NCBI GenBank assembly: GCA_019038695.1
Contig: JAHOYZ010000034.1
Coordinates: 1-34,292, forward strand
Source of the DNA: Candidatus Zixiibacteriota bacterium
Lineage (GTDB): Bacteria > Zixibacteria > MSB-5A5 > GN15 > FEB-12
DNA: 34,292 nt
Direction: 5' to 3'
The notes under the pieces were generated by a model. The model was not told the DNA's origin, did no database searches, and saw only the letters and a program-made list of their open reading frames with translations. Positions 1-34,292 of this stretch are shown here, in pieces. Position 1 is the first letter of the stretch, and every line of letters starts with the position of its first letter. The position numbers were made by a program, and so were the translations under genes.

Positions 1-40
1 ATTCATCCCTTGCCTTTTGGGATGAAGTATAGCTAATCAT

Positions 41-119
41 TAGGACATTTCTAAATTGCTCATATAGGACATTATCACTTTGCGGGAACAGCAATTTTAT
101 GACCGGCATTACCGGCATT
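41..119. repeat. Short direct repeats near left edge, possible transposon-end remnant
   Basis: TAGGACATT occurs twice in direct orientation (41-49 and 65-73, period 24), followed by two copies of CCGGCATT (103-110 and 112-119). Spaced subterminal repeats of this kind resemble transposase-binding sites at the ends of some insertion sequences, but no transposase is visible inside the window, so an element would have to lie to the left. The repeats are seen directly; the transposon reading is inference. Apart from these and the promoter at 244-272, nothing is recognised in 1-399. Confidence 0.35.
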
Positions 120-243
120 TTTTTGCCATTCGACCCCGTTCAGGGTGATCTACTGGCATCGCAACGCTTTATTAATTTAGGGTTTTGAATGATCTGACCG
201 CTTTGTGGTGGTCTTCTGTCCGGCACTGCATTTGTGTACTCCC

Positions 244-272
244 TTGACATTCATGCATTTCGATGGTATTAT
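244..272 (+). promoter_or_regulatory. Sigma-70-type promoter for the dockerin/TSP3 protein gene
   Basis: A perfect -35 TTGACA (244-249) is followed after 17 bp by TATTAT (267-272). It lies about 125 nt upstream of the start at 400, in an otherwise non-coding stretch, so transcription would begin near 279 and leave a leader of about 120 nt. Confidence 0.6.
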
Positions 273-399
273 AAACAAATAACGTAGGTTATTGCTGCAC
301 TGTCGATTCCTGCGATCACCTGATATGAGCAAGAACCTATTGTCGCAATATTCTGACCACGTTTGAAAGATTGTTTACAGTTATTGAGGAATAGCAAGG

Positions 400-2604
400 A
401 TGGGACGCCACACGATTCTTCCGATTGTACTCCTGGTGCTAATGTTCTCTATGTCGATGGCTGATGATCGACTGACCGTAGACGCCACTGGCTCTCAGCT
501 CGGTAAAAGCCGAGGGATATCGTCCGGACTCGGCAGCAAGGTCGGTGATACGTGGTATGACTACCAGCACAACGGTTCGATGGGACGTATGATTGATTGG
601 AGTCATGATCCCACCAATGGTCTGATTATTCACTTTAGCTGGACGGATTTGCCCAGTTCGGTGTTGATCGATCGCAAGTATGGCTACAACGCCTACAGTG
701 GTTCTACTGGCAGTTATCTCGGTGAGATTGGTATTCAGCCCAGTGAGCACTATGGTGGCTATGTAGGGCTGGCTGTGTCCAACGAAGGAAGGGCTATTGT
801 TGGGGGGTTTGATAACGACGGGACTGGCTACTACCGGGACTATTATTGCTTCCAGGACACAGCTTTCGTTGCCGATCATTGGACCGGTATCTATATGCCT
901 CAGGCCGTGGCTGAGTTCGGCGGGACTTATGGTCAGCAGGTCTTGTGGCCCAAGTTTCGATATATTGAAGGTCCGATCGACACCATTCTGCATGTGATTG
1001 CCCAGGTTTCCAATTCCAATGTGGCAGACTCCCAGGCGATCTATTACTTCCGAAAAACAGGTGCCTACGATGCCGGAACCTGGGATGCCGTTCCATATAT
1101 CATCGATACTATCTTTACGCTGAATCATGACATAGCAGCCAGCCCCAGCGGGAAAGTCGTGCTTTGCTGGGCTGCTAACTTGCCATCGTGCAATCCGGGA
1201 GATCCGGCTGAGTGCGATACCTGCTCATGTAGTGAAGGAGGATCGCGTATTTCACAATGGGATAACGATGTCTATTACCAGGTATCCCTCAACGACGGAC
1301 TCACCTGGCAACCCCGCGTGAATGTCACTAACTATATTACGACGGATGGGATCGAAGACAGCTACCGGGCATACAACGATCTGTCCGCACTGATTGATTC
1401 CGATGAGAACTTCCACGTAGTCTGGAGCGGGAGTCGCTGGCCAGCCGACGCCTATTCAGGCGGAGGTGTTCCCTTCAACGCTTCTCGGATTTTTCACTGG
1501 TCGGAGAATCAGCCTATTATCGTCACCGCTCACAATGCGGACTGGGATCAGACTGTCTGCAATCCCCCTACCTGGAATCTGAATACGAGCAAGATGACAA
1601 TATCCGAGTGTGACGGTCGATTCTACCTACTATTTTCACAGTTCAACGATATTCCCGGTGGTGTTTCGGATGACTGTGCTGCCGAGTCTAACCCCGACTA
1701 CCCCACTGGAGCCGCTAACGGCGATCTTTGGCTGACTGTTTCCAGGGACGGGGGCTACAGTTGGTCGGAAGCATTTAATCTTACTAATACTTACAGTCCC
1801 AATTGTGATTCGGTTGGAGGTGTCGGCGGGCCCTGTGCGAGCGAGGTCTTTCCATCAATGGCTCGCTTTGGCACCGACCACACGGGCGACATGACTGGTG
1901 TTGCAATCGTTGATCCGACCGGCACATACTCCGGCAGTCATTATCTGGATGTGCAGTACCTCGACGATCAAAGTGCTGGAGCGGCAGCAAATGGTGAGGG
2001 CTACTGGCAACTTGCGGATATGAAGTGGTTTCGACTGGCCTGTGTCGATGTGGAGGTGTTTGTTGATACGGACGGGGACGGGGTGGAGGATTCCGAAGAC
2101 AACTGCTCTCAGGTGAATAATCCTTTGCAGGAGGATACCGACATGGACGGAGTTGGTGACTCCTGCGACAACTGCCCGACGATAGACAACGAGGACCAGT
2201 CCAATTCGGATGCTGACAGCCACGGTGACTCCTGCGATAACTGCCCCGACGATGATAACGAAGATCAGGCTGACGGCGACAGCGACACAGTTGGCGACCT
2301 GTGCGACAATTGTCCGGATGATCCGAATACCAATCAGCTTGATACCGACGGTGATAATATTGGTGACGTTTGTGAGGGTTGTTGCGTTCCCCCGATACGC
2401 GGGAATGTTGATAATGATTTGGCTGATGATATCAACATTGCCGATCTGACCTATCTCGTGGCCCATCTGTTCACCGGAGGGGCAGAACCTCCGTGTGAGG
2501 AAGAGGGTGATATAGACAGCAGTGGCAGTATCAATATTGGCGACCTGACCCATCTGGTGGCATCTCTATTCACTGGTGGTCCACCACCAGCAGCGTGCCC
2601 ATAG
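400..2604 (+). CDS. Secreted protein with TSP type 3 repeats and C-terminal dockerin-like domain
   Basis: This 734-residue exported protein opens with a hydrophobic signal peptide (about residues 5-21, probable cleavage after SMA). The body to about residue 550 contains Asp-box-like phrases (SWSEAFNLT, SLNDGLTWQPR) reminiscent of sialidase/BNR propellers, but I cannot name an enzyme. Residues about 556-662 are calcium-binding thrombospondin type 3 repeats (DTDGDGVEDSEDNC and four further Asp/Cys-rich units). Residues about 667-734 hold two dockerin-like half repeats, each of the form D-x-NI-x-DLT-x-LVA-x-LFTGG. This module may anchor or sort the protein; no cohesin is seen here. The start at 400 is preceded by GAGGAA and by a good promoter, and a terminator follows the stop. 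Domain calls are firm; substrate and role are unknown. Confidence 0.85.
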   Translation: MGRHTILPIVLLVLMFSMSMADDRLTVDATGSQLGKSRGISSGLGSKVGDTWYDYQHNGSMGRMIDWSHDPTNGLIIHFSWTDLPSSVLIDRKYGYNAYSGSTGSYLGEIGIQPSEHYGGYVGLAVSNEGRAIVGGFDNDGTGYYRDYYCFQDTAFVADHWTGIYMPQAVAEFGGTYGQQVLWPKFRYIEGPIDTILHVIAQVSNSNVADSQAIYYFRKTGAYDAGTWDAVPYIIDTIFTLNHDIAASPSGKVVLCWAANLPSCNPGDPAECDTCSCSEGGSRISQWDNDVYYQVSLNDGLTWQPRVNVTNYITTDGIEDSYRAYNDLSALIDSDENFHVVWSGSRWPADAYSGGGVPFNASRIFHWSENQPIIVTAHNADWDQTVCNPPTWNLNTSKMTISECDGRFYLLFSQFNDIPGGVSDDCAAESNPDYPTGAANGDLWLTVSRDGGYSWSEAFNLTNTYSPNCDSVGGVGGPCASEVFPSMARFGTDHTGDMTGVAIVDPTGTYSGSHYLDVQYLDDQSAGAAANGEGYWQLADMKWFRLACVDVEVFVDTDGDGVEDSEDNCSQVNNPLQEDTDMDGVGDSCDNCPTIDNEDQSNSDADSHGDSCDNCPDDDNEDQADGDSDTVGDLCDNCPDDPNTNQLDTDGDNIGDVCEGCCVPPIRGNVDNDLADDINIADLTYLVAHLFTGGAEPPCEEEGDIDSSGSINIGDLTHLVASLFTGGPPPAACP

Positions 2605-2634
2605 AAGTTACATACAGACTTGATGATTGATTGG

Positions 2635-2673
2635 AACAGCCACTTCTCACAATGAGGAGTGGCTGTTTTCTTT
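2635..2673 (+). terminator. Rho-independent terminator after the dockerin protein gene
   Basis: AACAGCCACT (2635-2644) pairs with AGTGGCTGTT (2658-2667), and five inner pairs including one G-T wobble extend this to a 15-bp stem with a 3-nt loop. The sequence continues TTCTTT. It begins 31 nt after the stop at 2604. Confidence 0.8.
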
Positions 2674-3006
2674 GGTCGAAATTGAAGAAGTTCTGTCTGT
2701 TAGACGATATGTAGGAAAACGCGTCTGCCTAACAGTCAGGGGGACGTAGGTTCCATCGCTATTGATTTACGATCGTATTTCTTTGTCGAAACGATCACTT
2801 TAAGATACAACAACGATGATCGGCTATCCGTCAAAACTGTGTACGAGGCGTGTACTATACTTAATGCCCCGGCTTGAGGGGGCAGCAATTCATCTTGGAG
2901 TTTTAAGTCTTGGTTAGTATATTGTAATAGCTCTTTGCTTAGAGGTTCGGAACCCGATGAAGGATTCCGCCCTACAGTGTTGCGAGAGGTATACGAGGAG
3001 GAAGTT
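2674..3006. other. Intergenic region with a possible promoter and a small hairpin
   Basis: No gene is supported here. TTGGAG (2895-2900) and TATATT (2918-2923) are separated by 17 bp and could be the promoter of the lipoprotein gene at 3007. A short inverted repeat, CGGAA/TTCCG, sits at about 2948-2968 in the presumed leader and may belong to the dispersed hairpin elements seen elsewhere in the window. GAGGAGG at 2996-3002 is the ribosome binding site that fixes the start at 3007. Confidence 0.35.
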
Positions 3007-3969
3007 ATGAATCAGAAAAGGGACAATTTCAAAATGGTGCCAACGCTGGTTGTGGGGATGCTGATTCTTGCCGTTGTTGTCATCCTGGCGTTTGGGTGCG
3101 ATAACTCCACCAAAAGTAGTGGCACGCAGACTACGGCAGTGATGGTCGGACACTCAGGGTGCGGTGATCCTGCGATGATCGTTCGGCTTGGATTTCCGCT
3201 TGATCAAGACTGTGTAGTTTACGAATATGATGGCAACGGAACCTTACTGTTGACACACTACAATGCTGGTTTCAATTGCTGCACCGACCTGGCTGCTGAC
3301 ATTAACATAAGCAACAACGTTATCACAATTACCGAGACTGAGAGCGGTGACTATTGCCACTGTCTATGTTTGTATGATGTTGACTATGCTGTGAATGATC
3401 TTCCGGCGGGAGAATACACAGTCAAGTTCGTCGGGTTGTATCAACCTCCCGGCGATGACACACTTAGCGTGTCTCTGGTGTTTGATACAGCCATGAGCGG
3501 TGAATACTGTGTTGATCGTTCCACATATCCCTGGTCGGTTGACATCAATCCGACCGGTGCTCTCACAGACTCCAGCCAGTGCAAGGACTACGCGGTCAGG
3601 AAACAGGCGTATGATACGCTGGCTGACAAGACTTGTTTCCAGTGGTCTTACGACTCACACACGTTAACGCTGTGGCACTTCAACGCGGTATTAAACTGTT
3701 GTCCGGTCTTTGTCGCCGATGTTTCTATCGAAGGTGGAGATATCGTGATAGAAGAGATTGACTCGCTGTTTAATGGCGGCTGTGACTGCATATGCCCCTT
3801 TGATATGAAGTTCGAAATCATCAACCTGGCTGTGGGTGAGTACACGATCACATTTCTTGAGCCATACTTGACGCCGGGGAACGACACGCTTCGGCACACG
3901 ATCAATCTGTACTTCGAACCGGAGGGGATGTTCTGCGTGTCGCGACCAAATCTACCTTTTCCAAATTAG
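3007..3969 (+). CDS. Lipoprotein with two copies of a Cys-rich NCC...CxCxC domain
   Basis: The 320-residue product starts at 3007, where GAGGAGG stands about 5 nt upstream; the longer frame from 2935 lacks such a site. The N-terminus is a lipoprotein signal with a hydrophobic core and lipobox AFGC (Cys31), followed by a Ser/Thr-rich tether, so the protein should sit in the periplasm or outer membrane. The mature part is a tandem duplication. Each half has an NCC motif, then a Cys cluster (CHCLC in the first, CDCIC in the second), then a D-(V/M)-x-(Y/F) strand, an L-x-x-GEYT-(V/I)-x-F strand and a closing Cys. The regular Cys spacing suggests disulfides or metal binding. I recognise no characterised family. 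The gap to the next gene is 58 nt with no clear terminator, so readthrough is possible. Confidence 0.75.
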   Translation: MNQKRDNFKMVPTLVVGMLILAVVVILAFGCDNSTKSSGTQTTAVMVGHSGCGDPAMIVRLGFPLDQDCVVYEYDGNGTLLLTHYNAGFNCCTDLAADINISNNVITITETESGDYCHCLCLYDVDYAVNDLPAGEYTVKFVGLYQPPGDDTLSVSLVFDTAMSGEYCVDRSTYPWSVDINPTGALTDSSQCKDYAVRKQAYDTLADKTCFQWSYDSHTLTLWHFNAVLNCCPVFVADVSIEGGDIVIEEIDSLFNGGCDCICPFDMKFEIINLAVGEYTITFLEPYLTPGNDTLRHTINLYFEPEGMFCVSRPNLPFPN

Positions 3970-4027
3970 GCAGGATGGCTACAACCCGACTTGCCAGGAG
4001 TCTTGAGGAACGATATCTTCTCTCCCT

Positions 4028-4948
4028 ATGAGAGAACCAGTCGAGATTCCCGAGGAATTCAAACGTCGTTACGGTCCGCTGGTTGATGACGAGCAGGCGT
4101 TTTTCGCATCGCTGATCGAGCCGCCACTGAATTCGTTTCGCGTTAACACTCTCAAAGCGCCCGTTGGTGAGGTGATCGGTCGGCTTGACACCTATGGTAT
4201 TCACTCCCAGCCACTCCCGTGGTACGAAGACGCTTTCACGACTGAAAGCCGGGAGTTGACTTCTACCCTCGAACGATTCCTTGGTACGATCTACATCCAG
4301 GAGGCAGCGTCGATGCTACCGCCGTTGATCATGCGCGAGGAATTAAGCCAAGCTTCAACGGTTTTTGATGCCTGTGCCGCGCCGGGATCGAAAGCAACCC
4401 AGATTGCTGCCATTATGAATAATCGCGGTAGTCTGGTGGCCAATGATCGCAATTTTAGGCGGATTCGCGCCCTAAAGTTCAATCTCAACAAAGCCGGAGT
4501 AATCAATACTGTTATCACCAATTTTTCCTTGCAGAAATTCCCGCCTGTGAAATTTGACATTGTGCTGCTTGATGCTCCCTGTTCTTCCGATGGTACTGTT
4601 CGTAAAAATCCCGAGGTGATGAACCAGTGGTCGGTGAGTCGCATCCGTGGTTGTTCGGCCGTACAGAAAGAACTAATCAAACTCGCATTTGATTTTGTGA
4701 CGGAAGGTGGAATGCTTGTGTATTCGACGTGCAGCCTGGCCCCCGAAGAGAACGAGATGGTGATTGATCATCTTCTGCGTCATCGTCCGGCCAAGGTGAA
4801 ACCGATCGCTTTGGACGGTTTCGCATTTACTTCGCCGGTGATGAACTGGGCAGGGGAGACCATGAGTTCGGGCGTCGCTGCTTGCGCTCGGGTGTGGCCG
4901 CACATCAACAACACTGATGGTTTCTTTGTAGCGAAGGTGTCCAAATGA
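4028..4948 (+). CDS. NOL1/NOP2/Sun-family RNA m5C methyltransferase, RsmF-like catalytic part
   Basis: This 306-residue cytosolic enzyme should transfer a methyl group from S-adenosylmethionine to C5 of cytosine in rRNA or tRNA. The SAM-binding motif is DACAAPGSK (residues 114-122, with PGSK where PGGK is more usual). Motif IV is DAPCSSDGT (182-190) with Cys185, and motif VI is YSTC with the second catalytic Cys235, followed by the conserved PEENE. The N-terminal 100 residues match the RsmF/YebU-type lead domain (FRVNTLK). The protein stops right after the catalytic fold, and the PUA-like extension of E. coli RsmF is encoded by the next gene with an ATGA overlap. Family assignment is firm; the target nucleotide is not known, so no symbol is given. 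Confidence 0.9.
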   Translation: MREPVEIPEEFKRRYGPLVDDEQAFFASLIEPPLNSFRVNTLKAPVGEVIGRLDTYGIHSQPLPWYEDAFTTESRELTSTLERFLGTIYIQEAASMLPPLIMREELSQASTVFDACAAPGSKATQIAAIMNNRGSLVANDRNFRRIRALKFNLNKAGVINTVITNFSLQKFPPVKFDIVLLDAPCSSDGTVRKNPEVMNQWSVSRIRGCSAVQKELIKLAFDFVTEGGMLVYSTCSLAPEENEMVIDHLLRHRPAKVKPIALDGFAFTSPVMNWAGETMSSGVAACARVWPHINNTDGFFVAKVSK

Positions 4949-5403
4949 TAGATCTTTGCCCTCCGGAAACTATCCACCGGGTACTGGAGTATTTCGGCGA
5001 GCGTTTTGGGATCAGTCCGGTTGTATTCGGATCGTGGGTTTTCTTTGCCGGTCCGCGAGGGCGGGTTTTTCTGGGTCCACCAACTACGCTGGGACTCGAA
5101 GCGGCCGACACCTGTGGCATTCTGATTGCCCGCGTTCAGAAAACTGTCAAGCCATCAACGTTTCTATTCCAGTCTTTTGGGCGTCATGTTACACGCAATA
5201 TTATCACTCTTGATCGAGAACAGACAGAACGGTTCTGTTGTGGTGAAGACATTGTGTTGAGCGCTGATGCTATTGGAGATGCTGCTCGTGGTTTCGTAAT
5301 GGTGGCATATGACGACCTGCCGTTGGGATGCGGATTGCTCAAGGATGGTCGTTTAGAGAACCAGATTCCCAAACCGTACCGGATGTCCCTGAAGTATTGG
5401 TAA
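4945..5403 (+). CDS. Stand-alone RsmF C-terminal (PUA-like) RNA-binding domain
   Basis: This 152-residue protein starts at an ATG overlapping the methyltransferase stop codon (ATGA), typical of translational coupling. Its sequence resembles the C-terminal part of RsmF/YebU enzymes, including the terminal GRLENQIPK-x-YR segment, which in the family forms a PUA-like RNA-binding domain. I infer that it acts in trans with the catalytic protein, perhaps as a stable complex. The two parts lie in different frames, so a single-base change could split or fuse them. The clean ATGA junction and the initiator Met in the right place argue for a true split rather than a sequencing error. Confidence 0.7.
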   Translation: MIDLCPPETIHRVLEYFGERFGISPVVFGSWVFFAGPRGRVFLGPPTTLGLEAADTCGILIARVQKTVKPSTFLFQSFGRHVTRNIITLDREQTERFCCGEDIVLSADAIGDAARGFVMVAYDDLPLGCGLLKDGRLENQIPKPYRMSLKYW

Positions 5404-5577
5404 GGTGATAATGTCATTGTGAGGAGTTTGTGGCAGCGAACGATGTGGCACTCCCGACACTCCTGATTTTTCAATAAAAAACTACTATTCTCCAGCCGAC
5501 TGCTGTATAAAGGAATAGACCGGTACAATGACAATAAGATTGTAGACAATCGGTGCGACTAACAAGGAGAGATAGAC

Positions 5578-5688
5578 ATGGCTAACAAAGGCAAAAGAGA
5601 CAAGGCCAAAAAGGAAACGCAGAAAAAAGCTAAGAAGAGTGTGAAGGAGAAACGGAAAGCCAAGAAGGAAAAAAAGGAAAACAAGTAA
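5578..5688 (+). CDS. 36-residue Lys-rich mini-protein
   Basis: An open frame of 36 codons begins MANKGKRDKAKKE and ends KKENK before TAA. Roughly half its residues are Lys or Arg, with Glu/Asp interspersed, and it has no hydrophobic segment. AAGGAGA lies 7-8 nt upstream of the ATG, one of the best ribosome binding sites in the window, which is the main reason to believe the gene. I recall similar tiny MAN-x-GKRDK proteins annotated as hypothetical in other bacteria, but I cannot search. Such a composition suits RNA or ribosome binding or an intrinsically disordered nucleoid-type protein. It is transcribed towards rtcB on the opposite strand. Confidence 0.6.
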   Translation: MANKGKRDKAKKETQKKAKKSVKEKRKAKKEKKENK

Positions 5689-5695
5689 TTCTGGG

Positions 5696-5720
5696 ACTGA
5701 GCTCCTTTCTCTCCCTCAGT
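5696..5720 (+). terminator. Weak terminator-like hairpin after the mini-protein gene
   Basis: ACTGAG (5696-5701) pairs with CTCAGT (5715-5720); two wobble pairs and a G-C can extend the stem outward. Only a short TTC follows, so this is a weak candidate. Confidence 0.3.
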
Positions 5721-5738
5721 TTCGAATGTTCCCGTGCG

Positions 5739-5827
5739 CGGTAGACGCCCTCGACTGCCGATATCACCGCGCCAGTTTCGACAATGCCGCAGGACAAAAT
5801 GGGACGGGACCCGCAGCAAGCTGTGGG
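5739..5827. repeat. Intergenic hairpin element (copy A of a possible dispersed repeat)
   Basis: GGTAGACGCCC...CTGCC at 5740-5759 is an imperfect hairpin, followed about 50 nt later by the near-palindrome CCCGCAGCAAGCTGTGGG (5810-5827). The same two components occur in the gap before the STAND gene (19719-19770), where the CAGCAAGCTG core reads CAGCTTGCTG. The similarity is seen by eye; a genome-wide family is inference. Confidence 0.45.
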
Positions 5828-5849
5828 ACGCCATGCCGATGTTGACTAG

Positions 5850-7328
5850 TTACCCTTTTACTACGCCCATCGGTGTCATGCGGGCTACTTTCCGGGCAAT
5901 TCCAGCCCGATGCGTTATCTCCACTACGTTGTCAATATCCTTGTACGCACCGGGAGCTTCTTCGGCGACGACTCGTTTGCTTTTGGCTTGGAGATAGATG
6001 CCTTTATCCTTCAAGTGAGCGAAAACCTCGTTGGCGCGGTGACGTCTAACTGAAGCATGACGTGACATGCGCCGCCCTGCTCCGTGGCACGATGATCCAA
6101 ACGTCTCCCGCATCCCCAGTTCGGTACCCACCAGCAGATAACTGGCGGTGCCCATATCGCCGGGGATCAGCACCGGCTGACCGACGTGACGGTACCTCTG
6201 AGGGATCTCCGGGTGTCCTGGACCAAAGGCACGCGTGGCCCCTTTTCGATGAACATAAAGGTGTCGCAGCCGCCCCTCGACTTCGTGTTCTTCAAGTTTG
6301 GCCATGTTGTGGGCCAGATCATAGATCAGGTCGAGACCAAGGCGTTCGGCTGATTGTTTCAGAACTGCCTCGAACGACTGGCGCACTTGATGGGTGATCA
6401 TTTGCCGATTGGCCCAGGCGTAATTAGCAGCCGCTTTCATGGCTGAGAAATATCGTTGGGCTTCCGGTGAAGACGCCGGAGCGCAAACCAGTTGCGGATC
6501 GGGCAGCCGGATGCCGTATTTCTTCCGTGCCGCACGCATCGCTTCAAGGTAATCAGTGCATATCTGGTGTCCGCAACCACGGGAACCGGTGTGAATCATG
6601 ATTGTGACTTGCCCCGTAGCTGTGATGCCAAACGCCGCTGCCGTTTCAGGATCATAAATCTCGTCAACGCGCTGGATCTCTAGGAAATGGTTGCCTGCAC
6701 CCAGTGTGCCAAGCTGGTTACTGCCGCGTTTCCTGGCGGAATCACTTATCAGCGATGGATCCGCCCCCTCGATACCGCCCCCTTCTTCCATGACATCGAG
6801 ATCGTCTTTGGAACCGTAACCATTGGCCACTATCCAGCGAGCGCCATTGGCGAGTACGTCATCCATCTCCTGATTTGAAAGCCTGAGACGACTGGTCGAA
6901 CCAACTCCGGAGGGAACATTGGCAAACATGGTGTCCACCAGTTTCGGTACGCGGGATCGAATATCATCTGCCGTTAAGTCAGACCTCAGCAGCCGCACGC
7001 CACAGTTGATGTCATACCCTACACCGCCGGGGGAGATTATACCCTCATCGGCATCGAAGGCGGCGACTGCGCCGATTGCAAATCCATAGCCGTGATGAAT
7101 ATCCGGCATCGCTATCGAATGGCTGACAATCCCCGGCAAGGTAGCGACATTGGTCACCTGGTACAGGGCGTCATCGGCCCGGATCGTCTCTATCATTTTC
7201 TCATCGCAATACACCAGCCCCGGCACATTCATGCGCAGACCGTGTTGCTTGAGTACATTGCTCTTAAATTGTTCGGAGATGCGGTAACGACAGTCGCCGA
7301 TTTTGTCGATTGGTCCTTTCCAACTCAT
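5850..7328 (-). CDS. rtcB: RtcB, GTP-dependent RNA-splicing ligase
   Basis: RtcB joins RNA 2',3'-cyclic phosphate or 3'-phosphate ends to 5'-OH ends using GTP and Mn2+, acting in tRNA splicing or RNA repair. The 492-residue product has the family's metal and guanylylation landmarks: GGVGYDINCGVR near residue 100, GAGNHFLE, the HTGSRGCGH segment, AHNMAKLEEH, the SSCHGAGR motif holding the guanylylated His, and the terminal P-x-GVVKG. Length is normal. I prefer ATG at 7328, preceded by GGAG at 7 nt, to the GTG at 7352, which would add eight residues. The archease gene lies directly upstream on the same strand, 52 nt away, so the two probably share a transcript. Function is firm; the physiological substrate is unknown. 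Confidence 0.95.
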   Translation of the reverse strand: MSWKGPIDKIGDCRYRISEQFKSNVLKQHGLRMNVPGLVYCDEKMIETIRADDALYQVTNVATLPGIVSHSIAMPDIHHGYGFAIGAVAAFDADEGIISPGGVGYDINCGVRLLRSDLTADDIRSRVPKLVDTMFANVPSGVGSTSRLRLSNQEMDDVLANGARWIVANGYGSKDDLDVMEEGGGIEGADPSLISDSARKRGSNQLGTLGAGNHFLEIQRVDEIYDPETAAAFGITATGQVTIMIHTGSRGCGHQICTDYLEAMRAARKKYGIRLPDPQLVCAPASSPEAQRYFSAMKAAANYAWANRQMITHQVRQSFEAVLKQSAERLGLDLIYDLAHNMAKLEEHEVEGRLRHLYVHRKGATRAFGPGHPEIPQRYRHVGQPVLIPGDMGTASYLLVGTELGMRETFGSSCHGAGRRMSRHASVRRHRANEVFAHLKDKGIYLQAKSKRVVAEEAPGAYKDIDNVVEITHRAGIARKVARMTPMGVVKG

Positions 7329-7380
7329 GCCATTCTCCACTCTATGGGACACTTGTTATCTAAAGATAGCGGCTCACCGC

Positions 7381-7797
7381 TCAGACGTCAAATAGCACTT
7401 GCACCCACGCTTTGTCTGTTTCCTCGGCAATCTCAAGCATATGGTATGACACCGCTTTTACATGCAGTCCCGGTTCATGGCGGTTGGGGTCGAAACGCTC
7501 GCCGTATCCGACAGCTGTTAGCTGGTTATCATCCCGAAGGGTAACATCAATTTCACGGAATAACATCAGATCGACTTCGTGAATGAGTATCAACTCCGAG
7601 AGAAACCGAACCAGCAGGCTATTGCGGTCAGGCGATTCTATTTCGATGCTTATTTCCTTTACCGGCTCGATAGAAGAGATATCGGTTATCAGGGCAAACA
7701 TTGCTTCGCCAGCGGCGGCGAACGCTTCTTCGAGATTATCTCCAGACGCCCGGACAATAACATCGGCAGTGTGCTCAAGAAACTCGAAATGTTTCAT
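7381..7797 (-). CDS. Archease, RtcB activator
   Basis: Archease is a small metal-binding protein that speeds RtcB guanylylation and allows multiple turnover. The 138-residue frame has the family signature EHTAD near the N-terminus and the C-terminal VKAVSYH...WVQVLFDV block, and it is of ordinary length. It is first in the operon with rtcB downstream, the arrangement expected from known archease-RtcB pairs. The ATG at 7797 lacks a strong ribosome binding site. A TTGACA hexamer lies about 35-40 nt upstream on this strand, but no convincing -10 follows it. Confidence 0.93.
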   Translation of the reverse strand: MKHFEFLEHTADVIVRASGDNLEEAFAAAGEAMFALITDISSIEPVKEISIEIESPDRNSLLVRFLSELILIHEVDLMLFREIDVTLRDDNQLTAVGYGERFDPNRHEPGLHVKAVSYHMLEIAEETDKAWVQVLFDV

Positions 7798-7903
7798 ACT
7801 TCAATCAAAGACGCCGACCTGACCGATGGTGTCAAGAGGGAACTGGCGCATTTGCGCCCGCAAAACCCTTCCTGAGAATCGTCTCCACCCCCCAAAATCT
7901 CTA

Positions 7904-7932
7904 TTTACAAATGAGTTTCTTAGTATTATACT
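7904..7932 (+). promoter_or_regulatory. Sigma-70-type promoter for the GlmL/MutL-like operon
   Basis: TTTACA (7904-7909) and TATACT (7927-7932) are spaced by exactly 17 bp in the divergent gap between archease and the operon starting at 8054. Transcription would start near 7939, leaving a leader of about 115 nt. Confidence 0.6.
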
Positions 7933-7981
7933 CTCTGACTTGGCGATTTTGCGCCCGGTCCTTTGGACCTGAAGAGAAATC

Positions 7982-8014
7982 GGAAACGAGTGAGTATCAG
8001 TCGTTTCCCTGATA
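7982..8014 (+). promoter_or_regulatory. Leader with two mutually exclusive hairpins
   Basis: GGAAACGA (7982-7989) can pair with TCGTTTCC (8001-8008). TATCAG, inside that loop (7995-8000), can instead pair with CTGATA (8009-8014), which uses the 3' arm of the first hairpin as its loop. A smaller hairpin GGTCC-TTT-GGACC (7957-7969) precedes them. Both structures cannot form together, an arrangement found in regulatory leaders. No known riboswitch class is recognised and chance inverted repeats of this size are not rare. Confidence 0.3.
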
Positions 8015-8053
8015 TGGAATAGTTACTTTTTAGTTGAATAGCAGGTTTATTTA

Positions 8054-9913
8054 ATGGCAAAGTTTGATGACCCCGGTGACATTAAGATCATTCTCGCTAC
8101 AGATTGCGGGTCCACTACGACCAAGGCAATCCTGATTGAGTTCAAGGATGGCGAATATCGTCTGACTACTCGTGGTGAGGCTCCTACCACTGTTGAAGCT
8201 CCTTTTGAAGACGTTACTATGGGTGCGCTTAATGCCATTCAGGAGGTCGAGGAGCTGTCCGGTCGCAAGTTGTTGGGCGATGACGGCATAATTATGAACC
8301 CCTCCAACGGTAGTGAGGGAACCGATGTTTATATTTCGACCTCGTCGGCTGGCGGCGGTTTGCAGATGATGGTGGCTGGTGTGGTGCGCTCAATGACTGC
8401 CGAATCGGCCGAACGCGCCGCTCTGGGTGCGGGAGCGATCGTTATGGATGTGATCGCCTCCAATGACAAGCGCCTGCCCCACCAACAGATTGAGCGAATT
8501 CGCCATCTGCGACCGGATATGATTCTACTGTCAGGTGGAATCGATGGTGGTACCACAACCCACGTAGTCGAATTGGCCGAGCTTATTTCTGCGGCTGATC
8601 CCCGTCCGCGACTGGGATCGTCATACAAACTGCCGGTTATTTATGCCGGAAACAAAAACGCAAAAAGCAATATCGAAGATACCCTGCAAGACAAGGTTGA
8701 CCTCAAGTCGGTAGACAACTTGCGCCCAACCCTGGAACGCGAAAATCTCGCTCCCGCCCGTGAGGAAATCCACGAGCTGTTCATGGAGCATGTAATGGCG
8801 CAGGCACCCGGCTATAAGAAGCTGATGTCTTGGACCGACGCTCCGATTATGCCCACCCCTGGAGCGGTGGGATTGATTATCCAGACCATTGCCGACCGTT
8901 ACAATATTGAAGCGGTCGGAGTCGATATCGGCGGTGCCACGACTGACATCTTTTCCGTTTTCCGTCCCGGCGGCGGTGAGGGTGTGTTCAACCGCACCGT
9001 CTCAGCCAACCTGGGAATGTCGTACTCGATATCGAACGTGTTTGCCGAAGCGACCCTGCCTATGGTCATGCGATGGGCACCATTCAAAATGGACGAGCGC
9101 GACCTCCGTAACCGGGTCAAAAACAAGATGATCCGCCCGACAACGATTCCCCAGTCGATGGAGGAATTGATCTTCGAGCAGGCTGTTGCCAAAGAAGCTT
9201 TGCGGCTGGCTTTTGTTCAGCATAAAAACTTTGCTACTGTCCTTAAGGGTGTCCAGCAGCAGCGGACCATCGCCGATGCTTTCGAACAAACGACCTCCGG
9301 TGCGACGATTGTGAACATGATGTCGCTCGATATGCTGATTGGCTCCGGTGGTGTGCTTTCTCATGCCCCGCGACGTCAGCAATCCGCAATGATGATGATT
9401 GATGCTTTCCTGCCAGAGGGAGTTACCCGCCTGGCCGTGGATTCTATCTTCATGATGCCGCAGTTGGGCGTGTTGACCGAAGTACAGCCAACAGCCGCCA
9501 CGGAAGTATTTGAAAAGGACTGTCTGATTCATCTCGGGACCTGTGTAGCTCCTGTTGGCACCAGCAAGAAGCCGGGACCGGTTATGAAGTACACTATTGA
9601 TCTACCATCCGGTAAAGCCTCCGGTACCCTTCACAGTCTTGAAATGAAGAAGTTCGAGCTGGGGCTTCAGGAAAACGGATTGCCGATTAAGGCCAAAGCT
9701 ATTCTCGAACCAGAACGTCATTTCGACGTCGGCGCCGGGCGTGGTAACAAGCGCGAAGTTGAACTTCACGGTGGCGTGGTGGGCATCATCCTCGATGGCC
9801 GCGGCAGGCCGTTTGATCTGTCCACACTAACCGAAGACGAGCGCGTGGCCAATCTGAGAAAATGGATGACCGAGTTGAATATCTATCCCGTGTCAAAAAT
9901 GGGTGGTGAATGA
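8054..9913 (+). CDS. GlmL/MutL-family ASKHA ATPase (orphan, long form)
   Basis: The 619-residue protein belongs to the acetate kinase/Hsp70/actin ATPase fold and most resembles the GlmL/MutL family, whose members accompany cobalamin-dependent glutamate mutase and are thought to act as reactivating chaperones. Visible motifs are a phosphate-1 loop, ATDCGSTTTK (residues 15-24), a GGIDGGTTTHVVEL segment near 160, and a second acidic loop VDIGGATTD (290-298). It is longer than the roughly 460 residues I recall for GlmL. No mutase E or S subunit or other B12 enzyme is encoded in the window. Downstream come an exported membrane-anchored protein (4-nt ATGA overlap) and a lipoyl/KOW protein. A good promoter lies at 7904-7932; the ribosome binding site is weak. 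The family is likely; the biological role is not established. Confidence 0.75.
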   Translation: MAKFDDPGDIKIILATDCGSTTTKAILIEFKDGEYRLTTRGEAPTTVEAPFEDVTMGALNAIQEVEELSGRKLLGDDGIIMNPSNGSEGTDVYISTSSAGGGLQMMVAGVVRSMTAESAERAALGAGAIVMDVIASNDKRLPHQQIERIRHLRPDMILLSGGIDGGTTTHVVELAELISAADPRPRLGSSYKLPVIYAGNKNAKSNIEDTLQDKVDLKSVDNLRPTLERENLAPAREEIHELFMEHVMAQAPGYKKLMSWTDAPIMPTPGAVGLIIQTIADRYNIEAVGVDIGGATTDIFSVFRPGGGEGVFNRTVSANLGMSYSISNVFAEATLPMVMRWAPFKMDERDLRNRVKNKMIRPTTIPQSMEELIFEQAVAKEALRLAFVQHKNFATVLKGVQQQRTIADAFEQTTSGATIVNMMSLDMLIGSGGVLSHAPRRQQSAMMMIDAFLPEGVTRLAVDSIFMMPQLGVLTEVQPTAATEVFEKDCLIHLGTCVAPVGTSKKPGPVMKYTIDLPSGKASGTLHSLEMKKFELGLQENGLPIKAKAILEPERHFDVGAGRGNKREVELHGGVVGIILDGRGRPFDLSTLTEDERVANLRKWMTELNIYPVSKMGGE

Positions 9914-10668
9914 TGAACAGGAAAATCCTTGCTGCCATAATTGTAGTTCTGGTTGGTCTCGGATTGACCGTATCGGCCGCTGATAATAAATATATCAGCT
10001 TTGATGGCGAGTTTAGTTTCAACTATCCCGAGGATTGGCGGCAGATTGATCACCGGGTTGTGGATGCCTTCTTAGTTCGCAATGAGGCTGGTAAATCGAC
10101 TCTTGACTATGAGGCGGCTTTTGCCACGTTGGGACATGTTCCCTTCTGGAGAGGGCCATATTTCATTTTGTCGGTTGAGGCTGATGAATCTTACTCCGAT
10201 ACACAGATCGATTCTGTGCTACAATCTATGAGCAGAGTTTATCAGAAGGGTATCAAGTATTTTCCCGTTGCGGACTTCCTGACCGATATGGAGTCAAACA
10301 GCCCTGTCTACGACAAGGAACGCAAGATCATTAGCGTGATCAGTGATGTCGTAGAAAAGGGAGAACTTCTCAAGAGACATCTGTTCGTCATGAAGTTCTA
10401 TGAGAAGGGGCTTGCCAACTTCTATTTCTACGCGCCCGACTCTCTGTACGACAGTAGCGTCGTGAGTTTTCATGGCATCCTGGAGACCTTCACTTATGGG
10501 AATGTTGACTCGATGCTTGTCCCTGAGACGCTTGAGGTTCTTGATGCTGAAGACATCAGTAAGGAATCCGACGGCTTTTTTGGGATGCCGGTAGCCGTTA
10601 TGGGGGGACTGTTGATCGTACTAATCGCTATCGCAGCCATCCGCAGAAAGAAAAAAAGAGTTAGTTAA
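9910..10668 (+). CDS. Exported protein anchored by a C-terminal transmembrane segment
   Basis: The 252-residue product has an N-terminal signal peptide (about residues 5-23, cleavage likely after VSA). A globular region of about 190 residues follows, including FSFNYPEDW, a phrase seen in PsbP-like and other small extracytoplasmic domains. At the C-terminus a hydrophobic helix (about 228-244) precedes the basic tail RRKKKR. The expected topology is periplasmic domain outside, tail inside. It starts at ATGATG; the first ATG overlaps the stop of the GlmL/MutL-like gene and the second is equally possible. The lipoyl/KOW gene begins 20 nt downstream. No family is recognised with confidence; the coupling suggests it works with its neighbours. 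Confidence 0.7.
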   Translation: MMNRKILAAIIVVLVGLGLTVSAADNKYISFDGEFSFNYPEDWRQIDHRVVDAFLVRNEAGKSTLDYEAAFATLGHVPFWRGPYFILSVEADESYSDTQIDSVLQSMSRVYQKGIKYFPVADFLTDMESNSPVYDKERKIISVISDVVEKGELLKRHLFVMKFYEKGLANFYFYAPDSLYDSSVVSFHGILETFTYGNVDSMLVPETLEVLDAEDISKESDGFFGMPVAVMGGLLIVLIAIAAIRRKKKRVS

Positions 10669-10688
10669 ATTATAGAGGAAACTGTCCT

Positions 10689-11816
10689 ATGGCTCATGCC
10701 TATACACCGGGTCTGAAAGTTACTGATCACCTTCAGGTAATAAAGCGGCGGATTCTCCCTCTCAAGGGACGGGTCGTGGTCAAAGTGGGCGATCGGGTTA
10801 ATCCCGACGATGTGGTAGCCCGCACCGAGCTGCCGGGTAACGTGGAACCGCTCAACATCGCCAATAAGCTCGGCATTCCGCCGGAAGACCTGGAAATGGT
10901 TATGCTCAAGAGAGAGGGCGACCCCATTAAGAAAGGGGAGCCGATAGCTCTTAAGAAGTCCTTCATCAAGTGGTTCAACAGTTCCGCCGAGGCGACTGTT
11001 GATGGTACCCTCGAATCGATCTCTTCGATTACAGGCCAGGTCCTGCAACGTGGTCTGCCAATTCCAGTGGAAGTAAAGGCTTATCTCGTTGGTGAAGTGA
11101 CTGATATCTTTCCTGAGGAGGGTGTTGAAGTTACCTGTACCGGTGGTTTTGTGCAGGGTATTTTCGGCATCTGTGGCGAAACATCCGGTAAACTCAAGGT
11201 TGTCGTTCCCGACAATTCAACCGTTCTTGACGAAAAACATATCACCGATGATCTGGCTGGGAAAATTATTGTGGGTGGGTCAATGGTTACATCAGCGGCG
11301 GTCAGGAAAGCCATCGAAGTGGGCGCCTATGGTATCGTTTCGGGTGGCTTGGACGACAAAGATCTTCGTGATTTCCTCGGCTACGATATCGGCGTGGCTA
11401 TCACCGGGGCTGAGGGTCTCGGTATTACGCTGGTCATAACGGAGGGTTTTGGCGAAATCAGTATGGCCAGGGGCACGTTTGATCTCTTGAAGTCTCACGA
11501 GGGCGAACTGGCTTGCATCAATGGCGCCACCCAGATTCGCGCTGGAGTCATCAGACCGGAGGTAGTTATACCGTCGGCGGGGGACACCGCTATCGATGAT
11601 AAAAAAAGGCACTCGGCGATTGGCGGACTGACTATCGGATCACCGGTACGCGTCATTCGGCACCCGTATTTCGGTCATTTGGGTCATGTTACCGATCTAC
11701 CATCCCCACTTACAAAGCTGGAGTCGGAATCCAGTGCTCGCGTATTGGAGGTAGAGTTCGAAGGGGGCGAGAAGGCAATTGTACCTCGCGCCAATGTGGA
11801 GATGATTGAGGGCTGA
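10689..11816 (+). CDS. Conserved-looking protein with lipoyl-like N-terminus and KOW-like C-terminus
   Basis: The 375-residue soluble protein has no signal peptide. Near the N-terminus, LKGRVVVKVGDRVNPDDVVA and the following strands look like a barrel-sandwich (lipoyl/biotinyl-type or RnfC-type) fold, but there is no canonical modified Lys motif. A second similar patch is ATVDGTLESISSITGQVL. The middle (about 140-300) is Gly-rich with alternating strands and helices (GGFVQGIFGICGE, GAYGIVSGGLDD). The C-terminal 60 residues contain a KOW-like strand-loop (SPVRVIRHPYFGHLGHV). GAGGAA lies 9 nt upstream of the ATG, and the gene ends just before a strong terminator. I have the impression that such proteins recur beside long GlmL/MutL-like proteins in other lineages, but cannot verify this. 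Function unknown. Confidence 0.7.
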   Translation: MAHAYTPGLKVTDHLQVIKRRILPLKGRVVVKVGDRVNPDDVVARTELPGNVEPLNIANKLGIPPEDLEMVMLKREGDPIKKGEPIALKKSFIKWFNSSAEATVDGTLESISSITGQVLQRGLPIPVEVKAYLVGEVTDIFPEEGVEVTCTGGFVQGIFGICGETSGKLKVVVPDNSTVLDEKHITDDLAGKIIVGGSMVTSAAVRKAIEVGAYGIVSGGLDDKDLRDFLGYDIGVAITGAEGLGITLVITEGFGEISMARGTFDLLKSHEGELACINGATQIRAGVIRPEVVIPSAGDTAIDDKKRHSAIGGLTIGSPVRVIRHPYFGHLGHVTDLPSPLTKLESESSARVLEVEFEGGEKAIVPRANVEMIEG

Positions 11817-11838
11817 ATGCCTTCAACTATACAAGATA

Positions 11839-11874
11839 GAAAAAGCCTCTCGGCTGTAGCCGAGAGGCTTTTTC
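11839..11874. terminator. Strong bidirectional Rho-independent terminator
   Basis: A perfect 16-bp stem, 11839-11854 with 11859-11874, closes on a TGTA loop. The GC-rich core GCCTCTCGGC is flanked by A5 on the left and T5 on the right, so it should stop transcription from both the plus-strand operon ending at 11816 and the minus-strand lipoprotein gene ending at 11902. Confidence 0.92.
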
Positions 11875-11901
11875 TATGATTTGACTTCGGGTACTCGACA
11901 A

Positions 11902-12180
11902 TCAGGGAGTAGTAGTTTCCTTCACTGCCTCTTCAACCTTCTCGGTACCTTCCTTCACTGCTTCTCCAACCTTCTCGGCACCTTCCTGCACTGCTTCTAC
12001 GCCTTCCTCAACTAACGAATCGACAGTTTGCACGGCCGAATCCATACGCGTAGTGTCAATGCTTTCCGCTTCTTTGACATCGGCCGGTGTTTTGCCGGTG
12101 TCATCGGCTTTTTGGCCGCAACCCCAGACCATGGCCAGAGCGACCATAGTGATTACCATCGTGATCAACAGTTTTTTCAC
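11902..12180 (-). CDS. Small lipoprotein with 11-residue amphipathic repeats
   Basis: The 92-residue protein has a lipoprotein signal peptide with lipobox VWGC (Cys21). The mature part is highly charged, without Trp or Tyr. Its C-terminal third consists of 11-residue units (EAVQEGAEKVG, EAVKEGTEKVE, then EAVKE), the kind of amphipathic helical repeat seen in LEA-like and apolipoprotein-like segments. GAGGAGA lies about 6 nt upstream of the ATG, a minus-strand promoter candidate lies at 12230-12259, and the shared terminator lies just beyond the stop. It should be tethered to a membrane and helical. Its function is unknown; an envelope or desiccation-stress role would be conjecture. Confidence 0.8.
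   Translation of the reverse strand: MKKLLITMVITMVALAMVWGCGQKADDTGKTPADVKEAESIDTTRMDSAVQTVDSLVEEGVEAVQEGAEKVGEAVKEGTEKVEEAVKETTTP
11921..12011 (-). repeat. 33-nt tandem repeat encoding the 11-residue units
   Basis: On the plus strand the phrase TTCACTG recurs at 11921 and 11954 and as TGCACTG at 11987, an exact 33-nt period, with CTTCTC and CCTTC also repeated. It encodes the E-A-V-x-E-G-x-E-K-V units of the lipoprotein. Copies differ at several positions, so slippage is probably not recent. Confidence 0.75.
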
Positions 12181-12229
12181 AGTTTTTCTCCTCGTAAAGT
12201 ATCCTATAGTGAGCTACTTATTCGCGCCA

Positions 12230-12259
12230 AGTATAGAGAAGTTCGTACCATTGAGTCAA
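12230..12259 (-). promoter_or_regulatory. Promoter candidate for the small lipoprotein
   Basis: Reading the minus strand, TTGACT (12259-12254) and TATACT (12235-12230) are spaced by 18 bp, about 50 nt upstream of the ATG at 12180. Confidence 0.5.
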
Positions 12260-12422
12260 GCTTAATGTTCACTACTTTTGCCTGGACCGGTCAAATCGCT
12301 GTTTTAGTTGATTATGCGCTGATCTTTGGATTTCTTTGTTACTGTGCTGGTATGCGTTTCAAGCGCTTGAGATAACTTAATGGTCCGGATAAACGTTTCA
12401 AAGAGACGGGTGTAGAACTGGT

Positions 12423-13139
12423 ATGGAAAACGTGATAGAAGCAAGCATATTCTCCGGAGCGGTCTGGCAGATCATTAGCAACACGTCGATTTTCGGCAAG
12501 TTCATTCTACTGGTTTTGGTTTCCATGTCGTTCGTGTCATGGGCTATTATCTTCGCCAAGTGGCGACAGTATCGGGATGCGGAGGAAGCCAGCCTGCGAT
12601 TCATGCAGACCTTTCGGCGGAGTCGCACTTTGGGAGAAGCGATTGGACAGGCTAAATCGCAGAAATCGGCCACTGTCTCACATATTTTTCTTGCTGGTGT
12701 GACCGAGTTGGATCAATTGCAGGAATTGAAGAATGAGGCTGGAGGTCTCCAGGAATCTGTCAAACCTTTAGATCAACATGACTTCGATATTCTCGAAATG
12801 ACTATGGAGCGGACCCTGACCGACCAGATGGCCGGCCTGCGGAGCCGAGTCATATTCTTGGCGACAACCGGTAATTCTGCTCCGTTTTTGGGTTTGCTCG
12901 GAACAGTCGTGGGGATTATGGACTCTTTCTGGTCAATTGGAGAACGCGGGTCAGCATCACTGGCGGTGGTTGCCCCCGGGATCGCCGAAGCATTGTTAGC
13001 CACGATCGTCGGTTTGGGAGCCGCTATCCCGGCTGTCATGGCCTACAACTGGGCCAACAACAAGCTGAAGTTCATCAGCGATTCATCGTACGGCTTCATA
13101 CTTGAGTTCATCGCCAGGGTGAAAAGGGAAACCCACTGA
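12423..13139 (+). CDS. tolQ: TolQ/ExbB-type proton channel subunit
   Basis: The 238-residue inner-membrane protein belongs to the MotA/TolQ/ExbB family, which with TolR forms a proton-driven motor that energises TolA/TonB. It has a first transmembrane segment near residues 33-47 (FILLVLVSMSFVSWAII), a cytoplasmic domain, and two helices carrying the family signature LGLLGTVVGIMDSF and GIAEALLATIVGLGAAIPAV. Length matches TolQ (about 230). Its stop overlaps the start of tolR by one base (TGATG), so the genes are coupled. The symbol follows from tolB in the same operon; by sequence alone exbB would be equally acceptable. Confidence 0.9.
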   Translation: MENVIEASIFSGAVWQIISNTSIFGKFILLVLVSMSFVSWAIIFAKWRQYRDAEEASLRFMQTFRRSRTLGEAIGQAKSQKSATVSHIFLAGVTELDQLQELKNEAGGLQESVKPLDQHDFDILEMTMERTLTDQMAGLRSRVIFLATTGNSAPFLGLLGTVVGIMDSFWSIGERGSASLAVVAPGIAEALLATIVGLGAAIPAVMAYNWANNKLKFISDSSYGFILEFIARVKRETH

Positions 13140-13573
13140 TGCGACGCTACCGACCAGAGGAATCGGAGGCCATATCGGATATCAATATCGCCAACCTGGT
13201 TGACGTTGTGTTGGTGCTGTTGATCATCTTTATGATCTCAGCTCCTCTATTGCAATCCGGAATCGAAGTCGATCTACCCAAAACACGCGCCGCAGGTATT
13301 TCCGAAGAAGCTGACGGTGTTGTGGTTACTCTCGATAAGAGGGGTGGAATCTACATCAACGATGTTTGGTCTCGTCTTGAGAATTTCGAGCAGTCGCTGA
13401 CCGAAGAGCTGCAAGCCAAAAACACGTCATCGGTTTACCTGCGGGGTGATTCGGCCGTCTCCTATGGTATCGCAATACAGGTGATTGGCAAACTCAAGGA
13501 TATGGGTATTGAAACGATCGGGTTGGTCACCGCTCCGGTTGAGAGCAGTTCATTGAACCGTCGTTCGCAATAG
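13139..13573 (+). CDS. tolR: TolR/ExbD-type proton channel subunit
   Basis: The 144-residue protein has a short cytoplasmic N-terminus, one transmembrane helix and a periplasmic domain. The segment DINIANLVDVVLVLLIIFM carries Asp22, matching the conserved proton-carrying Asp of TolR (D23 in E. coli), followed by SAPLLQ and the VDLPKT motif typical of TolR/ExbD. It should pair with the upstream TolQ in the inner membrane. Only 8 nt separate it from the TolA/TonB-like gene. Confidence 0.92.
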   Translation: MRRYRPEESEAISDINIANLVDVVLVLLIIFMISAPLLQSGIEVDLPKTRAAGISEEADGVVVTLDKRGGIYINDVWSRLENFEQSLTEELQAKNTSSVYLRGDSAVSYGIAIQVIGKLKDMGIETIGLVTAPVESSSLNRRSQ

Positions 13574-13581
13574 GTGTCGGT

Positions 13582-14292
13582 ATGAGACGCGACGTTGTCT
13601 TTTCTCTGATTCTCCACGCTCTGATTATTAGTGCGACTCTCTGGTCAGCCCCAATAAAATGGCGCAAGGAGATTACGTATGACGACATCATTCGCGTCCA
13701 ACTCACCGCCCCGGCCGAGATAACATCTTCCGAACCGGTGGCACTGGAGCCGGTCGAGGTCCCTGCGCCCGTGATTGAAGAGGCCCCCGACATCCCGATA
13801 ACATCCCCGACAACTGTTGAGGAAGCTGAGATTCCCGAAAAGCCGAAACCCAAACCAGAGAAGCCCAAACCCAAACCGAAGCCAGAAGTTACCAAGAAAC
13901 CGAGCGACCAATCAAACACTGGTAATACCGGAGAAAACAAGGGACAGGAAATCAGCACGCCGGGCGGATTCGGTTCGCCGTTTGCCGGAGCAACAATCGA
14001 CAATGCCAGTTTCAACTATCCCTACTGGTTCACACAGGCTTTCAATAAGATAGCGGTGAATTGGAATAACCCGGTGGTGTATGACGGTACCCTGATCTGC
14101 ACCATTTATTTTCAGGTTATCAAATCAGGACGAATCATTGAAATGCGTATTGAGAAATCATCAGGAATCCCGGAGTTTGACGAATCATGCCTGAGAGCAG
14201 TTTCGGGGGCAGCCCCGTTTCCTCCTCTGCCGCGGCAGTTCCGGGATGAAATCATCGGCTTGACCCTGCCGTTCAAGCACAGTCCGAGGTAA
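13582..14292 (+). CDS. TolA/TonB-like energy transducer
   Basis: The 236-residue protein has an N-terminal membrane anchor (about residues 6-22, FSLILHALIISATLW), a Pro/Lys/Glu linker (about 82-106, KPKP-type repeats) and a C-terminal TonB/TolA domain (about 140-236). The last includes the IYFQVIKSGRI...VEKSSG-like strand-turn (here MRIEKSSGIPEFDESC) and the terminal FPPLP. Position between tolR and tolB favours the TolA role, while the short Pro-rich linker and C-terminal fold look more like TonB, so no symbol is given. It would span the periplasm and transmit motor force to the outer membrane. Confidence 0.85.
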   Translation: MRRDVVFSLILHALIISATLWSAPIKWRKEITYDDIIRVQLTAPAEITSSEPVALEPVEVPAPVIEEAPDIPITSPTTVEEAEIPEKPKPKPEKPKPKPKPEVTKKPSDQSNTGNTGENKGQEISTPGGFGSPFAGATIDNASFNYPYWFTQAFNKIAVNWNNPVVYDGTLICTIYFQVIKSGRIIEMRIEKSSGIPEFDESCLRAVSGAAPFPPLPRQFRDEIIGLTLPFKHSPR

Positions 14293-14296
14293 GTCT

Positions 14297-15625
14297 ATGC
14301 ACTCGAAAACAGCTCTGTTCCTATTGGCCGCTATTGTGATCCTGCCTCTATCGGGTATAGCTCAAACCGATCCGGGTCGAATACGCAATATTTTCTTTGA
14401 TACACTGACCACGAGCGGTTTCCAGGCTACACCGGTTGGTGTGGACCAGATGAAGTTCATTGGCAACCAGTATATTTCGTCAGACGATTCATCCATGATG
14501 CGCTGGGTCACCCAGGTAGTTCAACGGGACATAGATTTCTATGCCGATTTCGAATTGATTGGTCTGGACTCCTTCTTCATGCAGGTATACGAGATTACTG
14601 AGATGGACATACTGGGCTGGAAAAGGCTGGGGGCCAATATCCTGATCAAGCTGGAAGCGGAGTTTCCCGGTGTCAATCTACGTACCCGGTGGCGTCTGTT
14701 TGATACCCATACCGGACAGCAGATCGCGCGGGGTTCATTTGAGTATCACAAGATGTACTGGCGCGAGATTGCCCACAACATTTCCGATGAGATCGTACGC
14801 ACTCTTACCGGGGAGGAAGGTATCTTCAGAACCAAGATTGCTTTCGCCCGTAAAAAAGGAGAGGCGAAGGAGCTTTTCATTGCTGACTACGATGGTGCCA
14901 ACGAACGACAGTTGACAAAAAACGGATCAATCAATATCTCACCTTTCTTTTCTGCCGACGGTAAGGAAGTTTATTTCACATCCTATGTAGATGGTGATCC
15001 CCAGCTTTACAAAGTTCGCGTGGACAATGGTAAGGTGAGTCGTGTAGCGAGTTTCCCAGGTCTTGTAGCGGCTCCGTCGGTATCCCCCGATGGCAACAAG
15101 ATTGCCTGTGTTCTGAGCAAGGATGGCAACTCGGAGATATATGTCCTCGGTCTTGATGGGCGCGTCATCAAGCGTCTGTCGCACCATCGAGCTATCGAAA
15201 GTGCTCCATCGTGGTCACCCGATGGTCGCTCGATTGTCTTCTCTTCGGACCGCACCGGTCGTCCCCAACTGTATATTATGGATACCGATGGTCTCAATCT
15301 CAGGCGTCTGACATACGAAGGCGGTTATAACGATTCGCCCGTCTGGTCGAAACGAGGGAACAGGATCACTTTTGTCAGTCGAAGCAAGAGAGGACGGTTT
15401 GATATCGCTTCGATTGATACTTCTGGAGCCGACTATCGGATCCTAACTGACAAAGGAATGAATGAGAACCCGCATTTCTGTACCGATGGCAAACACATTA
15501 TATTTTCCTCAACGAGACTTGGAACCAGCGATCTGTATACGATGGATATCACCGGTCGTAATCAGCGTCGCCTTACGCGAAGCGGCAATTGCACCAACCC
15601 GGTTTGGGGAGCGGCCGTTCGATGA
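14297..15625 (+). CDS. tolB: TolB periplasmic beta-propeller protein
   Basis: The 442-residue protein has a signal peptide (about 1-22, GIAQ cleavage region), an N-terminal TolB domain (about 25-170) and a C-terminal six-bladed propeller built from PD40/WD40-like repeats, each with an SPDG-type turn (FSADGKEVYF, VSPDGNKIAC, WSPDGRSIVF, CTDGKHIIF). In the Tol system it links the inner-membrane motor to outer-membrane lipoproteins and peptidoglycan. GAGG lies about 7 nt upstream of the ATG. The stop overlaps the next lipoprotein gene as ATGA. Length is close to E. coli TolB (430). Confidence 0.93.
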   Translation: MHSKTALFLLAAIVILPLSGIAQTDPGRIRNIFFDTLTTSGFQATPVGVDQMKFIGNQYISSDDSSMMRWVTQVVQRDIDFYADFELIGLDSFFMQVYEITEMDILGWKRLGANILIKLEAEFPGVNLRTRWRLFDTHTGQQIARGSFEYHKMYWREIAHNISDEIVRTLTGEEGIFRTKIAFARKKGEAKELFIADYDGANERQLTKNGSINISPFFSADGKEVYFTSYVDGDPQLYKVRVDNGKVSRVASFPGLVAAPSVSPDGNKIACVLSKDGNSEIYVLGLDGRVIKRLSHHRAIESAPSWSPDGRSIVFSSDRTGRPQLYIMDTDGLNLRRLTYEGGYNDSPVWSKRGNRITFVSRSKRGRFDIASIDTSGADYRILTDKGMNENPHFCTDGKHIIFSSTRLGTSDLYTMDITGRNQRRLTRSGNCTNPVWGAAVR

Positions 15626-16461
15626 TGATACAGAACATTTGCATTGTGCCTCTAATTCTGGCGTTGCTCTTTGCCGGTGGTTGCGGACCCAAACGGATTA
15701 CCGAGGAAACGACTTCTGGCTGCGTGCCGAATGATGTGCGCGTCGATGTCAATGACGGCACTATGATCGTGTCCTTCAAGGAAGATTGCTCCGCCATGAA
15801 ATCGGGCTACAACATCTATATCAGTGAGCAACCATTGGTCGCCGACTATTCCGGCCCATCCCTGCCAGCTACGGTAAAGCCCCACAATCACCCGGTTTTT
15901 CCGGGTGACACCAATCCTGAGGACGGAATCGAACAATATGAGGCCGAAGGACTTCAGAACGGTGTCGTGTATTATGTCTCGGTCAGGACCGTTCTGGCTG
16001 ATCGTTCACTTTCGAAGCCTTCACTTGAGTTGGTCACAGCCTGTGGTCCACGGGGTGAGATGGAGTTGGCAATCAGATACTCATCAGAGCGCGATGGTTT
16101 TTCGTTTATCCGAAATGAGTTCGTCCGAGCTGATGATTTATCTAATGATCTGTATTTCTATTCCAGGGATGGTCAGGACTACCTGGCTTCACCCTTGCGC
16201 CTCGATGGTTTTCTCCGCGACAACAAGTTGCGCCTGGTACATAATGGAGGTGAACTTGCGGATATCTCCGATTTGATAGCAGAGGGCGTTGTGTCGTCTG
16301 AAAACCGCGTGATGGTCAAGACCGGTGACTGGGTGCGGGTGCAGACTGTCGAAGGCTTCACAGCCCTTGTCAAAGTGTTGGCTGTCGAGGGGGGCGACAG
16401 TGAACGCCGAATAAGACTCTACTATGCTTTCAGTCCCCGTACGGAGAGGCCATTGTTCTGA
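15622..16461 (+). CDS. Lipoprotein with FN3-like domain at the position expected for Pal
   Basis: I start this 279-residue protein at 15622, where ATGATG overlaps the tolB stop; the longer frame from 15589 runs into tolB. The signal peptide ends in lipobox FAGGC. A region of about 110 residues resembles fibronectin type III (VPNDVRVDVNDGTMIVSF, SGYNIYISE, NGVVYYVSVRTV). The remaining C-terminal part (YFYSRDGQDYLASPLRLDG, then a strand-rich tail) is unfamiliar. It has no OmpA-type peptidoglycan-binding motif, so it is not Pal, although in many genomes pal follows tolB. Translational coupling to tolB suggests a partner of TolB or a substitute linker; that is inference. Confidence 0.75.
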   Translation: MMIQNICIVPLILALLFAGGCGPKRITEETTSGCVPNDVRVDVNDGTMIVSFKEDCSAMKSGYNIYISEQPLVADYSGPSLPATVKPHNHPVFPGDTNPEDGIEQYEAEGLQNGVVYYVSVRTVLADRSLSKPSLELVTACGPRGEMELAIRYSSERDGFSFIRNEFVRADDLSNDLYFYSRDGQDYLASPLRLDGFLRDNKLRLVHNGGELADISDLIAEGVVSSENRVMVKTGDWVRVQTVEGFTALVKVLAVEGGDSERRIRLYYAFSPRTERPLF

Positions 16462-16499
16462 TCGCTGGAGACGAGTCTAGAGAAATCCAGAATGAACTA

Positions 16500-18116
16500 T
16501 TATGGCTTGACGATGATCTTCCCGCGTGCGTCGGTACCGGTGAGATACCACAGGTACACTCCAACAGCAACTTGATTACCTGCAGCGTTGTTGAGATTCC
16601 ATTCCCACTCGATGGAGACACCCTCCTTGATGATTACTGTTTCACCCGAAACGGTCTGAATCATCAAATCGTACGGTTCGTCCGGAAGATGAAATGTGAC
16701 CTGATTACTAAGGTGCACGGGGTTGGGTGCGGCAAAGACATCAACAGCTACATGGAATTTGGCCACAGGTGAATAGGCATAGTCATTGACCCTAACGCGC
16801 CAATAATGATCCTGATTTGATTCGAGTTCCTCATCAACCTGCCAACTGGTGGATCCGTCAGTTTCTTCTGGAATCCCTGGTGATGCGATTACCCGTCCCA
16901 CGAAATCGGAGTCAGTAGCTACTTCGAAATAATAGTATTTCTGCTCATCCACAGTCGCATTGGCCGCCGTCAGGACAGGGCGGCTGGTCAATATCACTTG
17001 ATCACCGGTAGGGCCACTGGCCCCGGCCTCTGTTTCCTCACCGCCGGTGGCCAGGTCATTATAATCAAATCGAGTAGCCGTAGTGTAGGCGGTGACATTC
17101 TCTCCGTCATTGGCACGGACCTGCCACCAGTAGGTGCGACCTTTGACGGGCGTGAAATCAAGTGTAACCGAAGTTTGAGATTGAGCCTCGGGTACATCAA
17201 TCTGTGCCTCGACGAGTTGTGTCAGTTGAGCATCACTGTAGATACGAAAATCGTACGACAGGACGTCACCTTCCGGATCGATCGCATTCTCGATGACGAG
17301 CACTATCTGGGTCGTGGAAGTACTTATCATACTGTTGTTGGCTGGTGATAGGTGGGTCGGCATTGTGGGCGGCAAATTGACGTCGGCGTTAAGGTCGACT
17401 GCAAATCGAACAGTATCCGTCCACTCGGAATAGAGTTCGCCATCGTAACAACGGACGCGCCAACTGTACGATGTGCTGTCAGCCAGCAAGTCACCAGGAA
17501 CACGCCATTGAGTATAATCAATACCCTCGGCGATCTCTGTTGAATCTGCCAGAAGGACATCAGCGGCCTCATTATACAACTCGAAGTCGTAGGTCAAAGT
17601 GTCTCCATCAGCGTCCGTGCCGTTGCCAACGATAAGTAGTGGTGCCAGGCTACTAATGATAGAATCATTCGGTGGACTCTGAGGGATAGGGGGAGAGGGC
17701 GCAGTGTTAAATCTGAAGGATACTACATTGGACAGGGTGGACCAATTGGGGACCTCGTCGGCGGTCTTTATGGCAAAGTAGTACGTGGTGCCGGGGTCGA
17801 GCTCAGTGACCTCAAACGTCTCTATTCCGCCAGCTATCTGTGGACTCGGTTCGTCGGTTGCCTGCGTGGCGTTGTTCCAGCTGGCGTCGTCGATCAACGA
17901 CGTGGAGTACCGAATATCATATTGTGATGCAGTCCCTTCAGTTCCGTCGTCACCGGGAGCAGTCCACGAGAGAATTACAGAGTTATTGGAGGTAGAGGCA
18001 AGGCGCAACTGTGCCTGAACATCGGAGATCGGCAGCAATATCAGGACTGAAACAATGATTGATAGGACTACGAATCGAAAAGTGTCTGATAACTGATGTG
18101 GGGACATCTCTCGCAT
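16500..18116 (-). CDS. Secreted FN3/Ig-like protein with C-terminal sorting domain
   Basis: The 538-residue protein has a signal peptide (cleavage likely after VQA35) and a fibronectin III domain (about 38-138, LSWTAPGDDG...TYYFAIKTADEVPNWS). Three further Ig/FN3-like modules follow (TYDFELYNEAADV, SYDFRIYSDAQLTQ, YYYFEVATDSDF), each with a W-R-V-R strand. The last about 80 residues (AAPNPVHLSNQVTFHLPDEP...GVYLWYLTGTDARGKIIVKP) look like a type-9 secretion (Por-type) C-terminal sorting domain. The protein is probably displayed on or released from the surface and binds something through its modules. It is a paralogue of the gene upstream (18342-19493). The ATG at 18116 has GGAGAGA about 5 nt upstream. 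Confidence 0.8.
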   Translation of the reverse strand: MREMSPHQLSDTFRFVVLSIIVSVLILLPISDVQAQLRLASTSNNSVILSWTAPGDDGTEGTASQYDIRYSTSLIDDASWNNATQATDEPSPQIAGGIETFEVTELDPGTTYYFAIKTADEVPNWSTLSNVVSFRFNTAPSPPIPQSPPNDSIISSLAPLLIVGNGTDADGDTLTYDFELYNEAADVLLADSTEIAEGIDYTQWRVPGDLLADSTSYSWRVRCYDGELYSEWTDTVRFAVDLNADVNLPPTMPTHLSPANNSMISTSTTQIVLVIENAIDPEGDVLSYDFRIYSDAQLTQLVEAQIDVPEAQSQTSVTLDFTPVKGRTYWWQVRANDGENVTAYTTATRFDYNDLATGGEETEAGASGPTGDQVILTSRPVLTAANATVDEQKYYYFEVATDSDFVGRVIASPGIPEETDGSTSWQVDEELESNQDHYWRVRVNDYAYSPVAKFHVAVDVFAAPNPVHLSNQVTFHLPDEPYDLMIQTVSGETVIIKEGVSIEWEWNLNNAAGNQVAVGVYLWYLTGTDARGKIIVKP

Positions 18117-18341
18117 TTGTTCTCTCCGTAACCAGCTTTACCTAACTTGTCGGATCATACCCGTAAACCCCTTAATCACGAACCTTACGAGAAAACGGGC
18201 ATACTGTAGAACCGTGGGTACTGACCTTTAGACTACCGCTTTTTTTGATACTTTGTCAATGGTTTCTCACGGTATTCCTTCCCTGGTCGGCTCACCCGAT
18301 CTTTCGGGCTTGTCGGGGCAGAAGGCATTGGTCAGTCCTTC
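18117..18341. other. Gap between tandem FN3 paralogues
   Basis: No gene is supported. A small hairpin, CCCGA-TCTT-TCGGG, lies at about 18286-18300 in a GC-rich patch just beyond the stop at 18342 and could be a weak terminator or another short repeat element. The rest shows nothing I recognise. Confidence 0.3.
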
Positions 18342-19493
18342 TTATCCTCCGCTTGGTCCCAGATCGGTGATAGCGGTTGGTGGACTGATATCACCGGTGG
18401 TTGCGGCGCTGAGAACGTTTGAGATTCCAGACCAGTTGGGGACTTCGTCACCTGTTTTGATGGCGAAGTAGTATGTGGTTGACTCGGTTAATCCCTCCAC
18501 AGTGAATGTCTCGCTACCGCCTGCTTCCTCAGGGTCCGGAACGCCGGAAACGAGTGTTGCTGTTCCCCAGTTAAGTGAGGAGATAGGGAAGGTGGCATAG
18601 CGCAACTCATATTCGGTAGCGGTACCACTGGTTCCGTCGTCGCCCGGGGCGGTCCAGCTTAGAGCTATTGTAGTCGTGGTCGAAACCAGGGCGATCAGAT
18701 CATCAATGTCCGCCGGAGGAACCTCCTCCTGGCCGGTAGTACCGGATGCTACATTCGAAATCTCAGACCAGTTGGGGACTTCGTCCGCTGTCTTGAGAGC
18801 GAAGTAGTAGGTCGTGCTCGGGTTAAGATCGGTGACCGTATACGTCTCGGCGCTACCAGCTACTTGTGGAGCCGGAAGATCGGCGACAAGCGTAGCCGAG
18901 GCAAAGTTGACTGCTGTTATTGTGAAAGTGGCATAACGCAATTCATATTGGCTGGCAGTGCCATTGGTACCGTCATCACCCGGTGCGGTCCAGCTCAGGG
19001 TGGCGGCTGTGCTGGTGTAGTCGCTGATATTGAGATCAGCCACGGCGGATGGTGTTTCCGTCTCTGCTTCGGTATTGATGATGGCAATATTGGATAGGGC
19101 GGACCAATTGGGAATTTCATCGGCTGCCTTTATACCGAAGTAGTATGTAGTGCTTGGCTCGAGGCCGGTGACTTCAAATATCTCTGTAGTGCCGACTATC
19201 TGGGGTGACGGTTCTTCGGTTGCCTGAGTGGCGTTGTTCCAGTTGTCGTCGCCGATCAACGAAGTGGAGTAACGGATGTCATATTGAGCGGCGGTGCCGG
19301 TAGTGCTGTCGTCGCCAGGAGCGGTCCAGGTCAAGGTAACCGAGCTTGAGGTGGCGCCGGGCGCTCTTAGTTGGGCTTCAACAGGGGACGAAACCACGAA
19401 AACGATTGAGAGTGTAACGAGAAGTATGATGACCACCGACTGTAGCTGGTGTAGTTGATAAATTGACCGGAATATCCCAGATCGGTACGTCAT
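18342..19493 (-). CDS. Secreted protein of three FN3 domains, without sorting domain
   Basis: The start is placed at 19493, where GGAGG stands 8 nt upstream; the frame could extend to 19526. The 383-residue product has a signal peptide (cleavage likely after VEA40) and three fibronectin III domains (about 42-145, 150-250, 255-365), each carrying WTAPGDD, Y-(D/E)-(I/L)-RY and TTYYF-x-(I/L)-K-x-(A/G)-DE-(V/I)-PNWS. It stops abruptly in what reads as the opening of a fourth domain (PPTAITDLGPSGG), with no C-terminal sorting domain. The first domain is very close to that of the neighbouring protein, showing recent tandem duplication. The short end suggests truncation or a different fate for the product. 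Confidence 0.75.
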   Translation of the reverse strand: MTYRSGIFRSIYQLHQLQSVVIILLVTLSIVFVVSSPVEAQLRAPGATSSSVTLTWTAPGDDSTTGTAAQYDIRYSTSLIGDDNWNNATQATEEPSPQIVGTTEIFEVTGLEPSTTYYFGIKAADEIPNWSALSNIAIINTEAETETPSAVADLNISDYTSTAATLSWTAPGDDGTNGTASQYELRYATFTITAVNFASATLVADLPAPQVAGSAETYTVTDLNPSTTYYFALKTADEVPNWSEISNVASGTTGQEEVPPADIDDLIALVSTTTTIALSWTAPGDDGTSGTATEYELRYATFPISSLNWGTATLVSGVPDPEEAGGSETFTVEGLTESTTYYFAIKTGDEVPNWSGISNVLSAATTGDISPPTAITDLGPSGG

Positions 19494-19831
19494 ATTGCAG
19501 GCCTCCGTATTCGTTTTGAAACACATAGATGATCAGTCTGCAATTTCCGAGCCAATCCCGACATGATCGCTTAATGCCTTGTCTGACAACGCGATAACTG
19601 GGTGGAGAAGGTACTCTAATATAACTCGTTGGGCCGATTCTGTTCTAAGTCTGAGTTACCTGAGCAGGATGTGGACAGGAGAGAAATGCGATCATTTGGT
19701 CTCTGTCTAATTTGGGGGGTGGCAGACGCCCCCGTGTCCCACTCTTCGCGGTACCCTACAGCTTGCTGTGATATCCCGTTATCGATAGACACAACGCCAA
19801 TACTGCCCTATATTCCCACAACGAGTAGATA
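19494..19831. other. Divergent gap before the STAND gene, with hairpin element copy B
   Basis: The gap holds the second hairpin element: GGCAGACGCCCCCGTGTCCC at 19721-19740 and the palindrome ACAGC-TT-GCTGT at 19758-19769, matching the parts seen at 5739-5827. A 48-codon frame, 19686-19832, begins after a good AGGAGAG site and ends in TAATG overlapping the STAND start, but it runs through the repeat and is probably not a real protein. No convincing promoter is seen. Confidence 0.45.
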
Positions 19832-22276
19832 ATGTACCGTACAAGGGGTAGAGTATTGTTTACTGTCAATCTGCTTGCCGTAGGAGGACCAAACTACGGA
19901 CCCCAAGTAACCGCTTTCGGTTATATTGGTGGCGGTGAGGCGTCTCCTGAGGCTGCCTCCGATCTGAAAGTCCCGTGGCATGATGCTGTGGAGGGTCAGT
20001 CTGAGCTCTCCTTGCTTAGTTGGCACACGCGTCTATCCGACTTCACCGGTCGGGACAAGCAGATGAAAGAACTGGATGATTGGGCCGCAAGCGATCCGGC
20101 GGTTCGTATGAAATTTGTAACCGGTCGTCAGCAGGACGAAGGCGGCGTGGGCAAGAGCCGATTGGCGGCCGAGTTTGCGGAATCGCTAAAAGGGAAGGGG
20201 TGGGCAGCCGGCTTTGTTGACCTTCGCAAGTCACAGACCTTCCCCATGAACAAAGCGGGCACTCTCTTGATTGTGGACTATCCCGAAGAGAACCGAAACG
20301 CCGTCAGAGAGCTATTCTGTGATCTGGCCGGGATGGACAAGAGCCAACGCGTACGTGTACTTTTCCTCTCCCGCCAGCCGTTGGAGAGCTGGCTGCCAAT
20401 CATAGAGGATAGCGGAGCGGATGACATACACGATCCAATTCCGACGATTGTGGAACGAATGTCCCCCGCCGACGCCCACAAGCTGTTTCTTAGTGCGCAG
20501 GAAAAAGCCGCTGAGTTGCGCGGTAGCAATCCGCCACCGTTGTCCGAGGAGATTCTGGCCGAATGGCTGAGACATCAGAAAGAGAATGATCGCGCCCTGT
20601 TTGTTCTGGCTGCTGCGGTCTACACTGCTATCTATCCCGACGACCACGTGGTGCAGTATTCCGGTCCAATCGTTGTCGATGCGCTGGTCAAACGTGAGCT
20701 TAAGCGTCTGCGCAATATAGCCAGGGGCGCTGGGTTGGAAGATGAACTTGGTTTTGCGCGGTTGCTTGCTATGGCGACTCTTGCTGATGAATTGCCTTTG
20801 AAACAGATCAAGGAGTTGGTAAAGAATCCCGACCTGCAGCTCGGCTTTGCTGAAGATACGAATGTCAAGCTTACGCTAAAATATACCGGAGTGCTCAGTG
20901 ATGATATTGCTTTGGCACTTCAACCGGACATCGTCGCGGCGGCGTTTGTGGTCAAGGTTCTTGCCGAGGATCAAGAGATCGCTCCGGAACTCATCTGGGC
21001 GGCATTAGAGAATGACCTTGAGGGTGGTTTGGATCGTTTTGCTCGGCTGAGCTATGATGCCGAAATCGCCCTTGGCATTCTCGACGATCGTCTGAGCAAA
21101 TGGCTACCTGATGCAGTCGCCGGGAATCCCGATCGATGCGAGTTGATTCAGCCGTTTGTGAATAGGGAGTTTCTTCACATTGGTCTTATCGACACAGCTA
21201 TCGCAGTATGGAAGACGCTTCTGGAGAACGCAGACGATGATCGCGGACGAGCAGGCCTACTCGTCAATCTCTCGGTGTTTCAGTCACGGGCTGGCGACAA
21301 TCAGAGTGCGCTGGCAACGATAAGGGAGGGAGTAGAGGTCTGGCGTCGCTTGGTAGCAAGGAGCCGAAGTGAGTTCGAAGACGGCTTGGCGACAGCATTG
21401 AATAGCCTCTCTAATTCCTTGAGTGACGATGGTGTTCACGAGGAAGCTATGGCGGTGATAAGGGAGGCAATTGCAATCTGTCGTCGTCTTGCCAAATCGG
21501 ACCCTGAGCGCCACGGACCGCACTTGGCACTAGTCCTAGCCAACCTGTCTGCCCTCCAAAGCAGGCAAGGGTTTAGTACTAAGGCACTGAGTACAGGTAG
21601 AGACGCTCTGAAGATATATCGTCTTCTTTCCAAGAATGATGCGGTCTCGTATGAACGATACTTGGCCGGATGTCTTGTCAATATCTCAATTTACCTTCGC
21701 GCAGACAACAAGTGGGCCGAAGCGTTGCGAACGGTAGAGGAGGCAGTGGATATCTTGCGTCGCCTGGCTGTAGCAAGTCCGGCACGCTACGAATCCAGCA
21801 TGCCCGCGGGACTCTACGCCTTCGCGGATTGCCTCACACACTTTGGCCGCAACGAAGAGGTACGGCTAGTGATTGAGGAGATTCTTGATGTGCAGCGTCG
21901 GCTTGCCAATTCAAACCCGGCGCGCTATGAACCGGACTTGGCGAGCAGCCTAAGCAACCTCTCGAAGCATCTGTGTGCACTCAATGAATGGACTCAGGCA
22001 CTGGGTGCGAGCAGGGAGGGCACGAAGATCTATCGTCGTCTCGCTGAGGCAGACTCGGAGTGCTATGAGCCACGCGTGGCCTGGAGTCTTGGTATGGAAG
22101 GAAACGTACTTGACTCAATGGGGCGTCCGTTAGAAGCGGCAGAAGCATACCGAGAGGGGCTTGATCTAGTAAGGCCTCATGCGAATAATGCTCCCAACGG
22201 TTTCCCTGCAAAGTGCTTGAAGGAACTCCTGTCAGACTTGCGGCGTGTCGAAGGAAGGCTGAGCGAGAGCAAGTAG
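19832..22276 (+). CDS. STAND-type P-loop ATPase with C-terminal tetratricopeptide repeats
   Basis: The 814-residue cytosolic protein has an N-terminal region of about 70 residues of unknown type, then FTGRDKQM, the usual lead-in to an NTPase module. A P-loop follows, GGVGKS (104-109), and a Walker B LLIVDYPEE with Asp149, as in signal-transduction ATPases with numerous domains. Residues about 160-440 form the helical/winged part, and about 450-814 hold roughly seven TPR units of 47 residues (pattern A-x-x-x-x-x-EAV-x-I-x-RRLA-x-x-x-P-x-x-Y). STAND proteins sense a ligand through their repeats and oligomerise; many bacterial ones act in anti-phage defence or regulation. No effector domain is visible at the N-terminus and the start lacks a ribosome binding site, so the 5' end may be misplaced or truncated. 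It stands alone among housekeeping and envelope genes. Confidence 0.8.
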   Translation: MYRTRGRVLFTVNLLAVGGPNYGPQVTAFGYIGGGEASPEAASDLKVPWHDAVEGQSELSLLSWHTRLSDFTGRDKQMKELDDWAASDPAVRMKFVTGRQQDEGGVGKSRLAAEFAESLKGKGWAAGFVDLRKSQTFPMNKAGTLLIVDYPEENRNAVRELFCDLAGMDKSQRVRVLFLSRQPLESWLPIIEDSGADDIHDPIPTIVERMSPADAHKLFLSAQEKAAELRGSNPPPLSEEILAEWLRHQKENDRALFVLAAAVYTAIYPDDHVVQYSGPIVVDALVKRELKRLRNIARGAGLEDELGFARLLAMATLADELPLKQIKELVKNPDLQLGFAEDTNVKLTLKYTGVLSDDIALALQPDIVAAAFVVKVLAEDQEIAPELIWAALENDLEGGLDRFARLSYDAEIALGILDDRLSKWLPDAVAGNPDRCELIQPFVNREFLHIGLIDTAIAVWKTLLENADDDRGRAGLLVNLSVFQSRAGDNQSALATIREGVEVWRRLVARSRSEFEDGLATALNSLSNSLSDDGVHEEAMAVIREAIAICRRLAKSDPERHGPHLALVLANLSALQSRQGFSTKALSTGRDALKIYRLLSKNDAVSYERYLAGCLVNISIYLRADNKWAEALRTVEEAVDILRRLAVASPARYESSMPAGLYAFADCLTHFGRNEEVRLVIEEILDVQRRLANSNPARYEPDLASSLSNLSKHLCALNEWTQALGASREGTKIYRRLAEADSECYEPRVAWSLGMEGNVLDSMGRPLEAAEAYREGLDLVRPHANNAPNGFPAKCLKELLSDLRRVEGRLSESK

Positions 22277-22639
22277 GATCGCATTAGGCTTCGACTCCGA
22301 TCAGGGTGACATATGACAAAAAACAGGCGATGCCTGCCTCACTTTCCACACAACCTCACCCCAGTTTCTTTTCTCCGGCCCTTGTGTATGAGACATATAC
22401 AAAACGAACGAACCCCAACTCGTATCCAAAAGGAATACGAAAAGTGCTCCAATTATACTACAATTTCACCGTTTGAAACTATAAGAGAATTCGCATTACG
22501 CAACTAATGACAAGGAGTTACGCCAAAACGCCAAAACGCGTATTACCAAACAAAGCCATTTTGAGAATACAGAACTGGGTCCCTGTTTTCACAGGGGTGA
22601 CAAATCGTGGAAGGGTGACAGAAACGTAGGATTGGGTTC
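22277..22639. other. Intergenic region between convergent genes
   Basis: No gene is convincing. A 64-codon frame at 22313-22507 has no ribosome binding site and no protein-like pattern. CCAAAACG occurs twice in tandem at about 22524-22540, and a GGGTGACA phrase is repeated near 22594-22621. No clear terminator is seen for either the STAND or the YgiQ-type gene. Confidence 0.4.
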
Positions 22640-24334
22640 CTACCGCCGTTTTGTATCAACAATAATCCGTTTCTGGCGTTGTTTGCCGGCCAGCCCTTTC
22701 TCTACAAATACGCGCTTGCCGGTAAACGGATTTGTCTCCGTATGATACATCAGGGCCGAATAGGTCGAAGGTAACGGTGTGAAAACCTGAACCTGTCGCG
22801 GGTTGATCTTGAGTTTCTGGCTGGTGAATTTCTTGAGCTTTTGCATCTGCTCCTCGGTGCACCCCGGATGCGCAGCGATAATGTAGTAAGTGAGAAACTG
22901 CTTCTTGTTGGCCTGTTTGGTAGAGCGGAAGAACGCCTCACGAAAATCAAGCAGATCCTTCCGTCCTGGTTTGCCCATCATCTCTAAAACAGCTTCTTCG
23001 GAATGTTCCGGAGCTAATTTCAACTGCCCTGACACATGGTGCCGCACCAGTTGGTCGAGATAAGCCGGACCGTGTTTCTTGTCCGCCAGAACCATGTCAT
23101 GTCTCAAACCAGAAGCGACAAACACCCGTTTGATGCCGGGAATCTTTCGTATCTTTTTCAGTAGCGCCGTCTGTCGCGAATGATCGGGCCGAAGAGTCCG
23201 GCACACTTTAGGGAATACGCACCGCTTGTCGTTACAATTCCCCTTGGTCTCTTTTCGCGGACACTCGAAACCGTACATGTTGGCCGTAGGACCACCGACA
23301 TCAAGGATGTTCCCTTTGAACTCAGGATGACGAGTCAGTAGTCGAGCCTCGTTCAGAATGGATTCCTCGCTCCGCCAGCGGACAGTCCGTCCCTGGTGAA
23401 TCCCGATCGCGCAGAAATTACATTCACCATAACAGCCGCGATGGGTGTTGATAGCAAACCTGATCGTCTCCAGCGCCTTGACTTTACCGTCAGGACGATG
23501 GATCGGATGAAGGTCGCGCTCGAAATCCAGCCCGTAGACGTGATCCAATTCCTGTTCATTCAGGTACGACCCCGGCGGATTCTGAATAAGATAGCGTGTA
23601 TCCTGCTGTTGACATAACCCCCTGGCTGTCACCGGATCATTGTTGCGGTAAAAAGTGTGAAACATCTCTGTGATCACCTGGTTGTCACGGGCTGTTTCTT
23701 CGTGCGATGGAAGCACGACATAGTCCGGTACTGGCGCGGACGCAATACGACATAACCCGGGAATGCCGGATACGTCGGAATTGTCCCGTAGGCTGGTTGC
23801 CAGTTCGACGATACTGCGCTCAGCCATCCCGTATAGCAGGTAATCCGCTTTGGCGTCAAAAAGGATGGAACGACGGACACGATCTGACCAGTAATCGTAA
23901 TGCGAGACACGACGAAGGCTGGCTTCGATCCCGCCGAGGACAATCGGGGGACTGTTCTTAAAGTGACGCCGGATCAGGTTGCTGTAAACGATAGCCGCCC
24001 GATCGGGACGATGAATGTTCTGCCCACCGGCGGTGAAATCGTCGGTCCGTCTTTTTTTCTTCAACGCTGTATAATTGGCTACCATCGAATCGATACAACC
24101 ACCGCTCACTCCCCAGAAAAGACGCGGCTTGCCAAGACGAGTGATGTCGCGATCCGTACTGATGTTGGGCTGGCCGATAACACCCACTTTGAAACCGGCG
24201 TCGAGGAGCACTTTCCCGATTACCGCTATGCCCACATACGGACTGTCAATATAACTGTCGCCAGTCACCAGGATTATGTCGAGTTGTTTCCAGTCGAGCC
24301 GGCGTAGTTCAGCAGATGTTGAGGGTAGAAACAT
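22640..24334 (-). CDS. YgiQ-family radical SAM protein
   Basis: The 564-residue protein matches the YgiQ (UPF0313) family. The N-terminus (FLPSTSAELRRLDW, then DIILVTGDSYIDSP and a cobalamin-binding-like Rossmann region) is typical. The radical SAM cluster motif is CYGECNFC (Cys301, Cys305, Cys308), followed by the family phrase DVGGPTANMYGFEC, and PLPSTYSALMYHT closes the conserved part. It should bind a 4Fe-4S cluster and SAM; the reaction is unknown for the family. It is somewhat shorter than E. coli YgiQ (about 740), lacking much of the variable C-terminal tail. The gene lies 68 nt downstream of the GNAT gene and may be the last of the operon. The ATG at 24334 has no clear ribosome binding site. 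Confidence 0.9.
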   Translation of the reverse strand: MFLPSTSAELRRLDWKQLDIILVTGDSYIDSPYVGIAVIGKVLLDAGFKVGVIGQPNISTDRDITRLGKPRLFWGVSGGCIDSMVANYTALKKKRRTDDFTAGGQNIHRPDRAAIVYSNLIRRHFKNSPPIVLGGIEASLRRVSHYDYWSDRVRRSILFDAKADYLLYGMAERSIVELATSLRDNSDVSGIPGLCRIASAPVPDYVVLPSHEETARDNQVITEMFHTFYRNNDPVTARGLCQQQDTRYLIQNPPGSYLNEQELDHVYGLDFERDLHPIHRPDGKVKALETIRFAINTHRGCYGECNFCAIGIHQGRTVRWRSEESILNEARLLTRHPEFKGNILDVGGPTANMYGFECPRKETKGNCNDKRCVFPKVCRTLRPDHSRQTALLKKIRKIPGIKRVFVASGLRHDMVLADKKHGPAYLDQLVRHHVSGQLKLAPEHSEEAVLEMMGKPGRKDLLDFREAFFRSTKQANKKQFLTYYIIAAHPGCTEEQMQKLKKFTSQKLKINPRQVQVFTPLPSTYSALMYHTETNPFTGKRVFVEKGLAGKQRQKRIIVDTKRR

Positions 24335-24402
24335 GACGCATGATGCTCGCTTGAGTCACCAGTGTCAAGTGTTGACGGGTTGAAGGTTAGTGACGTTCGA
24401 GA

Positions 24403-24852
24403 TTATCTGTCCGTTTTCCCAGTCAGGAGCTTCCCCATGCTCACCCGTTCCTCGACGTGGTAGCCAAGTCGGTGATAGAACGCTACTACCTCGCTGTTGG
24501 ATGCCAGGACCTGAAGGTTGAGTTTCGGGCATCCGATACAAGCCAACTCACTCTCGACACGGGTCATCAGCATCGCCCCAATCCCCCTGCGACGACACTC
24601 GGGATCGACCGCAACCGAATATACCCATCCTCGATGGCCGTCGTATCCGGCCAAGGCCGTCCCCACTAAGCGTTCCTCAATGGTTGCTACAAAGAACAGC
24701 TCTCGCTGTATTTCCTGCTTACGAGCAATTGCTGTTTGTGGGTCGTTGTGAGGAGCCGGGTCGGGGAATGCCACATTCCACAGCGCGACTACAGCCTCCT
24801 CATCAGACAACTCATACGGCCGTACCGCCAGAGCGGAGATATTGGTATTCAC
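24403..24852 (-). CDS. GNAT-family acetyltransferase, YpeA-like
   Basis: The 149-residue protein has the GNAT acetyl-CoA-binding motif A (VYSVAVDPECRRRGIGAMLM, with R-R-x-G-I-G), then LQVLASNSEVVAFYHRLGY, the motif B region of the YpeA/RimI-like group. It should transfer an acetyl group from acetyl-CoA to an unknown amine, possibly a protein or small molecule. The start codon is GTG in a GTGA overlap with the stop of the SnoaL-like gene, so the two are translationally coupled. Confidence 0.88.
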   Translation of the reverse strand: MNTNISALAVRPYELSDEEAVVALWNVAFPDPAPHNDPQTAIARKQEIQRELFFVATIEERLVGTALAGYDGHRGWVYSVAVDPECRRRGIGAMLMTRVESELACIGCPKLNLQVLASNSEVVAFYHRLGYHVEERVSMGKLLTGKTDR

Positions 24853-25283
24853 TGTTTGTCCTCAGAGGTGGGAGCATGCAACTGGTCCAGTAAATCAAAT
24901 CCATCCCATTCTCCCCATCGTTCGGTGATTATCCCATCGACAATTCGCAAAATCTCAATTCCACGAAACGTAATCCGTTTACCTGTCGGAGCCACACCCA
25001 GAAATTCTCCCTGATGCGTCCCTTCCGCCGTCCAGCGTATCGTTACCTCACTTTGCTCGGCATCAATGACCAGATGATCGTCGGTCGGATGGAAATCCGG
25101 AAAAGCAGTAAAAAACTTCCTGATCCCTTCCTTGAATCCATTGTTGGAAGTATCTCGTCCGGCAGCACTGTGATCAACGAAGTCAGCCGCATGAAGGCGA
25201 TCAACTGCAGATGTATTACCCGCTGTCCACAATTCCCGCATCCATTCGATGGCTACTTGCTCCAATTGTTTGCGCATACTCAT
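24849..25283 (-). CDS. SnoaL-like (NTF2-fold) ester cyclase family protein
   Basis: The 144-residue protein has the SnoaL/NTF2-like pattern: an N-terminal helix pair, DRLHAADFVDHS, FFTAFPDFHPT, a strand block VTIRWTAEGTHQGEFLG, and GIEILRIVDGIITERWGEWD. Members include polyketide cyclases and many proteins of unknown function, so enzyme activity is not assured. It starts 6 nt after the 252-residue GNAT gene and overlaps the next GNAT gene by 4 nt, which puts it firmly in the operon. Confidence 0.85.
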   Translation of the reverse strand: MSMRKQLEQVAIEWMRELWTAGNTSAVDRLHAADFVDHSAAGRDTSNNGFKEGIRKFFTAFPDFHPTDDHLVIDAEQSEVTIRWTAEGTHQGEFLGVAPTGKRITFRGIEILRIVDGIITERWGEWDGFDLLDQLHAPTSEDKQ

Positions 25284-25289
25284 AATACT

Positions 25290-26048
25290 TCAGGCTTGCC
25301 TGTGAACCATCCATACATTCGGCTCTACGTAGATACCTGTGTCGGCGTTGCGATCTATTTCGACCGGCACTAGTGCTCCGGGAATGATGTATCGACCGCT
25401 CTCAGGAAGCGGCATCTCTGTCCACTGCTCCCATTGTGTGATCGAACCACTAATGTGCATTGCCTGAGGACAGACATTTATGATTTCTGCCCCCATCCTG
25501 AAATGAACTCGCAACCACGGATCAAACGGCAGCCCGTGGCTGTTTTCCCATTTGATATAATTGTTCATCGAGGTGAGGGGATAGCGGCTCTTGAAGTTGG
25601 GACGAACAGGCGCGATAAGTCTTTTGAGACCATTGTCAGAACCGATCTTCTTCATAATCTCGATTATTTGTGAACTGAGCTTCTTACCTCGATGCGACCC
25701 CGCTACCATAATTTGCAATGCGCACAGAGTGTGGGGCTGCCTTCCGTTGGCCAAATCATCGACTCCCTGAGCAAGCGCCCAATCCCAGCCTTTGTCAGGC
25801 AGTTGAGAAGGGTCACCATCCCACGCGAGAGGGATACAATTGCCAGCCGCAATGACCTTTTGAGTATCCTGATCAAGCAACGAGAATTGATACTCAGGAA
25901 ACCTATGAAATAGGTCATTCCAGTGAAGCCCAGCGACCGCATCGTGAAGCATAAACTCCGGCCACGACTCAACGACGAGCGGATTGTTTATCGCCAGCAG
26001 ATCACTGCAATCAACTGCGGTGACGAGGGTGTAGTTCGGGTCGATCAT
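25290..26048 (-). CDS. GNAT-like N-acyltransferase
   Basis: The 252-residue protein shows one GNAT-type acetyl-CoA-binding motif, LQIMVAGSHRGKKLSSQIIE (about residues 111-130), after a strand region with NCIPLAWDGDP. The C-terminal half (RPNFKSRYPL, DPWLRVHFRMGAEIINVCP) is longer than a simple GNAT domain and probably shapes a substrate pocket. A larger or hydrophobic substrate is possible, but nothing in the sequence names it. CAGGA precedes the ATG; the glutaminyl cyclase gene ends 18 nt upstream. Confidence 0.75.
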   Translation of the reverse strand: MIDPNYTLVTAVDCSDLLAINNPLVVESWPEFMLHDAVAGLHWNDLFHRFPEYQFSLLDQDTQKVIAAGNCIPLAWDGDPSQLPDKGWDWALAQGVDDLANGRQPHTLCALQIMVAGSHRGKKLSSQIIEIMKKIGSDNGLKRLIAPVRPNFKSRYPLTSMNNYIKWENSHGLPFDPWLRVHFRMGAEIINVCPQAMHISGSITQWEQWTEMPLPESGRYIIPGALVPVEIDRNADTGIYVEPNVWMVHRQA

Positions 26049-26066
26049 GATCCTGCGAGCGATCCT

Positions 26067-26894
26067 TCACTCATCAGATTCTACTTCTACCAACTCAATC
26101 TCAAACAGCTTGGGCCAGTTTTTACCGGTTATAAAAAGTCTGTCGTTCTTCGAGTCATAGGCAATACCGTTGAGCACATCCATCCCCGAGGTCCACTCGA
26201 TAATGCCAGTGAGATCAATTGATCCGGTGACAAAGCCGGTACTTGGTGAGATACGTACGATGCGGTTAGCCATCCAGATATTAGCATATATCTGGCCGTT
26301 GATGAATTCCAGTTCGTTAAGCAGTGAAACCGCACCTGAAGAATCATGAACCGAGATCGTTTTAATCACATCAAAGGTTGTCGTATCCCGAAAATACAGC
26401 GTCGCTGAGCCATCGCTCATGATGAAACGTGAGCCATCATGGGTGAGCCCCCAGCCACTGGTGCTATATTCAAACTGTCCCAGCGAATCAAGTGTTGTGC
26501 GATCATAAATGAATCCCACATTTGATTGCCAGGTCAGTTGGAATATGCGGTCACCAAGAACGGTGATACCCTCGCCGAAGTACTGAGCCGACAAATTTAT
26601 CATCACCTCAACCGCTCCGGTCTCCAGCTCTACTCTGCGAAGCGAGGAATGACCAAATTTCCCAGTCCCTTCGTAAAGCGTACTATCAACGTACGCAAGA
26701 CCCTGCGTGAAGGCGGCAGCATCATGCGGATATTCGGTGACTACGCGGTAGGTGTAATACCGCGTGATCTCTGGCTCGTTTTCTTTTGGACCGGTTGATT
26801 CGGAGCAGCTCGAGATGAACGCGACGCCGATGACCAGCAGGCACGCTATCTGAATGCTCCTTATGGTGCTTCTGGCTCTCAATGCAAGAAACAC
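26067..26894 (-). CDS. Glutaminyl-peptide cyclotransferase lipoprotein
   Basis: Enzymes of this plant/bacterial glutamine cyclotransferase family convert N-terminal Gln of peptides to pyroglutamate and fold as a beta-propeller. Family phrases are HDAAAFTQGL, EGTGKFGHSSLR, YFGEGITVLGDRIFQLTW, GWGLTHDGSRFIMSDGS, LNELEFINGQIYANIW and NGIAYD. A lipoprotein signal with lipobox ISSC puts it in the periplasm. The frame extends to 26972, but that would overlap the GYD gene. I prefer the GTG at 26894, preceded by CGGAGAAAG and 10 nt after the GYD stop, giving 275 residues; a TTG at 26882 is also possible. Confidence 0.88.
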   Translation of the reverse strand: MFLALRARSTIRSIQIACLLVIGVAFISSCSESTGPKENEPEITRYYTYRVVTEYPHDAAAFTQGLAYVDSTLYEGTGKFGHSSLRRVELETGAVEVMINLSAQYFGEGITVLGDRIFQLTWQSNVGFIYDRTTLDSLGQFEYSTSGWGLTHDGSRFIMSDGSATLYFRDTTTFDVIKTISVHDSSGAVSLLNELEFINGQIYANIWMANRIVRISPSTGFVTGSIDLTGIIEWTSGMDVLNGIAYDSKNDRLFITGKNWPKLFEIELVEVESDE

Positions 26895-26904
26895 CTTTCT
26901 CCGA

Positions 26905-27186
26905 TCATAGCAGTTGCGCGAAATCTTCGAACGGAATAACCGGCCAGGTCTCTGTTTCGAGAATAGCCGCACTGTTAATTTCCGAAGCCACCCGGAAAGC
27001 TACAATTTGATCCTCCGCCTGGAACACGGCCAGGAAGTCGTACCTACCGAGGGTGGCGTACAACTTCTCAACGATCACTTTGTTCTTGGTAAAGATTTCC
27101 AGCGATTGGTTAACATGATGCGAAAGATCGGGGTGTTCCTTTTTCGCGGCCGGGTTGATAGTCATGGCCATAATATACGTTGCCAT
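26905..27186 (-). CDS. GYD-domain protein
   Basis: The 93-residue protein matches the small GYD family of ferredoxin-like alpha-beta domains: YIMAMTINPAAK at the start, the GRYDFLAVFQAED core (where the family is named for G-Y-D) and an E-T-x-x-x-P-V-IPFEDF end. Function of the family is unclear. GGAGG stands 5 nt upstream of the ATG. It is first in the minus-strand operon behind a good promoter at 27219-27247. Confidence 0.83.
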   Translation of the reverse strand: MATYIMAMTINPAAKKEHPDLSHHVNQSLEIFTKNKVIVEKLYATLGRYDFLAVFQAEDQIVAFRVASEINSAAILETETWPVIPFEDFAQLL

Positions 27187-27218
27187 ATTCCCTCCTGACG
27201 ATAAGGTTCTTCACTTTT

Positions 27219-27247
27219 ATAATAATACACGATCCAAATCGGAGCAA
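27219..27247 (-). promoter_or_regulatory. Promoter candidate for the GYD/cyclotransferase/GNAT/YgiQ operon
   Basis: Reading the minus strand, TTGCTC (27247-27242) is followed after 17 bp by TATTAT (27224-27219), about 33 nt upstream of the ATG at 27186. The -35 matches consensus at three positions and the -10 at five. Confidence 0.5.
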
Positions 27248-27281
27248 ACTATTTGTACCAATCGTGCGACTTGATATATCA

Positions 27282-29858
27282 TTAAAGAAGAATTGCTAAC
27301 TTCCCGATCTGGGTCTGTCCGTCCTCGTTCTCTACTATCCAATAATAGAGACCAGAGACAACCAGTTGTGTATTCCTCGATACTAGATCCCACTCGTGGT
27401 ATGGTGAAATCGGGTCTGATGGATCAATGTCATGATCCATTTTGCGGATCAAGTCACCATCGAGAGAATAAATGCTAATGGTACAGCGAGGAGGTAGGTT
27501 GGCAAACGTGATCCTGCGTACGCGGTCGCGCGAACGATCCTCCATACCCAACCCTTCCAGTCCGTAGACACGGTAGTAAGCATCTTGACGGTATGGGTTG
27601 GGAAAGACATAGACATTGCCAACTTCGTCATCCAGATGATCCCACGCATCTTCCGGGTAAGCGTATTTGGCTCCTATCAGAATCGAAGATTCGAGCGACG
27701 CCAGACCGGTTATGACCGACCCGACATCAAAAGAGGTAACGCTCACGTAGTAGGGTACGTTGGGAAGAAGATTCTCAATCGTGCACCCGTACTCGTAGTA
27801 TTTCGGGTAGCCGTCATCGGTCAATTCATCGGGCTCAAAATGTTCTAATGAACCGGGCGGAGGTTGGTCAGGAAAAATCTTGTGGATAGGGGCCGAGGCA
27901 TTCAGATTCGACTGATTGTACCCGTGTTTCGTGAAGTAGAAGATCGAATCCTCAGGGAAGAGCGGGTGGATATATGGGTGATGATACGTGTAGTTAAGGG
28001 GTGAAAAGGCTGAATCCATACAGGAGTCCGCCGCGAAACCGTACAAACAGCGAAGTTTCTCAAGCGTGAATGGGGTATCCATCACCTGGAAGTAGTTCTG
28101 AAGGCGATGCTGATGAGTGAACGTATGCTTGTCGTAATTATGATGGTCAAATGATGCTATAAGCGAGAAACTCTCTTCTCGATCATCTCGGCCGATGTAA
28201 ACGCGGTATCCTTCGAAATCAATCTCGCCGGAAAACAAATCCGGAGTATTCTCGGAGCGAAGACCATTGAAGCGAAGCCTTATTCCGTTGCGGATTGGGT
28301 ATAATCTCAAGTCCGGACTCGGAGGTGGGGCTGCTGCAACCAGGTCTGGAGCGCCGTCACCTTTGTAATAGAAAGTATCCACAATGTCGCAGACATGGAA
28401 TGCTCCTGAATAGCCGTCACCGTCCGTATCGACTCCGGGGATGTCGTATACTCTTGCGGCCACATCCGCGTTGGCTTTCAGGCTAGTGAAATCCAGGCCG
28501 GATCTGAATTCATCAGGTTGATAGTTGCGCAACATGTTAAAGTAAAGATTATACCGTTCACGGTGTAGGTTTTCACCAGCCACGAATGCCACTGGCACTA
28601 CAATCTCTGATCCGGGTAGCATGTCAAACGGTCCCACTGAGAGTACATACTGGAAATCAAGTCCACGAGTGATTCGCTGGGCTACTTTGCTACTGGGTTT
28701 GGCCCATACCTGGTCAACCGCCTGGATAGCCAGAGCATAAACAGGATCATAATCGATGTGTCCGTTACTCATCATGGCATATTTGTTTCGATCTCCTATG
28801 GGGGTACCTATGCCATTGCCCATCTGACGGAAGCCCTCCTTGGTCTGCGGTCCGAAATCGTAGGAGGAGGAATAGTTGAACGACCACCAGTTGAAGCTCA
28901 CTGTGTGCTCAGTGCCGGCCATGCCAAGTACCCGCAGGGCAGCGACGTTGGGCACTGTGAAATCTCCGCCCTTGTAATCGCCATCATTATCGGCCGTCCA
29001 GGCAATATTGACAGTGTCCCGATAAACACAGCTCTTATACTCGTATTCCGAAGTTTGGATATACCCGCCAAGGTCCTCGCTTCCTCCGGGATTGGACTTG
29101 CGGCCATACGGATCCCTGGATCTGTTAAGGTCAATCCCTCCCTTATGCACATCAACGTCCCAGTAGACCCCGACGTACAGGTCCTGGAGGAAATTGTTGC
29201 CGACATTCTCAATTGTGTATTCGATGATAACCCAGTCATCAGTGTGGGCGTACGACCATGACAAGGACCGCTGGGTCACCTGCACTCCCAGGGGGGTGTG
29301 TAACCGTCGCTCGATAGGGTCAAAAGTAGAAATGGCGGAAAAAGTGTCGGCATAGACTCCGATGTAATCCAGTTCGGATATTGCGTCAGAGAATTCATCA
29401 GCCAGAGGGTCGAGCGTAGATCGACGGATCATGGGACTTACGGCGAGAAACTCACGGGACTGATTATTCCCCTCGGCCCCTGTACTGACCAGGGTGTCGC
29501 CATCAACCACTGCACCGATCCACAAACCGCCTTTGTAGAAACAGGAATTGCCGCTCCCCTTTGGGTATTCGCCATACCGGACCCTGGTACCTGAGAAACA
29601 ATCCAATGTCACCCCTCGGTTTTCGCCAATACCGACCATACCGAAATTGGTGATGCCAAATACCAGCTTGCCGATGTTATGAGTTCCGATGCACAATAGA
29701 GAAGCGGTGGACAAATCCTGAAAATAGTCTTTGTCGATTTCGGCCCGTTGGGCCGTGGCTTGGGCGGCGGTTAGGAAGCTAACGATAAGGAGAGCACAGA
29801 CCCACTTGCCTCGCTGTTGAGAAAACTTGGTTGCCGTACTCCTGTCCTCACAATTCAA
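27282..29858 (-). CDS. Large exported protein with C-terminal sorting domain
   Basis: The 858-residue protein has a signal peptide (about residues 17-36, ending ATAQ). The long N-terminal body (to about 520) is rich in aromatic and Gly residues with phrases such as LSWSYAHTDDWVIIEYTIEN and DLYVGVYWDVDVH, followed by the Asp-rich GVDTDGDGYSG. An FN3-like region (GIRLRFNGL...GYRVYIGRDD...PYYVSVTSFD) comes next. The last 95 residues (VYVFPNPYRQDAYYR, IYSLDGDLIRKM, GLYYWIVEN) look like a type-9/FlgD-like sorting domain. The frame opens at TTG (29858), and I see neither a good ribosome binding site nor an in-frame ATG before the signal peptide, so the exact start is uncertain. A tight hairpin, CCGACTA-AAA-TAGTCGG (29877-29893), lies just upstream. 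Function unknown. Confidence 0.78.
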   Translation of the reverse strand: MNCEDRSTATKFSQQRGKWVCALLIVSFLTAAQATAQRAEIDKDYFQDLSTASLLCIGTHNIGKLVFGITNFGMVGIGENRGVTLDCFSGTRVRYGEYPKGSGNSCFYKGGLWIGAVVDGDTLVSTGAEGNNQSREFLAVSPMIRRSTLDPLADEFSDAISELDYIGVYADTFSAISTFDPIERRLHTPLGVQVTQRSLSWSYAHTDDWVIIEYTIENVGNNFLQDLYVGVYWDVDVHKGGIDLNRSRDPYGRKSNPGGSEDLGGYIQTSEYEYKSCVYRDTVNIAWTADNDGDYKGGDFTVPNVAALRVLGMAGTEHTVSFNWWSFNYSSSYDFGPQTKEGFRQMGNGIGTPIGDRNKYAMMSNGHIDYDPVYALAIQAVDQVWAKPSSKVAQRITRGLDFQYVLSVGPFDMLPGSEIVVPVAFVAGENLHRERYNLYFNMLRNYQPDEFRSGLDFTSLKANADVAARVYDIPGVDTDGDGYSGAFHVCDIVDTFYYKGDGAPDLVAAAPPPSPDLRLYPIRNGIRLRFNGLRSENTPDLFSGEIDFEGYRVYIGRDDREESFSLIASFDHHNYDKHTFTHQHRLQNYFQVMDTPFTLEKLRCLYGFAADSCMDSAFSPLNYTYHHPYIHPLFPEDSIFYFTKHGYNQSNLNASAPIHKIFPDQPPPGSLEHFEPDELTDDGYPKYYEYGCTIENLLPNVPYYVSVTSFDVGSVITGLASLESSILIGAKYAYPEDAWDHLDDEVGNVYVFPNPYRQDAYYRVYGLEGLGMEDRSRDRVRRITFANLPPRCTISIYSLDGDLIRKMDHDIDPSDPISPYHEWDLVSRNTQLVVSGLYYWIVENEDGQTQIGKLAILL

Positions 29859-29876
29859 GAGAGCATCTTTCTAATC

Positions 29877-29893
29877 CCGACTAAAATAGTCGG
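29877..29893. other. Tight hairpin just upstream of the 858-residue gene
   Basis: A perfect 7-bp stem CCGACTA/TAGTCGG closes on AAA, ending about 19 nt before the putative TTG start on the minus strand. It could be an operator or an mRNA structure that limits translation. No T-run follows, so it is not a terminator. Confidence 0.4.
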
Positions 29894-29945
29894 TAGATTC
29901 AAATGCCACAAGGACTATTAGCAAATCCGCTTGAATCTCGCCAGA

Positions 29946-29978
29946 GAAAAAGGGACAGGCCCGAATGACCTGTCCCTT
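29946..29978 (-). terminator. Rho-independent terminator after the protease gene
   Basis: AAGGGACAGG (29950-29959) and CCTGTCCCTT (29969-29978) form a 10-bp stem with a 9-nt loop. On the minus strand the stem is followed by TTTCTC after its terminal T pair, giving a T5 run. It lies 26 nt beyond the protease stop codon. Confidence 0.85.
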
Positions 29979-30003
29979 ACGAAAATCAATTTACGATGAA
30001 AGG

Positions 30004-33000
30004 CTACTTCATAAGCAGCATTTTCCTGGTTTCAGTCATCGCGTCGGTCTGAATACGATAGAAATACATGCCTGAAGCATAATTCGTCGCATCCCACGTA
30101 ACACAGTGCTGACCTGCTCCATAGGAACCGTCGGCCAGAGTTGCAACCTGCTGTCCTGTAATATTGAAGACAGCAATCGTTATGTGGCCGGCCTGACTCA
30201 GGGCGAAGCCAATTTCGGTGGTCGGGTTGAACGGGTTAGGATAGTTCTGAGAGAGACCAAACTCCTCAGCGATCATGCCCGTAACGCCACCGTTGGCAAA
30301 GAGATCACCACTCTCGCACGATTTGGTCACAGCATTAGCGCCGGCATTGTAGGTCATGGTCGCATGAGTAGCGTTCGTTACCTCAAAACACCATTCTCCA
30401 ACAGGTTTCTTCATACCTGCTGTCTGGAAATCAACTGTGCCGTCGGCCGCTGTGACGCCATTGTAAGTTCCTCCGGTCGGACCGGTTGCAGTAACGTACA
30501 CAGTGGCCCCGGCGACCGCTCCACCAACATCATCCTGGATAGTGACAGTGCAGGTGCCAAAATAGTTGGGACCGGACTTCGCTCGTCCAACCGCAATATC
30601 CGCCACATGCATTTCATCGCTGGGTTGATCGGTAACGTTAATATAGTCAACCATGGTAGCGACATCAGAACCGTAGGCGTTGGTTGCTGTCATGGTTACA
30701 GTATATGTACCAATGTTCGGATAGGTGTAACCGGGATTCTGAGCCGTCGAAGTGCCCACGCCATCCCCGAAGTCCCAACTCCAATTCGTTGGGTTGCCGG
30801 TCGAAATGTCAGTGAAGTTCACTGCCAGAGGGTATGGACCAGAAGTCGGAGAAGCTGAGAAATCAGCCACAGGAGGTCCGGGTGTAGACTCAAATTCGAT
30901 ATACATCTGATCGATATATAAGGCATCGAGACTGGTCAGTCCCCAGGAGCGATTGCTGTCACGCGTACGGACATAGACCGTTCCACTGGTATAGGCTGGC
31001 AAGGAAGCATTGTACACCTGCTCGGTAGCCGAAGCCACCGTTGTCAACGACAACCAGGTAGCGCCGTCGGTCGAGTACTCGAAGATGAAATCATCGCCGT
31101 CACTGTTAGTTGAGCGATAGGCTTCCAGGAAGAACGTCACCGTCGCGCCGCCTCCCACATTGAAGGTCCACTGGTGTTCGGCATTGCTGGTGACTTTGCG
31201 CGGATGGCCGGTGGATTCCGATTCGGTAATCACTTCGTAGGCATCATCACTCGCCACTGTATTGGCAAACGTGCCACTATATGTTCCAAGAACAGAAGTC
31301 TCAGATTGAGCATAGGTCTTCTCAGCGAAACTTTCCTCGTTCACGGTGATGTAGTCCGTCTTGGTCTCGTCATCTGAGCCGTAGGCGTTGGTGGCAGTCA
31401 GAGTCACCGTGTATGTTCCTACCGTATTGTAGGTATACGAAGGATTCTGGGCTGTGGAAGTACCACCGTCCCCAAAGGTCCAACTCCAACTCGTCGGGCC
31501 ATCGGTTGACTGGTCAGTGAAGTCTACTGTCAGGGGGTAATTGCCACTGGTGGGGTTACCAACAAAGTCAGCCGTTGGTGGTGGAGGCGGCGGTTCCGTC
31601 ACGGTGATATAGTCAGTCCTGACTAGCTGATCAGTGCCGCAAGAGTTCGTAACGGTTTGCGTAACGGTGAAGGTCCCGGCTGCAGTATAGGTGTACGACG
31701 GACTGGCCGTAGTCGAAGTACCTCCATCACCAAATGTCCACGAATACGACGTGGCACCACTTGACTGGTCAGTGAAATTCACGCTCAGCGGATAGTCGCC
31801 GGATGTCGGTGAACCGGTGAAACCGGCTGTTGGTGCTGTACATGTGACGGTGATATAATCCACTCTGGTGAATACATCATCACCGCAGAAGTTAGTCGCG
31901 GTCAATTCGACCGTGTAAGTACCAGCCGTATTATACGTGTAACTGGGATTAGTGGCCGTCGAAGTGCCGCCATCACCAAAAGTCCACGAATACGAAGTAG
32001 CACCGCTGGAGGAATTAGTGAAATTGACCAGCAACGGTACTTCACCTGAAGTTGGCGATCCTGTGAACCCGGCTGTAGGAACCACGCACGGATCAACGGT
32101 GATGTAGTTGGTCTTGATTTCATCGTCGGATCCACCCGGACCGGTTACGGTCAGGGTGACAGTGTAGGTTCCTGCCGCTGTGTATTCGTAAGACGGACTC
32201 TGTGTTGTAGAAGTCCCGCCGTCACCGAACGTCCAACTCCAGTCAGTGATACTACCCGTCGACTGATCAGTGAAGTTTACCGTTAATGGCTCGGTGCCCG
32301 AAGTCGGGGAGCCGACGAAAGCAGCCACCGGCGGCGGCGGCGGACCAGTGTTAACGGCATTGTACGAATTGATACGACCCGCACCCATCTTGCCGATGTA
32401 CTTGGAAGCTAGCTCCGCATCTATATCATCGGCGCTACTATAAAGCTGGTCCTCAACCTGCGAGGCTGTCCAGGTAGGATTCTGCGACCAGATCAGACCT
32501 GCAACGGCAGCCGCCATCGGGCAGGCCATCGAGGTCCCGTCCATGCTGGCCCAGAAGGTGGTCGCCGCATCGGTGTGGTCGTGATAGGTCGAATAGATGC
32601 CAACACCTGGTGCCGAAATATCAACCCAGGTGCCATATGTAGTGAATGAAGCGGCGGCGTCATTTTCATCGGTAGCGGCCACCGAAATACAGTCGCTGCG
32701 GCTGTTCAGATAAGGGGCAGATTCCGAACCGTCGTTTCCTGAAGCGACAAAAATCAACCCGCCATTGGCGATGAAATAATCGGCGGCAGCGGCAATACCG
32801 CCGGAGTTAGAGGAACCCCATGAGCATGTGGCGATATTGGCGCCATTATTGGCGGCATAGTAAAACGCCTCGGCGGCGGCATCCATCATCACTACGCCGT
32901 ATTCCTGGCCTAAGTAGTTGTACGAATACCCCATACGGAGCGCCATGACTTTGACACCGTTTCCGGTTACGGCCTGGGAACCATTGCCCCAGCCACCGGC

Positions 33001-33855
33001 AGTTCCAGCCATACCGTAACCGTCATTGGTTAGCATGCCAATGATACCGGCCGTATGAGTGCCGTGACCGTTGAAGTCGCGAGGATCATTATCTTTGTCG
33101 TTACAGTCTTCACCGGTCCAGCAGTTGCTGACGCCATCGATGAAGTCGTAACCAATCCAGTCATCAATGTAGCCATTGCCGTCATCATCAACGCCGGCGG
33201 AGCCGTTCAACTCGGCATCATTGATCCACATGTTGCCCCGAGACGCTCCCGGATTGGCGACAGTAGCGTTCGCTCCACCCAGATCGGGATGATAGTATCG
33301 CGTTCCTGAATCGAGGTCTGCGATGATAATCGACGTTGAGCCAGTCTGTATATCCCAGGCTTCGGGGGAATCGATATCGTCGTCGTTTGCCTGATTATGA
33401 TACCATTGATAGGGGTCATAATAGCCGTCATTGGGAGTGGCAAACATTGCATGAATGCCTATCGGTTCAACCTTCTCCACCAAGGGATGATTGCGATAGG
33501 CGGCCATCGCATCGTCAAGATCGCCCGATTCAAATTTTATTTTATGATACTTGGCTAATTCGGCCGTTTTGGCACTGGCACCAGCACCCTGGAACTGTTG
33601 CTTGATGCGAGACACTGCAAACTTGTCAGAGATCGCATCAAACTCTGCATCGCCAATGTGTGCCACGGCATTAGAAGCCTGACTTACTTCCATGCGGCCC
33701 ATGTTGTGATCAAGGACAACAATGAACTCGTCCTGGACATAACCAAGGAATGCCGGAATATCTCTAGGTTGGTCTACTTGCTTAATCTGGTCTGCTGAAA
33801 CAACAATCGGAATGAGAAAAAGAACGCACGACAGGAAAATCATGAACCTTTTCAT
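30004..33855 (-). CDS. Secreted subtilisin-like (S8) protease with five PKD domains and sorting domain
   Basis: The 1283-residue protein has a signal peptide (about 1-21), an inhibitor-type propeptide (about 38-135) and an S8 catalytic domain. The triad is Asp182 (LDSGT), His264 (GHGTH) and Ser442 (DGTSMACP), with oxyanion Asn374 (ASGNDG), so it should be active. Four PKD domains follow (about 510-840, each with WTFGDGGTST), then a jelly-roll-like region (about 845-985), a fifth PKD (WDFGDGVGTST), an Ig-like region and a classic sorting domain (NYPNPFNPTTEIGF...GMYFYRI...KMLLMK). The family degrades extracellular protein; PKD modules often bind substrate or surface. Start MKRF is set by GGAGGGG 2-4 nt upstream. 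A promoter candidate lies at 34045-34073 and a terminator after the stop. Confidence 0.95.
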   Translation of the reverse strand: MKRFMIFLSCVLFLIPIVVSADQIKQVDQPRDIPAFLGYVQDEFIVVLDHNMGRMEVSQASNAVAHIGDAEFDAISDKFAVSRIKQQFQGAGASAKTAELAKYHKIKFESGDLDDAMAAYRNHPLVEKVEPIGIHAMFATPNDGYYDPYQWYHNQANDDDIDSPEAWDIQTGSTSIIIADLDSGTRYYHPDLGGANATVANPGASRGNMWINDAELNGSAGVDDDGNGYIDDWIGYDFIDGVSNCWTGEDCNDKDNDPRDFNGHGTHTAGIIGMLTNDGYGMAGTAGGWGNGSQAVTGNGVKVMALRMGYSYNYLGQEYGVVMMDAAAEAFYYAANNGANIATCSWGSSNSGGIAAAADYFIANGGLIFVASGNDGSESAPYLNSRSDCISVAATDENDAAASFTTYGTWVDISAPGVGIYSTYHDHTDAATTFWASMDGTSMACPMAAAVAGLIWSQNPTWTASQVEDQLYSSADDIDAELASKYIGKMGAGRINSYNAVNTGPPPPPVAAFVGSPTSGTEPLTVNFTDQSTGSITDWSWTFGDGGTSTTQSPSYEYTAAGTYTVTLTVTGPGGSDDEIKTNYITVDPCVVPTAGFTGSPTSGEVPLLVNFTNSSSGATSYSWTFGDGGTSTATNPSYTYNTAGTYTVELTATNFCGDDVFTRVDYITVTCTAPTAGFTGSPTSGDYPLSVNFTDQSSGATSYSWTFGDGGTSTTASPSYTYTAAGTFTVTQTVTNSCGTDQLVRTDYITVTEPPPPPPTADFVGNPTSGNYPLTVDFTDQSTDGPTSWSWTFGDGGTSTAQNPSYTYNTVGTYTVTLTATNAYGSDDETKTDYITVNEESFAEKTYAQSETSVLGTYSGTFANTVASDDAYEVITESESTGHPRKVTSNAEHQWTFNVGGGATVTFFLEAYRSTNSDGDDFIFEYSTDGATWLSLTTVASATEQVYNASLPAYTSGTVYVRTRDSNRSWGLTSLDALYIDQMYIEFESTPGPPVADFSASPTSGPYPLAVNFTDISTGNPTNWSWDFGDGVGTSTAQNPGYTYPNIGTYTVTMTATNAYGSDVATMVDYINVTDQPSDEMHVADIAVGRAKSGPNYFGTCTVTIQDDVGGAVAGATVYVTATGPTGGTYNGVTAADGTVDFQTAGMKKPVGEWCFEVTNATHATMTYNAGANAVTKSCESGDLFANGGVTGMIAEEFGLSQNYPNPFNPTTEIGFALSQAGHITIAVFNITGQQVATLADGSYGAGQHCVTWDATNYASGMYFYRIQTDAMTETRKMLLMK
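30640..32345 (-). repeat. PKD-domain coding repeats in the protease gene
   Basis: Five units of about 245 nt encode PKD domains. Four are nearly contiguous (about 31335-32345) and the fifth (about 30640-30885) is separated by the jelly-roll region. Recurrent plus-strand phrases such as CCGTCACCGAACGTCCA, CACCAAATGTCCA and CACCAAAAGTCCA mark each WTFGDGG motif. Copies are clearly diverged at DNA level, so recombination between them would be limited. Confidence 0.8.
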
Positions 33856-34044
33856 GGCCCCTCCGGTGAGAAGAGAGTTTACTATTAAATTACCTAATTA
33901 ATTGATAAATGTTCTTACGTCAGAGCATCACCTCCTCTAGAAAAAGGAATGCAGCTTTGGCGTCGCATGAGTGCAACATTTGCAGGCAGGGCTACGTGCC
34001 TGCCCCGGAATGAACCCACTATCAGTAGATTCACAGTAAAAAGT

Positions 34045-34073
34045 AAGATACGCAATTGAATTGAATTGGTCAA
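34045..34073 (-). promoter_or_regulatory. Promoter candidate for the protease gene
   Basis: Reading the minus strand, TTGACC (34073-34068) and TATCTT (34050-34045) are spaced by 17 bp. The start codon is about 190 nt downstream, implying a long leader, so a closer promoter in the AT-rich stretch 33880-33920 is also possible. Confidence 0.4.
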
Positions 34074-34135
34074 GGGCATTTCGCGGTCAAGTTATCACGG
34101 GTCGATTGACCGATCGTTTTTTTTCATATTAGCTA

Positions 34136-34164
34136 TTGACATTGTTGTGTTTAGCCGATATATA
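34136..34164 (+). promoter_or_regulatory. Strong promoter reading out of the window
   Basis: TTGACA (34136-34141) and TATATA (34159-34164) are spaced by exactly 17 bp. No start codon with a good ribosome binding site follows before the edge, so the gene it serves would begin beyond 34292. Confidence 0.55.
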
Positions 34165-34292
34165 AGCCATGTATGACTGGTATCCCTCATTGTTTTTTTC
34201 CAGGCTTTTGTCGAAGCTTCGTTCTTCCTGTCAAATATTTGGAAAAGCTGATTTCGGGGACCGACGCGCAATAGTGCGCATTAACGCTTATG

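Follow-up and report, generated by a model that had tools for sequence, protein, structure and literature searches.

Gene content of the locus

The window, meaning the whole stretch of 34,292 nucleotides of a Candidatus Zixiibacteriota contig that was analysed, carries on its forward strand three genes encoding, in this order, a MutL-type ATPase, a protein with two hydrophobic segments and, last, the protein under study, hereafter the target. The target open reading frame (ORF) encodes 375 aa from an ATG start, with GAGGA at 10675-10679, nine bases 5' of the ATG. The features of this region are:

7904..7932, + strand: putative promoter of the three-gene unit, TTTACA-17-TATACT (pattern scan)
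8054..9913, + strand: MutL-type ASKHA ATPase, 619 aa, proposed partner of the target (PF13941, E 5.9e-129; motifs; co-occurrence)
9910..10668, + strand: protein with two hydrophobic segments, between MutL and the target (ORF, hydropathy)
10689..11816, + strand: target gene, encoding a barrel-sandwich, swivelling and KOW protein (ORF; phylum-wide conservation; structure model)
11836..11877, no strand: terminator-like perfect 20-base inverted repeat with 19 pairs, just 3' of the target gene

The three genes are presumably co-transcribed. The promoter call is weak because the count of promoter-like sites in the window (7) hardly exceeds that in shuffles (4.8, sd 2.0). Terminator-like sites amounted to 6 overall vs 5.3 in shuffles, the 11836..11877 repeat being the one with 19 pairs. 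The 9910..10668 ORF overlaps the MutL gene by 4 bases and its product, judged by hydropathy and by eye, has a signal-like N-terminus and a C-terminal anchor, with no Pfam family above its cut-off. Only loci from the window's own order have a recognisable copy of this protein at that position; L033, L038, L045 and L047 carry an unmatched ORF there instead.

Beyond the target's terminator, ExbB (PF01618) and, by eye, ExbD/TonB/TolB-like genes are found at 12423-15625 (+); copies also occur close to the target in many loci from the order to which the window belongs, but no fetched locus from another order has them there. On the other side, an RtcB RNA ligase gene adjoins an archease gene at 5850-7797 (-) by Pfam, RtcB and archease being known partners. 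The large 30004-33855 (-) product, read by eye, is presumably subtilisin-like, with repeats of a PKD-like domain and a sorting-like tail at its C-terminus. The window gave no Rfam match at the gathering threshold and no ARAGORN match.

Conservation of the target gene

The target is encoded in 57 of 61 genomes, its own included, and in 123 of the 132 genomes of the window's phylum (77/78 of those of high quality), full-length matches in other genomes being 62-84% identical. Since most genomes of the phylum encode such full-length matches, the ORF is a real gene. In other phyla, Bathyarchaeota included, 51 relatives share 38-53% identity with the window protein. Among the matches listed, relatives came from WOR-3, Eisenbacteria, Zixiibacteriota, Bacillota, Armatimonadetes, Latescibacterota, Marinimicrobia, Planctomycetota, Terriglobia, Bathyarchaeota and others, a genome named Symbiobacterium thermophilum, a culturable carrier, among them. 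In a scan of genome contigs, 80 loci were kept out of at least 544 relatives, a choice leaning to the fused form described below because a fused relative headed the mixed alignment used as query.

No relative was found in searches of viral contigs, plasmids and phages and, consequently, a mobile or phage origin is unlikely. A defence-system reading was also considered and set aside, PADLOC having matched no defence model in the seven proteins scanned.

Domain architecture of the target protein

The original prediction had described a two-domain protein joining a lipoyl-like fold to a KOW-like fold through a glycine-rich middle region. Both named folds were recovered, and a third domain had been missed: the glycine-rich middle, taken there as a mere region, is itself folded, and therefore the protein consists of three folded domains:

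10710..11072, + strand: barrel-sandwich hybrid domain (RnfC_N/lipoyl-like), residues 8-128 (profiles of 52 proteins)
11073..11579, + strand: swivelling beta/beta/alpha domain, residues 129-297 (VIA-align; invariant residues)
11619..11813, + strand: KOW/SH3 domain, residues 311-375, after a low-confidence linker (structure model, Foldseek, VIA-align)

The AlphaFold2 model of the target has a mean pLDDT of 87.0 and a pTM of 0.73, with pLDDT below 50 only at residues 1-7 and in the linker (299-312), and hydropathy indicates no hydrophobic segment. The earlier statement that no family could be named for the protein agrees with the Pfam and NCBIfam searches, in which no full-length family was found; the window protein alone gave only sub-threshold Pfam matches and came near the cut-off of no NCBIfam family.

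Domain profiles were scored at E<=0.01 on the A2 alignment, which holds the window protein and the 51 relatives from other phyla, that is 52 proteins. RnfC_N matched 39/52 (best E 5.7e-7; window protein not among them), Biotin_lipoyl 25/52, NQRA_N 9/52 and KOW only 3/52. At that threshold the window protein itself has, of these four, only Biotin_lipoyl (E 0.0015, 18.7 bits vs a cut-off of 22.1), and its KOW5_SPT5 match (E 0.044) is sub-threshold in Pfam. With the beta-rich model, these profiles indicate that the predicted N-terminal barrel-sandwich fold holds. In the separate profile search proposed for the N-terminal part, run against the PDB, a biotin/lipoyl attachment protein was reached only at E 0.13, behind Thermus RNA polymerase beta' 391-457 (E 0.0013) and Thermotoga maritima NusG (2xha region 143-169; E 0.0079), all weak E-values which would indicate at most a shared fold.

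In VIA-align, residues 129-297 superposed on RraA (1q5x_A; Z 9.1, 3.1 Å over 126 residues) and AF_0055 (2hi6; Z 9.1, 2.7 Å over 110 residues), and residues 311-375 superposed on NusG (1m1g_D; Z 8.8, 1.6 Å over 54 residues), the comparison originally called for, and on Spt5 KOW2-KOW3 (4ytl_A; Z 8.5, 1.1 Å over 50 residues), all of these structure matches standing only slightly above background, since this tool often gives a best Z of 7 to 8 by chance. The profile match of the target to RraA 3c8o_A is weak (E 0.16), and no sequence-family match at E<=0.01 was obtained for residues 129-297 among the 52 aligned proteins. A near-invariant motif, NGATQIRAGVxRPE (residues 278-291), lies in the swivelling domain. 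For the C-terminus, Foldseek matched the model to SPT5 KOW5 (7okx_Z) with a probability of 1.00 and E 3.6e-3, in keeping with the KOW-like fold first proposed.

KOW folds often bind RNA, the ribosome or RNA polymerase, so the target could be a transcription- or translation-linked factor whose KOW domain binds one of these as NusG does. This reading, which we consider unlikely, draws on the fold itself, on the RNA polymerase beta' and NusG matches of the N-terminal profile and on the best Foldseek match by E-value, which is T. maritima NusG (6.7e-5), yet with a TM-score of only 0.12-0.13. It is countered by the absence of the NusG N-terminal (NGN) domain from the Pfam matches of the window protein (E<=1) and of the 52 aligned proteins (E<=0.01), and by the tracking of the target gene with membrane-protein genes reported below. 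The extra domain of T. maritima NusG is reported to aid its recruitment to the elongation complex (PMC7819879).

Conserved residues bear on whether the lipoyl-like and swivelling folds could form a swinging arm carrying lipoyl, biotin or phosphohistidine. The best lysine column in residues 1-128 is K19, in the first strand and present in 44/52 rows, the other lysine columns reaching half being filled in 27-37 of the 52 rows. None is invariant and the carrier feature, an invariant modifiable hairpin lysine, is absent from the 52-row alignment, as is a conserved phosphorylatable histidine (the only His column at >=50% is residue 3, 27/52 rows). K19 notwithstanding, such a carrier is therefore highly improbable, and the original remark that no canonical modified lysine is present stands. 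No cysteine column reaches 50% of the 52 rows either, and the invariant positions are mostly occupied by Gly, Arg, Glu and Thr, many of these positions falling in the swivelling domain and at the KOW end. Because of this composition and the lack of invariant Lys, His or Cys, the target would be a binding or scaffold protein, judging from the alignment.

Many Bacillota targets (L063-L088) are 440-530 aa long and align to the profile twice, over overlapping stretches, which would fit an extra barrel-sandwich repeat; most of these targets adjoin a MutL gene.

MutL-type ATPase encoded upstream

The window MutL has the motifs DCGSTTTK, DIGGATTD and GSGG, which we take to be ASKHA nucleotide-binding motifs, although over all MutL rows, GlmL-type rows included, each falls short of full presence (88, 88 and 76 of 98 respectively). 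Among the 80 loci kept, upstream sequence suffices for 81 target matches, and 67 of these have MutL on the same strand at most 3 kb upstream (all ORFs considered, fused cases included). The remaining 14 have no upstream MutL (L086, L087, L089, L090, L093, L099, L100, L103, L106, L108, L117, L125, L126 and L133); when the genomes of nine of these loci were searched, a MutL match was found in eight, and none in that of L106. In own-phylum loci, a set that repeats some genomes, MutL is upstream in 32/36.

In Zixiibacteriota, WOR-3 and Eisenbacteria, MutL and a relative of the target are also fused into a single protein, whose complete copies measure 927-1029 aa and which holds a relative of target residues 17-296 and an extra barrel-sandwich repeat, without the KOW domain. 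In the tree, the fused MutLs (8 rows, of which one genome supplies two) group as a single clade with 100/100 support and, therefore, the fusion is counted only once. In the Phycisphaerales-record phylum, long frames surrounding the target were considered as further fusions and discarded, the target-bearing long frame fetched having no MutL match.

MutL/GlmL is described in PMC4682846 as a chaperone for the reactivation of glutamate mutase. With a neighbour of this family, the MutL/target pair might act as a chaperone system that reactivates some B12-dependent enzyme, the target being the enzyme-facing partner. Several results run against this. In NCBIfam, the window MutL stays below both cut-offs, with 238.6 of the 475 bits set for the GlmL equivalog and 168.7 of the 204 set for the GlmL subfamily, and six GlmL-type proteins form a separate set in the MutL tree, with 100/100 support and long branches. 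Because of these scores and this placement, the sequence comparisons make it a MutL-family ATPase that is probably not a glutamate mutase accessory protein. No mutase was seen by eye among the 25 most recurrent neighbour clusters. With the genome distribution given below, we hold this explanation to be improbable.

DUF6754 membrane module and recurrent neighbours

The fullest operon order, found in L041, L119, L120, L128 and L134, is S164-S127-MutL-target-DUF6754-M217-M279-M228, and in L101 and L114 the MutL-target pair comes first. S127 (30 ORFs) and S164 (26 ORFs) are recurrent near the pair, while DUF6754 lies within 2.5 kb downstream in only 12 of the 82 target matches with enough sequence (all ORFs). 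This last count and the 67/81 count of upstream MutL are free of the greedy ORF choice, which fails in GC-rich loci; gene orders and the neighbour, module and fusion counts are thus lower bounds.

DUF6754 is the one named family of the module (PF20539, E 2.1e-126). Scanned members of S127, S164, M217, M279 and M228 did not reach any Pfam cut-off, nor did the scanned M proteins reach an NCBIfam cut-off. The median number of hydrophobic segments is 3 for DUF6754, 6 for M217, 3 for M279, 4 for M228 and 2 for S164, and 0 for the target, MutL and S127, so that by hydropathy the first five are predicted to be membrane proteins and the last three are not.

In a Fermentithermobacillus genome, 12 regions chosen for their DUF6754 match hold all four module genes in 9 cases and at least three in all 12, in one order: DUF6754, M217, M279 and M228 are a unit. 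This genome (L147-L158) has 14 DUF6754 matches, two of them short, in differing neighbourhoods, and no shared substrate gene was seen by eye in the two regions viewed in full. The window's genome has three tandem DUF6754-M217-M279-M228 sets on another contig (L159 263-11660, contig C7), and its S127 also lies on another contig than the target, which counts against the system proposed below.

In its structure model (pLDDT 90.4), a DUF6754 domain from L102 shows a Rossmann-like domain with a long helix on either side. Its fold matches are generic Rossmann-like ones (best Sir2, Z 11.6, 3.4-3.7 Å), which we do not read as function, and no Foldseek match was obtained at E<=0.001. When profiles of M279 and DUF6754 were run against the PDB, the matches were weak or of fibronectin type.

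A link to a membrane module, together with the RnfC_N-like domain of 39/52 aligned proteins, would also suit an RnfC- or NqrA-like subunit, docked on a membrane complex and serving in redox chemistry or electron transfer. RnfC carries conserved cysteine motifs for iron-sulphur clusters, and in the target no cysteine column is shared by half of the rows; moreover, no Rnf or Nqr subunit was seen by eye among the 25 most recurrent neighbour clusters and the scanned module proteins match no Rnf/Nqr family. Such a subunit is consequently very unlikely.

Co-occurrence across genomes

In the Terriglobia-record phylum, DUF6754 is found in 3 of 149 genomes and a full-length target in the same 3, with a marginal partial target match in G241 (E 8e-4). 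MutL is above its cut-off in those 3 and in G241, G285 and G315, and below it in five more; the three genomes with such a MutL and neither DUF6754 nor a full-length target count against the B12-enzyme explanation. In the Phycisphaerales-record phylum (n=199), 50 genomes have DUF6754, 47 the target and 45 both (DUF6754 only 5, target only 2, neither 147; 52 with either), for a Fisher p of 2e-36, p-values of this kind being inflated by the shared ancestry of the genomes. Among 38 other target-bearing genomes, MutL is present in 37 and DUF6754 in 36.

Within the window's own phylum, the high-quality genomes have the target in 77/78, MutL in 76/78, DUF6754 in 78/78 and S127 in 78/78, a near saturation that makes this co-occurrence little test of linkage. 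DUF6754 is present in 132/132 genomes of this phylum and in 0/14 well-known control genomes; MutL (PF13941) matches 2 of these 14, both below cut-off, so that none reaches it.

The partnership of the target with the MutL-type ATPase and the DUF6754 membrane module is thus well supported, and the target, far from being an isolated curiosity, is their conserved partner in both bacteria and archaea. Own-phylum genomes usually have one target and about five DUF6754 matches (up to 14 elsewhere) and, since DUF6754 often outnumbers the target, a one-to-one stoichiometry is unlikely. These copy numbers suggest that several membrane modules share a single ATPase-adaptor pair, as would be expected of a factor for assembly or gating.

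Proposed role and comparison with known systems

Taken together, gene order, fusion and co-occurrence lead us to lean, by a modest margin over even odds, towards a cytosolic adaptor role for the target, as one subunit of an undescribed envelope system formed with the MutL ATPase and the DUF6754 module. Weighing against it are the separate contig of the modules and S127 in the window's genome, the 14 target matches without MutL upstream, the few with DUF6754 close downstream (12/82), the Phycisphaerales-record genomes that have only one of DUF6754 and target, the excess of DUF6754 copies, the MutL rows in which motifs are missing, and the binding to RNA, ribosome or RNA polymerase that is frequent among KOW folds. 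In such a system, the MutL-type ATPase would bind and split ATP, its motion would be relayed by the adaptor's barrel-sandwich and swivelling domains, and the KOW/SH3 domain, on its flexible linker, would dock on a protein surface offered by the membrane module or by S127, so that the target may couple the ATPase to the membrane complex. The likely outcome would be ATP-driven assembly, gating or repair of that complex, although as to mechanism ATP-driven assembly or gating is a guess. More broadly, we give an even chance to an ancient ATP-driven envelope machine common to bacteria and archaea, in which the MutL ATPase and the adaptor work on the membrane complex of four DUF6754-module proteins, helped by S127 and S164.

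If this proved true, membrane systems would gain a new class that is core to at least one phylum and, by DUF6754, absent from the 14 control genomes, and DUF6754 would acquire a context; a core cellular machine would perhaps have been overlooked because it is absent from the usual model organisms. The eight gene families, their order and their co-occurrence are now defined, which opens their function to testing. In the open-access literature, no study of a target/MutL/DUF6754 system and no paper bearing the DUF6754 name or the PF20539 accession was found.

Several known systems share parts of this one. Like RnfC and NqrA, the target has an N-terminal barrel-sandwich domain (RnfC_N 39/52, NQRA_N 9/52); unlike RnfC, it lacks conserved cysteines, and its remainder consists of the swivelling and KOW domains. 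With NusG and SPT5 it shares residues 311-375, which superpose at 1.1-1.9 Å over 50-55 residues (4ytl_A, 1m1g_D, 3p8b_B), whereas it lacks the NusG N-terminal domain and has different gene partners. The fold of residues 129-297 resembles that of RraA and other swivelling proteins (Z about 9), at 9-16% identity in the RraA, Rv3853 and AF_0055 rows; unlike RraA, the domain sits within a larger protein and has neither a conserved His nor a sequence-family match. The window MutL matches PF13941 over its full length, as GlmL/MutL proteins do, but it falls under both the GlmL and GlmL-family cut-offs, is about 620 aa long and stands apart in the tree. DUF6754 (PF20539), finally, enters this comparison as the module gene that co-occurs with the target.
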